Source: Clostridium fermenticellae (GTDB taxonomy: Bacteria; Bacillota; Clostridia; Clostridiales; Clostridiaceae). From it: a DNA stretch of 64,000 nucleotides. The notes below the pieces were generated by a model that did no database searches, had not been told where the DNA came from, and worked only from the letters and a program-made list of their open reading frames with translations. This document shows positions 1 through 64,000 of the stretch, piece by piece (the first letter of the stretch is position 1; the number at the start of each line of letters is the position of its first letter). Where the stretch lies: NCBI RefSeq assembly GCF_003600355.1, contig NZ_CP032416.1, forward strand, positions 2,562,183-2,626,182, in the 5' to 3' direction. A program made the translations under genes and the position numbers.

Positions 1-996
1 TGCCTGTGGTAATTTTTCAGGATTGTCCACAACTGATGGATCTCCTCCCTGATTTTTAAGAAATTCCTTGAATTTCTCTAATGCCCTGCCACTTTTTATT
101 GCTTCACATAATTTTATTCTTGCTTCCTCTAATGTTTTTGCTTTTTTCCCAAGTACAACCATTTGACTGCCAAGAGTTAAAACAAGCTCCGTTAAATCCT
201 CCGGTCCTTCTCCCCTCAATGTATCAATAGCTTCCTTTACCTCTAGAGCATTTCCTATAGCAAATCCTAAAGGCTGCGACATATCTGATATTATTGCCAT
301 AGTTTTTCTTCCAACATTATTGCCTATTTTAACCATGGCATGTGCAAGTCTTTCTGAATCCTCTTCTGTCTTCATAAATGCACCTGCACCCTTTTTAACA
401 TCAAGTACTATTGCATTGGCTCCTGCTGCAATTTTCTTACTCATTATCGAACTTGCAATCAATGGAATTGAATTTACAGTTCCAGTTACATCCCGAAGCG
501 CATATAATTTTTTATCTGCTGGTGTCAAATTGCCAGTCTGCCCCATAACAGCCACCTTGCTTTTATTTACAAGGTCAATAAATTGTTTTTTTGTGAGTTC
601 AACATGAAATCCATTTATTGATTCAAGTTTATCAATAGTTCCACCTGTATGGCCAAGCCCACGGCCTGACATTTTAGCTACAGGTACTCCTACAGATGCA
701 ACCATTGGTGCAAGTACGAGTGTTGTTGTGTCACCAACTCCTCCTGTTGAATGTTTATCTACTTTTATACCATCAATTGCTGAAAGATCAATAGCTTCTC
801 CTGATTTAACCATAGCCATAGTAATATCCGCCATTTCACGATCAGTCATATCTCTAAAATAAATTGCCATTGCAAGGGCGCTTGCCTGATAATCAGGAAT
901 CTCTCCGTCGGTATAACCTTTTATAAAAAATCTAATTTCCTCGGTGGTCAATTCATGACCTTCCCTTTTCTTATCAATTATATCTACCATTCTCAT
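1..996 (-). CDS. pdp: Pyrimidine-nucleoside phosphorylase, 3' end outside window
   Basis: It cleaves uridine and (deoxy)thymidine with phosphate, giving the free base and (deoxy)ribose-1-phosphate for nucleoside salvage in the cytoplasm. Reading leftward from 996 the protein begins [10 protein letters not shown]. It carries the family signatures [12 protein letters not shown] (phosphate-binding loop), [13 protein letters not shown] and [12 protein letters not shown], in the order expected for the thymidine/pyrimidine phosphorylase family. The start at 996 is preceded by a GGTGGG ribosome binding site, and a second in-frame ATG lies two codons later. The gene begins 15 bases after the deoB stop, so it is the last visible gene of a cdd-deoC-deoB-pdp operon. 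About 332 codons are visible and the C-terminal domain lies beyond base 1. Thymidine phosphorylase (deoA) is the alternative name; the Gram-positive context favours Pdp. Confidence 0.93.
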
Positions 997-1011
997 TCTG
1001 GCATCCCACCT

Positions 1012-2193
1012 TTATATCAATTCTCGTAAAAAGCTTTGACCATGCTCAGGCATCTTAATATCAAAATTATCTGATATCGTTGCTCCTATATCGGAAAAAG
1101 TTTTACGTATTCCTATGTCTTTACCTTCTTTAAATTTCTTTGAATAAACAAGTAGAGGCACATATTCACGTGTATGATCTGTCCCGGTATATGTTGGATC
1201 ATTACCATGATCTGCTGTAATTATAAGTAAATCATCTTCCCTCATTTTTTCCATGACCTCAGTAAGTCTTTCATCGAATTCTTCTATTGCATTACCGTAT
1301 CCGATTGGATCACGCCTATGACCATAAGCCGCATCAAAATCAACCAAATTAGTAAAACTTAGTCCATGAAAATCATCATCTAGAAGCTTGATAAACTTAT
1401 CCATACCATCCATATTTGATTTAATCCTAATGGCTTTTGTAATTCCTTCACCATCAAATATATCTCTGATCTTTCCAATAGCAATAGAACCAAATCCTGC
1501 ATCTTTTAGATAATTCAACACCGTTTCAGCAAAGGGTTTTAGTGCATAATCATGTCTATTCGAAGTTCTCTTAAACGTATCCTTGGTTTTTCCAACAAAC
1601 GGTCTTGCAATTATTCTTCCTAATTTATATGGTTCATCAAGCGTTATACTGCGGCAATACTTACATATCCTATAAAGTTCATCAAGTGTTATAATTTCTT
1701 CATGTGCAGCAATCTGAAGAACAGAGTCTGCAGAAGTATATACTATAAGTTCACCAGTTTTAAGCTGCCTTTCTCCAAGTTCCTTTATTATTTCTGTTCC
1801 ACTAGCCGGCCTGTTTGCTATAACCTTTCTTCCCGAAAAATCTTCAATCTTTTTTATAAGTTCTTCTGGAAATCCATTTGGAAAAACCTTAAATGGTTTA
1901 TCAATATATAGTCCCATCATTTCCCAGTGCCCTGTCATAGTATCCTTACCGTGAGAAGCTTCCTGCATTTTTGTAAAGTAAGCCTTTGGATGCTTTGCTT
2001 TTTTTACACCTTTTATTTTATATATATTTGACAATCCCATAGATTCCATGTTAGGTATGTTAAGTCCATTCCTTTTTTCTGCAATATGTGCCAAAGTATT
2101 GACTCCAAGATCACCAAATTTCCTTGAGTCTGGTGCCTCTCCTATTCCGACAGAATCCATAACTATAACATGTATTCTTTTAAATTTCTCCAT
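1012..2193 (-). CDS. deoB: Phosphopentomutase
   Basis: It interconverts (deoxy)ribose-1-phosphate and -5-phosphate, linking nucleoside phosphorolysis to DeoC or to the pentose phosphate pathway. The 393-residue length is normal. The alkaline-phosphatase-superfamily metal ligands are visible: the N-terminal [14 protein letters not shown] motif, the phosphorylated Thr region [26 protein letters not shown] and the C-terminal [19 protein letters not shown]. An AGGAGG site lies 7 bases upstream of ATG 2193; an upstream TTG is too close to that site. It sits between deoC (61-base gap) and pdp (15-base gap). Confidence 0.96.
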
Positions 2194-2253
2194 CAAAATT
2201 CCTCCTAAATTATATAATTAGATTAATGGTGGCTGCTGTAAAAACTATAAAAT

Positions 2254-2898
2254 TTACTCAGACATAATCGACATTCCTGCACTTGTACCTATGCGATTTG
2301 CCCCAGCTTCTATCATATCTAAAGCTTCCTTCCTAGTATGAATTCCACCAGATGCTTTAACTCCCATATCATTTCCTACCGCCTCACGCATAAGCCTGAC
2401 ATCATTAACTTTTGCACCATATGTTGAAAATCCTGTAGATGTTTTGACAAAATCTGCTCCTGCTTTCTTTGATATCCTACACACTTTAATCTCCTCATCA
2501 TCGCTCAAAAGACAAGTTTCTATAATAACTTTTACAATTGCCTTTCCATTCGCAGCTTTAGCAACAGACTTTATATCATTTTCTACATATGCATAATTCT
2601 TATCCTTTAACTCTCCGATGTTTATAACCATATCAATTTCCTGTGCACCATTTTTTATTGCATCTTTAGCTTCGAAAACTTTTGTTTCAGTCGTATTTGA
2701 TCCCAAAGGAAATCCTATAACCGTACATACTTTAACTTTACTTTCTGCCAAATTCTCACTTGCCAGCTTAACCCATGTAGGATTTACGCATACTGAAGCA
2801 AAATTATACTTTTTTGCTTCCCCAATCAATTTTAAAATTTCTCTCTTAGTTGCATCCGCTTTTAATAATGTATGATCAATCATCCCAGCTATATTCAT
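2254..2898 (-). CDS. deoC: Deoxyribose-phosphate aldolase
   Basis: It splits 2-deoxyribose-5-phosphate into glyceraldehyde-3-phosphate and acetaldehyde, the exit step of deoxynucleoside catabolism. The class I aldolase features are present: [11 protein letters not shown] at the N terminus, EIDMVINIG, the Schiff-base lysine in [13 protein letters not shown], and [11 protein letters not shown] near the C terminus. The chosen start (ATG 2898, MNIAG) has GGAGGG nine bases upstream; the TTG two codons earlier is too close to that site. The 214-residue length is typical. It is the second gene of the salvage operon, 73 bases after cdd. Confidence 0.96.
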
Positions 2899-2971
2899 GA
2901 TCAATTTCCCTCCAAATACTAATTAATAATATATTACTTTTTTATATAAGTTTAGACTTGTAAGCTCTATA

Positions 2972-3370
2972 CTATCTATCCAAGTCTTCTTTTGTAAAGG
3001 CTCCTGGTAATAATTCTTCCAAAGTTTTAATTAAATACTCATCCTCACCTTTTCCAATTATTATCTCTGCATCCTTTAAAGCAAATTCAGCTATAACCTG
3101 CCTGCAAATCCCACATGGAAAAGTATAATTATTTTCTACGCCAACAATTGCAATAGCTTTTATAGTCCTATTACCCTCTGATACAGCTTTAAATATCGCT
3201 GTCCTTTCTGCACAATTTGTTGCACCATAGGAAGCATTTTCAATATTACAACCTGTATAAATCTTATCATCTTCAGCTAACACAGCTGCTCCTACCTTAA
3301 AATTTGAATATGGAGCGTAAGCATTTTTTCTTCCCTCAAAAGCTTTATAAACTAATTTTTTATAATCCAT
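2972..3370 (-). CDS. cdd: Cytidine deaminase
   Basis: It deaminates cytidine and deoxycytidine to (deoxy)uridine, feeding Pdp downstream in the same operon. The zinc site is complete: the catalytic glutamate region NCAERTAIFKAV and the paired cysteines in PCGICRQVIAEF. At 132 residues it is the short tetrameric type. Start ATG 3370 follows AGGTGAT with good spacing. It is the first gene of the operon, behind the promoter at 3435-3463. Confidence 0.96.
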   Translation of the reverse strand: MDYKKLVYKAFEGRKNAYAPYSNFKVGAAVLAEDDKIYTGCNIENASYGATNCAERTAIFKAVSEGNRTIKAIAIVGVENNYTFPCGICRQVIAEFALKDAEIIIGKGEDEYLIKTLEELLPGAFTKEDLDR

Positions 3371-3434
3371 ATAATATCACCTATTGTTTTTTATTATTTT
3401 TCTAGTACTTCCTTTAACATAAGATCCTAGAGAA

Positions 3435-3463
3435 AGTATAAAATATTATTTATTACATGTAAA
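3435..3463 (-). promoter_or_regulatory. Predicted sigma-A promoter of cdd-deoC-deoB-pdp
   Basis: Reading the minus strand, TTTACA (3463-3458) and TATACT (3440-3435) are separated by exactly 17 bases, about 65 bases upstream of the cdd start. No other comparable pair was seen in this gap. Confidence 0.5.
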
Positions 3464-3516
3464 CCTAAATTTATTAAATAATATTTAATGATAACAGTAT
3501 GTATTTTGTCTATTCA

Positions 3517-3577
3517 TTATAAGGTTTGTAATTCCAAGCTTAAGTTATACGTAAGCTTTCATTCATAAATCCTATAA
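3517..3577. repeat. Dispersed palindromic repeat, copy A (short form)
   Basis: About 60 bases made only of the two outer ends of the palindrome family joined head to head: AAGGTTTGTAATTCCAAGCT on the left and AAGCTTTCATTCATAAATCC on the right. The arms match each other imperfectly. It lies in the divergent gap between cdd and dapB, unlike most other copies, and the IS inserted 46 bases to its right. Confidence 0.6.
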
Positions 3578-3742
3578 TACTTAAAAGTCGAAATTTTATG
3601 GATACTTGAAAATTATGTACATTCAGAAGTTTAGCACTTAAAAAATTTTTAGGATGGTAGTCCTTTGAATTATAAAGTCTTATGAATATTTACAGTAGAA
3701 TTAACAGATTCCGATTTTTACTGGAAATTATACGGAAAAAAT

Positions 3743-3804
3743 TTGCATAATAAAAGCATCCTTTTTATAATGGTTTTGCTAAAAACTAAAAATAAAAGGA
3801 TGCT
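3743..3804 (+). promoter_or_regulatory. IS internal promoter and RBS-sequestering inverted repeat
   Basis: TTGCAT (3743-3748) and TATAAT (3766-3771) are 17 bases apart, placing transcription start near 3778. An 11-bp perfect inverted repeat has its left arm AGCATCCTTTT at 3755-3765, inside the promoter spacer, and its right arm AAAAGGATGCT at 3794-3804, which contains the transposase ribosome binding site. Transcripts from this promoter lack the left arm; transcripts entering from outside have both arms. The same arrangement occurs in copy 2. Confidence 0.75.
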
Positions 3805-3810
3805 GATAAA

Positions 3811-5063
3811 ATGAGTAAAAGTTATTTGAAACAGCTACTCACTTATATTAACAGGGTATATGATATAGGTGAAAAATCAATAGTTTAAAAAATAAAATAA
3901 TAAAATCTCCAGCAAAAGTTTCAACAATAGCTTTCGTAGTATTATTTGGATTCATGCTTCAAATAAGAAGTTTCAATAGATTAGAACATTGGATTGAAAA
4001 GAATAAATTTAAAAAGGTATTACCTAAAAATACTAAAATGCTACGCATTGACGCCGTTAGGCGTTTCTTGAATGATTTTGATCTTGATGGCTTAAAAAAT
4101 ATCAACAAGCACATAATAAAAACTACTGCGAAGAATAAAGTATTTAGAAATGGTACTATAGATGGTTTAAAGGTAGCTGCCATAGATGGTGTAGAACTAT
4201 TTGACAGTATTAAAAAATCTTGTAACAACTGCCTTACAAGGGTTGATAAAAATGGTATAACGCATCATTTTCACAGATCAGTAGTTTGTGCAATGGTTGG
4301 TTGTGATCCACATATTGTTTTAGATCAGGAAATGCTTGAACCCCAAAAAGATAGTTCAGGTAAAGATGAAGGAGAAATTACTGCCGGCAAACGTTTAATT
4401 AAAAAGCTGTATAAAAAATATCATCACTTTGCGGATATCATTGTAGCTGATGCTTTGTATTGTAATGCTACATGGATAAAAGAAGTACTCTCTATAGGAA
4501 TGAATGCTGTAGTTAGAGTAAAAGATGAACGTCTTCACATTGTAAAAGACGCATTAGCTTTATTTAAATGCCGTGAGGCAGATAAGAACTGGATTGTAAG
4601 AAAAAATACAAATATCTACACAAAGATTAAGGCATGGGAAGATGATAATTTTGAAATGTCTGATAAGGATATAAAAGTAAGGTTCTTGAGGTTTGTGGAA
4701 GAAATTCATACTGGAGACAGAATAGAGATTAAAGAAGGATGGATCATAACAACAGATAAATTTACATCAGTAGAAAGCCTGTGGAAGATAATGCATAAAA
4801 GATGGGACATTGAAAATAATATATTTCATCAACTGAAGACGGAATGGCATTTAGATCACTGTTTTCTTCATAGCCCTACGGGCGTAGAAACAGTTTTAAT
4901 GTTTATAATAATAGCATTTAATTTAATGCAGTTATACTTTTTTAGGTGTATAAGGGGTTTTAGAGAAAAGAATATGCTTCAAATGGATATTATTGAAGAT
5001 ATAAAAGATGAAAGATTTACTATAGAAGATAATTGGAATAACCCTATATTTGGAAAGACATAA
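3811..5063 (+). pseudogene. IS transposase, frameshifted in copy 1
   Basis: This would be the 417-residue DDE transposase found intact in copy 2. Here a run of six A is reduced to five at 3872-3876, so translation from ATG 3811 stops after about 25 residues. The remaining frame is open from 3954 (369 residues). The lost part is only the N terminus; the DDE-bearing core is intact, with VAAIDGVELFD, IIVADALYC and the glutamate in RWDIENNIFHQLK. The restarted protein may be inactive or may act on IS ends as a truncated product. Two further substitutions (N for K, P for S) distinguish it from copy 2. Confidence 0.88.
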
Positions 5064-5251
5064 TTCAAAATTAAAACTGGAAATTGATTATATAAATTTA
5101 TCGGGGTAAAGAGGTATTATAATTATTTTTTTGACCTAACGGTCTCCGTGCTTACCAGCTCTTTAAATAAATGTAATTGGATACAATTCCAGTAAAAATA
5201 AAATTTTTACTGGAATTTAGGTGCTAAATCTCTGATGTACATTAACTAATA

Positions 5252-5289
5252 ATGACATATAACAACTTTAGTGATATAATAAAGTTGTT
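5252..5289 (+). promoter_or_regulatory. Predicted dapB promoter overlapped by a 10-bp dyad
   Basis: ATGACA (5252-5257) and TATAAT (5275-5280) are 17 bases apart. A perfect inverted repeat, AACAACTTTA (5261-5270) and TAAAGTTGTT (5280-5289), brackets the -10 box with a 9-base spacer. The position suggests a repressor site; the binding protein is unknown. Confidence 0.5.
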
Positions 5290-5325
5290 AGTAACAAAAA
5301 AATCATAAAAGGGAGGTAATTTTAT

Positions 5326-6156
5326 TTGATTAAAGTAGGGTTAATAGGTTTAGGTAAAACAGGAAAGTATATTGCGGAGAGTATTTTACAGCAAGATAAT
5401 ATGACTTTGGTTGCCGCAGTTTGTAGTCCAAATAGTCAAAAAAAAGGAATGGATTTATCGGAGTTTCTTGGTAATAAAAAAGCAGAGATTAAAATAACCA
5501 CTTCTGATGAACTTGAAGCTACAATCTTTAAAACAAAACCAGATATCATGCTCGACTTTTCAAGCTCAAAAGCAGCTATAAAGAATGCAGTTACATTATC
5601 AAATATGAAAGTAAATATAGTAATAGGTACTACTGGTTTTACAGATAAAGATATTGAAAAACTCAAAAACATATCTCGTGAATTTAAAAATGGCATAGTC
5701 TATGCCCCAAATATCACTTTAGGTGTAAATGTGATAATGATGCTAAGTAATATTGCAGCTTCTATACTCAATAACTACGATTTTGAAATTATAGAGATGC
5801 ATCATAAAACAAAAAAAGACTCACCTTCAGGTACAGCTCTAAAATTATCCTCTGAAATAGAACTTGGTCTTAACTCATCAGGAATTCAAGATAAGGTCAT
5901 CCCTATAAGCTCTATACGTGCAGGAGACATAGTAGGAAAGCATGAAGTTCTCATAGTCGGTGAACATGATAAAATAGAGATAAGCCATGAATCTTTTTCT
6001 AGAAAAGCTTTTACGGTTGGAGCAATTAGTGCCGTAAACTTCATTTATAAAAAATCCGGCTATTATGAAATGAGAGATGTTCTAAATTTAAAGGAATTAA
6101 TCCTCAAATATATAGATTCATTAGAGGATGAATCTCCTGAAAGTTCCCAAGCTTAA
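5326..6156 (+). CDS. dapB: 4-hydroxy-tetrahydrodipicolinate reductase
   Basis: It reduces dihydrodipicolinate with NAD(P)H in the diaminopimelate/lysine pathway, which also feeds dipicolinic acid for spores. At 276 residues it is of normal size. The Rossmann motif GLIGLGKTGKYI is near the N terminus, followed by DFSSSKAA, GTTGFTDKD and the family signature EMHHKTKKDSPSGTA, whose His and Lys are catalytic. The C-terminal domain contains IRAGDIVGKHEV. Translation starts at TTG 5326, nine bases after GGGAGG. No other lysine gene is adjacent, so it is a solitary or second copy. The IS insertion ends 91 bases upstream and leaves its predicted promoter intact. Confidence 0.9.
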   Translation: MIKVGLIGLGKTGKYIAESILQQDNMTLVAAVCSPNSQKKGMDLSEFLGNKKAEIKITTSDELEATIFKTKPDIMLDFSSSKAAIKNAVTLSNMKVNIVIGTTGFTDKDIEKLKNISREFKNGIVYAPNITLGVNVIMMLSNIAASILNNYDFEIIEMHHKTKKDSPSGTALKLSSEIELGLNSSGIQDKVIPISSIRAGDIVGKHEVLIVGEHDKIEISHESFSRKAFTVGAISAVNFIYKKSGYYEMRDVLNLKELILKYIDSLEDESPESSQA

Positions 6157-6254
6157 AATCTTTTCTTAATTAAGATTAAACACTTCTTATATTCCAATTA
6201 TAAGCACCCTTAAAAGAGGTGACTCATAAAAATTTACTATTAAAGTCACACCAT

Positions 6255-6486
6255 AATAAAAGCTTAACTTATGCGTAGGCCGGGATTTCCAAAATACGTC
6301 ACGTAAAAAATTTCTAGTAAGTCTAAGCTTCTACTTGTAAACTCTAATAAGGTTTGAAATTTTAAAGTTAATTTATACTTAAGGGAGATGCTGACAAAAT
6401 ATAGGTACATTAAATGCTTTTATTGTACCTATATTTTGTCAGCATCTCCCGGTGGATGGATTAACTTTTCATTTACAAACCCTATA
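6255..6486. repeat. Dispersed palindromic repeat, copy B (composite)
   Basis: The left half shows the family core (GCGTAGGCCGGGATTTCC, then ACGTCACGTAAAAA and TAGTAAGTCTAAGCTT). A second left-end-like sequence follows near 6352-6380, then a 68-bp perfect hairpin, then the standard right end with TTTACAAACCCTAT. It reads as a partial copy beside a short copy that was interrupted by the hairpin. It lies between the convergent genes dapB and csp. Confidence 0.65.
6383..6450. repeat. Perfect 27-bp inverted repeat with 14-base loop
   Basis: Left arm 6383-6409 begins GGGAGATGCTGACAAAATAT and right arm 6424-6450 is its exact reverse complement. There is no coding capacity and no T-run beyond the stem. 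It is nested in palindromic copy B and could be a miniature foldback element made of two IS ends, or a bidirectional transcription stop. Confidence 0.8.
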
Positions 6487-6519
6487 TAAATGACAGACAA
6501 ATTTTTAAGAAAATATCAA

Positions 6520-6549
6520 AACCCCTTGAATAAAAATATCCAAGGGGTT
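6520..6549 (-). terminator. Terminator of the cold-shock gene
   Basis: AACCCCTTG (6520-6528) pairs with CAAGGGGTT (6541-6549), 12 bases downstream of the csp stop on the minus strand, followed by a T-rich stretch. Confidence 0.75.
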
Positions 6550-6561
6550 AAGCTTCACTAA

Positions 6562-6759
6562 TTAAAGAATTGTAACATTCTCAGCTTGAGGTCCTTTTGG
6601 TCCTTCAACTACTTCGAAAGAAACCTTCTGACCTTCTTCAAGAGTCTTATATCCATCTGTTTGTATTTGGGAAAAATGTACGAAAACATCTTTTCCATCT
6701 TCTCCTGTGATGAATCCAAATCCTTTTTGTGAATTAAACCATTTTACTGTTCCGTTCAT
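6562..6759 (-). CDS. Cold-shock protein (CspA family)
   Basis: This 65-residue single-stranded nucleic-acid-binding protein acts as an RNA chaperone. It contains both RNP motifs, KGFGFI and VFVHF, and the typical start MNGTVKWFN. The start at ATG 6759 is supported by GGAGG nine bases upstream and by the normal family length; a longer in-frame reading to 6798 adds a non-family extension across the ribosome binding site. It is monocistronic with its own terminator. About 220 bases upstream to the next gene could hold a long cold-responsive leader, but I cannot define it. Confidence 0.95.
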
Positions 6760-6985
6760 GAGTGTATACCTCCAAAATTTTATTATTCTTAAATTCATTG
6801 TAATAACCCACCAATAAAATCTCGATTCAGTATACTATAATACTAGGTACCAATTGAAATATATTTGTGTTACATTATTTACCACTAATTTAAGATCATT
6901 TAAATAATATCACAGTTTGCATTATAAATCAAGTATTTTTACATATATTTTTGTTAAAATTTTAATAGTAATTAAATTTCAGTAT

Positions 6986-8836
6986 TTATTTTTGATAATC
7001 ATTCGGTAGATGATATGGAAAAGTGCATACTATAATATTATTATTCCTAAGTAATGTTTCTCTAATAAGGAAACCCGTATGATTATGCAAAACATTTCCG
7101 AATTTCTCATGCGTAACAAATTGAGGAACTATAACTGTTACTTTTTCATTTTCTCCTGCTGAATTTGCAATAAGTTCTATACTTCTTAACAGGGGATTTA
7201 CAACTGTCCTATATGGTGAATATCTTGCTACAAGAAGTATATCTGTATCTAATTTACTCCATCTCTTTTTCAACTTTTCCATTGCTTCTTTATCTGTCGA
7301 AATATTGAGTGCAATTACATTATCACTCATGCTTTGTGCGTATTGGAGCGCTCCTATTGTCGCTTTGGTTAAACTCGCTATTGGAACTATCACAATGTGT
7401 GTGTATTTAATCTTAAAGTTGACTTTTTCTAATTTTATATTGCTGACACTGAGTCCTTCTGCAACCTTACTATAATGAGATTTAATCTTTAACTGAAGAT
7501 AAATTATCATAGGTATAAGTATTGCAACTATAAATGCTCCGTCACTAAACTTTTCAACTAAAATTATCACAGTCGTAAAGAGTGTGACAAATGCGCCAAA
7601 GCCATTAATAACAGCCCGTTTCCTCCAGCCTTTTTCTTTAACCCTTCTCCAGTGATTTACCATTCCAAACTGCCCCAGTGTAAATGATATAAACACACCT
7701 ACTGCATATAATGGAATAAGTCTGTGCGTATCTGCCTTAAATATGATAACCAAAAGACATGCTATCAACGATAGTGCTCCAATTCCAAATGAAAAGCTCA
7801 GCCTTTTCCCCCTTATTGTAAATTGTCTCGGTGCAAATCCGTCCTTTCCCATTATATACATAAGCATAGGAAATCCGGTATATGCTGTATTGCATGCCAT
7901 TAAAAGTATCACCGCAGTACTGAACTGAATTACATAATACATCACTCCACTTCCAAAAATGGCTGATGCTATCTGTGATATAACTGTAGGTCCATTTGTT
8001 ATTGGTACAGCTGTGTAAAATATTGCAAGTACAGATGTACCTCCGAATATACAAAGTATTAATATTGCCAAAAGTATCATTACAGTTTTCGCATTTCTCT
8101 GACCGGGTTCTTTAAAATTCGGCACAGAATTACTTACTGCTTCAACTCCTGTCAAAGCCGAACATCCAGAAGAAAATGCCTTTAAAATAAGAAATATCGA
8201 CAAATCCTCTGTGGCCTCCGGCACAGCATAAATTGGCTGCGGGTGAATATTAAGTATAAAATATTTAAACAATCCATACAGAATCATAAAAAGCATACTA
8301 AAAATGAATATATAAGTAGGTATCGCAAATATCTTAGATGAATCACGTATCCCCCTTAAGTTTAAAATCATTAAGACAATAATTATTGATACAACAAATA
8401 TCACCCTATATTGAGTCAATCCATTAAATGCCGAAACAATGGCATCTGCACCGGCACTGGCACTAACTGCAACCGTAAGTATATAACTTATTATTAGTCC
8501 TGAACCAGCAGAAAGTCCCGCTTTGTCTCCTATATTTTCTTTTGCAACCTTATATGATCCTCCACCCTGTGGATATGCCCTTATAATCTGAACATAAGAA
8601 ATAGTAAGTATCACAAGTAATCCTATAATCATAAATGAAGTTAATGTAAGCCACTTGTAAGCCGATGCTCCTAAAACTATTAAAACAAAAAGAATTTCCT
8701 GGGCACCATATGCAACAGACGATATGGCATCACTTGCCATTATTGCAAGTCCAAAAGGAACATTATATTTTTCACTGCTTCCCTGTTCATTTGCTAAAGG
8801 TTCACCCAATAAAACATCTAAAAATTTTTTAGGCAT
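6986..8836 (-). CDS. KimA-like potassium/APC-superfamily transporter, paralogue 1
   Basis: This 616-residue membrane protein has about 12 hydrophobic segments in residues 25-450 and a soluble C-terminal domain of about 150 residues. The sequence around SDAISSVAYGAQEIL, SYVQIIRAYPQGGGSYKVAKENIG and SYILTVAVSASAGADAI matches the YdaO/KimA family as I know it, proton-coupled K+ importers related to KUP. Start ATG 8836 follows a GGGGG run; longer readings cross that site. It is a tandem paralogue of the gene at 8973-10829. The two diverge most in the C-terminal domain and loops. No c-di-AMP riboswitch was recognised upstream. A generic amino-acid permease is the alternative. Confidence 0.8.
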   Translation of the reverse strand: MPKKFLDVLLGEPLANEQGSSEKYNVPFGLAIMASDAISSVAYGAQEILFVLIVLGASAYKWLTLTSFMIIGLLVILTISYVQIIRAYPQGGGSYKVAKENIGDKAGLSAGSGLIISYILTVAVSASAGADAIVSAFNGLTQYRVIFVVSIIIVLMILNLRGIRDSSKIFAIPTYIFIFSMLFMILYGLFKYFILNIHPQPIYAVPEATEDLSIFLILKAFSSGCSALTGVEAVSNSVPNFKEPGQRNAKTVMILLAILILCIFGGTSVLAIFYTAVPITNGPTVISQIASAIFGSGVMYYVIQFSTAVILLMACNTAYTGFPMLMYIMGKDGFAPRQFTIRGKRLSFSFGIGALSLIACLLVIIFKADTHRLIPLYAVGVFISFTLGQFGMVNHWRRVKEKGWRKRAVINGFGAFVTLFTTVIILVEKFSDGAFIVAILIPMIIYLQLKIKSHYSKVAEGLSVSNIKLEKVNFKIKYTHIVIVPIASLTKATIGALQYAQSMSDNVIALNISTDKEAMEKLKKRWSKLDTDILLVARYSPYRTVVNPLLRSIELIANSAGENEKVTVIVPQFVTHEKFGNVLHNHTGFLIRETLLRNNNIIVCTFPYHLPNDYQK

Positions 8837-8903
8837 AGCTATCCCCCTATATCTTATAATCATTTATATACTCTATTATTAGTTATTTTTCTTTATTTAT
8901 ACA

Positions 8904-8950
8904 AAAAAACATAGGTTCTGCCATAATATAATAATTGTAACAGAGCCTAT
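8904..8950 (-). terminator. Terminator between the two KimA-like genes
   Basis: ATAGGTTCTG (8911-8920) pairs with CAGAGCCTAT (8941-8950) with one G-U-type mismatch and is followed on the minus strand by seven Ts. It ends the transcript of the upstream paralogue, so the two genes may be transcribed separately. Confidence 0.7.
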
Positions 8951-8972
8951 TTATAATATTTAAGCTTTTAAA

Positions 8973-10829
8973 TTAACTATTATCGACATTTTCATCTGAT
9001 AAATGATACGGAAAAGTTGATACCATTATATTATCATTCCTGAGCAGTGTTTCCCTAATTAAGAAACTAGTATGGTTATGTAATATTTCTCCAAATTTCT
9101 CATGTGTAACAAATTGTGGGACCACAACTGTTATCTTTTCATTTTCATTTGCCATATTTGCAACAACTTCTATATAATTTAACAGTGGTGTAACAACTGC
9201 CCTAAATGGTGAATACTTTGTAACAAGTGATATATCGGTATCAAGCTTACTCCATCTTTTTTTCAACTTTTCCATTGCTTCCTTATCCGTAGAGATATTA
9301 AGTGCAATTACATTATCACTTATACTTTGTGCATATTGAAGTGCTCCTATTGTTGCCTTAGTCAGGCTTGCTATTGGAACTATTACTATATGCTTGTACT
9401 TTATCTTAAAATCCACTTTATTTAAATTTATTCTGCTTATGCTGAGTCCATCAGCTACCTTGTTATAATGTCCCTTAATTTTAAGCTGAATTAAAATTAT
9501 TATTGGAATGAGTATTACAACTATAAATGCTCCTTCTCTAAACTTTTCAACTAAAATTATTACAGTTGTAAGAAGTGTTATAAACGCACCAAAACCATTA
9601 ATGGCAGCTCGCTTCCTCCACCCGTTATCTTTATTTCTTCTCCAGTGATTTACCATTCCAAACTGCCCCAAGGTAAATGATATAAATACACCTACTGCAT
9701 ATAATGGAATAAGTCTGTGCGTATCTGCCTTAAATATGATAACCAAAATACATGCTATACATGACAAAGCCGTAATTCCAAATGAAAAGCTCAATCTCTT
9801 TCCTCTTATTGTAAATTGTCTTGGCGCAAAACCATCCTTTCCGACTATATACATAAGCATTGGAAAACCAGTATAAGCTGTATTACATGCCATTAAAAGT
9901 ATCACAGCAGTACTAAATTGAATTATATAATACATTGGTCCACTTCCAAAAATAGCTGATGCTATCTGTGATACAACTGTGGGCCCATTTGTTATTGGTA
10001 CAGCTGTGTAGAATATTGCAAGTACAGATGTACCTCCAAATATAAAAAATATTAGTGCCGCTAAGAGTATCATTACAATTTTCGCATTTCTCTGACCGGG
10101 TTCTTTAAAATTCGGCACAGAATTACTCACTGCCTCAACTCCAGTCAATGCCGAACATCCTGATGAAAATGCCTTTAATATCAAAAATAATGACAGATCA
10201 CCCGTAGCCTCCGGCACTTTAAATATTGGTTGTGGATGGATATTAAGTATAAAATATTTAAATAACCCGTACAAAATCATAGAAACCATACTAAAAATAA
10301 ATATATAAGTAGGTATTGCAAAAATCTTTGATGATTCGCTTATACCCCTCAAATTTAAAATAGTTAATATGATAATTATGGACACAACAAAAACAACCTT
10401 GTACTGCGCAAGACTGCTAAATGCTGAAACAATAGCATCTGCACCAGCACTGGCACTAACAGCAACTGTAAGTATATAGCTTATTATTAATCCTGCACCA
10501 GCAGAAAGACCTGCCTTAGCTCCTATATTTTCCTTTGCTACCTTATATGCTCCTCCACCTTGAGGATATGCTCTTATAATTTGAATATATGAAATAGTAA
10601 GTATTATTAAAAGCCCTATGATCATAAATGAAGTCCATGTTAGCCATTTGTAAGCCGACGCTCCTAAAACTATTAAAACAAAAAGAATCTCCTGGGCACC
10701 ATATGCGACAGATGATATGGCATCACTTGCCATTATTGCAAGTCCAAACGGTATATTATATTTTTCACTGCTTCCCTGTTCATTTGCCAGAGGCTCTCCT
10801 AACAAAATATCCAAAACATTTTTAAGCAT
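8973..10829 (-). CDS. KimA-like potassium/APC-superfamily transporter, paralogue 2
   Basis: At 618 residues it is strongly similar along its whole length to the product of 6986-8836: LGEPLANEQGSSEKYN, the AYPQGGGAYKVAKENIG region and PNFKEPGQRNAK are shared. The topology is about 12 membrane segments followed by a cytosolic C-terminal domain. K+ import by proton symport is the expected role if it is a true KimA. Start ATG 10829 follows a GGGGG site; a longer reading to 10859 lacks one. It is divergent from the chemoreceptor gene across a 432-base gap. Retention of two similar copies suggests different affinity or regulation, which the sequence alone cannot show. Confidence 0.8.
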   Translation of the reverse strand: MLKNVLDILLGEPLANEQGSSEKYNIPFGLAIMASDAISSVAYGAQEILFVLIVLGASAYKWLTWTSFMIIGLLIILTISYIQIIRAYPQGGGAYKVAKENIGAKAGLSAGAGLIISYILTVAVSASAGADAIVSAFSSLAQYKVVFVVSIIIILTILNLRGISESSKIFAIPTYIFIFSMVSMILYGLFKYFILNIHPQPIFKVPEATGDLSLFLILKAFSSGCSALTGVEAVSNSVPNFKEPGQRNAKIVMILLAALIFFIFGGTSVLAIFYTAVPITNGPTVVSQIASAIFGSGPMYYIIQFSTAVILLMACNTAYTGFPMLMYIVGKDGFAPRQFTIRGKRLSFSFGITALSCIACILVIIFKADTHRLIPLYAVGVFISFTLGQFGMVNHWRRNKDNGWRKRAAINGFGAFITLLTTVIILVEKFREGAFIVVILIPIIILIQLKIKGHYNKVADGLSISRINLNKVDFKIKYKHIVIVPIASLTKATIGALQYAQSISDNVIALNISTDKEAMEKLKKRWSKLDTDISLVTKYSPFRAVVTPLLNYIEVVANMANENEKITVVVPQFVTHEKFGEILHNHTSFLIRETLLRNDNIMVSTFPYHLSDENVDNS

Positions 10830-11261
10830 AAGTTGTCCCCCTAGATTAATATTCTGCAAAATATTTTATAGTAATATAACCTTTTGGTGCAATATTATAA
10901 TTTTTATATTTATATGCCATAAAGCTTCAAATTTCCATGTGAATACGATTACATTGATCTTTATGACTCGATTAGTGTTATTTATACTTTATTATACTCG
11001 TTGTACGATTTTTCAAAATTTAAATACAATATATCTCAAATTATGCCCGCCAACTTCCAAGGATTTTACGGTAAATAATAAATATATTTTACATACTCTA
11101 AAGAATAACTTCAGCAAATTTATTTATAATTTTCAAGTATTTAATATGTTTTATTATTTAATATTAGGTGTTTTTATAAAATTACTAAAATATGTTGATT
11201 TATGTAAATTTATGATCTATTATAATTGTATATTAAGAAATAATAGGGGGAGTGAATTAAA
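10830..11261. other. Divergent intergenic region, KimA-like / chemoreceptor
   Basis: A very AT-rich 432-base gap carrying the promoters of both flanking genes. For the plus strand, TTGATT (11195-11200) and TATTAT (11218-11223) are 17 bases apart, 38 bases before the chemoreceptor start. I see no riboswitch, tRNA or strong dyad. The open frame running through it on the plus strand has no gene-like features. Confidence 0.4.
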
Positions 11262-13262
11262 ATGAATTCTAAAAATTCAAAATTAAATAACATTCGTATC
11301 AAATTAGTCACAAGTTTAATACTAATTTGTGTAATCCCATTACTAATATCCGGATTTATATCATACTCTAAGTCAAAATCAATACTTAATCAAAAATTAA
11401 TACTTACAACCACCCAAACAATTGATGAAATAGATGATGGTTTGTCCAATTATTTAAATGTTTTTTCAAAATTAGTTTCCATATCGGCTGCAAATCCCGG
11501 TATTATAAATTATGATACTAGTAATGACAATGATGCCTTGTCTTATGCATTAAAAAATATGAAAGAAAACGACAAAGATATTTTTCAAGCTTATTACGGA
11601 ACTGCCTCTCACAAATTTACAATATACCCTTATTCAAAAATGCCGACCGGGTATGACCCACCTGAACGGGACTGGTACAAAACTGCATTAAGAAATAAAG
11701 GTAAAATTACTATAAGTCAGCCATACATAGATGCGGCAACAAAAGACAATGTAATCACATTTTCACAGACAGTAGAAAAAGATGGACAGGTTGTAGGTGT
11801 TGTAGCATTGGATTGCTCTCTAAAAACGTTATCACAAGAAATTTCATCAAAAAAGGTTGGCAATTCAGGATCTGTTTTTCTTGTTGATCCTACGGGCAAG
11901 GCAATAGCCAGTCCAGAAAAAAATCTTATTAATACTGATATATCCTCAAAATTTACTTTCTGGAGTAAGGCAAAATCAGAGGACAGCGGATTTGTCAATT
12001 ATACTTATAATGGCGTAAAAAAGTTTGGAGCATTTACAACAAATAAATTAACCGGGTGGAAAGTAATCGCCACCTTAAATGATAGTGAACTTTCCAAAGA
12101 TACAAAGCCCATATTGCATATAACTTTATTAATGATATTGATAATGGCGCTGGCTGCAGCAGCTTTGTCTTTTACATTAAGTAAAGGTATATCTGATAAT
12201 ATAAATAACTTTAAAAAAGCATTCTCCAAAGCTTCAAAGGGGGATCTGACAGTATCAATAGCTGCTTCAACAAAAGATGAATTCAAAGATCTGTCTGAAT
12301 CATTTAATACTATGCTTAAAAATGTATCTGATCTTATGAACAATGTCACAAAATCTTCAGAAACAGTATTGCAAACTTCCTTAAGCCTGGCAAATATGTC
12401 CGGCGAAGTAACCTCATCTGTAACTGAAGTATCAAAAGCTATAGAAGAAGTTTCTATGGGTGCAACTAAGCAGGCGGAGAATGCCCAGACAGGTGCAGCT
12501 GAAATGAATTCACTGTCAAATAAACTGGATGAAATAAGTAATAATTCAAACGAAATCGATAAAATTTCGAGGGATACCAAAGAACTTGGATCAACAGGTC
12601 TTTCTATGATAGACACTTTGATAGAAAAATCCAACAAAACTAAAGACTCCACTACTTCAGTCAATAAAGTAATTTTTGATATGAACGAAAGTGCTAAACA
12701 AATAAATGTCATATCAGAAGCCATATCTGATATAACGGAACAAACCAATCTATTATCACTGAATGCGAGCATAGAATCTGCACGTGCCGGTGAAGCAGGA
12801 AAAGGATTTGCTGTAGTAGCAGAGGAAATAAGAGTTCTTGCCGAGCAGTCTCAAAATTCTGCAAAAGAAATAAAAGGCATTATAGCAACTATACAGAAAA
12901 AATCTGAAACAGCTGTAGATGCTATTAATTCAACTGAAGTAGCAGTAAATGAACAGTATAAGGCAGTAAATAAAACCCAGGAGATATTTAATAAAATACT
13001 TAAATCAATTGAAATAATGATAGGCAGAGTTGATGAGGTAAAGAAATCCATTATTGATATGAATGATAAGAAACAATCTACATTAGCTGAAATTGAAGAT
13101 ATCTCATCCATATCTGAAGAAACAGCCTCGGCTTCCGAAGAAGTTACTGCATCCAGCGAAGAAATATCTGCAACTATGCAGGAATTTACAAGACATTCAG
13201 AAAAGCTTAAAACTTTAGCAGAGGAACTTAAAGATGAGATAAATCAATTTAAAATTAATTAA
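11262..13262 (+). CDS. Methyl-accepting chemotaxis protein with Cache sensor
   Basis: A 666-residue transmembrane chemoreceptor. Membrane helix 1 is at about residues 13-34. An extracytoplasmic double-Cache domain follows (about 40-275), with the [11 protein letters not shown] segment typical of dCache ligand pockets. Helix 2 is at about 288-310, then HAMP (about 310-365) and a cytoplasmic coiled-coil signalling domain. The conserved hairpin tip, [20 protein letters not shown], is near residue 498. It would signal to the flagellar motor through CheA/CheW, which are not in this window. The ligand is unknown; dCache receptors often bind amino acids or organic acids. The start is supported by AGGGGGAG. 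It is a stand-alone gene whose stop runs into palindromic repeat C. Confidence 0.93.
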
Positions 13263-13497
13263 CTTATGCGCAGACCGGGATTTCTAAAATTAAGGCACAT
13301 TAAAAAATTTTGTAGTAAGTCTTAGCGAAGTGTTCTTAAAAATCTTAGTGGATTTTATATGTTTGAACAAAGTGAGTTTATAAAATCTGCTTAGATTTTT
13401 TTAAACGCAAGCTTAGACTTACTAGAAATTTTTTACGTTACGTATTTTGGAAATCCCGATCGGAGCATAAGTTAAGCTTTCAGTTACAAACCCTATA
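13257..13497. repeat. Dispersed palindromic repeat, copy C (long form)
   Basis: A palindrome of about 240 bases whose two ends touch the stop codons of the convergent genes mcp and AKR. The outer arms pair TTAACTTATGCG with its complement near 13465-13480. The core pairs ACCGGGATTTC with GAAATCCCGAT, and the inner arms pair TAGTAAGTCTTAGC with GCTTAGACTTACTAG. The innermost part has further AAATCT/AGATTT dyads. Confidence 0.75.
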
Positions 13498-14500
13498 AAA
13501 AGGTTTTGTAATCTTCATAATTCTTTTTTAAAAGCTCTGGAGTATTTAATTTATACGGGCACTTGCTCATACAGTTATTACAATGAAGACACCCTTCAAT
13601 CTTTTTCATTTCTTCCTGCCACTCCTTAGTAAGGTAATCATCCTTCGGTGCACGACGGAGAAGAAGACTCATTCTTGCGCAATCATTAATTTGAATTCCA
13701 GCCGGACATGGCATACAGTATCCACATCCACGGCAAAAGTCTCCGGATAATTCTTTTCTATCATGTTCAATCTGTTTTTTCATATTATCCGTAAAAATTG
13801 GTGGATTGTCATTATAAGATAAAAATTCATCAAGTTCATTTTCACGTTGAATTCCCCAAATAGGCGCAACATGATTAAACTGTGAAAGATATGCATATGC
13901 AGCAGCTGAATCTGTAATTAACCCACCGGATAGTGCCTTCATTGCGATAAATCCCATATTATTTTCCTTACACAAATTAACTATTTCTATATCTGATTCC
14001 CCTCCAAGATACGAAAAAGGAAATTGGAGTGTATCATATAGTTTTGATGATATAGCTTCTTTTGCGACAGTCATCCTATGATTCGTAATTCCTATAAATC
14101 GTATTTTACCCTGTTTCTTTGCCTCAAGCATTGCATCATAAAGTCCAGATTTATCTCCAGGCTTTGGACAAAATGATGGATTATGAAACTGATAAATATC
14201 AATATAATTCGTCTGTAAATTCTTCAAGCTTTGTTCTAAATCTTTCCAGAATTCATCAGCATTTTGTGCCGCTGTTTTAGTGCTTATAATAATCTTATCT
14301 CTTATGTAAGAAAACGCAGCTCCTATTTTTTCTTCACTATCTGAATATGCTCTTGCAGTATCAAAATAATTGATTCCATTATAAAATGCCTTTTGTAATA
14401 AATAAACAGCGTTCTTTTTTGAAATACGTTGTATCGGAAGTGCTCCAAATCCATTTTTACTTACAATTAATCCTGTTTTACCTAACTTTACTGTTTTCAT
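13493..14500 (-). CDS. Aldo/keto reductase with C-terminal 4Fe-4S ferredoxin domain
   Basis: A 335-residue cytosolic oxidoreductase. The N-terminal TIM barrel (about 1-240) has NYFDTARAYSDSEEKIG carrying the catalytic Asp/Tyr, the Lys of IIISTKT, and IYQFHNP. Two cysteine clusters follow, CRGCGYCMPCPAG near residue 255 and CLHCNNCMSKCP near 300, each fitting a [4Fe-4S] centre. This fused type is common in anaerobes and is thought to use ferredoxin electrons; the substrate is unknown. It is divergent from the TPP-riboswitch/thi4 unit. Its stop codon overlaps the end of palindromic repeat C. Confidence 0.9.
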   Translation of the reverse strand: MKTVKLGKTGLIVSKNGFGALPIQRISKKNAVYLLQKAFYNGINYFDTARAYSDSEEKIGAAFSYIRDKIIISTKTAAQNADEFWKDLEQSLKNLQTNYIDIYQFHNPSFCPKPGDKSGLYDAMLEAKKQGKIRFIGITNHRMTVAKEAISSKLYDTLQFPFSYLGGESDIEIVNLCKENNMGFIAMKALSGGLITDSAAAYAYLSQFNHVAPIWGIQRENELDEFLSYNDNPPIFTDNMKKQIEHDRKELSGDFCRGCGYCMPCPAGIQINDCARMSLLLRRAPKDDYLTKEWQEEMKKIEGCLHCNNCMSKCPYKLNTPELLKKNYEDYKTFL

Positions 14501-14716
14501 ACACCTACCATCTCCTCTAAAAATTAAATAATATATAATTGTTTAAATATTTCAATACTTATTCAAAATTATATTATTAAAAAGTATTTTTTACAAACCA
14601 AATATAGGAGTAGTATAAATTACCACTTGAAAGAACATACAATATATTTCTGTAATATTATTGAATTTATGTACTTATAGGACTTTTTTTGTAAATTAAT
14701 TTTATAAATAAATATA

Positions 14717-14745
14717 TTGTAAGATTAGTATTTTTGTGTTACTAT
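14717..14745 (+). promoter_or_regulatory. Predicted promoter of the TPP riboswitch-thi4 unit
   Basis: TTGTAA (14717-14722) and TACTAT (14740-14745) are 17 bases apart, about 60 bases before the riboswitch. Other AT-rich pairs are possible. Confidence 0.4.
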
Positions 14746-14807
14746 AAAATATGTTAGGAATTCTTAACGTTTAACAATTATTAAAAAATGAATATTAAAT
14801 ATATTTT

Positions 14808-14897
14808 AGCGGGGAGTCCATGTTTTGGACTGAGAAAGGACTATTAAGCACCTGACCCTTATAACTTGATCGGAGTAATGTCCGCGTAGGGAAGGTT
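14808..14897 (+). ncRNA. TPP (THI-box) riboswitch
   Basis: All conserved blocks of the thiamin pyrophosphate aptamer are present in order: GCGGGGAGTCC, GGACTGAGAAAGGA, CTGACCCTTATAACTTGATC, GTAATGTCCGCGTAGGGAAG. It lies between the promoter and a terminator hairpin, 70 bases ahead of thi4. The expected action is premature termination when TPP is abundant. Confidence 0.97.
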
Positions 14898-14908
14898 TAA
14901 AATATTTC

Positions 14909-14938
14909 GCACACCTTTTCCTAAGGGTGTGCTTTTAA
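14909..14938 (+). terminator. Riboswitch expression-platform terminator
   Basis: GCACACCTT (14909-14917) pairs with AAGGGTGTGC (14923-14932) and is followed by TTTT. It sits 11 bases after the aptamer and 29 bases before the thi4 start, so it is the likely TPP-controlled stop. Confidence 0.85.
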
Positions 14939-14967
14939 TTTATCTATAAATGAAAGGAGTTAAAAAA

Positions 14968-15753
14968 ATGTACTTAGAAGACACCAAAATTTCAAAAGCT
15001 ATTATTGATACTTACAAGGATAAACTTGAAGACATATTATATTCAGATGTAATCATCGTCGGAGGAGGTCCATCAGGTTTGGTAGCTGCAGCTTACCTTG
15101 CTGAAGCCGGAGTTAAGACAACCATTATAGAGCGTAGTCTCAGTATTGGAGGCGGCATGTGGGGAGGTGGCATGATGATGAATCAAATTGTAATTCAGGA
15201 AAGTGCCCGAAGCATTCTGGACGACTTTAACGTTAATTATAAAAAATATGAAGAAAACTATTATACAGTTGATTCTATAGAATGTGTTTCTGCGCTAACT
15301 CTAAAAGCAGTTAAAGCTGGAGCTAAAATATTAAACTTAATATCCGTAGAAGACGTAATAGAAAAGGATAATTGCATTGCAGGACTTGTAATTAACTGGG
15401 CTGCCGTTGAAAAAACAAAAATGCCTATTGATCCAATAATGATAGAATCAAAATATATACTTGATGCCACAGGTCATGATGCATCAATAGTGAATAAACT
15501 TGTAGCTAAACAAGGAAACGTTTTAAATACCGAAAACGGAAGTTTTGTGGGAGAAAAAACAATGTGGGCAGATCGTGGTGAAGATCAGGTCGTTAAAAAC
15601 ACTGGTGAAGTATATCCAGGACTATATGTATCCGGTATGGCTGCTAATGCCACTTTAGGCGGACAGAGAATGGGTCCGGTTTTTGGAGGTATGCTTCTTT
15701 CAGGTCAGAAAGCTGCTAAACAATTAATAGAAAAATTGCATGCAGCAAAATAA
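14968..15753 (+). CDS. thi4: Thi4-type thiazole synthase (sulfide-dependent form)
   Basis: It makes the adenylated thiazole precursor of thiamin from NAD, glycine and sulfur. The 261-residue protein has the FAD/NAD motif DVIIVGGGPSGLVAAAYLAE, ERSLSIGGGMWGGGM, ATGHDASIV and the C-terminal GMAANATLGGQRMGPVFGGM, all Thi4 hallmarks. In yeast Thi4 a cysteine shortly after TGHD donates its own sulfur once. Here the aligned position is leucine and no nearby cysteine exists, so the catalytic type that takes free sulfide is expected, as in methanogens. Start ATG 14968 has AAAGGAG at good spacing; an upstream ATG at 14950 contains that site. Expression is under the TPP riboswitch. It is a single-gene unit ending at a bidirectional terminator. 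Confidence 0.93.
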   Translation: MYLEDTKISKAIIDTYKDKLEDILYSDVIIVGGGPSGLVAAAYLAEAGVKTTIIERSLSIGGGMWGGGMMMNQIVIQESARSILDDFNVNYKKYEENYYTVDSIECVSALTLKAVKAGAKILNLISVEDVIEKDNCIAGLVINWAAVEKTKMPIDPIMIESKYILDATGHDASIVNKLVAKQGNVLNTENGSFVGEKTMWADRGEDQVVKNTGEVYPGLYVSGMAANATLGGQRMGPVFGGMLLSGQKAAKQLIEKLHAAK

Positions 15754-15803
15754 GAATTAACACAATAACCTAAGTAGGAAAAGAATAATTCCAGTTCAAA
15801 ATA

Positions 15804-15846
15804 TAGACAAACAGTTCACATTGATTTATTCAATACTGTTTGTCTA
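15804..15846. terminator. Bidirectional terminator, thi4 / aminotransferase
   Basis: A 12-bp perfect stem, TAGACAAACAGT (15804-15815) with ACTGTTTGTCTA (15835-15846), between two convergent stop codons. Confidence 0.65.
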
Positions 15847-15860
15847 TCATTATTAGAATG

Positions 15861-17045
15861 TTATTTATATTCCTCTGCTAATTTTTTAAACAAAGGAATT
15901 GATTTTTCAATTGTTGAAGTTTTAATACAATAAGCAGCTCTAAAATGTCCTGGGCAACCAAAATCCTTTCCCGGAACAAGCAATAAATTATATTTTTTTG
16001 CCTTTTCACAAAAAGCCTCATCGTCAGCTTCTAATGATTTGGGAAATAAGTAAAATGCCCCATCTGGTTTTACACATGAAAATCCAGCTTCAATCAAACC
16101 ATTATATAATATATCTTTGTTATTTTCATATGTACTTATATCTGAAGGCAGGCCCGCACATCTCGCAACTACTTTCTGAAACAATGATGGAGCATTTACA
16201 TGTGTTAAAACTCTGGCTGCACCGGCAATAGCTGCAAATATTACATCAAAATCAATGATTTCATTGGGAACCACTATATATCCAATTCTTTCACCAGGCA
16301 ATGAAAAAGATTTACTGTATGAATAACATACCAAAGTATTATCATAATATTTGGGTAGATATGGTACCTCAACATTATCATACGCTATCTCACGATAAGG
16401 CTCATCAGATATCAAAAATATTGGATGATTATATTCTTTCTCTTTTTGTTTTAATATATCTGCCAACTTGATAATTGTTTTCTCTGAATAAACTGCACCA
16501 CTTGGATTATTGGGAGAATTTACAATAACAGCTTTAGTATGTTCGTTGATTCTCTTATCAAATTCTGAAAAATTAATCTGAAAATCAGAAACATTCGCTT
16601 TAACAGCTACAAACTTTGACCCTGTGGATTCAACAAAACATTTATACTCAGGAAAGTAGGGAGCAAAAGCTATAAATTCATCATCTCTTTCACCTAATGC
16701 TTTAAAACATATACTTATTGATGCAGCTGCTCCGGCCGTCATAAATAAATTTTTTCCCGAAAAGTTTGTACCAAATCTCTTATTCAAACTCTTGGCTACT
16801 AACTCTCTCGATTCCGGATCTCCATAGGCTGCTGTATACCCATGTACACTACACGAATCCTCATTATTTAAAATATCAATTATAGTTTCTTTAATATACT
16901 CAGGTGCTGGAACGTTAGGATTTCCCAAACTAAAGTCATATATATTCTCTTTTCCAACTACTTTAGCCTGTTTTTCTGCATATTCAGCAATGGCTCTTAT
17001 AGTCGATTTTTTACTGCCTAATTCATACATTTCTTTTGAAATCAT
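15861..17045 (-). CDS. PLP-dependent class I/II aminotransferase
   Basis: A 394-residue fold-type I aminotransferase. Visible features are DFSLGNPNVPAPEYI near the N terminus, TAGAAASIS (cofactor phosphate cup), NSPNNPSGAVY, DEPYREIAYD and SYSKSFSLPGERIGY, where the lysine in SKSFSLPGER binds pyridoxal phosphate. The FCEKAKKYNLLLVPGKDFG segment near the C terminus is typical of aspartate/aromatic transaminases. The exact amino-acid substrate cannot be told. Start ATG 17045 follows GGGGG with 9-base spacing. It is monocistronic. Confidence 0.9.
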   Translation of the reverse strand: MISKEMYELGSKKSTIRAIAEYAEKQAKVVGKENIYDFSLGNPNVPAPEYIKETIIDILNNEDSCSVHGYTAAYGDPESRELVAKSLNKRFGTNFSGKNLFMTAGAAASISICFKALGERDDEFIAFAPYFPEYKCFVESTGSKFVAVKANVSDFQINFSEFDKRINEHTKAVIVNSPNNPSGAVYSEKTIIKLADILKQKEKEYNHPIFLISDEPYREIAYDNVEVPYLPKYYDNTLVCYSYSKSFSLPGERIGYIVVPNEIIDFDVIFAAIAGAARVLTHVNAPSLFQKVVARCAGLPSDISTYENNKDILYNGLIEAGFSCVKPDGAFYLFPKSLEADDEAFCEKAKKYNLLLVPGKDFGCPGHFRAAYCIKTSTIEKSIPLFKKLAEEYK

Positions 17046-17145
17046 AAAATTAACCCCCTTTTAGTTCATATACTTAATATTATAATCTCTTTTGCTGATT
17101 ATTTGTCAATATTTATCCATAAATAATTATAAAAATAAATACAAA

Positions 17146-17184
17146 AAGAGCCTTTATGCTAACTAATTAGCAGTATAGGCTCTT
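17146..17184 (-). terminator. Terminator of cotJABC
   Basis: AAGAGCCTTTATGCTA pairs imperfectly with AGCAGTATAGGCTCTT, followed on the minus strand by a T-run, 38 bases after the cotJC stop. Confidence 0.75.
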
Positions 17185-17221
17185 AATTCAATAAAATATA
17201 TAAGCAAATAAAAATGAATAT

Positions 17222-17821
17222 TTATTTAGTAAATTTCGTTTTAGGCATAATAAATAACTTAGGTTCCTGTAAATACTCCTGAACTATTCTAAGAGCCTCT
17301 CCAAATCTCTGGTAATGAACAATTTCTCTTTCCCTCAAGAATTTCAATGGTTCTATTACATCTGGATCTTCAGCAAAATTAAGAAGATATTCATACGTTC
17401 CTCTGGCTTTTTGTTCTGCAGCCAAATCTTCAGTTAAGTCTATTATTGGATCTCCTTCTGATTGAATACAAGCCGCAGTAAATGGATCTCCAGAAGCACT
17501 TGAAGGATAAACTCCCTTTCCATGATCTGCATAATAAGCATCAAGACCTGCTTTTCTAATCTCCTCAAGGCTTGCTCCGTCTACAAGCTGATGAAACATT
17601 GCTCCAATCATCTCAAGATGTGCAAGTTCCTCTGTTCCTATATCATTTAAGGTTGCAATAGCCTGAGGTGTCAGCATCGAAAATCTCTGACTGAGATATC
17701 TTAGTGACGCTCCAAGTTCTCCATCAGGTCCGCCATATTGAGTAATAATTATTTTTGCCATTTTAGGATCAGGATTTTTTATTTTAACTGAATATTGTAA
17801 CCTTTTTTCATATGACCACAT
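17222..17821 (-). CDS. cotJC: Spore coat protein CotJC (manganese-catalase family)
   Basis: A 199-residue inner spore-coat component related to dimanganese catalases. Metal-ligand Glu/His positions are visible in LGASLRYLSQRF, GTEELAHLEMIGAM and EREIVHYQRFGEAL. It is the third gene of cotJA-cotJB-cotJC, 17 bases after cotJB. In Bacillus the operon is expressed in the mother cell under sigma-E; no clear sigma-E box could be fixed here. It shows that the organism sporulates. Confidence 0.95.
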   Translation of the reverse strand: MWSYEKRLQYSVKIKNPDPKMAKIIITQYGGPDGELGASLRYLSQRFSMLTPQAIATLNDIGTEELAHLEMIGAMFHQLVDGASLEEIRKAGLDAYYADHGKGVYPSSASGDPFTAACIQSEGDPIIDLTEDLAAEQKARGTYEYLLNFAEDPDVIEPLKFLREREIVHYQRFGEALRIVQEYLQEPKLFIMPKTKFTK

Positions 17822-17838
17822 ATAATTCTATTCCCCCT

Positions 17839-18117
17839 TTAAAGCCTAAAGTTGGCTTCATATTCCCAAGGCCAGGGTTCATCCATCCACTGCCATGGGC
17901 ACTCGCTATAAGCCCCGTACGCTAAAGGCCCAAAGTACTTTTCGTAATTTTGTTTTAGTCTGTTTGCCTCAACTGAAATTGAATTGTATTTTGAAATGGC
18001 ATCACAATCACTCGGATGAGTATTTAAATACAAATGGAGATCTACAAGCACAAAATCCACAGCACTAATTTGTTTTAAAAGCTCTTTTTTATTTACTTTA
18101 TCACTCACAGCAATCAC
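17839..18117 (-). CDS. cotJB: Spore coat protein CotJB
   Basis: A 92-residue coat-associated protein with the family pattern VDFVLVDLHLYLNTHPSDCDA and the C-terminal FGPLAYGAYSECPWQWMDEP. It overlaps the end of cotJA by 17 bases, so translation is coupled. The role in the coat is structural and poorly understood. Confidence 0.92.
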   Translation of the reverse strand: MIAVSDKVNKKELLKQISAVDFVLVDLHLYLNTHPSDCDAISKYNSISVEANRLKQNYEKYFGPLAYGAYSECPWQWMDEPWPWEYEANFRL

Positions 18118-18355
18118 CCCATTTATCTTTTTCAGCTTTATTCATTTGTTTGTCTTTTCCTTCATAAGGACTATAAAGTTCTAGAAATGCAGTTCCATGT
18201 TTGAGAGCCTCAATCGGGCATAGAATTGTACATAATTTTTGGTAAGGTACATATGCAGCTGCTAATCTTACATTTCTTATTGTTGTCTCTTGTGGGATAC
18301 ATTTATCCTGTGATGACCTTACATTCTGATTTTCTAGTTTTACACCCTTTGTCAT
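18101..18355 (-). CDS. cotJA: Spore coat-associated protein CotJA
   Basis: An 84-residue first gene of the cotJ operon. It has the family's AAAYVPYQKLCTILCPIEALKHGTAF core. Start ATG 18355 follows an AGGAGG site. It is divergent from the siroheme protein gene across a 280-base gap in which I see AT-rich sequence and no clear sigma-E -35/-10 pair. Confidence 0.9.
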   Translation of the reverse strand: MTKGVKLENQNVRSSQDKCIPQETTIRNVRLAAAYVPYQKLCTILCPIEALKHGTAFLELYSPYEGKDKQMNKAEKDKWGDCCE

Positions 18356-18635
18356 AAATTATTGTTTCCTCCTCACTTTTTGCTTACTTAATCTTATCTT
18401 ATGATTAGATATAGAGGATTGTTACTTTATACATTTAATACTCTCTTATTCTCAAGATTACTAAATAATTTAATTATCAACAAGCTCCTGACAGAATATG
18501 TACAACAATATCTGTTAAACTATAAATACTGTATGATTTATTACACCATAATATAAACAAATCATTTTATATCTAGTATACTTATATTGTATTCAAACTT
18601 ATCAAAGATACATTATATAAGGAGATGTTATTATT

Positions 18636-19496
18636 ATGGTTAATCTAAAAAGGCAAAAAGAATTAAAACTACTGGGATTTTTATTACAAAATGATAGAGA
18701 ACACTTTTCGGTAAGATTTTTAAGCAAAGCAGGAAACTTTACAGTAGAGGAATTAGAAAACATAAATAAAATATCAAAAAAATATGGAAGAGGTTATTCT
18801 GGACTTACAACAAGACTACAAATTGAAGTACCATGGATTAAAGATGAAGATGTCGAAAAAGTAATTGAAGAATCTAAAGCATTGGGACTTAAACATGGAG
18901 GTACAGGTCAAAAGGTAAGACCCCTAGTTGCATGCAAAGGTAGTGTCTGTCTCCATGGCAATATAGATACACAGGAGATTTGCAGACAGCTGGATAAAAA
19001 ATATTTTGGAACTAATACCCCCCACAAATGTAAAATAGGGATAGTTGGATGTGCCAATAACTGTGCTAAAGCCAATATAAATGATATTGGCGTTATGGGT
19101 AGGTGTGTTCCTCAATTAAATTCAGAAAAATGTATTGGATGTGGACTCTGCTCAAAAAACTGCAGACAAAATGCACTTAAAATAGAAAATAAAAAAATAA
19201 TATATAACAAAAATTTATGTGTAAATTGTGGTGAATGTGTAAGGACATGCAAGCCAAATGCCATTACTGCCAAAGAAAAGGGTGCAGAAATATTCATTGG
19301 CGGAAGATTTGGAAGAGAAATAAGAATTGGAAATTCATTAGGAAAGATATTCAAGGAAGATCAAATTATACCTGTTGTTGACACAATAATGGACTACTAT
19401 AGAAAAGTAGGTAATAAGGATGAACGAATTTCAACAGTTATGGATAGAATCGGCCAAGAAAAATTTATATCTGATATCCTGGATAAACTTAATTAA
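18636..19496 (+). CDS. Small siroheme/4Fe-4S reductase-like protein with two ferredoxin clusters
   Basis: A 286-residue protein with one nitrite/sulfite-reductase ferredoxin-like half domain (about 1-75, ending YSGLTTRLQIEVPWI) and a siroheme-[4Fe-4S] motif, CKGSVC (near residue 99) plus GCANNC (near 134). Two ferredoxin clusters are inserted after it, CIGCGLCSKNC and CVNCGECVRTC. It is about half the size of assimilatory enzymes and resembles the C subunit of anaerobic sulfite reductase (AsrC) and related small siroheme proteins. No asrA/asrB partner adjoins it. Reduction of sulfite or nitrite is an inference, and siroheme loading is unproven. An AAGGAG site precedes the start. Confidence 0.8.
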   Translation: MVNLKRQKELKLLGFLLQNDREHFSVRFLSKAGNFTVEELENINKISKKYGRGYSGLTTRLQIEVPWIKDEDVEKVIEESKALGLKHGGTGQKVRPLVACKGSVCLHGNIDTQEICRQLDKKYFGTNTPHKCKIGIVGCANNCAKANINDIGVMGRCVPQLNSEKCIGCGLCSKNCRQNALKIENKKIIYNKNLCVNCGECVRTCKPNAITAKEKGAEIFIGGRFGREIRIGNSLGKIFKEDQIIPVVDTIMDYYRKVGNKDERISTVMDRIGQEKFISDILDKLN

Positions 19497-19504
19497 ATTT
19501 TAAA

Positions 19505-19534
19505 GAGTGCGGTCAGAACTTCCTTGACGCACTC
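19505..19534. terminator. Hairpin between convergent siroheme and ATPase genes
   Basis: GAGTGCGGTCA pairs with TTGACGCACTC apart from a mismatch. Only a weak T-rich tract follows on either strand, so it is a tentative terminator. Confidence 0.45.
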
Positions 19535-19546
19535 AACATAAACACT

Positions 19547-21778
19547 TTATATATTTTCAGTTTTAAGTGTCCTCATAGAATTCAAAACTGCAATTAATGT
19601 AACACCAACATCTCCAAATACTGCTTCCCACATGGTCCCAATACCGATAGCTATTAAAATTAACAAGAGAAATTTTACTCCAAGTGCAAAGAATATATTC
19701 TGCATTACTATACTTCTTGTATGTTTAGCTATTTTTATAGCTGAAGCGATTTTTGAAGGTTCATCCGTCATTATAACTACATCTGCTGCTTCAATTGCAG
19801 CATCAGAACCAACTCCACCCATTGCCACTCCTATATCAGCCCTGGCTAAAACTGGTGCATCGTTCACACCATCACCTACAAATATAAGCTTACCTTTTGG
19901 TGCCTTCTCTTTATATAACATTTCTATTCTATCAACCTTTTGGTCTGGAAGTAATTCAGCATGAACCTCATCTATTCCTACTCTTTCTCCAACCTTGTTT
20001 GCTGCTGCTTTATTATCACCTGTCAACATAACTGTTTTCTTGATGCCAACAGATTTTAACGCCTTTACCACCTTTACTGAATCTTCTTTAATTTCATCAG
20101 ATATTAGTATATATCCTGCATATTCTTTATCAACAGCAATATGAACCGCCGTTCCTATAGTATCAGCTTCAGTATACCCTATACCTTCTTTATTCATAAG
20201 TTTGTAATTGCCCGCTAACACTTCTTTTCCATTAATAACAGCCTTTATTCCATATCCTGATATCTCTTCATAATTGTGTATTGAATCTTTAACTATTTCT
20301 TTTCCATATGCATTTAATATAGAAGATGCTATTGGATGATTAGAATAGGCTTCTGCAAAAGCTGCATAAGTCATAAGTTCATCATTTGACACACCATTCT
20401 GTGCCTTCACTTCTGTTACCTTAAATACACCTTTAGTAAGCGTTCCTGTTTTATCAAATACAACAATCTCTGCATTGTTCAAAGCTTCTAAATAATTTCC
20501 GCCCTTAACAAGTATTCCATTTTTTGAAGCTCCACCTATTCCTCCAAAGAAGCCAAGAGGTATAGAAACTACCAAAGCGCATGGACATGATACTACTAAA
20601 AATGCCAATGCTCTGTATATCCAGTCCGAAAAAACAGCGCCTTTAATAAATAATGGTGGTAATACAGCAAGAGCCAATGCAGAAAAAACAACAATTGGTG
20701 TATAATATCTTGCAAATTTTGTCACAAAGCTTTCAGTTGGAGCTTTTTTACTATTCGCATTTTGAACCAAGTCTAATATCTTCGCAATTGTGGAATCACT
20801 AAATTCTTTTTCCACTTCAATTGTCAGGAGACCATTTTTATTGATGGTTCCACCAAGGACGCTGTCTCCTGTATGAACTTCTCTAGGAACTGATTCACCA
20901 GTTAGTGCAGATGTATCAAGCATTGAATCTCCATTAATGACCTTACCATCTAAAGGGACTTTTTCACCTGGTTTTATTATTATAATGTCACCCACACTAA
21001 CTTCCTCCGGGAAAACCTTTTTCACATCATCGTTAACCTTCAAATTAGCATAATCAGGTCTTATATCCATAAGCTCTGTAATTGATTTTCTTGAACGTCT
21101 AACTGCTAGTCCCTGCAGCATTTCTCCGAATTGATAAAAAAGCATAACTGCAACACCTTCTGGATATTGTCCAATAGCAAAAGCTCCAACAGTCGCTATA
21201 CTCATCAAGAAATTTTCGTCAAATACTTGACCTTTAGACATATTCTTTAGAGCTGTTAGAAATACCTCTCCACCTACAATCATATAACTTATCAAATAAA
21301 TTCCCAATTCAATTGGAGGTTTAAACTTAAAAATACCTGCTACTAAAAATCCCAGAGCTCCTATAATAAGCCTTATTATTTCACCCTTATTACTTTCCTC
21401 AGCTTCCAGATTATCAGATTTTTTTCGTTTTTCATAGGTCTCAATAAATTTGACATCTGGCTCTATTCTCTTGGAAATCTTTTTGGCTTCCTCAATAATC
21501 TCATTCTTCTTAGACGGCTTATTTATATTAATAATAAGTCTTGCAGATACAAAATCAACAACAGCTGACTTAACCCCGTCAATTTTATTTACTTCTCTTT
21601 CTATCTTAGCCGCACAATTAGCACAATCCAATCCCTCGATAATAAATTCTTTTCTAAAATTCCTATTTTCAGAATCATTAATGTCCCTATATGTTTTCAT
21701 ATTTATATCTTTAATATTTATATTTTTAGTTAGAACTTTTAGATTACTTTTATTAAGATTTTTGATTTCATCATCCAT
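19547..21778 (-). CDS. Heavy-metal P-type ATPase (Cd/Zn/Pb exporter type)
   Basis: A 743-residue P1B-ATPase that pumps divalent soft metals out of the cell. One heavy-metal-associated domain has GLDCANCAAKIE near residue 50. The membrane metal site CPCAL is near 396, the phosphorylation motif DKTGTLT near 439 and the hinge GDGVNDAPV near 636. CPC with a following LVVSIPLGFFGG fits the CadA/ZntA subgroup rather than copper pumps. Start ATG 21778 follows GGGAGG. No CadC/ArsR repressor gene adjoins it, but an operator-like dyad precedes it. It is convergent with the siroheme gene. Confidence 0.92.
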   Translation of the reverse strand: MDDEIKNLNKSNLKVLTKNINIKDINMKTYRDINDSENRNFRKEFIIEGLDCANCAAKIEREVNKIDGVKSAVVDFVSARLIININKPSKKNEIIEEAKKISKRIEPDVKFIETYEKRKKSDNLEAEESNKGEIIRLIIGALGFLVAGIFKFKPPIELGIYLISYMIVGGEVFLTALKNMSKGQVFDENFLMSIATVGAFAIGQYPEGVAVMLFYQFGEMLQGLAVRRSRKSITELMDIRPDYANLKVNDDVKKVFPEEVSVGDIIIIKPGEKVPLDGKVINGDSMLDTSALTGESVPREVHTGDSVLGGTINKNGLLTIEVEKEFSDSTIAKILDLVQNANSKKAPTESFVTKFARYYTPIVVFSALALAVLPPLFIKGAVFSDWIYRALAFLVVSCPCALVVSIPLGFFGGIGGASKNGILVKGGNYLEALNNAEIVVFDKTGTLTKGVFKVTEVKAQNGVSNDELMTYAAFAEAYSNHPIASSILNAYGKEIVKDSIHNYEEISGYGIKAVINGKEVLAGNYKLMNKEGIGYTEADTIGTAVHIAVDKEYAGYILISDEIKEDSVKVVKALKSVGIKKTVMLTGDNKAAANKVGERVGIDEVHAELLPDQKVDRIEMLYKEKAPKGKLIFVGDGVNDAPVLARADIGVAMGGVGSDAAIEAADVVIMTDEPSKIASAIKIAKHTRSIVMQNIFFALGVKFLLLILIAIGIGTMWEAVFGDVGVTLIAVLNSMRTLKTENI

Positions 21779-21838
21779 TACCTATCCTCCCAATAATAAT
21801 ATCCCTTTATAGTAGCAAATATAGATACTTTGGTGAAC

Positions 21839-21858
21839 ATATGATTATCTGTTCATAT
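21839..21858. promoter_or_regulatory. ArsR/CadC-type operator candidate for the metal ATPase
   Basis: ATATGATTATCTGTTCATAT is an inverted repeat, ATATGA with TCATAT, about 60 bases upstream of the ATPase start. It resembles the ATATGAAC-type sites of ArsR/SmtB metal sensors. The sensor would have to be encoded elsewhere. Confidence 0.4.
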
Positions 21859-21941
21859 ATTCATTATATGTAATTAGAAGTTTCATGTCAACAATCTTTT
21901 ATTGTAATTTTGTAAATCCACATTAATTATATGTTTTAATC

Positions 21942-22094
21942 TTATTTGGAATTTTTATAAGTACTTTGTCCATTCATAAACCTTATTATAAGTACATCTA
22001 ATTCACGACTTTTTTCTAATATTTTATCGTATTCGGCATTATTGGCAATCAAAGAATTTAAAATATCTCTTAACTTACATATTTCTTCATCCAT
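21942..22094 (-). CDS. Spo0E-like aspartyl phosphatase
   Basis: A 50-residue protein of the Spo0E family, which dephosphorylates Spo0A~P and so restrains sporulation. The family signature SRELDVLIIRFM (normally S-x-E-L-D) is near the centre and the whole chain is the expected two-helix hairpin. Start ATG 22094 (MDEEICKLRD) has GTGAGGT at good spacing and gives the normal family length; reading further upstream to 22151 adds an unrelated extension. It is a single gene. Confidence 0.8.
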   Translation of the reverse strand: MDEEICKLRDILNSLIANNAEYDKILEKSRELDVLIIRFMNGQSTYKNSK

Positions 22095-22233
22095 AATTAT
22101 TACCTCACTATTAGTTATAAATAAAAAACAATTTAATAATTTTGTTGACAAATTGTCAGTTTTTATATATGTTTTTTCTATCTTGCAATCACTCGTAATG
22201 TCAAAATTTTAATATCTATAGATATATTCGCAT

Positions 22234-22282
22234 ATAAATATGCTATTTGCAAATAAAACTTTATTGCTAATAGCATATTTAT
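22234..22282. promoter_or_regulatory. 14-bp perfect inverted repeat upstream of the XRE regulator
   Basis: ATAAATATGCTATT (22234-22247) and AATAGCATATTTAT (22269-22282) are exact complements with a 21-base spacer that itself contains TTGCAA/TTGC. Centred about 70 bases before the regulator start, it is a candidate autoregulatory operator. Confidence 0.5.
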
Positions 22283-22327
22283 GTAATAGCAGAATGTGTA
22301 TAAAGTTATTTTAGGGAGTGAGTGTAA

Positions 22328-22705
22328 TTGAAAAACACAATAAATGCTATAGATGCTGAACTGATTGGAACTAGAATACGTAAAGAAAGAGAAACTTTAG
22401 GATTAACACGAGAAAAATTTGCTGAAGTACTTGACCTATCTCCTCTTTATATTGGACAACTAGAAAGAGGGGAAAGGCTAATGAGTCTCTCAACCTTAAT
22501 AAAAATATCAAACATACTTAATATTTCGACCGATTATTTGATACATGGCAAATCTACTCATGAAAGTTTGATGAAAGAACATTCAAATGAACCTTTATAC
22601 AACAAAAATAACAGCACATTATATGCACTGCTAAATAAATGTTCTCAAAAGGAATTAACATTGATAGAATCAATGGTCAAATTAATCATACCATATATAA
22701 GGTAA
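22328..22705 (+). CDS. XRE-family transcriptional regulator
   Basis: A 125-residue DNA-binding protein with an N-terminal helix-turn-helix (about residues 13-75): IGTRIRKERETLGLTREKFA, then LSPLYIGQLERGERLMSLSTL. The last 40 residues are likely for dimerisation. It starts at TTG 22328 after AGGGAGTG. The size and shape resemble SinR/SlrR-type or phage-like repressors. The target is unknown; the palindrome just upstream suggests self-control. No partner gene is adjacent. Confidence 0.85.
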   Translation: MKNTINAIDAELIGTRIRKERETLGLTREKFAEVLDLSPLYIGQLERGERLMSLSTLIKISNILNISTDYLIHGKSTHESLMKEHSNEPLYNKNNSTLYALLNKCSQKELTLIESMVKLIIPYIR

Positions 22706-22726
22706 ATTATATTGATACATCTTAAA

Positions 22727-22845
22727 ATAGGTTTTATAATGGAAGCTTAACTTATGTGTAGGCCGGGATTTCTAAAATTTTTTACGTGACGTATTTTGGA
22801 AATCCCGGCCGGAGCATAAATTAAGCTTGGAATTACAAACCCTAT
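22727..22845. repeat. Dispersed palindromic repeat, copy D (medium form)
   Basis: About 119 bases. The arms pair GGCCGGGATTTC with GAAATCCCGGCC and the outer AAGCTTAACTTATG with its counterpart near 22815-22827. The long inner section of copies C and F is missing. It lies between convergent xre and recQ. Confidence 0.75.
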
Positions 22846-22887
22846 AAATTTTTCTATTCAAAATGATGCATTATTATTTACTGAATC

Positions 22888-24669
22888 TTAATTTTCATCA
22901 CGGTTTAAATAATCTTTTATAGCTTCAAGGAATCTTTCACCATATTTCTTTAACTTAAATTGACCTACACCGGATACATCCAGCATTTGATCAAGATTTG
23001 CCGGCCTCTTACTGCTGAGTTCTTTTAGTGTAGCATCAGAAAATACCAAATATGGTGGTACAGCCTCTCCAGATGCTATTTCTCTCCTGAGAGTTCTTAA
23101 AACTTCGAATAAATCATCGTTTACTTCTATCTTTTTAGTAGAGACATTCTCCTTTAATACTACTTTTTCTTCTCCTCTTAATATCTTTACAGAATTGGAA
23201 TTCAACACTACCTTGGGATATTCCCCTTCTTTTAGTGATATATATCCATGTGCTATAAGTGTATTTATAAAACTTGCAAGCTTTTCCTTTGAGTAATTTT
23301 TTATTATTCCATAGGTAGACAATTTATCAAAACCATATTGGAGCACCTTTTTTTGAGTAGAACCTCTGAGCACATCAACTATCATATTTATCCCAAACTC
23401 TCTCTTCATTCTATAGATACATGACAGCACTTTTTGACAATCTACAGTTTTATCTACATATTCTCCTTCACTTATACAATTACTGCAATTACCACATTCA
23501 TCATAGTCAACTTGTTCTCCAAAATAGTTAAGTATATATTTTCTGAGACACCCATTATAGTGAACAAAATCTATCATCTGCTGGAGTTTTTTATATTCGT
23601 TAAGCCTTCTATTTGGTGATTGTACACTTGCTTCAATAAGATATTTCTGTGTACTAACATCTTTAGGTGCAAACATAAGTATGCATTCACTTTTTTCTCC
23701 GTCACGACCCGCTCTGCCTATTTCCTGATAGTAACTCTCTATATTCTTTGGCATATTGTAATGGATGACATACCGAACATTAGACTTATCGATACCCATT
23801 CCAAAAGCATTTGTTGCAACTACTACATTTACCCTATCATATACAAAATCCTCCTGATTGCTTTTTCTATCCTTATCAGAAAGACCTGCATGATATTCTG
23901 TTACAGATATGCCATTTTCCTTGAGTTTACCGTATATACTATCAACCTCTTTTCTGGTGGCAGCATATACTATTCCGGACTGTTCCTTATTGGTTTTGAT
24001 ATAATTAAGAAGATACTCCATCCTGTTTCCAATCTTTAAACATCCTATTTTAAGATTATCTCTATCAAAGCCCGATATAAAAACAGCAGGATCTCTAAGT
24101 TTTATTTGTTTTATGATGTCATCTCTGACCTCTTTAGTTGCTGTAGCTGTAAAAGCTGTTACAACAGGTCTCTTTTTAAAGTTTTCTATAAACCTCCATA
24201 TATATGTATAACTGCTTCTAAAATCATGTCCCCATTGAGAAACACAGTGTGCTTCATCTACTGCTATCTGAGATATACTTATATCTTTCACAATCTGACA
24301 AAATTCCTGAGACTCCAGCCTCTCTGGTGCTACATATAGTATCTTCACATGCCCTTCAGTTAAGTTTTCACATATATCTAAAATATCCTTATGCGAAATA
24401 GAACTATTTATATAGGCCGCCCCTATACCTAAATCCTTTATATTATCCACCTGATCTTTCATAAGTGAAATAAGTGGTGATATAACTATCGTTACCCCAT
24501 CAAATAATACCGCAGGCACCTGGTAACATATTGATTTTCCTCCTCCTGTCGGCATTACAGCTAAAGTATCTTTTCCATCCAGTATACTTGAAATCACCTT
24601 TTCCTGGTCTTTTCTAAAACTACTGTATCCATAATACTTATGGAGAACTTCAAGTGCATTTTTAAGCAA
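22888..24669 (-). CDS. recQ: RecQ-family ATP-dependent DNA helicase
   Basis: A 3'-5' DNA helicase of about 593 residues used in recombination and repair. Walker A is MPTGGGKSICYQ, motif II AVDEAHCVSQWGHDFR, motif VI YYQEIGRAGRDG. The RQC zinc cysteines are in CGNCSNC near residue 390, and an HRDC domain (about 515-590) contains LKELSSKRPANLDQM and GVGQFKLKKYG. TTG 24669 is preferred because GGAGGTGA lies just ahead of it, whereas ATG 24684 contains that site. It is monocistronic. Confidence 0.92.
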   Translation of the reverse strand: MLKNALEVLHKYYGYSSFRKDQEKVISSILDGKDTLAVMPTGGGKSICYQVPAVLFDGVTIVISPLISLMKDQVDNIKDLGIGAAYINSSISHKDILDICENLTEGHVKILYVAPERLESQEFCQIVKDISISQIAVDEAHCVSQWGHDFRSSYTYIWRFIENFKKRPVVTAFTATATKEVRDDIIKQIKLRDPAVFISGFDRDNLKIGCLKIGNRMEYLLNYIKTNKEQSGIVYAATRKEVDSIYGKLKENGISVTEYHAGLSDKDRKSNQEDFVYDRVNVVVATNAFGMGIDKSNVRYVIHYNMPKNIESYYQEIGRAGRDGEKSECILMFAPKDVSTQKYLIEASVQSPNRRLNEYKKLQQMIDFVHYNGCLRKYILNYFGEQVDYDECGNCSNCISEGEYVDKTVDCQKVLSCIYRMKREFGINMIVDVLRGSTQKKVLQYGFDKLSTYGIIKNYSKEKLASFINTLIAHGYISLKEGEYPKVVLNSNSVKILRGEEKVVLKENVSTKKIEVNDDLFEVLRTLRREIASGEAVPPYLVFSDATLKELSSKRPANLDQMLDVSGVGQFKLKKYGERFLEAIKDYLNRDEN

Positions 24670-24755
24670 TAGCTTCACCTCCATAACATAATTTATATTT
24701 TCATTATATCACAGAGGCTACAATCCATAATCCTATAATCATTTTATATAAATTA

Positions 24756-25751
24756 TTACTTAATATATTCTTTAAGCTTTTCTTTGGTTTTACTATCAGT
24801 AAAGCATGCGTCAACACTATTAAAATAAATCTGTCTATAGTCTTCATAACTCATATCAAACTCATTAACCATTACTTGACATTCATTTGTCATAGTCGTA
24901 TTTGATACAGTTCTGTTATCAGTATTCAAAGTAACTCTTATACCATCTTTTAGGAATTTATATATAGGATGTTCATAAAAACTATTAACTGCTTTTGTCT
25001 GCACATTACTAGTCGGGCACATCTCAAGGGCAATTTTTTGTGCCTTAACAAGTTTATATGCTTCTTTGGAATTTTTTATTGCAACTCCGTGCCCAATTCT
25101 TTCTGCCCCTAAAAGCCTTACCGCATCTATTACATTTCTTGATATTCCTGTTTCACCTGCATGTATAGTTATTCCATACCCATACTCCCTTGCCAATTTA
25201 ATTGGCTCTAAAAATCTTTCGCAAAAACCATCATCTTCAGAAGAACAAAGATCTATTCCGGCAACGCCTCGTCCAATGAACTTTTTTCCATCTTCAATTA
25301 CCTGAAAAGCTTTATCTTCATCCATATTTCTCATGCAGCAAAGTATAACATTTCCTTTAATATCATACATAGACTCAGCTAATCTAATTCCTTCTATAAC
25401 ACTTTGTATAATCTCCTCTAAAGTTAATCCTTTCAATGTATGAAGTTGAGGTGCAAATCTTATTTCCATATATTTAACATTTTCTCTTGCCGAGTCTTCA
25501 AATACTTCAAAAGTAATTCTTTTCAAATTTTCTTTAGACTGCATAACCAAATTCGGAATTTCAAATGCCTTTAAATACTCATCAAGAGATTTACAGTCCA
25601 ATGGAATTGTAATTTTATTTCTAATGTCATTTACGTTATAAGATAGAATGTTAATTTTATCCTTTTTTGCTATATCAACTATCGTTTCTGGTCTAAGACT
25701 GCCATCCAGATGACAGTGAAGTTCTATTTTGGGTAAATTTTTTAAATTCAT
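24756..25751 (-). CDS. add: Adenosine deaminase
   Basis: It converts adenosine and deoxyadenosine to inosine for purine salvage. The 331-residue protein has the metal-binding IELHCHLDGSL near the N terminus, HAGETG with the catalytic histidine region, GHGVAI, and LNTDNRTVSNT (the second catalytic Asp, normally NTDDP). The replacement of DP by NR is a mild deviation that occurs in adenosine-deaminase-like proteins. Start ATG 25751 follows GGAGGAG closely; the longer reading lacks a site. It is functionally related to the cdd/deo operon at the left end but transcribed alone. Confidence 0.88.
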   Translation of the reverse strand: MNLKNLPKIELHCHLDGSLRPETIVDIAKKDKINILSYNVNDIRNKITIPLDCKSLDEYLKAFEIPNLVMQSKENLKRITFEVFEDSARENVKYMEIRFAPQLHTLKGLTLEEIIQSVIEGIRLAESMYDIKGNVILCCMRNMDEDKAFQVIEDGKKFIGRGVAGIDLCSSEDDGFCERFLEPIKLAREYGYGITIHAGETGISRNVIDAVRLLGAERIGHGVAIKNSKEAYKLVKAQKIALEMCPTSNVQTKAVNSFYEHPIYKFLKDGIRVTLNTDNRTVSNTTMTNECQVMVNEFDMSYEDYRQIYFNSVDACFTDSKTKEKLKEYIK

Positions 25752-26031
25752 AATCTCCTCCTTGACATTATAAAATATCATTATAATGGTACAATTTATA
25801 AAATTAACTTTAACTAAAATATTACATTAAAATGGTCTTCATTATGTTACAAATTTATGAATAATATAAAGATAGTATAAATTTTATTTTGCAATATAAA
25901 AATATGCTCAAATACACTTAAAAAAGTCTTCTATTTATGTTATAATATTATTACATACTATTTACACAATAATAATCAATGTGGCAATGATTATTATATG
26001 TAATTCAATTCTTAAGTTAAAGGAGAGTTTT

Positions 26032-26889
26032 ATGAAAGGGAAAAAGACTAAATTTTATCAACTTATTGGTAGATATATACTTTTATTTATAGGGGCAATG
26101 ATCTACTCAATTGGGCTCGAGATTTTTCTTATACCAAATAATGTAATTGATGGTGGAATCGTTGGAATTTCTATAATAACAACCCATTTCACAAAATTAC
26201 CATTAGGAGTACTTACCTTTATTCTTAATGTTCCATTCTTTATATTTGGATATAAGCAAATAGGAAAAACGTTTACAATATCAACTCTATTCTCTGTGTT
26301 CTGTTATTCAATAGGTGTAAGTTTATTCACTCCAATCTCCAGCATAACCCAGGATGTGTTATTAGCATCAATATTCGGAGGTATTTTAATTGGTTTTGGA
26401 GTAGGTCTTATAATAAGAAATGGCGGTTCAACTGATGGTTCGGAAGTTATTGCAATAATTCTCGACAAAAAATCAAGTTTCTCTGTTGGACAAATTGTAA
26501 TGTTTTTTAACTTCTTTATATTGACATCGGCCGGTTTTGTTTTTGGATGGGACAGGGCTATGTATTCTCTTATAGCATATTTCATAGCCGTAAAAGTTAT
26601 AGACATTATTGTTGACGGACTAGACGAATCAAAAGCTGTAATTATAATTTCTGAACAATATCAGGACATATCAGAGGCAATAATGAATAGACTCGGAAGA
26701 GGATTGACTTTGTTAGATGGTAAAGGTGCTTATAAAGGAGTTGACACCAGTGTGATATATGTCATTGTATCCCGTCTCGAGATATCTAAAGTTAAAAATA
26801 TAGTACACGGATTTGATGAAGATGCCTTAATAACTATAGGTCCCGTTGACGTATCCGGCAAAAAATACAAGAAAAAAGCTATACACTAA
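26032..26889 (+). CDS. YitT family membrane protein (DUF161/DUF2179)
   Basis: A 285-residue protein with about five or six membrane helices in residues 10-200, including the family segments NNVIDGGIVGISI and RNGGSTDGSEVIAI. A C-terminal cytosolic DUF2179 domain of about 80 residues has AVIIISEQYQDISEAIM and RGLTLLDGKGAYKG. The function of the family is not established. ATG 26032 follows AAAGGAGAG, and an upstream extension has no site. The stop is immediately followed by palindromic repeat E. Confidence 0.9.
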   Translation: MKGKKTKFYQLIGRYILLFIGAMIYSIGLEIFLIPNNVIDGGIVGISIITTHFTKLPLGVLTFILNVPFFIFGYKQIGKTFTISTLFSVFCYSIGVSLFTPISSITQDVLLASIFGGILIGFGVGLIIRNGGSTDGSEVIAIILDKKSSFSVGQIVMFFNFFILTSAGFVFGWDRAMYSLIAYFIAVKVIDIIVDGLDESKAVIIISEQYQDISEAIMNRLGRGLTLLDGKGAYKGVDTSVIYVIVSRLEISKVKNIVHGFDEDALITIGPVDVSGKKYKKKAIH

Positions 26890-26892
26890 TTT

Positions 26893-27013
26893 TTATGGAT
26901 TTATAAATGAAAGCTTAAGTTAACCTCTAGCCGGGATTTCCAAAATATGTCACATAAAAATTTTAGAAATCCCGGCTAGAAGCTAAGTTAAGCTTAGAAT
27001 TACAAACCCTGTA
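26893..27013. repeat. Dispersed palindromic repeat, copy E (medium form)
   Basis: About 120 bases starting a few bases after the yitT stop. The core pairs TAGCCGGGATTTC with GAAATCCCGGCTA; the outer ends are TTATGGATTTATAAATGAAA and TTACAAACCCTGTAA. The two core arms differ from copy D at matching positions, so pairing is kept. Confidence 0.75.
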
Positions 27014-27200
27014 AAGTTTACCTTTTCTTCATCCATGGAAATACTTTTTTAATCATTATCTCACCTATGATAAAAAATGAAATTAATTCCACCCATTCCA
27101 TATTCACCAATAATTATTAATATCGCTCCAGTTAATCCGAATAACAATACAATCAATACTGTGTCTTTTACAATTATTCCCCTCCAAAGTGAAAATGTTT
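27014..27200 (-). pseudogene. Decayed immunity-like fragment (Rhs locus)
   Basis: Reading leftward, this stretch encodes pieces resembling the C terminus of the 115-residue membrane protein at 27798-28145: a match to the EIMNKKIFPWM segment (here about EIMIKKVFPWM) and hydrophobic segments before it, interrupted by frame breaks. I read it as a remnant of a duplicated immunity gene. There is no intact start. Confidence 0.5.
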
Positions 27201-27274
27201 TATAATATCCACCATCCTATCTGTAAAAATTCCAATCATAATACCTGTGGCAGTATATTCCTAATTTAGCAAAA

Positions 27275-27316
27275 AGAGAAACTACAGAAACTTATATAAA
27301 GTCTTGTAGTTTCTCT
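27275..27316 (-). terminator. Terminator downstream of the 27.4 kb small ORF
   Basis: AGAGAAACTAC (27275-27285) pairs exactly with GTAGTTTCTCT (27306-27316) and is followed on the minus strand by five Ts. It resembles the hairpin at 28969-29012 in sequence, suggesting segmental duplication. Confidence 0.7.
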
Positions 27317-27413
27317 TACACTTACTGTTCTCACTTTTTATTACTTATAGCTTAAAGTGCTGGTAGTACAAAATACATAATTAGTAGTATTACAACTCCT
27401 ATTATTCCAATCT

Positions 27414-27602
27414 TTAAATCTTATAAAAAATATAATAGTCATTTCTTTCATTAGATTCTTTATATAGCACTATAAATGCCATTAGAACCAACATTATTAT
27501 ATTTATACATCCTATAGTAGACATTATTTTGCTTTGAAAGAATGGTAAATACTTATTATTAAACATTTCAGCATAATGCTCTAATGAAGCTTGAATACCC
27601 AT
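27414..27602 (-). CDS. Small single-span membrane protein, possibly an immunity fragment
   Basis: An open frame of about 62 codons from ATG 27602 (MGIQASLEHYAEMFNNKY). It has one clear hydrophobic helix, CINIIMLVLMAFIVLY, and ends NDYYIFYKI. No good ribosome binding site is visible, and a longer reading starts at a TTG. Its position between two terminators in the Rhs accessory zone suggests a remnant of an immunity or toxin module; the function is unknown. Confidence 0.35.
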   Translation of the reverse strand: MGIQASLEHYAEMFNNKYLPFFQSKIMSTIGCINIIMLVLMAFIVLYKESNERNDYYIFYKI

Positions 27603-27713
27603 AAATGTTGACAATAGATTCTTTCGGCATTGTACTACTTTGCATACTATACATTAGAAGCATTTCTTTCTGCCGCTGAAACTATATATTTAGTTTATTG
27701 ATCTATGCTTATA

Positions 27714-27746
27714 AAAAGGAGCCAATTAGTTTTTCCAATTGGCTCC
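27714..27746 (-). terminator. Terminator of the orphan module
   Basis: GGAGCCAATT (27718-27727) pairs with AATTGGCTCC (27737-27746). On the minus strand it is followed by TTTTTA. It lies about 50 bases after the orphan immunity candidate. Confidence 0.75.
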
Positions 27747-27797
27747 AACATTTTTTAATCTTATGTTCTTTCTAAATCCTCTTAAAAATTACTGACA

Positions 27798-28145
27798 CTA
27801 ATCTTTGAACTTACCATTTTTAATCATCCATGGAAATATTTTTTTATTCATTATTTCAGCCAAAATAAAAACTGATATTGTTCCTCCAAACATCATATAG
27901 AAATTATCCTTGTATGCTCCTAAAATTGAAATTAGAAGTGGAGATAATATAAGAAACAGCATAAATGTTCCCAAGTATTTTTTAGTCTTATAAGCTGATA
28001 AAATAAAAATTAGAATCATAATAATAAATGCACATACCATAACTATTAAAGTTCCATTTTCTCCATACTTATTAGTTGCCCATCTGTTTAACATAGTTCC
28101 AAATAATACTCCATTTATACATATTAATTTCAATTTGTCTTTCAA
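27798..28145 (-). CDS. Putative membrane immunity protein of the orphan Rhs module
   Basis: A 115-residue protein with about four predicted membrane helices: LICINGVLFGTML, TLIVMVCAFIIMILIFILSA, LGTFMLFLILSPLLISILGA and FGGTISVFILAEIM. It starts five bases after the stop of the orphan toxin module at 28151-28942. That order, toxin tip then small membrane protein, is the classic toxin-immunity arrangement of polymorphic toxin loci. A decayed relative is at 27014-27200. I do not recognise a named family; immunity is inferred from context and topology. Confidence 0.6.
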   Translation of the reverse strand: MKDKLKLICINGVLFGTMLNRWATNKYGENGTLIVMVCAFIIMILIFILSAYKTKKYLGTFMLFLILSPLLISILGAYKDNFYMMFGGTISVFILAEIMNKKIFPWMIKNGKFKD

Positions 28146-28150
28146 AATTA

Positions 28151-28942
28151 CTACCTCCCGTAGTGGCGTTTCTCTATTTTATCTTTATACTTGTCAATTT
28201 GCTCTCCAATAAAAATACTTAATACAAAACCTCCAGCTTCAACAGCAGCTTCTGGAAGAAATGAGGCTATAATAGATGCTCCAATAGCTTTAGTCATTAA
28301 ATTTCCTGCTATTGCACCTCCTGCACCTGACAATGAATCTGCAAATGCACTGAAATACTCTTTTCCACTCAAATCTCCAATTACATCATCAGTCGTAAAG
28401 ATTGCAGTCCCCGTATATTGAGACGCATGACTTATAATACTGCGTGATAGTGTTGCTGGTTTTTTTATTGCCATAGTCACGCCATGTTCACTTGGTGTCC
28501 ATCCTGTAATAGTCCTTTTTATGGCTCTATTTGCTATATATCCTGATCCTCCGTCAATTAATCCCGAAGCAGTATTTGAAGCCCATGATGAAAGTTTTGT
28601 TATTCTATTGTGTATACTCGATGCAACCTTTCTCACGGTAACCTTTACCTGTGCCACTTTCTTTGACACATATGCTTTTGCCTTGGTCACAACATTTACA
28701 ACTTTCCTGTAAACTGCCGTCACATGTCTTTTCACTGCAGCTGCCGCCCTGCTCAGCCATCCAGGTAAACATCCACTCGGATCTGTCATATTAACAGGGT
28801 TATTCATCGAATATGCAAATACATTATGGGATAACAATACTCCTGTACCTCCTGCCGCAGCATCTGCATTTATATACCTTCCCCACTCAGGGTTATAGTA
28901 TCTTGAGTTTAAGTAATAAAGCCCGGTTTCATTATCATTCAT
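28151..28942 (-). CDS. Orphan Rhs C-terminal toxin module
   Basis: A 263-residue frame. Residues 1-57 repeat the Rhs core end of the large gene: NETGLYYLNSRYYNPEWGRY through NNPVNMTDPSG. The next 50 or so residues (WLSRAAAAVKRHVTAVYRKV onward) are also shared. After about residue 108 the sequence is unique, with SGLIDGGSGYIANRAIKR, GEYF/SAFADSLSGAGGAIAGN-like small-residue stretches and a hydrophobic C-terminal part containing AIGASIIASFLPEAAVEAGG. No ribosome binding site precedes ATG 28942, and a terminator lies just upstream, so it is probably silent until recombined into the main rhs gene. The toxin activity is not recognisable. Confidence 0.72.
   Translation of the reverse strand: MNDNETGLYYLNSRYYNPEWGRYINADAAAGGTGVLLSHNVFAYSMNNPVNMTDPSGCLPGWLSRAAAAVKRHVTAVYRKVVNVVTKAKAYVSKKVAQVKVTVRKVASSIHNRITKLSSWASNTASGLIDGGSGYIANRAIKRTITGWTPSEHGVTMAIKKPATLSRSIISHASQYTGTAIFTTDDVIGDLSGKEYFSAFADSLSGAGGAIAGNLMTKAIGASIIASFLPEAAVEAGGFVLSIFIGEQIDKYKDKIEKRHYGR
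28625..28938. repeat. Rhs cassette homology block, orphan copy
   Basis: About 311 bases nearly identical to 29974-30286. I count about a dozen mismatches by eye. Direct orientation relative to the main gene makes it a substrate for homologous recombination that would swap toxin tips. Confidence 0.85.
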
Positions 28943-28968
28943 ATATTAATTTTTATAAATAGAAAGAA

Positions 28969-29012
28969 GAAACTATAGAAACCCATATATAAATTTCTAT
29001 AGTTTTTTCTTA
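28969..29012 (-). terminator. Terminator after the main Rhs immunity gene
   Basis: AAGAAACTATAGAAA pairs with TTTCTATAGTTTTTTCTT apart from small bulges, about 110 bases downstream of the immunity stop. It separates the main rhs transcript from the orphan module. Confidence 0.6.
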
Positions 29013-29120
29013 CCTTTACCATTACCTTATTATTTAAAATAATGATGATGAAAGGCATATATTGATACTATTACCTTTTATCTTTACAATCTCTATTTAA
29101 AATATATATTCATTTGTTTT

Positions 29121-29489
29121 TCATTTATTATTTTTATGCTTATAAATTCCATCAGCAATAGTTACTACTGTGAAACTTATATTAAGAATTATTATTATAA
29201 TCAATATTACTATTTTATACTGTTGTGAACGCTGAGAATGATCATCTGGTATAATGCATAACACCATTACAGAAATCATTAATAATGCTACTATCACCAC
29301 CTGTACAATTAAATACTTACGTTCTATTTTATTTCCTTTAAACCTATATACATAAACAAATATTAATATACCAACAATAATAAAAAATTCTGTCTTAAAG
29401 TCGACAAGTATCTCACCTGCAAATGTAGACCTTATGATATAAAGTACCAAAAGACCTATCGCAATCGGTCTACTATTATCTTTTCGCAT
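29121..29489 (-). CDS. Putative membrane immunity protein of the main Rhs toxin
   Basis: A 122-residue protein with four predicted membrane helices: PIAIGLLVLYIIRSTFAGEI, FFIIVGILIFVYVYRF, LIVQVVIVALLMISVMVLCI and IVILIIIIILNISFTVVTIA. Start ATG 29489 follows GGAGG; the GTG four codons earlier overlaps that site. It begins 28 bases after the rhs stop and shows no obvious sequence similarity to the 115-residue orphan partner, as expected for tip-specific immunity. The role is inferred from position and topology. Confidence 0.62.
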   Translation of the reverse strand: MRKDNSRPIAIGLLVLYIIRSTFAGEILVDFKTEFFIIVGILIFVYVYRFKGNKIERKYLIVQVVIVALLMISVMVLCIIPDDHSQRSQQYKIVILIIIIILNISFTVVTIADGIYKHKNNK

Positions 29490-29517
29490 ATATGCCTCCA
29501 CTGCATTTGTATTTTAA

Positions 29518-32500
29518 TTAATCATTTTTCCAGATTAAATTTTTTGCAATTTCTGCAGCTGTCCCAAAAATCATTGCACTTCCAACAGCCACTCCTACTG
29601 GATTAGACCATCCAATAGCAATTGTCACTGCAGCAGCTGATATATCCAAAGCACCTCGTCCAATTGCTTCAGTAGAAGTATATCCGCTATGAAAATCTTC
29701 CCATACAGAATCAACAGTCATAGCTCCACCAATTACACCAATTCTTTCAATTTGACCAATGCCTCTCAAAAATGATGCACCTTTCACTGGTGCCAAAATT
29801 TCCTGTCCGGCACGTCTTAAGGATCTATTAGTTACTATTGGTATATAATCACGAACTCCCTTTAATGCTGAACTAGCTTTACCTTCTGCCCATGTAGCCG
29901 CAGTACTTTTTCCAACATTTCTTACCTGACTACTTGTCAAACTATGATATGCTGATTTAACATTTGCTACTATCTTCCTCACGGTAATCTTTACCTGTGC
30001 CACTTTCTTTGACACATATGCTTTTGCCTTGGTCACAACATTTACAACTTTCCTGTAAACTGCCGTCACATGTCTTTTCACTGCAGCTGCCGCCCTGCTG
30101 AGCCATCGAGGTAAGCAGCCACTCGGGTCTGTCATATTGACAGGGTTATTCATCGAATATGCAAATACGTTATGGGATAATAATACTCCTGTACCCCCTG
30201 CCGCAGCATCTGCATTTATATACCTTCCCCACTCAGGGTTATAGTATCTGGAGTTTAAGTAATAAAGCCCGGTTTCATTATCATATCTATATCCCCTGTA
30301 TCTATAAGGATTTTTATATCCGGCATGTGCCGTATCACCTGTTATATCAACTCCGTCTGCATCCTTAATACTTATAAGCCTGCCCCAGGTATCATAAACA
30401 TAACTTACTACCTGTGCGGTAGTATTATCAAACAGCCCTATTATATCCCCCTGGACGTTTCTTATATAGTAGTATTCTTCTCCATTTAAATTCATGCTTA
30501 TTAAGTTGTCCTGGCTATCATAAGTATAGTATATCCTATCTGAACCATTATCTTCAAAGGTAATTTTATCCTGTGCAAGATAATACTTTGTGGTAACTCC
30601 ATTTACACTTTTCTCTGTCCTTATTCCCGAATCATTATATTTATATACTATATCTTTTCCATTTCCAGATATTGATTTCAGCTGTCTTCCCTCTTCCCAT
30701 TCACAGCTGCAGCCATTATAGGTCTTGAGGTTCCCTATTTCATCATACGTTATCTGTTTTCCATTATAATTTATCATCTTATCTTTCCAGACACTATCAT
30801 AGCTATAAGTTATAGTTGTTCCATTTCCACCTGATCCGCGGGGTATTTCCACCTTACTCTTTATATTTCCGCCCTCATCATAGGTGTAAGTTATTTTTTT
30901 GTTTAGTGCATCGTTGTCTTCCTCAACTAATTCATTTAATTCGTTATAGTAATATGATATATTTTCCCTCTCTCCCGAGAAAACAGATACTTCTGAAATG
31001 TTTACTATATTTCCATTCTCATCATACTTATAGTTTATAGGGTGGTCTTTATTTTGTATGGTGGTTATCCTGTCTGTTGTCGAATGCAGTTTACTCCCGG
31101 ATTCATGACTGTAGTAAACATCAAAATTTTTAAGCCCTATGCTGGTTATCTTTTTTGACAGACTCCCGAGCCTCGTATCATATTCATATTTTACCCTGCT
31201 CCCGTGATACATTTTGAGTACTTCCGGATCTGTTAGTTCTTTTGGGGTAAAACTAAATCTCTTTACAAGCCCCTTTAATATATAGTCCCCGCTTATATTG
31301 CTCCCGACTGCCGTCTTAACTCCCGTAAAATCTCTAAAGTCTGCCGCAGCCACATCTTTTTTGTAGGCCTTTCCATTTAAATATAAGCTGCAGTGTAAGT
31401 TTACTTCATCAAATGCCCATACTACCGCCGTAAAATACCACTGATTTGGTATTAATTCCTCCTCAGTTGTTATTACACTTTTAAAATTGCTTGAACTGTC
31501 CATTATACCTAAGTTGAGCTTGTTATTATCGTCTACATACACATTTAAAAGGTTTCTATCTGTTCCTTCATTTGCAATTATTAGCCTCGAACCTCTTCCC
31601 CCCGAGCTTATATTTGCCCAGGCTGTCATAGTTCCATTATTTCTGCTTATTCCAAGGTCATATACAACCTTTGTCCCCGGATAAGCATAAAGTACGGATT
31701 TTCCATCTTCATCTATTCCATACACGGCATTTTGCTCTACTGGCAGTGTCCCTTTACTTCCCGTGGCATCTCCCATAAACGGGAAGTATTCTGCATCCTC
31801 ATTGTCATCTATGCCGTCACCATATAGTACCTGTGTTGGTTTGTCATCCCCGTCATATTCATACCTGGTTTCATACAGTTTCCCATTGATTTTCTGATAT
31901 ATTCCCGTTTCATTGTCCTCTTTGTCCCTTGAAAATTTAGTATAGTTTATATTATTTGGATTTTCCGGGTCCAGTTCTTCTATTCTCACTAATCTGTCCG
32001 ATAAATCATAGATATATCTGTAATTTTTGTTATTGACTTTATCTTCGTGATAGGCAAGGTTCTCATTTCCATCATATTTATAGATATACCTTGTTTCACC
32101 CATGAATCTCCTTGCAATTATCCTGTCTAAATTGTCATACTCCAGAGATACACTTTGGTTGTTGCCATATGTTGAATCGAGGAGATTTCCTGTGGATCTG
32201 TCAAAATTGTTGGCTACCAAATTTTGATCTCCCACATAAACTTTGCTGTTGTTTCCAAGGGCGTCATATTCAAATTTATAGTTAAAACCATTATGAGTTA
32301 TGGTTTCTATCCTGTCATCTTTATAACTGTAACTATTTGTTACGATATTTCCCGTATCCTCCGGCATGGATCTATTATAAAGCAGTTTTATATCCCCGTC
32401 TGAAAGTGCATTTCTGCTGTAAGCAAAGCTTTCTATAAATCCGTTCAATTCATATTTGCTATATACGTTACTACCAGCTGCCGTTATTACACCTGTAAAA

Positions 32501-35500
32501 TCTCTAAAGTCACCTGACGAACCGGTATAAATTTTGTCATTTATATACAAAGTGCAGTTTAAAGTACCGGTATAATTTGACTGGTTCACTGTCCACTGCC
32601 ATTTTAAAGCTGTAAAATACCAGGTATCAGTTGAAATTGTCAAATCATCTGCAGTAATAATATTCTGGGTGCTACCGTCACCTTTTAAAGAATTCAGTAC
32701 CATTTTATTATCATCATTTATATAAAGGTTAAATAAAACTGTGGCATTTTCATTAGAAAAGATTATTCTCGTGCCACTGCCTTTTGTATTAAACCATACT
32801 GCCATAGTTCCCGATTTTTTATCCAGTCCTAAATCATAGTACAGTTTTGAACTTGTACGTGTCCCCGGGCTGTACGGTGTGCATATATTATTTTCCTCCA
32901 GCTGTACTGAATCAAATCTAATTTTATTGCTGTCCCTTACGGCACTCCTTAATATAACATAGAAACTCTTTGTCCCTGCCGGGAGAGTTAAGAAATTATT
33001 TATTCTTATCCACTCATTTGGATCTATTGGTTTTTCATAGTTTTGATATCCACCTGTAATTTCAAGGCCATTACTATCCAGACACATTACACCGAGTCTA
33101 GGATTGTCAGTACCAATCCTTTTTGCATATGCACTTAAGGTATAAGTTTTCGGGCTGGTTAGCGCTGTTTCAAAGGTGATTACCTGATAGGCAACTGAAT
33201 TAGTTGCACTTCCATTCGTAAGACCATCTGAATCATAACATTCAAGGCAGCTGCTCCCGTTAACACCATCTGAAACAATCCTCCATTTTCCTGTGGAGTT
33301 ATCCCAATCTGACAACTGCCACAAGTTAGTTCCATCTTCAAAAGAGGAATTTGTAAGCAAATTTATTCCCGCGTCAAAGGATGCAAATGCTGTTTTTCCA
33401 CTGTCGTCCTTATCAAATACTGCATTTTCCTCTAAAGTCTTTGTTCCCTTGCTGCCTTCAGTATTCGTGTTTAATGGAAATTTCTCTAAGTTTCTGCTCC
33501 CGGGATCCAGCAAAAACTTTGATGTACTAACAAGCCTATCCATATCATCATGATTATAAGTGATTTTGTTTCCCTTAGGATCTGTAACCCCAAGTAGCAA
33601 ATCTTTCTTTTCATCATAATGATTTATTACCGAACTATCTTTTCCATCTGTAACAGACTTGGTATAGTTCCCACTTATACTGTAACTTGCGGTAGACTGC
33701 ATAAAAAGCGAATTGTCTCCATCCGTTTTGCCTGCTGTAGATGTAAGGACATTTCCACTACTGTCATAGGTAAAAGTATATGGTATCTGCATTGCCGAAA
33801 TTGCTTTTGTTACATTACGTTTGCTGTCATATTCATATTTAAAAGTTCCGCTCGTCGGCATGGTGGCTTTTATAAGGTCATTGTCATCATTGTATTCAAA
33901 GCTGCTCTTCTGTTTTGCTAAACTTGCGGCAGAAACTATATTTCCCCTGTCATCATAACTATAGCTCTCTCCATATTCTTCTTTATAGAACTGAACATTT
34001 GTAAAGTATGCCGCATTTAAGTTATTGTAATATTCCATATACAGAGAGACCTTTTTATAGTCATTTTTAGCCACTATAATATTTGATACATACTGCCAGG
34101 TATTTAAATCTTCATTAAAGGATACTAAAAACCAGTCAGTCCCTGTATCATCTGTTTTCTTAAGTCCTACCTCAAGAGAAAATCTTCTTACTTTGTCTAT
34201 GTCTAAGTTAGGATCATTTAAAGGTACCGAATCTCCCTTTGCCCATGCTGATGCTATAAAACTGTCACCTGTTTTGCCTGACATAGTAAATTCCTGCAGT
34301 AAATATTTTTGCTTTCCACTCCCGCCAATTATCTCATATGCCTTTCCATTATCGGTATTAACTACCCTGTCATTGTTATCTGATTGAGAATCCTTTGTCC
34401 ACCCTGGAGGAGTTACCTCATCATATGAAAAATCCGCATTTTCTATGAGGTTATATCTGCTTGGGATATCTCCGTCCTCAAGCTGCAAACAATCTAAATA
34501 CACAGTACCTGTTTCTTCTATTATTCCGGCTGAAATACTTACAGTAGAAAGATCTGTATCATATGGAAGTACAAACTTCAATTCCTGCCTTACCCAGTCA
34601 TTACTTCCCTGGATATACATATTGCCCTCTATTGTATTATAATTTCCTGAAGTATCCTGATATACTACAAATAAACCGGCACCCTTATTATTCACCTTCG
34701 TAATATCCATTGTCTTAATATAGGCTGAGAAAACATAGTCTTTTCCCCTGCTCAAGCTAGTTACATACTGCCTATAAAAATCCCTGCTGCTTATATCATT
34801 CTTTACTATTTTTAAACTTCTCTGTCCTATATAAGCTTCTTCTGTAGTAAAAGATGCATTTATTTCTTTTCCTTCAAAATTTCCCGGTGTCCAGTCAGAA
34901 TTTTCTTTTTCTGCCCCGTGATTTTTTAAATAATTTTTAGTAAATTTCTGCATCTTCGATGTCAAGTTTAATTTATTATATAGATTTGGGGCTGTTTTAT
35001 CATATTTATTGCTGTTATAATACTTATATACCTCCGCGCTTCCACTATTATCTTGTATACTTGCCGTAGTTCCGTAATCAGTAAATTGATATATATTCTT
35101 CCTGCCTTTTGCATCTGTGAATGTGGTTGTATTGTAATTATATTCAATTCCAAGTCTTCTCCCTGCTATTCCATCTGTACCGAATTCTTCTATTCCCGAT
35201 ATTCTGTATGGGGCTTCAGTATAATATGAATAATTCAGCATGTAATTATCATAATTTACTGCCTCAATTAAATTATTATTATTGTCATAGTAAAAAACAG
35301 AGTATTTCCCGTCGGGGTAAGTTATTTTAGACAGCTGTATTCCATTGTAGGCAAAACTGGTCCTTCTCCCGCCTGGATCTATAATTCCAACAAGATATCC
35401 ATTGCTTAATACATCCAGGGTGGTTACCCTACCTGCGCCGTCTGTAATTTTCTTTAATATGACTCCATCATAACTAAGTGTTATGGTATTATCATTTTTA

Positions 35501-36633
35501 TCTTTTATTTTATACAAATATCCTCCCGGGACAAATTCTAAAGTTCCCCCGTTCTTATCCTTTATAATATAACTGTTATCTGAATTTTTGGTAAAAGTCA
35601 AATCCGATCCAAGCTGCTCTTTATACGTCGCTGTGGATGCATCATAATAAAAATAGTGTTTAGTTCCATCTTCATCTGTATACACATAAAACTCGCCTTC
35701 ACCTATTGTTACAAAATCAACCTTCTGATTTAAATTTAATCTCCACCCAAGACCGTACCCCCTGCTGCTGTTTCTATCATTGCTGTTGAATATATGGTTT
35801 AAGGTCAGGGGCATTTTATTTCCATCCATAGCTAAATCATTATGCACAAATATTAAATTTCCATTATAGTCATTAACATATCCTGTTCCTGCCCTTCCTG
35901 CAGTTTGATTGTGAAATGTCCAGTAATCTTCAAGTCCCGAATTATTTATATAATCTATCCTTATTCTAGGTCTTGCTTCCGCAAGATGGTTTCCATATTC
36001 ATCATATTCACTTACATTTGAGGATAAAAATTGATTGTATCCCACAGTTTCATCACTGTTTTTGAGCATTATTCCATAGTTTACACCAGAAGAAAGCCAT
36101 TCTTTTACTACCCTTGTCACGTCCCAGGTCATAGGTTCTCCCCAGTCGCCTTTAACCAAATTATAATCCTGAATCTTACTGTCATCTATGGAAGGTACAT
36201 TATTCCAAGTTATACTTAAATCACTCCAGTCGTTTAAAACCTTGTGCACATTAATCTGGCAGGCATTATCGTTTTGCCCGGCCAACCATAGATCTAAATA
36301 TCCTGCAATCACCATATCTCCAGTCGTTAGCTTGTCCGTTGGAAGCTTAAATCTAATATAGCTCCTTGTAACTCCGGAATAAGTATCATTTCCTACTTTC
36401 AGAATAACATCACCTGTATAATTTGTAGTTGGTGCTGCCGAAGATACATAACTGTCAAAAATACTTTCTTTATTCTGTTCTGTTATTACCGTTGGATCAA
36501 TGACTATAGGATATTCTCTTTCTTCATCCTCCAACCAATTAGAATCCGGTATTAAAGTTAAAATGTAGGAGTCATTTTCCCCATCTAATATTAATTTGAT
36601 TTTCTTACTTAATTTCTTGTTTTTATCATACAT
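29518..36633 (-). CDS. Giant Rhs/YD-repeat (WapA-like) polymorphic toxin, 5' end broken
   Basis: The open frame encodes 2371 residues from ATG 36633, and the same frame stays open to 36867. Domains in order: a DNRLRE domain (about 58-231, VRSYIRFKLP-like pattern, NDWSDLSITWNNVPSID); the start of the YD shell; carbohydrate-binding-like modules (about 570-900, YIGQRSLKIVKN, VFSAYIKTMD); YD repeats (YDSSGNVLTST, YDNLDRIIARR, YDENGNIVNIS); two LamG-like domains (near 1278 and 1674) inserted in the shell; then the conserved core end PYRYRGYRYDNETGLYYLNS and NPVNMTDPSG at about 2114-2172. The last 199 residues are the variable tip, with a small-residue hydrophobic tail AIGWSNPVGVAVGSAMIFGT. B. subtilis WapA is the best-known relative (contact-dependent toxin). 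No signal peptide is seen, and the true N terminus is separated by a frame break. Confidence 0.85.
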   Translation of the reverse strand: MYDKNKKLSKKIKLILDGENDSYILTLIPDSNWLEDEEREYPIVIDPTVITEQNKESIFDSYVSSAAPTTNYTGDVILKVGNDTYSGVTRSYIRFKLPTDKLTTGDMVIAGYLDLWLAGQNDNACQINVHKVLNDWSDLSITWNNVPSIDDSKIQDYNLVKGDWGEPMTWDVTRVVKEWLSSGVNYGIMLKNSDETVGYNQFLSSNVSEYDEYGNHLAEARPRIRIDYINNSGLEDYWTFHNQTAGRAGTGYVNDYNGNLIFVHNDLAMDGNKMPLTLNHIFNSNDRNSSRGYGLGWRLNLNQKVDFVTIGEGEFYVYTDEDGTKHYFYYDASTATYKEQLGSDLTFTKNSDNSYIIKDKNGGTLEFVPGGYLYKIKDKNDNTITLSYDGVILKKITDGAGRVTTLDVLSNGYLVGIIDPGGRRTSFAYNGIQLSKITYPDGKYSVFYYDNNNNLIEAVNYDNYMLNYSYYTEAPYRISGIEEFGTDGIAGRRLGIEYNYNTTTFTDAKGRKNIYQFTDYGTTASIQDNSGSAEVYKYYNSNKYDKTAPNLYNKLNLTSKMQKFTKNYLKNHGAEKENSDWTPGNFEGKEINASFTTEEAYIGQRSLKIVKNDISSRDFYRQYVTSLSRGKDYVFSAYIKTMDITKVNNKGAGLFVVYQDTSGNYNTIEGNMYIQGSNDWVRQELKFVLPYDTDLSTVSISAGIIEETGTVYLDCLQLEDGDIPSRYNLIENADFSYDEVTPPGWTKDSQSDNNDRVVNTDNGKAYEIIGGSGKQKYLLQEFTMSGKTGDSFIASAWAKGDSVPLNDPNLDIDKVRRFSLEVGLKKTDDTGTDWFLVSFNEDLNTWQYVSNIIVAKNDYKKVSLYMEYYNNLNAAYFTNVQFYKEEYGESYSYDDRGNIVSAASLAKQKSSFEYNDDNDLIKATMPTSGTFKYEYDSKRNVTKAISAMQIPYTFTYDSSGNVLTSTAGKTDGDNSLFMQSTASYSISGNYTKSVTDGKDSSVINHYDEKKDLLLGVTDPKGNKITYNHDDMDRLVSTSKFLLDPGSRNLEKFPLNTNTEGSKGTKTLEENAVFDKDDSGKTAFASFDAGINLLTNSSFEDGTNLWQLSDWDNSTGKWRIVSDGVNGSSCLECYDSDGLTNGSATNSVAYQVITFETALTSPKTYTLSAYAKRIGTDNPRLGVMCLDSNGLEITGGYQNYEKPIDPNEWIRINNFLTLPAGTKSFYVILRSAVRDSNKIRFDSVQLEENNICTPYSPGTRTSSKLYYDLGLDKKSGTMAVWFNTKGSGTRIIFSNENATVLFNLYINDDNKMVLNSLKGDGSTQNIITADDLTISTDTWYFTALKWQWTVNQSNYTGTLNCTLYINDKIYTGSSGDFRDFTGVITAAGSNVYSKYELNGFIESFAYSRNALSDGDIKLLYNRSMPEDTGNIVTNSYSYKDDRIETITHNGFNYKFEYDALGNNSKVYVGDQNLVANNFDRSTGNLLDSTYGNNQSVSLEYDNLDRIIARRFMGETRYIYKYDGNENLAYHEDKVNNKNYRYIYDLSDRLVRIEELDPENPNNINYTKFSRDKEDNETGIYQKINGKLYETRYEYDGDDKPTQVLYGDGIDDNEDAEYFPFMGDATGSKGTLPVEQNAVYGIDEDGKSVLYAYPGTKVVYDLGISRNNGTMTAWANISSGGRGSRLIIANEGTDRNLLNVYVDDNNKLNLGIMDSSSNFKSVITTEEELIPNQWYFTAVVWAFDEVNLHCSLYLNGKAYKKDVAAADFRDFTGVKTAVGSNISGDYILKGLVKRFSFTPKELTDPEVLKMYHGSRVKYEYDTRLGSLSKKITSIGLKNFDVYYSHESGSKLHSTTDRITTIQNKDHPINYKYDENGNIVNISEVSVFSGERENISYYYNELNELVEEDNDALNKKITYTYDEGGNIKSKVEIPRGSGGNGTTITYSYDSVWKDKMINYNGKQITYDEIGNLKTYNGCSCEWEEGRQLKSISGNGKDIVYKYNDSGIRTEKSVNGVTTKYYLAQDKITFEDNGSDRIYYTYDSQDNLISMNLNGEEYYYIRNVQGDIIGLFDNTTAQVVSYVYDTWGRLISIKDADGVDITGDTAHAGYKNPYRYRGYRYDNETGLYYLNSRYYNPEWGRYINADAAAGGTGVLLSHNVFAYSMNNPVNMTDPSGCLPRWLSRAAAAVKRHVTAVYRKVVNVVTKAKAYVSKKVAQVKITVRKIVANVKSAYHSLTSSQVRNVGKSTAATWAEGKASSALKGVRDYIPIVTNRSLRRAGQEILAPVKGASFLRGIGQIERIGVIGGAMTVDSVWEDFHSGYTSTEAIGRGALDISAAAVTIAIGWSNPVGVAVGSAMIFGTAAEIAKNLIWKND
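29974..30286. repeat. Rhs cassette homology block, main-gene copy
   Basis: The segment encoding the Rhs core end plus about 50 tip residues, repeated at 28625-28938. It marks the junction where variable tips can be exchanged. Confidence 0.85.
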
Positions 36634-37034
36634 AGAAGGTGGATTTATTTTGAAAATAATTTTAGAAATATCTTGTTTGTCACAAAATATAATTGAATTG
36701 TCATCTTGAACATGCGGAACCAGATTTTTTGTCCCTAAATTGAATTTAAATTGAAAGTTTTTGATCTCTTCTCTTACTATAATATTTTCTTTAAGAATAT
36801 TGGATTTAAGCTTGTACCGTAAATCTATATCTGGATATACATAAGGGAACTCAACTAATGAATCGGCTCACCATAGATAGCTGATTCAAACGTTAGATCC
36901 TCTTTTAGAAAATGTTTTGTGTACTTGTCCCTCTTTTCCTCAACTTCACCTAAGATTTTTCTTTCTTCCTTTCCCTGTCTGACATAAGCTACGTCTAACT
37001 CGTCTTTAGGCATAACATTTAAACTTTTTTTCAC
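36634..37034 (-). pseudogene. Frame-broken N terminus of the Rhs protein
   Basis: GTG 37034, preceded by AAGGAGGAG, opens a 59-residue frame (VKKSLNVMPKDELDVAYVRQ) ending EKRDKYTKHFLKED and EPIH before a TAG at 36855. In a different frame the homology resumes: DSLVEFPYVYPDIDLRYKL, then KENIIVREEI and INPPSMYDKN, reaching the large ORF without a stop. As far as I recall, related proteins have EPVHY, then IDNSL and a further segment before the YPN/IDLRY part, so a deletion of some tens of codons with frame change is likely. GATTCAT at the joint could be microhomology. The main toxin is therefore either dead or produced from an internal start. Confidence 0.7.
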
Positions 37035-37162
37035 TTTATCTCCTCCTTATAATTCTTATGCTAATAATTTATTCATCATAAAGTTATTTAATGACTAAAA
37101 GTGAAAATTTATTTGTTATGTCAGGAAGGGAAATTAACCTTCGATGTGACAACCATATACAC

Positions 37163-38341
37163 TCATATTTCCTTTTCAACCTTGTGCGAAAATGATACCT
37201 TTAGCAAAATAGGTGTGAGCATAGTTGTAAGTATAACAACTATAATAGTTGGAAGAAATACTTCTTCTGAAATTATTCCTTTTTGCAATCCTATGTTAGC
37301 TGTAATTATTGCAACTTCACCTCTTGAGATCATACCTGCTCCAATTTGAAATGCTTCGCTTTTGCTCATCTTTAATAATCTTGCAGCAGCACCACAGCCT
37401 ATTAATTTTCCTATTACAGCTATAACAAACATAACTAAAGTAATAAATATAACCTTCAAATTTATTCCACTTAAATTTGCTTCAATTCCCACACTAGCAA
37501 AAAATATGGGGGACAAAAAACCAGATGAAATTGCCTTAATGTTTCTTTCTAAATATTCCTTATAATCAAGTGACGTAAGCATGAGTCCACACATATATGC
37601 ACCGGTGACAGCTGCTATTCCTGATATTTCAGCTATATAAGCCATTAACATGGTAAAAGCTATTGAAAAAGTAAGTAATTCCTTTCCCGGCTTTAGATAT
37701 CTCTTGAACCTTTTAGAAAGTTTAGGCATATATAATACTCCCGCTGCAGAAACAAGGCAAAATAAAGTTATTTTTACAAGTACATATATAATTGAAGTAA
37801 ATCCATTACTTCCTTTACTTATATTTTGTGTCTCAAATACTGCAAGAACTACAGATATAAGTACGAGTCCCAAAATATCATCTATAACTGCTGCACCTAA
37901 AATATTTATACCTGACTTCGTATTAAGTTTTCCAAGTTCTTTAAGGGTTTCTACTGTAATGCTTACACTGGTTGCAGTTAAAATAACACCTACAAATACA
38001 TTTTCTAATAAATTGTCAAAAAACAAATAGGCACCTATAGTTCCTAAAATAAAGGGTAAAATTATACCTGCTACTGCAATCATAAATGAAGAAACCCCCG
38101 CCTTTTTAAATTCTTCTACATTTGTTTCAAGTCCCGCAAGAAACATAAGCATAATAACTCCAATATTTGATAATAATTTCATATTGTCATCATATTGCAT
38201 GATATTTAACATAACTGGACCAAGTATTACTCCAGCAATTAATGCTCCCAGAACTTCAGGCATTTTAAATTTTTTACTGATTATACCTCCTATTTTAGTA
38301 AATATAAGAATCAATGATATGTTTAACAACACACTCTCCAT
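37163..38341 (-). CDS. CPA2-family Na+(K+)/H+ antiporter
   Basis: A 392-residue membrane protein with about 11-12 helices and no C-terminal TrkA-N domain, as in NapA/GerN-type exchangers. Family segments are MPEVLGALIAGVILGP near the start, MLMFLAGLETNVEEFK, TATSVSITVETLKELGKL, the paired ALGAAVIDDILGL-type carboxylates (GAAVIDDILGLVLI) and MISRGEVAIITANIGLQKG. It exchanges monovalent cations for protons; the preferred ion is unknown. An AGGAGG site precedes ATG 38341. It is monocistronic. Confidence 0.9.
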   Translation of the reverse strand: MESVLLNISLILIFTKIGGIISKKFKMPEVLGALIAGVILGPVMLNIMQYDDNMKLLSNIGVIMLMFLAGLETNVEEFKKAGVSSFMIAVAGIILPFILGTIGAYLFFDNLLENVFVGVILTATSVSITVETLKELGKLNTKSGINILGAAVIDDILGLVLISVVLAVFETQNISKGSNGFTSIIYVLVKITLFCLVSAAGVLYMPKLSKRFKRYLKPGKELLTFSIAFTMLMAYIAEISGIAAVTGAYMCGLMLTSLDYKEYLERNIKAISSGFLSPIFFASVGIEANLSGINLKVIFITLVMFVIAVIGKLIGCGAAARLLKMSKSEAFQIGAGMISRGEVAIITANIGLQKGIISEEVFLPTIIVVILTTMLTPILLKVSFSHKVEKEI

Positions 38342-38403
38342 ATATGTCCTCCTAACCTTAAGACAAATATAATTTCAAAAACATTTGATCATATAAATAA
38401 AAA

Positions 38404-38432
38404 CAAAAAAAGAAAGCCCATAAGGACTTTCC
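38404..38432 (-). terminator. Terminator of the split acyltransferase
   Basis: GAAAGCCC (38412-38419) pairs with GGACTTTC (38424-38431) with one G-U wobble, followed on the minus strand by seven Ts. Confidence 0.7.
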
Positions 38433-39357
38433 ACCCTAAAAGTCATAATCTCTTGAAATCAAATAAAAATTTGTTCAACCGGAATTATAAGCTATAATTA
38501 TTTTTAATAATATTAACATAATAAAAGGTAATATTCAATATTTATAAAGAATTGTACATTAAATTATAATTCTATATTATATATATTAAATAATTATAAT
38601 TAAATCTTAGTCGGGTTTATCTGATTAAAAAATGGTGGGTTACTTATCATTTTAGTAATTTTATTCATAAATTTAGAAGAAAGTACTATTACAATAAGCA
38701 ATGAAAAAATGATGATAAATACCTTACTTGGTAATGAACCTACATGATCAAAAAAATTATATTTGACCAATTCTTTAACTATAAAACCATGAAATACATA
38801 TACAGCCATGGTTCTGGAACCTAATTTTGTGAAAAACAATTTTTTACCTGGTATCAATGTTAATATAAATATAGATATTGTTACAGCCATAATATATGTA
38901 GCCATACGCATAAAATATTTTGGGTAACTAAGGCTGCTTAATTGTGAATACGAATAACTGCCATAAAACCATCTATAGTCAATTACACTATTCATCATAT
39001 ATAAAATTAGTAAAACACTTAACACACCTACAATAGCATATTTTTTTCTTACATACTTCTTTATAGTGGATATATAAGATTTTTTACAAAAATATCCCAT
39101 TAAAAAATACGGAAAAAATACTATGGTTCTTGATAAACTTAAATAATATCCAACATTATTATCATATCCACATAACAGTGAAATAAATAATGCTATTAAA
39201 ATGGGATGTTTAATTCGCAAAAAATAAGGTGACATAATATCCCAGATAAAAAGTGAAAGAAGATACCACATGGCCCAATATGGATATACCAAAGTAACTT
39301 TAGAATTTGGTGTCTTATGGATCTAAGTCAATAAAGTAGACACAAAATATCGAATAT

Positions 39358-40176
39358 TTAAGCAGATTTTTTGCAATTATCCTCACATTGTTGAGGGGTA
39401 ATATATCCTATAGAGCCATGGATTCTAATCCTGTTATACCATGATTCTATGTATTGAAATACAGCTAATTTTGCAGAATTATAATCGCAGTATTTAACAA
39501 GATTTACCTCTTCTTTCTTTAATGAAGCATGGAATGACTCAATGCAGGCATTGTCATAAGGGCAACCCTTGGCACTGAAAGAGTGAGTTATTAAATGAGT
39601 ATCTAGAAGATAATTTTCAAATTCACAGCTTGTATATTGAGTTCCAAGATCACTGTGGAGAACCAGTGGTTCAACCGGTTTCTGTAGATTAAGAGCATTG
39701 TCAACTGCATTTACAGCAAGTTTAGAATCCATAGATTTTGAGAAACTATAACCGATTATTTTTCTGCTGTAGAGATCCATGACGGATGCAAGATAACACC
39801 AGCCGTCTTTTATAGTGTGTATATATGTTATATCGGTACACCATTTTTGATTTATTCTACTGGTATTAAAATCTCTTTTAAGGATATTTTCCTTTTCTTC
39901 AACCTTATATTTTGAAGGAAAAGGTCTAAATCTTTTACAGACAATAGACTTTATACCTAACTTTTTCATAAGCCTCTGGGTTCTTTTAAGACTTATATTT
40001 ATATTGATCCGTTTTAATTTATAGTTTATTTTTATTGCCCCATAGCGTTTTTTACTATCGTTATAAATCTTCATAATACAAGCTTGAATCTGTTTATTCT
40101 CAATGCTTCGCATACTCTGCTTTCTTATTAAACTTTTATAGAAAGAACTTCTTGGAATATTGAAGATATTGCACAT
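39358..40176 (-). CDS. IS3-family transposase OrfB (integrase core)
   Basis: A 272-residue DDE integrase. An HTH_21-like part has RYGAIKINYKLKR. The catalytic core has WCTDITYIHT (first D), VLHSDLGTQYTSCEFENYL (second D) and NACIESFHASLKKEEV (E). Its frame extends upstream of 40176 into the end of orfA, in the -1 frame. A run of As at 40234-40238 beside AAG is a plausible slippage site for an OrfAB fusion. Confidence 0.93.
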   Translation of the reverse strand: MCNIFNIPRSSFYKSLIRKQSMRSIENKQIQACIMKIYNDSKKRYGAIKINYKLKRININISLKRTQRLMKKLGIKSIVCKRFRPFPSKYKVEEKENILKRDFNTSRINQKWCTDITYIHTIKDGWCYLASVMDLYSRKIIGYSFSKSMDSKLAVNAVDNALNLQKPVEPLVLHSDLGTQYTSCEFENYLLDTHLITHSFSAKGCPYDNACIESFHASLKKEEVNLVKYCDYNSAKLAVFQYIESWYNRIRIHGSIGYITPQQCEDNCKKSA

Positions 40177-40229
40177 TAATTTAATACTATAGTTATCTTT
40201 ATTGTATTTAATAAAATTGTATACTGTAT

Positions 40230-40505
40230 CTAATTTTTCTTTGCAAATATGGCCATAGCTTTTTTTAATATCTCATTCTCCTCTTCTAACTTTGCCATTT
40301 TCTTGATTAAGTTTTGATACTCAGCTGTTGTAATAGTTTTATTTTTATCTATCTGTATTGGTGCTGCCTTTTTAATCCATAATTTTATTGTTGATTTAGA
40401 TGCGCCATATTCGCTGTTTAATTCACTCAGGGTTTTACCCGAATTATAAAGTTCAACTATTGTATTTTTGAAATCCTCTGTATATCTCTTAGATCTATTT
40501 GACAC
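40230..40505 (-). CDS. IS3-family OrfA (DNA-binding subunit)
   Basis: A 91-residue helix-turn-helix protein that binds the IS ends: RYTEDFKNTIVELYNSGKTL, SELNSEYGASKSTIKLWIKK, then a leucine-zipper-like tail KLEEENEILKKAMAIFAKK. It starts at GTG 40505 after AAAGGAG. Confidence 0.9.
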   Translation of the reverse strand: MSNRSKRYTEDFKNTIVELYNSGKTLSELNSEYGASKSTIKLWIKKAAPIQIDKNKTITTAEYQNLIKKMAKLEEENEILKKAMAIFAKKN

Positions 40506-41062
40506 TGTGTAGACACTCCTTTTCTTTTATTTTATATTGTTCGAATTTTTGTGTCTACATTTTTATACTAGCACCATTAAGTATATAAACATCAAATAAA
40601 GAGTATATTGTCTGAAATATAATATATGTTATTAAAAGACCGCTTGTTTTAAAATAAATTTTTTTATTATTAATAATGTCTTTAGAAAAGTAACCAGAAA
40701 TAAAAACAAAAAGAGGCATATGAAAAGAATATATAAAACTATATATTAGCTTTATATTTGAATATGAACCAATCAATGGTTCAATTACATGTCCAACTAC
40801 TACAAATACAATTAAAACAAATTTTAAATTATCAAAATAATAACTTCTATTCTTCTCCAAATTTTCGTTTAATACAGTATTCATAATAAAACCCCATTCC
40901 TTGTATCTTGTTTGTTCATTATACAATTCCATTGTTACAATCAGGTGTTATATTAATTAACTGAATTTAAATATTATGAAAATTTTCCATTAATAATGAA
41001 AAATGCACATAAGGCAGGGGGCAAATTCTAAATTCTATTACTGTAGATTTTAGTGTCATATT

Positions 41063-41203
41063 TCAATCTAAATTATTGTTCACAATAAATTTTGCTTCTT
41101 TCAAAAACTTAATACGAATGTTTTCTGGGAATAAAATATTGACATGTTTTCCAAAAGATAAATTTATTAAAAAATCAATATCAGGTATTTCTAATACATT
41201 CAT
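41063..41203 (-). pseudogene. Short ORF resembling the C terminus of a WYL-domain regulator
   Basis: A 46-codon frame from ATG 41203 (MNVLEIPDIDFLINLSFGKH) with AGAGGAG at good spacing. FGKHVNILFPENIRIKFLKE resembles the final segment of WYL/YafY-type regulators (FG..V.VL.P..LR). It may be a fragment that has gained a start, or a very small protein. The surrounding sequence on both sides is otherwise AT-rich and gene-free. Confidence 0.35.
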
Positions 41204-41271
41204 ATTTAGATCTCCTCTCAAAAATTATTTATACTTATTATTACCACTATTACCAGTTCTACATACATAAA

Positions 41272-41314
41272 AGAACGTACCTAGATTTGATTTACACAAA
41301 TATAGGTACGTTCT
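41272..41314 (-). terminator. Hairpin downstream of the gpx-flavodoxin operon
   Basis: AGAACGTACCTA (41272-41283) and TAGGTACGTTCT (41303-41314) are exact complements, with T-rich sequence on the minus side. It could serve either the short ORF's upstream side or the flavodoxin operon. Confidence 0.6.
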
Positions 41315-41637
41315 CGCTTTAATACTTTTTTAAGTTATTGATTTTAATTATTCTATGCTATCTATTCAAACTATGATACTATAATTATTCCACTTATAAC
41401 TTAATATTCTATAATCCGTTGCTATATATCATATTTCAACACCAAACTACGCTTCTTATATTTTAAAGATTTACCCAAAAAATTATGAACTTGCCTTGGT
41501 TTCTAAAAATATATTTATTACGTTTCCTCATTTTAATTTCTTTGTGCGAATATATATATATCAACTTTAATATTATTATTATTGACAGTATTAAAAATAA
41601 ATATACATCAAATAATATTTTTGTTGTTTTGATCTTC

Positions 41638-42045
41638 TTATAAGAATGATTTTGCAAACTGACTTACTTTCTTTAGATCATCAGTATTAGGCCTTCCCCT
41701 ATGCAGAGGACCAAATGAACCTTTACAGTGATATTCCTTATCACTTACATTTATTTTCTTTTGGTCTGCAACCTTCTTTACCTGAGAATAGGTTGATTTA
41801 ACAATTGCTGCAGTACTAAAATTTACAATTTTACCAACATGGACATCTATATCTTCAATAAACTTTTTAACCTTATAATCTATACCAGCAGCATATACAG
41901 AACTTCCAAGAAACAGTATATCTACATCTTCTGATAGTTTTTCATCTACTGTTTTTGCCTCTACACCTGCTGTCCTTGCTATCTCATCTGCCAGTTTTTT
42001 TGTATTTCCTGTCTTTGTATAATATCTTACTGCTATCTTCATCAT
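41638..42045 (-). CDS. Flavodoxin-like protein
   Basis: A 135-residue FMN-binding electron carrier fold. The phosphate-binding loop YYTKTGNTKKLADEI is near the N terminus, DILFLGSSVYAAG marks the second flavin loop, and the C terminus RPNTDDLKKVSQFAKSFL fits the family. AGGAGG precedes it. It follows gpx by 22 bases and is probably cotranscribed, suggesting a shared redox-stress role, with the flavodoxin perhaps reducing partner proteins. Confidence 0.88.
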   Translation of the reverse strand: MMKIAVRYYTKTGNTKKLADEIARTAGVEAKTVDEKLSEDVDILFLGSSVYAAGIDYKVKKFIEDIDVHVGKIVNFSTAAIVKSTYSQVKKVADQKKINVSDKEYHCKGSFGPLHRGRPNTDDLKKVSQFAKSFL

Positions 42046-42067
42046 ATTTTCCTCCTGATCTAAATTA

Positions 42068-42541
42068 TTATAATAGGGCTTTTACTTTTTTATCTATTTT
42101 CTCAGGCGTTGTTGTAGGTGCAAATCTTTCAACAACATTACCATTTCGATCTATAAGAAACTTGGTAAAATTCCATTTTATCTTGTTTCCTGCAACCCCA
42201 CCTTGCTGAGATTTCAAATACGTATAAAGTGGATTTTCATTTTCTCCATTGACATCAATTTTTGAAAACTGACTAAAAGTAATTCTATACTTAGAATCAC
42301 AAAAATTTGCAATTTCTTCATTAGTTCCAGGTGCCTGACTGGCAAACTGATTACATGGAAAATCAAGTATCTCAAATCCTCGCGATTGATACTTCTGGTA
42401 CAAACCCTGAAGTCCTTTATATTGTGGTGTAAATCCACATCTCGTAGCTGTATTTACAATCAATAATACTTTTCCTCTATATTTATCCAATGAGACATCA
42501 TTACCTATTCCGTCTTTCACAGTATAATCATAAATATTCAT
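42068..42541 (-). CDS. Glutathione peroxidase family thiol peroxidase (Cys type)
   Basis: A 157-residue thioredoxin-fold peroxidase. The active-site segment NTATRCGFTPQYKGL has cysteine, not selenocysteine. FEILDFPCNQFASQAPG contains the conserved Gln and the second Cys region, and IKWNFTKFLIDRNG the Trp/Asn. Bacterial members mostly use thioredoxin rather than glutathione. It is the first gene of a two-gene unit with the flavodoxin, behind a strong promoter. Confidence 0.93.
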   Translation of the reverse strand: MNIYDYTVKDGIGNDVSLDKYRGKVLLIVNTATRCGFTPQYKGLQGLYQKYQSRGFEILDFPCNQFASQAPGTNEEIANFCDSKYRITFSQFSKIDVNGENENPLYTYLKSQQGGVAGNKIKWNFTKFLIDRNGNVVERFAPTTTPEKIDKKVKALL

Positions 42542-42585
42542 AATTTATCCTACCCTTTCTTGCACACTAAATTGTGCTTAATTAA

Positions 42586-42614
42586 ATTTTATATAATTTA
42601 ATTCTATTTGTCAA
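42586..42614 (-). promoter_or_regulatory. Predicted promoter of gpx-flavodoxin
   Basis: On the minus strand TTGACA (42614-42609) and TAAAAT (42591-42586) are 17 bases apart. A small dyad GCACAATTTAGTGTGC (about 42561-42576) lies between it and the gene and may be a regulatory site. I do not see a PerR-box match. Confidence 0.6.
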
Positions 42615-42658
42615 TAATTTTATATAAATAAGTTTGATTATACTAGTTATCTAAACAA

Positions 42659-43237
42659 TCATATATATATCCATTCCTTTTTTAGCTGCCACAACCCAGC
42701 CTGCACACTTCCCACGCCACTAGTATTTCCTGCCTTTATCTTCTCTTGATGGCGAAACAATCTTTTCCAGCTCTCCTGTATATAACGTTTTAAATCGGGA
42801 TAAAAATTTGTAAGAATTATATCACTCTCCTGCCGCACTCCATAATCAGCAATCATCTTACGGAACTGTATCTCATCCGCTTTTGTTTCACCTATATACT
42901 GAAGACGTAATATCTTGTTCCAGTCATACATATCAAAAAATACTGCTTCATTTACAGGAATACTCAACTTCAAAATCCTGCTGTCGAATGATTTTTCGAT
43001 ACTTTGTAAATCCATAAAAGCCCAATAAGGATATTCGGCACCTATAGGCTTCGGAATATACTTTCCCGCCTCCTTAATAAACCAGCTGTACGCCGCTACA
43101 AAAATCGGAGCACTTTCTTCATATTTTTTCACTACATATTTCTGCCTGGAAAAGCAAACACCATCCCGTTCAAGAACATTCATTACAATCTCTGATTGAG
43201 ATGAATAAAATGTTACTGTATGATTCGAGTCACCCAT
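42659..43237 (-). CDS. DUF3841-family protein, paralogue 1
   Basis: A 192-residue soluble protein without membrane segments. It is similar along its length to the upstream gene: YEESAPIFVAAYSWFIKEAG corresponds to LGECAPLVLEAYDWLVENTL, AEYPYWAFM to AEYPVWVSF, NFYPDLKRYIQESWKRLF to QFYPQIKREIIASWKRLF. I believe this is DUF3841, whose function is unknown. It overlaps the upstream paralogue by 25 bases, so translation is coupled. The start at 43237 has AAAAGGA immediately before it and is uncertain. Confidence 0.75.
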   Translation of the reverse strand: MGDSNHTVTFYSSQSEIVMNVLERDGVCFSRQKYVVKKYEESAPIFVAAYSWFIKEAGKYIPKPIGAEYPYWAFMDLQSIEKSFDSRILKLSIPVNEAVFFDMYDWNKILRLQYIGETKADEIQFRKMIADYGVRQESDIILTNFYPDLKRYIQESWKRLFRHQEKIKAGNTSGVGSVQAGLWQLKKEWIYI

Positions 43238-43770
43238 TCCTTTTTAACCTCCCATATATTCCCATAGCTTTCGCTATTGCCAAGAAGAATAGAATTGTCA
43301 AATAACCGTTTCCAACTTGCAATGATCTCACGTTTAATTTGCGGATAAAACTGAGACATATAGGCTTTGGCATCACTTACGCCATATTGCTCCAGAACCT
43401 GATGGTGACGTTTTGCATCTTGCTTGTCCTTGGGTATATAGGAATAATTGAGAATTGCTCCCCACTTATTGATATTAACTGATGTAATAATAGAAGGCTC
43501 CACTGCAAGCTCCAATATAATCGTTCCCGTACTAGGAAGCATAGTGGTTTGTCTCATGAAAGACACCCATACAGGATATTCCGCATCGTCAGGCTTTTTA
43601 GTGACATTTAAAGTATTTTCTACCAACCAATCATATGCTTCAAGTACCAAAGGTGCACATTCGCCTAAATCCTGGAGAATGTATTCCTTTTTTACAACAT
43701 ATCTGCCGGTTTCTTCAAGTTCTTTAATAACGTTTTCATTTTGCTTCGTCCAAACGGTTATGCTTCTCAT
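43213..43770 (-). CDS. DUF3841-family protein, paralogue 2
   Basis: A 185-residue soluble protein beginning MRSITVWTKQNENVIKELEE, with GGGGG a few bases before ATG 43770. It forms an overlapping tandem pair with 42659-43237. The conserved tryptophan/aspartate-rich positions and the ASWKRLFDN-W-VKKEW ending are shared. No motif reveals an activity. The two-gene arrangement suggests either duplication or a heteromeric pair. Confidence 0.75.
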   Translation of the reverse strand: MRSITVWTKQNENVIKELEETGRYVVKKEYILQDLGECAPLVLEAYDWLVENTLNVTKKPDDAEYPVWVSFMRQTTMLPSTGTIILELAVEPSIITSVNINKWGAILNYSYIPKDKQDAKRHHQVLEQYGVSDAKAYMSQFYPQIKREIIASWKRLFDNSILLGNSESYGNIWEVKKEWVTRIIQ

Positions 43771-43791
43771 TTGATTTTCCCCCTTTGGCAT

Positions 43792-44338
43792 AACATACGT
43801 TTCCTATTCCTATAGTTTACAATAAAAGGTATATTAAGTAAAGCGAGGTTTTCATCTTTAAGCACATATCTCGTTGTAATCCACTGTGCGTTTCAAACTA
43901 TGTAGCAATCATAGTTAGTTGACATAAAATGTAGTAGAAAATTTATGGGAAAAGGTCAGAAGTATATAATAGCAGCTTATAGAGATCTTTGTGGAATTGA
44001 AGCTGCCGCTTTGAAAATTGGAAATGGAATTGGTAAAATATATGAGAGTGTATAGGAAGATAAAATAAAGCGTATATCTATATTTAGATTTCTTGACTCC
44101 ACAAGAATATTGACTTATATAAATTTGAGAATATTATTATTTAAAAAAGGTAACTACCATGTATATATTATAATATAACTTTTGTATATTATTAATATAC
44201 AACCATATTGACTTTAATAATATGTATTGTATAATTTTAAGTTAAGAATAGACATAATAAAAATAGGGCGTATTAACACCTTGTAGTATACAGTTCTAGT
44301 TGCTTAGGTAACTGGTATCACTAAATTTGATTTTAAAA
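43792..44338. other. Gene-poor stretch with one orphan short frame
   Basis: Mostly AT-rich sequence without recognisable genes. It holds a 36-codon frame at 43945-44055 (MGKGQKYIIAAYRDLCGIEA) without a clear ribosome binding site, whose composition looks protein-like and may be a gene fragment. Nothing else recognisable precedes the hairpin at 44339. Confidence 0.4.
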
Positions 44339-44376
44339 ATAGTAGTATCCATTTTGCAGGGGGCTACTATTTTTTT
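44339..44376 (+). terminator. Rho-independent terminator-like hairpin
   Basis: AATAGTAG and CTACTATT flank a short loop, followed by a run of Ts on the plus strand. No intact plus-strand gene precedes it, so it may be the tail of a lost gene or small RNA. Confidence 0.6.
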
Positions 44377-44388
44377 GGTGTGGACATA

Positions 44389-44430
44389 ATTGGTGGAGGC
44401 GAAGCGTGGCCTTTAAAATCCACCAATTAA
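44389..44430. repeat. Hairpin containing a 12-bp match to the tmRNA 3' end
   Basis: AATTGGTGGA and TCCACCAATT are exact complements about 20 bases apart. Within it TGGTGGAGGCGA (44392-44403) is identical to the reverse complement of the last 12 bases of ssrA (49504-49515), in the same orientation. It could be a decayed attachment site or chance. Confidence 0.4.
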
Positions 44431-44432
44431 AT

Positions 44433-44643
44433 TTATCTATGTATTATTACTAAAGTAATAATACATTCCTTTACATATTCAGTATCATATTTTCCTGATC
44501 TAACTTCTAATCCAGGATCTATAATATCTTCATCACTACAGACTAGTTTTATTCTATTTATATATAGAAACACCATTATTGATAAAATTTCCATTCTCTT
44601 GTTCCCATCTAAGAAAAGAATGGTTATTAATAATTCTAAACTC
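44433..44643 (-). pseudogene. Fic/Doc toxin fragment
   Basis: Read leftward, one frame gives FLDGNKRMEILSIMVFLYIN, then SDEDIIDPGLEVRSGKYDTE, ending at TAA 44433. FLDGNKR is the core Fic motif (normally HPFxDGNKR) and the rest matches the C terminus of Doc-type death-on-curing proteins. The catalytic His-Pro is replaced (ILFLDGNKR), and a stop lies just upstream, so the N-terminal half is lost. No Phd antitoxin is seen. It is a dead toxin-antitoxin remnant. Confidence 0.65.
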
Positions 44644-44715
44644 TAATCTAGATCTTTAGACTGTATTTATGGATGTAATTCTTCACCTTCTCTTATCCAT
44701 CCTTAACAATTCCAC

Positions 44716-44776
44716 TTTTTACATGACAAGTATGTCATGTGACATACTTGTCATGTAAAAAAACTTATGATATGAT
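44716..44776 (+). promoter_or_regulatory. TetR operator palindrome and promoter
   Basis: A 22-bp perfect inverted repeat (arms 44716-44737 and 44740-44761, 2-base centre) contains two sites of the form TGACA-N4-TGTCA. TTGTCA (44748-44753) and TATGAT (44771-44776) are 17 bases apart, so the right arm covers the -35 box. This is what an autoregulated TetR repressor upstream of its resistance gene should look like. Confidence 0.75.
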
Positions 44777-44798
44777 GTCTTCAAGAGGAGATGATATT

Positions 44799-45392
44799 GT
44801 GCCAAAAGATACTTTTAAAAATTTAAATGCAGATAAAAAGCAAAGAATTTTTGATGCAGCTGTACAGGAATTTTCTACTTGTTCTTTCAGTGATGCATCT
44901 ATTAATCAGATTATTAAAACAGCAGGAATACCCCGTGGAAGTTTTTATCAATACTTTAATGATAAAGAAGACCTCTACTTATATATGATAGAAGAAATTT
45001 CAAATCAAAAGAAAAAGCTTATCCCTGAAAGAGTTTCAAATCCAGATGATGATTTTTTTGAAACTTTTATACAAAAAACTAAAGATTCACTTGAATTAGG
45101 TAAAGCTAAACCTGAATACACCAAGATAGGCATGCTTATGCAAATGGATAACTCTGAATTTATTGCTAAATTTCGTACTGCTTCCATTGAAAAGTATAGA
45201 AAACAACTAAAACATAATAAGGAATGCGGGCTTATAAGGCAGGAAGTTAATACTGATATAGTTTTGGATATGCTTTTCTCATATACCTTGGAGGAATATT
45301 TTAAAAGTGGCTTTGATGAAAATGAGTATTTAAAAAAGGTTATCGATGCCATTAATATAATCAAAGAAGGAATCAAAATAAATAAGGACTAA
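44799..45392 (+). CDS. TetR-family repressor
   Basis: A 197-residue regulator with the N-terminal TetR helix-turn-helix: KKQRIFDAAVQEFSTCSFSD, then IIKTAGIPRGSFYQYFNDKE. The ligand domain is divergent, as usual. Start GTG 44799 (VPKDTF) has AGAGGAG eight bases upstream; an earlier in-frame start lies inside the operator. It is 51 bases ahead of the rifampin-phosphotransferase-like gene and probably represses itself and that gene. Confidence 0.88.
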   Translation: MPKDTFKNLNADKKQRIFDAAVQEFSTCSFSDASINQIIKTAGIPRGSFYQYFNDKEDLYLYMIEEISNQKKKLIPERVSNPDDDFFETFIQKTKDSLELGKAKPEYTKIGMLMQMDNSEFIAKFRTASIEKYRKQLKHNKECGLIRQEVNTDIVLDMLFSYTLEEYFKSGFDENEYLKKVIDAINIIKEGIKINKD

Positions 45393-45443
45393 TAATAAAA
45401 TTATCTAATTGCTTTATGCATTGAATTAAGGAGGAAAATAACT

Positions 45444-48068
45444 ATGAATCCATATGTACTTGATTTTCAATATATTGATAAAACAAAACTTGCAATTGTT
45501 GGAGGTAAGGGCGCTAACCTTGGTGAGTTATCTAGAATTGATGGAATAATTGTACCAGAAGGTTTTTGTGTTACCACTGAAGCCTATAAAAAGATAATTA
45601 GAAATAGTAGTGAATTTAATTCATTACTAAATGAATTATCTCTTTTAAATACTAGTGATATAGAAAAAATCAGTGAAATCAGTGGAAAGATTCGTAAAGT
45701 TATTGAAGATATAACAATTCCTAAAGACATAGATGATGAAATAACCTTTCATCTTTCAAAGCTTGGCGAAAGAAATGCTTATGCTGTACGTTCTAGTGCT
45801 ACAGCAGAGGATTTACCAACAGCTTCATTTGCAGGGCAACAAGATACGTATTTAAATATTATGGGAAAACCTTCTATTCTTAAGCATATAAGTAAGTGCT
45901 GGGCATCACTATTTACAGATAGAGCTGTAATCTACCGTATGCAAAATGACTTTGACCATAGCAAGGTTCAGTTATCTGTAGTTATTCAAAAAATGGTGTT
46001 TCCTCAAGCTGCAGGAATTATGTTTACAGCTGATCCTATTACATCTAATAGAAAGATAGTATCTATTGATGCCAGCTTTGGGCTTGGTGAAGCTTTGGTT
46101 TCCGGACTTGTGAATTCTGATATTTATAAAGTGCAGGAAAATAAAATTATTGATAAAAAAATATCTTCTAAAAAACTTGCAATTTATGCATTAAAAGAAG
46201 GCGGTACTGAAGAAAGAGAAATTGAAGGCGAGCGCCAAAATATTCAGACACTGACAGATGATCAAATTTTGCAGCTTGAGCAGATGGCTAGAAAGATTGA
46301 GTCCTATTTTGGTCGTCCACAGGATATTGAATGGTGCCTTTATGATGATAAGTTCTATGTTGTTCAAAGTCGTCCAATTACTACTTTATATCCTTCACCA
46401 CAAGTTAATGATAATGAAAACCATGTTTATTTATCCTTTGCTCATAGACAAATGATGACAGAAGCCATGAAACCATTAGGTTTAAGTTTCTTCCAAATAT
46501 TCTTTAAACAATTTGGAATACAAACAAATATGCCTGTGATAGGCGGAAGATTGTATATGGATATATCCCATGATCTTGCTTCACCAATAGCAAGAAAGCT
46601 TTTTATCAGTGGTTTAGACAAGGTAGATGTTTTGATGAAGAGTTCACTTATAAATCTTCAAAAACGAAAAGAATACCTTAAATCGCTTCCTAAAGGAAAG
46701 ACATCTTTGAATGTAGAAGGAGGTATCCTATCTTTTGGAATTCAGATGATAAAAGAATATCTCAGAAATGATCCATCTTTTGTTGAAAAATCTGTAGCTG
46801 AAAATCAATTACTGCTTAAGAATAAAGAAAAGATATTTTCTTCTATTTCTGGAGAAGAGCTCTTTGATCTCATTGTAAAGGGCATGAAAGATATAAAGGC
46901 TGCTATGTTTAAAGTCTATGGAGCTTATTTTGCAGGATCTTATGCCTCTGACTGGATAAACAAAAATATGAAGAAATGGCTTGGTGAAAAAAGTGTAGCA
47001 GATATCCTAGCTCAATCTGTATCAAATAACGTTACTTCCGAAATGGGATTAGAGCTCCTTGATGTAGCAGATGTAATAAGACAGTATCCAGCTGTAATTG
47101 AATATCTTGAGAATGCAAAAAGAGAAACTTTCTTTGAAGACTTAAGTAAAATAGATGGAGGTAATATTGTCAGCGATTCTATTCACAATTATCTTAAAAA
47201 ATATGGTATGCGCTGCTCTGGAGAAATTGATATTACCAGAACAAGATGGAACGAAGACCCAATGCTTCTTGTTCCACTAATACTAAGCAATATAAAGAAT
47301 TTTGAACCTAATGCCCACAGTGATAAATTTGAACAAGGACTTGTTGAAGCCAGGCAAAAAGAAGCTGAAATATTAAGCCGCTTGAAGCTGCTGCCTGGTG
47401 GTAATAGGAAGTTAAAAAAGACAAAGAAAGTCATAAGTGTTTTACGTAATTTTGGTGGCTATAGAGAGTACAATAAATATCTTTTAATATGTTATTTCTG
47501 GATCGTAAAACAGGCATTACTCAAAGAAGCCGAAACCTTAAAACAAGATGATGTAATCAAAGACATAGATGATATATATTATCTAACCTTTGATGAACTT
47601 GAAGAAGCAGTTAAAACAAAACATGTTGACTACAGCATCATAACTAAGAGAAGAGAAGAATACAAAATTTATAGGAAATTTACACCACCTCGTATAATGA
47701 CTTCTGATGGAGAAATAATTTCAGGCGAATACGATACAGGTAATATGCCAAAAGGAGCAATAGCTGGGACACCTGTTTCTTCTGGTATTGTTGAAGGGCG
47801 AGCTAGAGTTATTTTAAATATGGATGAAGCAAAAATAGAGGAAGGCGATATTTTAATTACAAAATTCACCGATCCAAGCTGGACACCAATCTTTGTTCTT
47901 GTTAAAGGCTTGGTAACAGAAATAGGTGGAATGATGACTCACGGCGCTGTTGTTGCAAGAGAATATGGTCTTCCTGCAGTAGCAGGTGTAGATGACGCTA
48001 CTAAACTTATTAAGGATGGCCAAAGAATTAGAATAAATGGAACTGAAGGCTATATAGAAATATTATAA
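45444..48068 (+). CDS. rph: Rifampin phosphotransferase / PEP-synthase family enzyme
   Basis: An 874-residue three-domain enzyme. An N-terminal ATP-grasp part (about 1-310) has VGGKGANLGELSRIDGIIVP, AVRSSATAEDLPTASFAGQQ and PQDIEWCLYDDKFYVVQSRP. A large central domain follows, and a C-terminal phosphohistidine swivel domain with GGMMTHGAVVAREYGLPAV has its catalytic His near residue 832. Size, the VLDFQYIDKTKLAIVGGKGA start and the missing PEP-synthase C-terminal barrel fit Rph, which phosphorylates rifamycins using ATP. The substrate is inferred; other PEP-synthase-like phosphotransferases are possible. AAGGAGG precedes ATG 45444. It is cotranscribed with the TetR gene. Confidence 0.82.
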   Translation: MNPYVLDFQYIDKTKLAIVGGKGANLGELSRIDGIIVPEGFCVTTEAYKKIIRNSSEFNSLLNELSLLNTSDIEKISEISGKIRKVIEDITIPKDIDDEITFHLSKLGERNAYAVRSSATAEDLPTASFAGQQDTYLNIMGKPSILKHISKCWASLFTDRAVIYRMQNDFDHSKVQLSVVIQKMVFPQAAGIMFTADPITSNRKIVSIDASFGLGEALVSGLVNSDIYKVQENKIIDKKISSKKLAIYALKEGGTEEREIEGERQNIQTLTDDQILQLEQMARKIESYFGRPQDIEWCLYDDKFYVVQSRPITTLYPSPQVNDNENHVYLSFAHRQMMTEAMKPLGLSFFQIFFKQFGIQTNMPVIGGRLYMDISHDLASPIARKLFISGLDKVDVLMKSSLINLQKRKEYLKSLPKGKTSLNVEGGILSFGIQMIKEYLRNDPSFVEKSVAENQLLLKNKEKIFSSISGEELFDLIVKGMKDIKAAMFKVYGAYFAGSYASDWINKNMKKWLGEKSVADILAQSVSNNVTSEMGLELLDVADVIRQYPAVIEYLENAKRETFFEDLSKIDGGNIVSDSIHNYLKKYGMRCSGEIDITRTRWNEDPMLLVPLILSNIKNFEPNAHSDKFEQGLVEARQKEAEILSRLKLLPGGNRKLKKTKKVISVLRNFGGYREYNKYLLICYFWIVKQALLKEAETLKQDDVIKDIDDIYYLTFDELEEAVKTKHVDYSIITKRREEYKIYRKFTPPRIMTSDGEIISGEYDTGNMPKGAIAGTPVSSGIVEGRARVILNMDEAKIEEGDILITKFTDPSWTPIFVLVKGLVTEIGGMMTHGAVVAREYGLPAVAGVDDATKLIKDGQRIRINGTEGYIEIL

Positions 48069-48117
48069 CCTAATGGTATATTTTATTATTCAATAAAAAT
48101 TAAAGTACAACTATATA

Positions 48118-48144
48118 AGCGGCCCAATTTGAGCTGCTTTTTTT
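48118..48144 (+). terminator. Terminator after rph
   Basis: AGCGGC and GCTGCT pair with one G-U wobble and are followed by seven Ts, 50 bases after the rph stop. Confidence 0.6.
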
Positions 48145-48170
48145 AAACCAAAAACGGAGGTACTATACTC

Positions 48171-49432
48171 ATGAAAAGAGAAAAGAAAATTGCTAATACA
48201 AATCTCATATTGTTATTACTTGGAGGGATGATATCCGATACTGGATCAGGAATTCAAATGATAATTATCCCATTATATATAATTGATGTAGGCGGTTCAG
48301 CAGCTACCGTGGGATTGTTCTCCTTCTTGTCTTTAGTGCCTCTTCTTATATCTTATCTCTTTGCTGGAGTAATCGGAGACAGGCTAAATAGGAAGACTAT
48401 AATGGTGGCAACCGATATTGCTAGCGCTGCAGCAATACTTGGACTTACTTTTGCTGCATATACTGATAAAATCAACTTAATTTTATTGCTAACTGTGCAG
48501 GTAATTGTTTCTTTACTCAACGGTCTGTTTGACCCGGCGACAAAAGGTATGCTTCCACAACTTGTGGCTCCCAAAAAACTTACACAAGCCAATTCCACTC
48601 TTACCTCTTTAAGAACATTATCTGGTTTGCTAAGTCCTATTCTTGGTGTTATATTATATGAAAAGCTTGGTATTACTTATATATTTCTCATTAATGAAAC
48701 CTCTTTTTTACTATCAGGAGGCTGCTCCATGTTAATTAAGTATAAGCATGTTAAACGCGAATCAGCTGCTGGTGTTCAAGGCTACATATCCGATTTGTCC
48801 CTAGGAATAAAATTTGTTTTGGATAATAAAATAATCAGTAAGTTATGTACGTTTTTTCTGCTTATCTATGACATAGTTCAACCTATATTTACTGTAGGTA
48901 TTACCTCTATTTTTCAAAACTCAGCTTACGTATTCTGATGAACAAATATGGCTATTTGCAAATGATACTTATATTAGGAGCACTATTTGGAAGTATTTTA
49001 GTTGCATTGTTGTTTGGGAAAGAAAAGAAAGTCTCTAAACCTCTAATGATAGGCTGCAGTCTGATCATGTTTACAATGCTAGCATTTTCAAGTTTACTAT
49101 TTCCACACATTTTATACTCCCTTGGAACAGGCACACTATTATACTTTGTATTTTTTTCAGGAATTCTTTTTTTGTTAAGCGTTGCTATCATGTTAATCAA
49201 CGTTCCAGTACAAACCTTTATTCAAAAAAATACTCCTGACGAATACATGTCTCTAATGTTTTCAATTGTTGGAATGATTACAAAAAGTGGAATGCCATTT
49301 GGAGAATTAGTATATGGAATTGTCCTTAATTACGCTCCAGTACATTATGTTATGTCAGCAGTTAGTATATTGTTACTATTAATTTCTGCTACATTTTTAT
49401 CTTCTCTCCTAAAAACTAGTGACTTCTTATAA
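48171..49432 (+). pseudogene. MFS transporter broken into two frames
   Basis: The first frame (48171-48938, 255 residues, GGAGGT upstream) has about seven membrane helices and the MFS loop motif GVIGDRLNRKTIMVATD. The second frame (48938-49432, 164 residues) begins at an overlapping TGATG and continues with YGYLQMILILGALFGS and about five helices. Between them a third frame encodes TYSDEQ, the expected bridge, so two small frameshifts separate the halves. The class resembles macrolide/drug exporters of the MFS_3 type. It may be a pseudogene, or two coupled half-proteins. Confidence 0.75.
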
Positions 49433-49461
49433 ACACTATGCCTAAATTCCTATAAGCTAAG

Positions 49462-49502
49462 AAAACCCACGAAAATCAATATTTTAGATTTTCGTGGGTT
49501 TT
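49462..49502. terminator. Terminator of ssrA (and of the MFS gene)
   Basis: A 16-bp perfect stem, AAAACCCACGAAAATC (49462-49477) with GATTTTCGTGGGTTTT (49487-49502), beginning two bases beyond the tmRNA CCA end. Confidence 0.92.
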
Positions 49503-49503
49503 A

Positions 49504-49862
49504 TGGTGGAGGCGAGGGGTGTCGAACCCCTGTCCGAAAGTAGAAACACCTGAGTATCTCCGAGTGCAGTTTGTATTTTAAATTTCCCTCTGCTGAACGC
49601 CTACAAACAGGCTTTCAGTTTCAGTAGCTTCATAAATTCCGTTCCTCACTCAAAGCTTTGTGAGGCTCGTTTCCCCGCTATCGACGCCCTATCCTAAGCC
49701 GCGGGACTCAAAGGAAGGACGGCTAGCAGACTAAGCTGCTAAAGCTAAATTATCTTCGTTATTTGCGTTTATATTTAATTCCCAGTTTTTTAACGCAGGC
49801 CCGGAAACCTTCGACTCGCTGCTCAAGTCCAACTTACCCCCGTCGAAGCCAAATACGCCCCC
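49504..49862 (-). ncRNA. ssrA: Transfer-messenger RNA (tmRNA)
   Basis: About 359 bases. The 5' end GGGGGCGTATTTGGCTTCGA and the 3' end GGTTCGACACCCCTCGCC plus TCCACCA form the tRNA-like domain. The tag-reading frame (49766-49731) encodes ANNEDNLALAA and then TAG, a normal proteolysis tag ending in LALAA. It rescues stalled ribosomes together with SmpB (encoded at 55009-55476), and RNase R (55555-57705) degrades the trapped mRNA. Confidence 0.97.
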
Positions 49863-50015
49863 ATGTCTATAACATTATAACCAACTCGAAATTTTTAATT
49901 CAACAGTGGTTATCAACGCAAATGTAAGTTGATTTGAGTAAATACTTAATCCTTAACGAATACTATAATACATCAAATCAGAGTAATAATCAATAGTAAA
50001 GTTAACCCATACACT

Positions 50016-51197
50016 TTATAGTTTCCTATACACATTAAAATAAACCCATATTGCATTAATAAGTAAGAACGCGCTTGTGATAAAAAATACATATCTCATT
50101 CCAAAATATCCTGCTACCTGCCCACCTAAAAGCGAACCTCCGAATATTCCTAAATATCCTGCTGTCATGTTAAAACCAAATACTCTACCGGTGAGAGAGG
50201 CTGGTGTGATTTTTTTTAATATAATATTAACAGATGGATTAAGTCCCGCAGATGCTATTCCTAATAAAAACCTAAGTCCCATTAATTGCCATATACTTCG
50301 TACAAAAGCTTGTGGTATAAAAATAATTCCTGCACCTATAAGACATACCAATATAACTTTATGTGCACCTATTTTATCTGAAAGCTTTCCAAGTTTCGGG
50401 GCAGCAACTATATTTGCAAGTCCTGAAGCTGAAAATGTAACTCCGGCTAGAAGTGCAACATGTCTACTATTATTGGATAATTGTCTGACATATACTGTTA
50501 TGATCGGCTCAACTGAATATAATGCAATAGATAATACAAAAAAGGTTATAAACATTGTAATAGTCAAGTTCTTTTCTGGTACTGAATCCCATATTTCTTT
50601 TATACTGAGTACCTTTTTATTCTTGCGAGTAAAATCTTCCTTTACAAATAAAACAGTTGTAATAAATGAAATCAAAAGTAATGTTCCTGTTATAAAAAAT
50701 ACGCTTTGTAAACCAAATATTTCATCTATAAAACCACCAATTGTTGGTCCAAGAAGTGACCCTGCAATATTGGCTGTTGAAAGTGTACCTAAGGCATATC
50801 CTGCATTTTCCTTATCTGTTTGTGTTGCAATTAAGGCAGTACAAGCTGTAGTGTAACCTGTTATTGCCCCCTGAAGTAATCTTAATCCTATTAGTACATA
50901 TACATTTGGTGCAAATCCCATACAACCTATAGTTATAGCCATTCCAAGGCTTGCCCTAAGTATCATTGGTTTTCTTCCATATTTATCAGCAGCACTGCCC
51001 CAAATTGGTGAGAAAATAGCTGAGACTATGAAAGTTATGCCAAAGGCAATTCCTGAAAGTTTTGTAATTGAAGCTGTATCTTGAACTCCAAGATGCTGTA
51101 TGTAAAGTGGTAAGACTGGAGCTATTTGACTCATTCCTATACTTGCCACAAATATTCCAAACCAACACACTATCAAATTCTTCTTCCACATTTTCAT
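50016..51197 (-). CDS. MFS multidrug efflux transporter
   Basis: A 393-residue, 12-helix major facilitator. The loop 2-3 motif SPIWGSAADKYGRKPMILR is present, with the antiporter motif C-like GSLLGPTIGGFIDE in helix 5 and GKLSDKIGAHKVILVC in the second half. It resembles TetA/MdtG-type proton-drug antiporters. GGAG precedes ATG 51197. It is divergent from a TetR regulator (51403-51966), with a dyad in the gap, so substrate-induced derepression is likely. Confidence 0.9.
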   Translation of the reverse strand: MKMWKKNLIVCWFGIFVASIGMSQIAPVLPLYIQHLGVQDTASITKLSGIAFGITFIVSAIFSPIWGSAADKYGRKPMILRASLGMAITIGCMGFAPNVYVLIGLRLLQGAITGYTTACTALIATQTDKENAGYALGTLSTANIAGSLLGPTIGGFIDEIFGLQSVFFITGTLLLISFITTVLFVKEDFTRKNKKVLSIKEIWDSVPEKNLTITMFITFFVLSIALYSVEPIITVYVRQLSNNSRHVALLAGVTFSASGLANIVAAPKLGKLSDKIGAHKVILVCLIGAGIIFIPQAFVRSIWQLMGLRFLLGIASAGLNPSVNIILKKITPASLTGRVFGFNMTAGYLGIFGGSLLGGQVAGYFGMRYVFFITSAFLLINAIWVYFNVYRKL

Positions 51198-51279
51198 AAA
51201 TATGCTCCTTCTCTTTGTATAGCTTAATAATATATGTCATTACCAATACAATTAATATCCATTATTCAAATTTAATTAT

Positions 51280-51298
51280 AAACTATATTTTATAGTTT
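51280..51298. promoter_or_regulatory. Operator candidate between MFS and TetR genes
   Basis: AAACTATA (51280-51287) and TATAGTTT (51291-51298) are exact complements around TTT, in the divergent gap. A similar half site, TGTAGTTTGATAAA, follows about 35 bases later. Confidence 0.55.
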
Positions 51299-51402
51299 GT
51301 AAAATATATAAATATTTTAAAAATATTATTTGTAGTTTGATAAATGTATTTTATAATGTTAAACTATTCTTATAAAGTTGGATTATAGGGAGTGATAAAC
51401 AA

Positions 51403-51966
51403 ATGCAGAAACGAAACTTAACTAAAGAAAAAATTATTCAAGTTGCCTTTTCTTTAGCCGATGAAATTGGTCTTAATCAAGTTACTTTCCCAAAAATTGC
51501 TGGAAAATTAGGTATAAAATATCCATCTTTATATAATCATTTCACTAATATGGATAATCTTAAAATAGAAATGACAGTGTCCCTTTTAAATAAGTTGAAT
51601 TTGAAATTAATGAAGAGATTAATTGGTAAGAGTGGCGAAGATGCAATAAAGGAATTTGCCTATGTTTATAAAGACTTTGCTTTTGAAAACAAAACTTCTT
51701 ATGGACTTTTTATGAGTATTCCAAACACAGAAAATGCTGAATTATTAAGTTTAGCAAAGGAAACTACCCATATTATTCATCAACTTTTAGAATTTTATAT
51801 TGAGGATAAAACCCTTTTGGTTCACAAGAGTCGTACTTTAAGAAGTCTTCTACATGGATTTGTCTCTTTATATTCTTTTGGATATTTCCATAGTGGTGAA
51901 GTAGATTTAGAAGAGAGCTTTCAATCTATGATAGATGATTTTATTTCGTCACTTTCGAAAAAGTAG
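51403..51966 (+). CDS. TetR-family regulator of the adjacent MFS pump
   Basis: A 187-residue repressor with HTH TKEKIIQVAFSLADEIGLNQ, then IAGKLGIKYPSLYNHFTNMD, and a C-terminal TetR_C/WHG-like domain containing RTLRSLLHGFVSLYSFGYF. AGGGAGTG precedes the start. It is divergent to the MFS gene; the pairing and intergenic palindrome imply control of that pump. Confidence 0.9.
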   Translation: MQKRNLTKEKIIQVAFSLADEIGLNQVTFPKIAGKLGIKYPSLYNHFTNMDNLKIEMTVSLLNKLNLKLMKRLIGKSGEDAIKEFAYVYKDFAFENKTSYGLFMSIPNTENAELLSLAKETTHIIHQLLEFYIEDKTLLVHKSRTLRSLLHGFVSLYSFGYFHSGEVDLEESFQSMIDDFISSLSKK

Positions 51967-52049
51967 ACATATTATATTAAAAAACATTGTAGGAAGATTT
52001 GAATTAAATTTTTAGGAACACTAATTAGAGGAGGATATAAAGATACACT

Positions 52050-53174
52050 ATGAAAATTTCAAAGAAAGATGCATTAAAATGGTTTGAGTTTTTTTCAATA
52101 CTACCAGAAAATGAAGAGGTTATGACAAAGCAGCAAGAGATCATTTATGCTACCTTTGCACAGATTGAGGCAGCAATCGATCATAGAAACAATATACTGA
52201 TGTCAGCAATTAAAGATCTTAAAACTCTAAAGAACAGAACCTTTTTTGTTGGAAATGAAAGCAAATTTCCAAAAGGGTGTCGCTCTTGTCTATTAGGGAC
52301 TGGTCTGAGTGCAATTAGAAAAACGAACAAGTGTAATGCAGAATGTAAGTTCTGTTATAATTACGGAGAACTAGATAATATTCCTCCAATAGGGGAAGGT
52401 ATGTGGGAAATAGGAGACACAAAATTTTATGAGAAAGATATTGATTTACTTCTTTCCATTCAACAGAAGCCCACTGGTATTGCCTATGTTTACTTAGAGC
52501 CATTTATGGAAATTGAAAAATACTATTCAATTATAAAGAAATTTAGTGACGCTAAGGTTTATCAACATTTATACACAAATGGTATTTCAGCTACGGAGGA
52601 AACATTAAAAGCATTAGGTGAAGCCGGTCTTGATGAGATACGTTTCAACCTGGGTGCCTCTAACTGTTCAAACAAAGTTATTGAAAATATTAAAACAGCA
52701 AAAAAATACATTAAAGCCGTAGGTATTGAAACTCCAATGACCCCCGAATTTTTTAAAACATTTTTTAAGAAAAAGCATGCAATTTTAGAAACAAAGCTCG
52801 ATTTTATAAATTGTGCAGAATTGCATTTAAATGAGAATAACATATACAATTATGATGGAGAAAATATGTATATTTCAAGATTAGGCTATATTTCTCCAAT
52901 TTGGAGCAGGGAATTAACTTTGAAATTCATGAAGATAGCTGATGAAGAGAACTGGGATCTAGTAGTTCACGATTGTTCTAACTATACAAAATTTGCAAGA
53001 GGCTTGAATTTGAGCAGCAAAGAAGGTAAATGGTTCGGATGCAATGATTACGCCTGTGAGTTTTCTAGAATACCATACGAAATATTTTTACCAATATTAC
53101 GTGATGATAACTTTAAATTTTTAAGTGAAGAAGAATTGCCTGACTGTTACAAACCAGGGAAGATGATTTTTTAG
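52050..53174 (+). CDS. Radical SAM protein of unknown substrate
   Basis: A 374-residue enzyme with the radical-SAM cluster motif CNAECKFCY near residue 95, preceded by GCRSCLLGTGLSAIRK, whose two cysteines may bind a further metal. YVYLEPFMEI, YTNGISATEE and ELHLNENNIY fit the TIM-like core. A C-terminal cysteine region has WFGCNDYACEFSR. It starts at ATG 52050; the GGAGG site is about 15 bases upstream, which is long. It is a single gene 84 bases after the TetR gene and probably unrelated to it. No peptide substrate or partner enzyme is adjacent. Confidence 0.85.
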   Translation: MKISKKDALKWFEFFSILPENEEVMTKQQEIIYATFAQIEAAIDHRNNILMSAIKDLKTLKNRTFFVGNESKFPKGCRSCLLGTGLSAIRKTNKCNAECKFCYNYGELDNIPPIGEGMWEIGDTKFYEKDIDLLLSIQQKPTGIAYVYLEPFMEIEKYYSIIKKFSDAKVYQHLYTNGISATEETLKALGEAGLDEIRFNLGASNCSNKVIENIKTAKKYIKAVGIETPMTPEFFKTFFKKKHAILETKLDFINCAELHLNENNIYNYDGENMYISRLGYISPIWSRELTLKFMKIADEENWDLVVHDCSNYTKFARGLNLSSKEGKWFGCNDYACEFSRIPYEIFLPILRDDNFKFLSEEELPDCYKPGKMIF

Positions 53175-53240
53175 ATCAAACATACCTTTAGCAAATAGCT
53201 GAATGCAAAGCCAGTAATGGCAAAAAACATAATAAAAACA

Positions 53241-53284
53241 AGTACCTCATAAAGTAGCGCCAAAAAGCTATTCTATGAGGTACT
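53241..53284. terminator. Bidirectional terminator, radical SAM / transporter
   Basis: AGTACCTCATA (53241-53251) and TATGAGGTACT (53274-53284) are exact complements between convergent genes, with TTTT after the stem on the plus strand. Confidence 0.75.
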
Positions 53285-53310
53285 TTTATAAGCTTTCATT
53301 GAAACACAAA

Positions 53311-54699
53311 CTATATTAAAAACATTGCTGCAATAGTGGTTACAATAAGTCCTATTATAACAGGTTTCAAGTTTCTTTTAGCAAGTTCAAAAGGATCTAC
53401 ACCACATATTGCTGCAACAGGTATTACTGCCCAAGGTATTATAGTTCCACCGCCTACCCATATTCCTGCTATCTGTCCAAGTGCAGTAAGTGTTGCTGTA
53501 CCGCCGCCTAATGCCGTGGAAAATAGATGGGCTATTGAACCGGCGAGCGATATTCCTGAGAATCCAGATCCATCAAGACCTGTTATAGCTCCTACAACTG
53601 TTAGTGTTATAGATGCTACTATTGAATTTATAGGAACAGCATTTGCCAAATAAATGCCAAGATCATTTACAATACCCTGAGAACCATGCGGCAATACATT
53701 GCCAAATATATCATTAAATGCAGAATCTCCAAGATAAAAAAATGCAGCTATTGGTATAACGACACCAAATATCTTAAAGCCAAACTGGAGTCCTTTTACA
53801 ATATTATTAGTTATTTGCTCTAAGGATTTATTTTTATAAGTAACTATTGATATCAGACTCAAAACAAATAAAGCCGTACCACCTATTAATGCAGTCGCGT
53901 CACCACCTTGCAATTTTGCAAAATACATTACAATAATATCTACCAAAAATGCAATAAGAATCAATACCGCCAAAAATATCCTAATAGGCCTTGAAGAAAT
54001 AAGTAATTTTTTGGATTCATCTTTTTCCTCAAGTTCAGCTTTATCAAAGAGTTTTTTAGATTTTATATCTTTAGAAATGTAGTAAAATGCTGCAAAAGTT
54101 GTGACCACACCCATAATAATGGTAAGTGGTATACTTGCATGGACTACCTTTGAAACCGCTATTCCTGCGGCATCTGCTGTAAGTTTAGGGGCTGCTTGAA
54201 TTACAAAATCACTCGATAAGGCTATTCCATGTCCAAATAAATTCATAGATATAGCCACTCCCATAGCTGGAAGTCCAACTTTTTTAGCTATGGGAAGAAA
54301 TAATGCACCAATAAGTGCTACAGCAGGCGATGGCCAAAAAAACCACGATAAGATCATCATAACTATACCTATAACCCAGTAAGCTATAGAATAATTCTTT
54401 ATAACTCCCTTAAATGGTGACACTATTTCTTCATTTATACCTGCATCTATTAAGACATTGCTCATCGCAACTATAACGGATATAATAAATATAGTCGGCA
54501 TAAGCTCCTTTGCCGCATATACGAAACTGTTAAATACACCCATTGTGGATCTATATATAGAACCAGTGCTTGCAATGCCAAGAAAGAATATTCCAATTAT
54601 ACAAATCAACGATATGTCTTTCTTTTTTATCATCGCGAATATAATTATAACTATAAAAATTAAATAAATATAATGTATTGAAGTTAACGTTGCACTCAT
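53311..54699 (-). CDS. Ion-transporter-superfamily permease
   Basis: A 462-residue membrane protein with about 11-12 helices arranged as two inverted halves. Each half has a re-entrant-like Gly/Ser/Pro-rich segment: SWFFWPSPAVALIGALFLP and AITGLDGSGFSGISLAGS, then IWVGGGTIIPWAVIPVAAIC. This resembles gluconate/citrate/C4-dicarboxylate type carriers of the IT superfamily, but I do not recognise the exact family or substrate. It is monocistronic, between a terminator and palindromic repeat F. The neighbours give no hint of the substrate. Confidence 0.7.
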   Translation of the reverse strand: MSATLTSIHYIYLIFIVIIIFAMIKKKDISLICIIGIFFLGIASTGSIYRSTMGVFNSFVYAAKELMPTIFIISVIVAMSNVLIDAGINEEIVSPFKGVIKNYSIAYWVIGIVMMILSWFFWPSPAVALIGALFLPIAKKVGLPAMGVAISMNLFGHGIALSSDFVIQAAPKLTADAAGIAVSKVVHASIPLTIIMGVVTTFAAFYYISKDIKSKKLFDKAELEEKDESKKLLISSRPIRIFLAVLILIAFLVDIIVMYFAKLQGGDATALIGGTALFVLSLISIVTYKNKSLEQITNNIVKGLQFGFKIFGVVIPIAAFFYLGDSAFNDIFGNVLPHGSQGIVNDLGIYLANAVPINSIVASITLTVVGAITGLDGSGFSGISLAGSIAHLFSTALGGGTATLTALGQIAGIWVGGGTIIPWAVIPVAAICGVDPFELAKRNLKPVIIGLIVTTIAAMFLI

Positions 54700-54790
54700 T
54701 TTTTTACCCTATATAAATATTGTTTACTAATAAATTATGCTGACATACAATAATGGTTCCAGTATATTTATATAGGGCATTTATTTATAT

Positions 54791-55006
54791 ATAGGATTTA
54801 TAATTCCAAATTTAACTTATGCGTAAGCTGACATTTCCAAAATGGTAGGCACATTAAAAAATTTTTTAGTAAGTCTTAGTTAAGTATTTTTGAAAATCTG
54901 CTTAGATTTTTATAAATACGAACTTAGACTTACTAGAAATTTTTACGTGACGAACTTTGGAAATGTCAGCTGGAGTATAACTTAAGCTTGAAATTACAAA
55001 CCCTAT
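54791..55006. repeat. Dispersed palindromic repeat, copy F (long form, changed core)
   Basis: About 216 bases. Outer arms AACTTATGCGTAAGCTGA and its counterpart, and inner arms TAGTAAGTCTTAG with CTTAGACTTACTAG, match copy C. The core has changed on both sides at once: GCTGACATTTCC pairs with GGAAATGTCAGC, whereas other copies have GCCGGGATTTCC with GGAAATCCCGGC. It ends two bases before the smpB stop codon. Confidence 0.75.
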
Positions 55007-55008
55007 AA

Positions 55009-55476
55009 CTACCTGAATCTCTGTTTCATCTGTCTATCTATATCTCTTTTAGCGGCCTTTTCAAGCATTGCATCTCTCTTATCATAATTCTTTTTACCTT
55101 TAGCTACTGCTAAATTAACTTTTACCTTACCATTCTTTAAATATAAAGCAAGTGGTACAAGTGTATATCCCTGCTGTGCTGTAAAACCGACAAGTCTGCT
55201 TATTTCTCTCTTATGAAGGAGCAGTCTTCTGATTCTCAAAGGATCTCTGTTAAATACGTTCCCTTTTTCATAAGGGCTAACATGCATATTACAGATAAAT
55301 ATTTCTCCATTTCTTACCTCTGCATAACTATCTTTCAAATTTGCCCTTCCTGCCCTTATTGATTTAACCTCTGTACCAACCAAAGCTATACCAGCTTCCA
55401 TTGATTCCTCTATAAAATAATCGTGTCTTGCCTTTCTATTCTCGGCAAGAGTTTTATTTCCGCTGTTCTTTTTCAT
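55009..55476 (-). CDS. smpB: SsrA-binding protein SmpB
   Basis: A 155-residue tmRNA partner that places the tRNA-like domain in the stalled ribosome. It begins [16 protein letters not shown], with the conserved [18 protein letters not shown] and [20 protein letters not shown], whose basic tail enters the mRNA channel. It lies 78 bases after rnr in the normal clostridial order, but ssrA is now about 5 kb away because an accessory block intervenes. Confidence 0.97.
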
Positions 55477-55554
55477 ATAAACACCTACTCCTGATTTATA
55501 ACATCCTATTAATAATATAATAGTATAACTCTATGGCAAACTCAATGATATTAT

Positions 55555-57705
55555 TTATGCTTTTGAAATGCCTTCCTCTTCCTTATCCTCTCTTAAGAGA
55601 TCAAAATAAATTTCATGTGCAAACATGTCAACCCGTGAAACTTTTATTTTAACCTTGTCACCAAGTCTAAATATCTTTTTAGTTCTCTCTCCTATAAGAC
55701 TCAAATGCTTTTCATCATAAATATAATAATCATCCTCCAGAGTACTCATATGTACAAGTCCCTCAATAGTATTGGGAAGTTCTACAAACATTCCAAAATT
55801 TGTTACAGACGATATTATACCTTCAAATTCCTGGCCGATTCTTTCACTCATATACTCAGCCTTCTTAAGATCATCAACTTCCCTTTCGGCATCCTGAGCA
55901 ATCCTTTCCATCTCAGAAGAATGTTTTGATGCATATTCAACCTGCGGCATAAGTTTAGAACATCTCTTTTGATCTAATCCACCATTTATAAATTCTTTTA
56001 TTATCCTGTGAATTATAAGATCAGGATATCTTCTTATAGGCGAAGTAAAATGACAATAATATCTTGCTGCCAGTCCAAAATGTCCGACACATTCTGGTGA
56101 GTATCTCGCCTGCTTCATTGAACGAAGGAGAAGAGTATTTACAACTATTTCTTCAGCTTTCCCTCTTACCTTTTCAACTACCTCCTGAAGAGATTTGGGA
56201 TGTACCTTTTCTTTGTTCATTTTCACAACATATCCTAAATTATGAACAAACTCATTAAACCTCATAAGTTTTTCATCATCCGGGTCTTCATGGATCCTAT
56301 ATACAAAAGGTGTATTATTCCAAAACATATGCTCTGCTATTGTTTCATTGCAAACAAGCATAAATTCTTCTATTATTCTATTTGCTATTGCTCTCTCATA
56401 AGGTTTTATTTCAACAGGCTTACCTTTTTCATCCAATATTATCTTACATTCTTCAAAATCGAAATCAATAGCCCCTCTTAAAATTCTCTTTTTATAAAGT
56501 ACCTTGCACAGTTCCTCCATAAGTTTAAATTTGTCTACCAAATAATCATACTTCTTTATAGTTTCCTCATCATGGTCCCTGAGTATTTTTGTAACATCAG
56601 TATAAGTCATCCTCTCATTACTATTTATAATACTTTCAGTTATATTGTACTCAACAACCTTACCTGTTTTATCTATTTCCATAAAACAGCTTAAAGTCAT
56701 CCTATCAACTTTAGGATTTAAACTGCAGACTCCGTTCGATAATTTTTTAGGAAGCATAGGTATTACTCTATCTATTAAATAGACGGAATTTCCCCTTTTT
56801 AAAGCTTCCTTATCTATAGGATTTTTTTCTGTTACATAATTTGATACATCCGCAATGTGTACTCCCAGATGATAATTACCATTTGGAAGCTTTTCTAATG
56901 AAACTGCATCATCTAAGTCTTTTGCATCTTCTCCATCTATAGTTACAACTGTCAAATTTCTTAAATCTTTTCTTCTTCTATATTCCTTATCAGGTATATC
57001 ATCAGGTATCGAATCAGCATATGCCTGAACTTTTTCTGGAAACTTTTCAGGGAGATTATTTTTCTTTATTATAGTGAGTATATCTATTCCTTTATCGCCC
57101 TTTTTACCAATGACCTCCACTATTTTTCCTTCCGGGTTTCTTCTTTTCTCAGGCCATGTAGTTATTTCTGCTATGACAATATCCCCGGTTCTGGCACTAC
57201 CTTTACAATGTTTAGATATAAAGATATCCTGATATATTCTAATTTCTTCTGGAACTACAAAACCAAAATTCTTACTATCCTCATATGTTCCTATTATTGT
57301 TTTATTCGCTCTTTCAAGTATTCTTATAATCTCGCCTTCACATTTCTTGCCATTACCGCTCTGTTTATTTACTTTGGCAACTACCTTATCACCATTCATT
57401 GCTCCGTTTAAATAAGATGATGGTATAAATACATCCGGTACATCCTCCTTCTCCGGTATTATAAATGCAAACCCCTTCTGATGACCTTGAACTTTTCCAA
57501 CTACAAGTCCCATCCTATCAGGTATTCCATAATAATCTGTACGTGTCTTAACTATTTCCCCATCTTTCTCCATTGACTTCAATACCTTTGAAAATTCTTT
57601 TCTATCCTCTTTTGATATCTCAAATATCCTTTGAAGTTCAAATATATTCATAGGCTTATATGCCTGCTCTTTCATAAAACTCAATATTACTTCTCTTATA
57701 TTCAA
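55555..57705 (-). CDS. rnr: Ribonuclease R
   Basis: A 716-residue 3'-5' exoribonuclease that degrades structured RNA. Domains: N-terminal winged helix (1-65), two cold-shock domains (about 70-220), the RNB catalytic domain (about 250-580) with TIDGEDAKDLDDAVSLEKL, whose aspartates bind Mg2+, and HFTSPIRRYPDLIIHRIIKE, then S1 (about 630-710) with NFGMFVELPNTIEGLVH. It clusters with secG and smpB and works with tmRNA to remove non-stop mRNAs. Confidence 0.96.
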   Translation of the reverse strand: MNIREVILSFMKEQAYKPMNIFELQRIFEISKEDRKEFSKVLKSMEKDGEIVKTRTDYYGIPDRMGLVVGKVQGHQKGFAFIIPEKEDVPDVFIPSSYLNGAMNGDKVVAKVNKQSGNGKKCEGEIIRILERANKTIIGTYEDSKNFGFVVPEEIRIYQDIFISKHCKGSARTGDIVIAEITTWPEKRRNPEGKIVEVIGKKGDKGIDILTIIKKNNLPEKFPEKVQAYADSIPDDIPDKEYRRRKDLRNLTVVTIDGEDAKDLDDAVSLEKLPNGNYHLGVHIADVSNYVTEKNPIDKEALKRGNSVYLIDRVIPMLPKKLSNGVCSLNPKVDRMTLSCFMEIDKTGKVVEYNITESIINSNERMTYTDVTKILRDHDEETIKKYDYLVDKFKLMEELCKVLYKKRILRGAIDFDFEECKIILDEKGKPVEIKPYERAIANRIIEEFMLVCNETIAEHMFWNNTPFVYRIHEDPDDEKLMRFNEFVHNLGYVVKMNKEKVHPKSLQEVVEKVRGKAEEIVVNTLLLRSMKQARYSPECVGHFGLAARYYCHFTSPIRRYPDLIIHRIIKEFINGGLDQKRCSKLMPQVEYASKHSSEMERIAQDAEREVDDLKKAEYMSERIGQEFEGIISSVTNFGMFVELPNTIEGLVHMSTLEDDYYIYDEKHLSLIGERTKKIFRLGDKVKIKVSRVDMFAHEIYFDLLREDKEEEGISKA

Positions 57706-57837
57706 TACAAAGCACTCCTTTCATTTCAAAATTCCTATAATATAAACTATGCCCTTAAGCAGAGCCGTCCCTACCTAAAGGCATGATAATCACTAACATA
57801 TTCATATTATTAGCATAAATTACATAATAAATACATT

Positions 57838-58071
57838 TTATTTTATCAAATTCTGAATAATACAAAGAGCTGCAAATATTACTGAAAGCACAACTGTTGT
57901 TCTAATAAGCATAGCCTCGGAAGTTCTCGATTTGTTTTTAGAATAAAATGTTTCACTGACCCCTCCTGAAATAAAACCACTTAATCCATTTGTTTTACCA
58001 GGCTGAACTAAAATAACTGCTATTATTGCAATTGCTATTATAGTTTCAAAAATTATAAGCAAGGTTTTCAA
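57838..58071 (-). CDS. secG: Preprotein translocase subunit SecG
   Basis: A 77-residue protein with two membrane helices, LLIIFETIIAIAIIAVILVQ and a second near the C terminus, VVLSVIFAALCIIQNLI. The conserved loop VQPGKTNGLSGFISGG lies between them. It stimulates the SecYEG channel. It is first in the secG-rnr-smpB cluster; the second IS copy lies just upstream (gap 77 bases), which could affect its promoter. Confidence 0.93.
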   Translation of the reverse strand: MKTLLIIFETIIAIAIIAVILVQPGKTNGLSGFISGGVSETFYSKNKSRTSEAMLIRTTVVLSVIFAALCIIQNLIK

Positions 58072-58148
58072 GCTAATTCACCTCCATGTGTACACAAAGT
58101 ATATTTTAGCATACTAAAAAATAAAGTACAATAAAAAGTATTTTTAAA

Positions 58149-59760
58149 CAGAGATTTAGCACCTAAATTCCAGTAAAAATTTTATTTTTACTGGAATTGT
58201 ATCCAATTACATTTATTTAAAGGGCTGGTAAGCCCGGAGACCGTTAGGTCGAAAAAATAATTATAATACCTCTTTACCCCGATAAATTTATATAATCAAT
58301 TTCCAGTTTTAATTTTGAATTATGTCTTTCCAAATATAGGGTTATTCCAATTATCTTCTATAGTAAATCTTTCATCTTTTATATCTTCAATAATATCCAT
58401 TTGAAGCATATTCTTTTCTCTAAAACCCCTTATACACCTAAAAAAGTATAACTGCATTAAATTAAATGCTATTATTATAAACATTAAAACTGTTTCTACG
58501 CCCGTAGGGCTATGAAGAAAACAGTGATCTAAATGCCATTCCGTCTTCAGTTGATGAAATATATTATTTTCAATGTCCCATCTTTTATGCATTATCTTCC
58601 ACAGGCTTTCTACTGATGTAAATTTATCTGTTGTTATGATCCATCCTTCTTTAATCTCTATTCTGTCTCCAGTATGAATTTCTTCCACAAACCTCAAGAA
58701 CCTTACTTTTATATCCTTATCAGACATTTCAAAATTATCATCTTCCCATGCCTTAATCTTTGTGTAGATATTTGTATTTTTTCTTACAATCCAGTTCTTA
58801 TCTGCCTCACGGCATTTAAATAAAGCTAATGCGTCTTTTACAATGTGAAGACGTTCATCTTTTACTCTAACTACAGCATTCATTCCTATAGAGAGTACTT
58901 CTTTTATCCATGTAGCATTACAATACAAAGCATCAGCTACAATGATATCCGCAAAGTGATGATATTTTTTATATAGCTTTTTAATTAAACGTTTGCCGGC
59001 AGTAATTTCTCCTTCATCTTTACCTGAACTATCTTTTTGGGATTCAAGCATTTCCTGATCTAAAACAATATGTGGATCACAACCAACCATTGCACAAACT
59101 ACTGATCTGTGAAAATGATGCGTTATACCTTTTTTATCAACCCTTGTAAGGCAGTTGTTACAAGATTTTTTAATACTGTCAAATAGTTCTACACCATCTA
59201 TGGCAGCTACCTTTAAACCATCTATAGTACCATTTCTAAATACTTTATTCTTCGCAGTAGTTTTTATTATGTGCTTGTTGATATTTTTTAAGCCATCAAG
59301 ATCAAAATCATTCAAGAAACGCCTAACGGCGTCAATGCGTAGCATTTTAGTATTTTTAGGTAATACCTTTTTAAATTTATTCTTTTCAATCCAATGTTCT
59401 AATCTATTGAAACTTCTTATTTGAAGCATGAATCCAAATAATACTACGAAAGCTATTGTTGAAACTTTTGCTGGAGATTTTATTATTTTATTTTTTAAAC
59501 TATTGATTTTTTCACCTATATCATATACCCTGTTAATATAAGTGAGTAGCTGTTTCAAATAACTTTTACTCATTTTATCAGCATCCTTTTATTTTTAGTT
59601 TTTAGCAAAACCATTATAAAAAGGATGCTTTTATTATGCAAATTTTTTCCGTATAATTTCCAGTAAAAATCGGAATCTATTAATTCTACTGTAAATATTC
59701 ATAAGACTTTATAATTCAAAGGACTACCGTCCTAAAAATTTTTTAAGTGCTAAACTTCTG
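58149..59760 (-). mobile_element. IS4-superfamily insertion sequence, copy 2 (1612 bp, intact)
   Basis: It has the same inverted ends as copy 1, CAGAGATTTAGCACCTAA at 58149 and CAGAAGTTTAGCACTTAA reversed at 59760. The target duplication ATTTTTAAA is present at 58140-58148 and 59761-59769. It is one base longer than copy 1, matching the deleted A there. It is oriented opposite to copy 1, inserted between secG and a hypothetical gene in an otherwise conserved region. Confidence 0.95.
58320..59573 (-). CDS. IS4-superfamily transposase, full length
   Basis: A 417-residue DDE transposase beginning MSKSYLKQLLTYINRVYDIG. Catalytic residues: Asp in VAAIDGVELFD, Asp in IIVADALYCNATW, Glu in KRWDIENNIFHQLK, followed by TEWHLDHCFLHSPTG. 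The N-terminal 45 residues are lost in copy 1. The start lies 7 bases after an AAAGGATG element sequestered in the 5' hairpin, so readthrough translation should be low. Being intact and nearly identical to copy 1, it is the likely source of recent transposition. Confidence 0.95.
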   Translation of the reverse strand: MSKSYLKQLLTYINRVYDIGEKINSLKNKIIKSPAKVSTIAFVVLFGFMLQIRSFNRLEHWIEKNKFKKVLPKNTKMLRIDAVRRFLNDFDLDGLKNINKHIIKTTAKNKVFRNGTIDGLKVAAIDGVELFDSIKKSCNNCLTRVDKKGITHHFHRSVVCAMVGCDPHIVLDQEMLESQKDSSGKDEGEITAGKRLIKKLYKKYHHFADIIVADALYCNATWIKEVLSIGMNAVVRVKDERLHIVKDALALFKCREADKNWIVRKNTNIYTKIKAWEDDNFEMSDKDIKVRFLRFVEEIHTGDRIEIKEGWIITTDKFTSVESLWKIMHKRWDIENNIFHQLKTEWHLDHCFLHSPTGVETVLMFIIIAFNLMQLYFFRCIRGFREKNMLQMDIIEDIKDERFTIEDNWNNPIFGKT

Positions 59761-59862
59761 ATTTTTAAATTAAATTTTTCTCTATTCTAATTCTAGCAGT
59801 ATAATTTATAATTCAAGTATACTGCATTTTTTCGTCTAAATTTATCTTATTTTTTAACATAA

Positions 59863-59927
59863 AAATGCCCCCTTAAGGCAATCAAGTCTTATTATTTAAC
59901 TTGTTTACCTAAAAGAGAGCATTTCAA
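59863..59927 (-). terminator. Imperfect hairpin after the 112-residue hypothetical gene
   Basis: AAATGC...CAAGT and ACTTG...GCATTT form a long interrupted stem about 55 bases after the gene stop, with a T-rich end on the minus strand. Confidence 0.45.
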
Positions 59928-59980
59928 TTTAATAACTTTTTTACTATACATTCAAACTGATTATAAGAAGCTTATTCAGG

Positions 59981-60319
59981 TTAGATATTACATATTTCCC
60001 TTTTTTCATTCTTAATTGTTGTTATATCTATAATTTCAGCTTGAAATGCCTTAAGCAGTGCTTTTTCCAAAACCTTTTGATGGTTAAAATTAGCTACATC
60101 TGTACATACTGCAAATACTTTATTTATATCACCCATTAGATTTTGATAAGTCAAAGTCACATTAGGTTTATCATATTCTATGTCTACTATTTTTAATCCC
60201 CAAGATATTTGAGCGAAATCCTCTTTAACTTCTAACTTTGTTAATTTTTCTAGTTTTTTAGCATCCTCTGAAGGATTTTGTATTATTAATAATTCGTCTC
60301 CAACTTTGTATTTACTCAT
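59981..60319 (-). CDS. Hypothetical protein, 112 residues
   Basis: A soluble protein, MSKYKVGDELLIIQNPSEDA and onward, with alternating beta-strand-like segments (KVGDELLII, AQISWGLKIVDIEYD, NVTLTYQNLM) and a helical C terminus. ATG 60319 follows GGGGTGA at good spacing. I do not recognise the family. The opening KVGDELLII resembles small beta-barrel nucleic-acid or RNA-binding folds but is too general to support a function. It is isolated, between the IS and an AT-rich gap. Confidence 0.65.
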   Translation of the reverse strand: MSKYKVGDELLIIQNPSEDAKKLEKLTKLEVKEDFAQISWGLKIVDIEYDKPNVTLTYQNLMGDINKVFAVCTDVANFNHQKVLEKALLKAFQAEIIDITTIKNEKREICNI

Positions 60320-60328
60320 TACAATCAC

Positions 60329-60700
60329 CCCTTTTAATATTGTTAAAAAAATATCAATATCTTATGATTTAATTATATATCAGCTTTAAGAAAAAAGCAA
60401 TATAAAAATAAATTTTTAACACTTATTTTCGAATTTTTCAAAATATACTTAATTTAATTTGTAATTCAAGAATAATCTAAGATATTTTAGAAATAAATTT
60501 GATACTTTTAACTATATTAAACATATATAATTATAAATTTGATATATAACTAAATAATTGTGATTATTAAAATAATACTTTAATAAACTTTATCTTAATA
60601 TTATATTAGATTATTTTCGCATTTTAGTGCTATTAATTATTATTTTTTTCACATATAATTTTAAAAAAAATTACTTACATTATAATTTATAAAGAAAATT
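60329..60700. other. AT-rich intergenic region
   Basis: About 370 bases of very AT-rich sequence with no ORF, tRNA, riboswitch or strong dyad that I can recognise. It contains the promoter of the hypothetical gene (60319) in its left part. Confidence 0.5.
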
Positions 60701-60729
60701 AGATCAACGATTTTTAAAATCGCTGATCT
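60701..60729 (-). terminator. Terminator of the acyltransferase gene
   Basis: AGATCAACGATTTT (60701-60714) pairs with AAAATCGCTGATCT (60716-60729) with one mismatch; it adjoins the stop codon and is followed by TAATTTT on the minus strand. Confidence 0.75.
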
Positions 60730-61734
60730 TTATGGAAATTTTCTTATCTGGTTTATAATAATTCCACCAAAAAATGTAATAAAAAAGCCTTTTATCAAAA
60801 ATCCTATACTATTTATATTTATCATATTATCAGTATAATACTTCGAAAAATAATATAATACCAATGCATGCGATAAAAAAACACCATAAGATGATTTTGA
60901 TATATATTGTACTATTCTCATGAAGAAATTTTCTTTCCAATTTATACTGAAAATTAGTAGTATAACCACTGTACTGTATATCAGAATACTTGGTCTTAAA
61001 AATGTAGTTGAATAATCAATATTCCTATTAAATCTGGCATTTAATACAATCTCATATATAAATCCAAATATAACTAAAATAAATGATACAAACACTATTT
61101 TTCTAAATTTCTTAAGTAAATTTAAAAATGCAGTTAAATTATTTCCTATAAATGCTCCAAATGAAAAATAGAACAGCCAATCTAACATATTTTTCCTGTC
61201 AAAAAAATTTTGGATAATACCTGGAAATATATAATTATGTACCCCAACTAAAATAAGCATAGTAATTATAAAATTTATAATCAATGATAATTTAGATCCT
61301 ATAATTTTATGTACAAGTGGAAATATAATATAAAACTGAATTATTAATGGAACAAAATATAAATGATAAAAAGCACTTCCATACAAAATATTATTAGCAA
61401 TTAAAGATATATTAAGTGTTTTCTTTATAATATAAATATATATAACACACCATATAATATACCTCGGAATCACTTTATACAATCTGTGAGCCAAAAACTT
61501 GAAATATCCTTGACCTTCTTTGTAACTAATTGAAAGACCTATTCCAGATAGAGTTATAAAAGCCGGAACCGAAAATCTTGCTAACTGATTTACCAAAAGT
61601 GACTGCATATAAATTTTTGTATTAACTGTACTGTAAGAAAGCATTAATGCAGTTACATGTATAAAAATAACCGTAATAATAGCAAGTGCTCTCATTACAT
61701 CCATAGCCAAAACACGTTGTCTTATTGCAATCAC
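60730..61734 (-). CDS. Membrane acyltransferase (Acyltransferase-3 family)
   Basis: About 334 residues with about 10 membrane helices. The family signature at the N terminus is AMDVMRALAIITVIFIHVTA, with the catalytic histidine, then SVPAFITLSGIGLS and AFYHLYFVPLIIQFYIIFP. It transfers acetyl or succinyl groups to extracytoplasmic sugars (peptidoglycan, teichoic or other glycans). The start is uncertain: GTG 61734 lies within an AGGGGTGATT site, while the position where ATG would be expected reads ATA. A second family member was destroyed by the IS3 element at 38600-40884. Confidence 0.85.
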   Translation of the reverse strand: MIAIRQRVLAMDVMRALAIITVIFIHVTALMLSYSTVNTKIYMQSLLVNQLARFSVPAFITLSGIGLSISYKEGQGYFKFLAHRLYKVIPRYIIWCVIYIYIIKKTLNISLIANNILYGSAFYHLYFVPLIIQFYIIFPLVHKIIGSKLSLIINFIITMLILVGVHNYIFPGIIQNFFDRKNMLDWLFYFSFGAFIGNNLTAFLNLLKKFRKIVFVSFILVIFGFIYEIVLNARFNRNIDYSTTFLRPSILIYSTVVILLIFSINWKENFFMRIVQYISKSSYGVFLSHALVLYYFSKYYTDNMININSIGFLIKGFFITFFGGIIINQIRKFP

Positions 61735-61782
61735 CCCTTAATCTGATGTTAAAATATACTTTTATATATATTGTAACATATA

Positions 61783-63390
61783 TCAACTTTTATTTTCATC
61801 AAAATACAACTTATCTTGTGACATATACATCAATTTATCATTCACTTTACCCGCCATATCCTCATTTGTAAGAATTGTAATGTAATCACCAGCACTTATA
61901 CCAGTATTTCCATTTGGTATTATCTTTTGAGATCCTCTTTTTATTTCAGTTACCAGACAATACTCTGGCCAATCTACTTCTCTAACTTTTTTACCATCTA
62001 AGTATGAACCCATACAAACAGATATTTGAAGTATAAATTTTTGTTTACTATTACCTATCCTCACCTTTTCATTCTTTGAGTTATTTGCTAAAAATTTCTC
62101 GAGCAGTGACTCATAAATAGGATCTGACCCTAATGCATCTGAAGTTAAATATGCTATTATAGCTACAATACTTAACGAAAGAAAATTATTAAATGTTCCT
62201 GTCATTTCGGTAATTAATATAATTCCTGTTATGGGTGACTTTACAACAGCTGTAAAATATCCTGTCATACCAAGTATTATAAAATTATTTATATACATTG
62301 TATTTATTCCGAACATATTTGTAATTACATTTCCATATGCACATCCAATTATTGCACCTATAGCAAGAAGTGGTAAAAATATTCCACCCGGTGCACCAGA
62401 TCCATAACATACCATAGTAAATAAAAACTTAACGATAAGTAAAAGCAGAATAAAACCTATTGAAAAATGTATATATGTAAGCTGCATTATGAGCTTATTT
62501 CCACCACCCAATACATAAGGAAGCCAAAATGCAAATATCACAGAAATCAAAAGAGGAATTACTGCATTAAATTCATCGGGAATCCATTTTAGTTTTGAAT
62601 ATAATGTTTGACTTTTTAAAAGTGCTATATTAAAAACAACTCCCATAATTCCTATTATAATGGCAAATATGAATATAAATGCATAGTATCTTAATGGTAT
62701 TGGCGATATATTTTTAAAATCAAATATAGGTTTAAATCCAAAAAATTCACTTGTAATAAAGTCTGATGATAATGCTGCAGAAAAAGCAGAAATCAAAATT
62801 AAAGGTGAAAAATTCTTGTGTACTTCTTCTAAAGCAAATATAGTTCCAGCTAAAGGTGCATTAAAGGCAGCAGCAAGTCCAGCACTTGCACCACTTGTAA
62901 TCAAGTACTTTTCTTCTATTTTTATCTTCTTTAGCATCCTGCTTACTCCCTGACCAACAGCTGCTCCAAGTTGAACTGATGGGCCTTCTCTTCCAAGCGA
63001 AAGTCCTAATCCAATCCCAAGAGTGCCACCAATAAACTTTCCAATAATAACTCTATACCACTTCATGTCAAGTTTTCTAAGCAAGACTCCTTCAACTTGT
63101 GGAATCCCACTTCCTCCTGTCATAGGATCACTCTTAACTATTTTACCTAGTAGATAGCCTACTGCTATAAGTAATATAATCCATAATGGCATAGCCCATA
63201 GATTAACTTTAATCATCTGGTATATCTTATTTACAGCGTCTGTTAACTTTTCTATACTAACCCTAAAAAGTACAATTACAAATCCTGTAATTATTCCAAC
63301 AAGAATTCCTTCTAATACTAACTTCAATCTAGAACTATACCAGTGAAGTAAAATATTATCTTTATTTTCTTCCGAAATTATATTCTTCAC
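61783..63390 (-). CDS. ClC-family chloride channel/transporter with RCK_C domain
   Basis: About 535 residues. The ion-selectivity motifs are intact: GGSGIPQVEGVLL, LGREGPSVQLGAAVGQG, and YGSGAPGGIFLPLLAIG. The C-terminal 80 residues resemble TrkA-C/RCK_C, seen in DGKKVREVDWPEYCLVTEIK. Bacterial ClC proteins are often Cl-/H+ exchangers for acid resistance. GTG 63390 is preferred because GGGGGAG lies just upstream; an earlier TTG would lie on that site. It is monocistronic. Confidence 0.93.
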   Translation of the reverse strand: MKNIISEENKDNILLHWYSSRLKLVLEGILVGIITGFVIVLFRVSIEKLTDAVNKIYQMIKVNLWAMPLWIILLIAVGYLLGKIVKSDPMTGGSGIPQVEGVLLRKLDMKWYRVIIGKFIGGTLGIGLGLSLGREGPSVQLGAAVGQGVSRMLKKIKIEEKYLITSGASAGLAAAFNAPLAGTIFALEEVHKNFSPLILISAFSAALSSDFITSEFFGFKPIFDFKNISPIPLRYYAFIFIFAIIIGIMGVVFNIALLKSQTLYSKLKWIPDEFNAVIPLLISVIFAFWLPYVLGGGNKLIMQLTYIHFSIGFILLLLIVKFLFTMVCYGSGAPGGIFLPLLAIGAIIGCAYGNVITNMFGINTMYINNFIILGMTGYFTAVVKSPITGIILITEMTGTFNNFLSLSIVAIIAYLTSDALGSDPIYESLLEKFLANNSKNEKVRIGNSKQKFILQISVCMGSYLDGKKVREVDWPEYCLVTEIKRGSQKIIPNGNTGISAGDYITILTNEDMAGKVNDKLMYMSQDKLYFDENKS

Positions 63391-63460
63391 ATTATACTCC
63401 CCCAATTTAAATTATACCTACAATCATAGTACTAGAATAACACCAATAGTCAAGGATAAA

Positions 63461-63492
63461 AAATAGAGCCTCATTTTAAAAGGGCTCTATTT
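63461..63492 (-). terminator. Terminator of eno
   Basis: AAATAGAGCC (63461-63470) pairs exactly with GGCTCTATTT (63483-63492), followed by T-rich sequence on the minus strand, 27 bases after the eno stop. Confidence 0.85.
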
Positions 63493-63518
63493 TCAGCTGC
63501 TTTAAATCAATATATTAT

Positions 63519-64000
<482 letters not shown>

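Follow-up and report, generated by a model that had tools for sequence, protein, structure and literature searches.

A hairpin spanning the transposase promoter as a probable IS10-like guard against read-through in a clostridial insertion sequence

Does the inverted repeat around the transposase promoter of this insertion sequence (IS) prevent transcripts that enter from neighboring genes from being translated into transposase? The window, meaning the whole 64-kb stretch of DNA analyzed here, contains two copies of a single IS, of which only copy B retains an intact transposase gene (table 1), copy A being frameshifted because one A is missing near 3890. Ten full copies, each of 1611 or 1612 bp, are present in the 2.82-Mb genome, nine with target duplications of 9 bp and one with a duplication of 8 bp. 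In six of these ten, a co-directional ORF ends upstream at a distance of at most 220 nt, and read-through from outside is thus a realistic exposure for the element.

The transposase matches DDE_Tnp_1 (PF01609, E 1e-12) and hence has the DDE type of catalytic domain that is listed for the IS4 family together with direct repeats of about 10 bp and a Y-(2)-R-(3)-E-(6)-K signature (PMC2266710). The ends of the element (CAGAAGTTT), its length of 1611-1612 bp and its 9-bp duplications also fit the description of the IS4Sa subgroup, namely ends of the form CA------T, repeats of 8-10 bp and a size of 1150-1750 bp (PMC2266710). The alignment gives M328-x2-R331-x3-E335-x7-K343 in place of the strict IS4 signature, and the NCBIfam IS4 models remain below their curated cut-offs (NF033592, 49.6 vs 115 bits); we therefore call the element IS4-like rather than a formal member of the IS4 family. 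Searches returned only remote matches in the plasmid collection, on three plasmids, and none in the phage collection, and a search by sequence returned no solved structure.

Table 1. Positions of the two IS copies and of their control features in the window
Feature	Position	Strand	Details
IS copy A	3624..5234	+	IS4-like DDE element, 1611 bp; transposase frameshifted
Ends of IS copy A			CAGAAGTTTAGCACTTAAA (left), CAGAGATTTAGCACCTAAA (right, as reverse complement); 9-bp flanking duplication ATGTACATT
Transposase promoter TTGCAT-17-TATAAT	3743..3771	+	From sequence and promoter scan; TATAAT invariant in relatives
Left hairpin arm AGCATCCTTTT	3755..3765	+	Inside promoter spacer, upstream of predicted start
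Predicted transcription start, G	3778	+	7 nt after -10; predicted from sequence and relatives
Right hairpin arm AAAAGGATGCT	3794..3804	+	Holds Shine-Dalgarno AAAGGA
Copy A transposase ORF	3811..5063	+	ATG 3811; frameshift near 3890; remaining ORF from 3954
Right-end palindrome AATTCCAGTAAAAAT AAA ATTTTTACTGGAATT	5185..5217	.	15-bp stem, perfect; z -5.8
IS copy B, same insertion sequence	between 58149 and about 59760	-	Same ends as copy A; flanked by TTTAAAAAT
Copy B transposase	58320..59573	-	Intact, 417 aa, DDE_Tnp_1 (PF01609)
Copy B promoter/hairpin/start region	59571..59632	-	Identical to copy A

The promoter of the transposase is composed of TTGCAT (3743-3748), a 17-nt spacer (3749-3765) and TATAAT (3766-3771). 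Its -35 element is weak, scoring three of six as TTGCAT and four of six as the alternative TTTGCA with an 18-nt spacer, the form in which the promoter scan returns 10/12. The arms of the repeat are exact 11-bp complements, and the Shine-Dalgarno in the right arm precedes the ATG by 10 nt. The sequence-only reading of this locus had described such complementary arms, the left one within the promoter and the right one containing the ribosome binding site, in both copies of the window; all of this is found as described, and the hairpin region is identical in copies A and B as well as in all ten full copies of the genome. No terminator-like site appeared in a scan of 3600-3900 for intrinsic terminators. 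An upstream mini-ORF whose ATG, at 3800, belongs to the right arm (MLIK; TGA overlapping the transposase ATG) was rejected, its frame not being kept in relatives.

We interpret the inverted repeat as an IS10-like read-through guard of the transposase gene, with a probability of about 0.83. Polymerase at the element's own promoter would start near 3778, downstream of the left arm, so that the Shine-Dalgarno of the native mRNA would be free. Transcripts running in from a flanking gene would have both arms, form the 11-bp stem and hide the Shine-Dalgarno, with poor translation as the expected outcome. Since the left arm lies in the spacer between -35 and -10, where base identity presumably matters little, it could change along with the Shine-Dalgarno arm. 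The reading is based on the layout of the repeat, on its conservation with compensatory changes and on the calculated accessibility of the ribosome binding site; the native start near 3778 and the effect on translation are predictions from sequence and modeling.

The 50 nt from 3755 to 3804 fold at -19.3 kcal/mol compared with -5.6 +/- 2.1 kcal/mol for shuffled sequences (z -6.6; 0/200 equally stable). Folding of both transcripts, which had been proposed as a check, gave the predicted difference: the longer read-through stretch 3740-3840 adopts the same hairpin and a transcript beginning at 3778 is unable to form it. The calculated cost of opening the ribosome binding site is 9.3 kcal/mol for the start at 3778 vs about 18-20 kcal/mol for read-through transcripts modeled with an upstream extension of 90 to 240 nt. 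Among relatives, the corresponding costs range from 3.3 to 8.2 kcal/mol for the predicted native transcripts and from 8.9 to 20.5 kcal/mol for read-through, which is the costlier of the two in all 17 relatives computed and also in IS10 (4.1 vs 8.9 to 12.5 kcal/mol). When the left arm alone is shuffled, the opening cost falls near the native value and the difference is abolished (8/8 elements). The energy of the duplex between the Shine-Dalgarno and upstream sequence ranks fifth among 224 genes drawn from ten 20-kb stretches of this genome plus the window, and at this rank the strength of pairing is notable without being proof. What distinguishes the hairpin, as judged from the sequences, is compensatory change across relatives and not pairing strength; a chance hairpin is ruled out by the shuffles together with these compensatory changes.

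To follow the repeat in other elements, relatives were gathered by transposase searches of genome collections, from close ones to those with about 26% identity. In 21 distinct relatives the TATAAT is invariant, an arm lies directly before it or within a few bases of it, and the complement of this arm covers the Shine-Dalgarno. Members of the lineage of the window are L024, L025, L030, L038, L039, L044-L047, L049, L052, L059, L070, L071, L076, L097, L098, L110 and L112; the same arrangement is seen in L031 and L034 (45% and 41% identity). The C. ljungdahlii copy, L024, has arms identical to those of the window element. In an alignment of 17 rows from the window lineage, 97.9% of the cells are paired vs 45-66% after a shift of the partner by one to three columns, and the covariation score is reached by 0/500 shuffles. 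Pair 5-58 of this alignment occurs as GC, AU and CG, pair 14-49 as UA, CG and UG; seven of the 11 pairs are invariant in the window lineage, hence uninformative either way. Because shuffle controls leave relatedness in, the comparison between lineages carries the most weight. Arms of different sequence cover the Shine-Dalgarno in L034 (GGCACCTTTC / GAAAG-AAGGTGCC), L070 (GGACCATCCTTTC / GAAAGGATGGTCC), L058 (AAACCTCATTT / AAATGAGGTTT), L102 (AGGATTCCC..CCTTTGT / ACAAAGGGGGAATCCT) and L105 (CTCCCGAGAGTAGC / GCTACTCTCGGGAG), as does the complement of the left arm ACCTCCTGG in L104. The transposase tree places elements with different arms in separate, well-supported groups, the deepest joins being weak. 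Loss of arm complementarity in related copies, named beforehand as the result that would count against the sequence-only reading, is not what we find: complementarity is kept with compensatory changes down to roughly 30% identity, and the conservation that it had suggested examining elsewhere extends to 10/10 genome copies and to the relatives. Exceptions are L040, a rearranged copy with no hairpin, L093 and L109, whose weak hairpins are equalled by 43 and 55 of 300 shuffles, respectively, and L060, in which both the transposase start and the hairpin call are ambiguous. (As a separate observation, two CRISPR-DR2 direct repeats at positions 1229-1326 of L070 adjoin the related IS, which perhaps inserted within a CRISPR array or next to one.)

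The same relatives bear on the position of the native start. Were the real start farther upstream, the hairpin would be present also in the native transcript and would act as a general brake on translation, whether constitutive, thermal or regulated by a factor. A second promoter-like sequence, TGGAAA-18-CATAAT, is indeed found by the scan at 3722-3751. It is weaker than TTGCAT-17-TATAAT, and its CATAAT varies among relatives (CAGAAT, CAAAAT or other), whereas all 22 distinct sequences of the lineage, E. plexicaudatum and Eisenbergiella among them, have an unchanged TATAAT after the left arm. The brake gains some ground from the most distant relatives, since no good -10 is recognized between the arms of L053/L054, L057/L058, L062, L072 and L102-L106, and such lineages still keep a hairpin of different sequence over the Shine-Dalgarno; in these lineages, lacking a good -10 after the left arm, the hairpin may belong to the native mRNA too. 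For the element of the window we consider a general brake quite unlikely.

An inverted repeat that overlaps a promoter could also serve as an operator in the DNA, recognized by a dimer of the transposase or of a host protein. The arms of the relatives have, however, the features of pairing RNA rather than those of a DNA palindrome: G-U pairs occur in L057 and L072, asymmetric bulges in L031, L034, L102 and L106, the length of the loop is variable, and the right arm sits on the Shine-Dalgarno in each lineage. We regard an operator as highly improbable.

The guard against read-through can be compared most directly with IS10 (Tn10), which, according to what Davis, Simons and Kleckner reportedly found in 1985, is protected from external promoters. 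In the IS10 sequence taken from an E. coli plasmid (L127), arms CACATCTTGT and ACAAGATGTG flank the known start of RNA-IN (bp 81) in the same layout, and on this ground we call the mechanism IS10-like. The left arm of IS10 lies upstream of the RNA-IN start and its right arm covers the start codon, hidden in the read-through transcript; the earlier proposal that the two elements follow the same logic thus holds on the real IS10 sequence, both in layout and in the shift of accessibility. The start predicted at 3778 falls in the same block as the RNA-IN start GGTTTCGCGAAAAA. The two elements differ in that IS10 hides the start codon whereas the window element hides a Shine-Dalgarno that precedes the ATG by 10 nt, and in that a few bases separate the IS10 arm from the -10 whereas the window arm abuts TATAAT. 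From the -10 on, 18 of 24 positions are identical between IS10 and the window (TCAAATGGTTTCGCGAAAAATCAA / TATAATGGTTTTGCTAAAAACTAA), compared with 8 to 18 for most other relatives; this block could reflect shared ancestry or coincidence.

A further difference is that the antisense RNA of IS10 is proven and its counterpart in the window is a candidate only. The repeat might also, or mainly, encode an RNA-OUT-like antisense stem running leftward from inside the transposase gene. The Rfam model RF00240 aligns at full length to 3806-3749 on the minus strand (25.9 bits, E 0.007 to 0.04), which, like the match to IS10 over the first 24 nt from the -10, would favor such an RNA. Yet this score is below the Rfam gathering score of 41, none of 15 relatives matches RF00240 at E up to 5, no convincing antisense promoter (pOUT) is recognized by eye, and codons 1-12 of the transposase lack marked synonymous conservation (0.71 vs 0.67 overall). 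We thus rejected a homologue of RNA-OUT on the grounds of the score, the negative relatives at the threshold used and the missing promoter, and consider the antisense stem unlikely; it is equally doubtful that the repeat doubles as a read-through guard and a source of RNA-OUT-like antisense RNA, as in IS10. If it did, a clostridial IS lineage distant from IS10 would share its two-layer control.

Other elements offer looser parallels. In IS50 (Tn5), an inverted repeat near the transposase start is held to lower read-through translation, as is proposed for the window element. Structures in the IS200 transposase mRNA are said to limit transposase synthesis (a report from 1999 ascribed to Beuzon et al.). 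RNA structure is common to both cases; that of IS200 belongs to the element's own transcript, whereas the native transcript of the window element is predicted to lack the left arm. Terminators at the 5' end of IS elements limit read-through (PMC2965389). They share the purpose of keeping the transposase silent in transcribed regions and, unlike the hairpin of the window, act on transcription. Literature searches of open-licence papers found no description of this hairpin for this IS.

Several other features of the element and of the genome were observed in the course of the analysis. One half of the palindrome near the right end, TTTTTACTGGAA, is found a second time close to the left end (around 3715-3726), with conservation in relatives; the palindrome at 5185-5217 and this half are perhaps a transposase-binding site. 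A small hairpin, AGGAT/AGGAC-loop-GTCCT, is located at 3650-3663, inward of the left end by about 27 nt; it appears as GGGC...GCCC in many relatives and is partly covarying, but not in all. Synonymous conservation among relatives peaks at codons 21-40 of the copy B transposase (0.77-0.91 vs 0.67 overall), where an overlapping signal could reside. An isolated 50-nt IS remnant (L138, G000:C1:484500-486500, minus strand, near 485503-485553) keeps the left arm and TTGCAT-17-TATAAT with 90% identity and has lost the right arm. A glycine riboswitch (RF00504, 66.8 bits) and an ORF resembling amino-acid permeases follow about 150 nt downstream, and the remnant is possibly a captured IS promoter. A MITE-like element of roughly 135 nt (L139, G000:C1:830800-832400, around 831544-831612) has both IS ends without transposase and lies upstream of another ORF.

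IS10 and IS50 are the usual examples of a transposase protected from host read-through. Judging from the sequences, the guard of the present element is a known kind of self-protection, extended broadly to a clostridial lineage, its layout recurring, with compensatory evolution, in a large family of elements from clostridia and other Bacillota. This suggests that an anti-Shine-Dalgarno arm embedded in the promoter spacer is a common design of DDE elements and no enterobacterial curiosity, and it offers a simple way to search for further guards, by looking for an arm between -35 and -10 whose complement lies on the Shine-Dalgarno.
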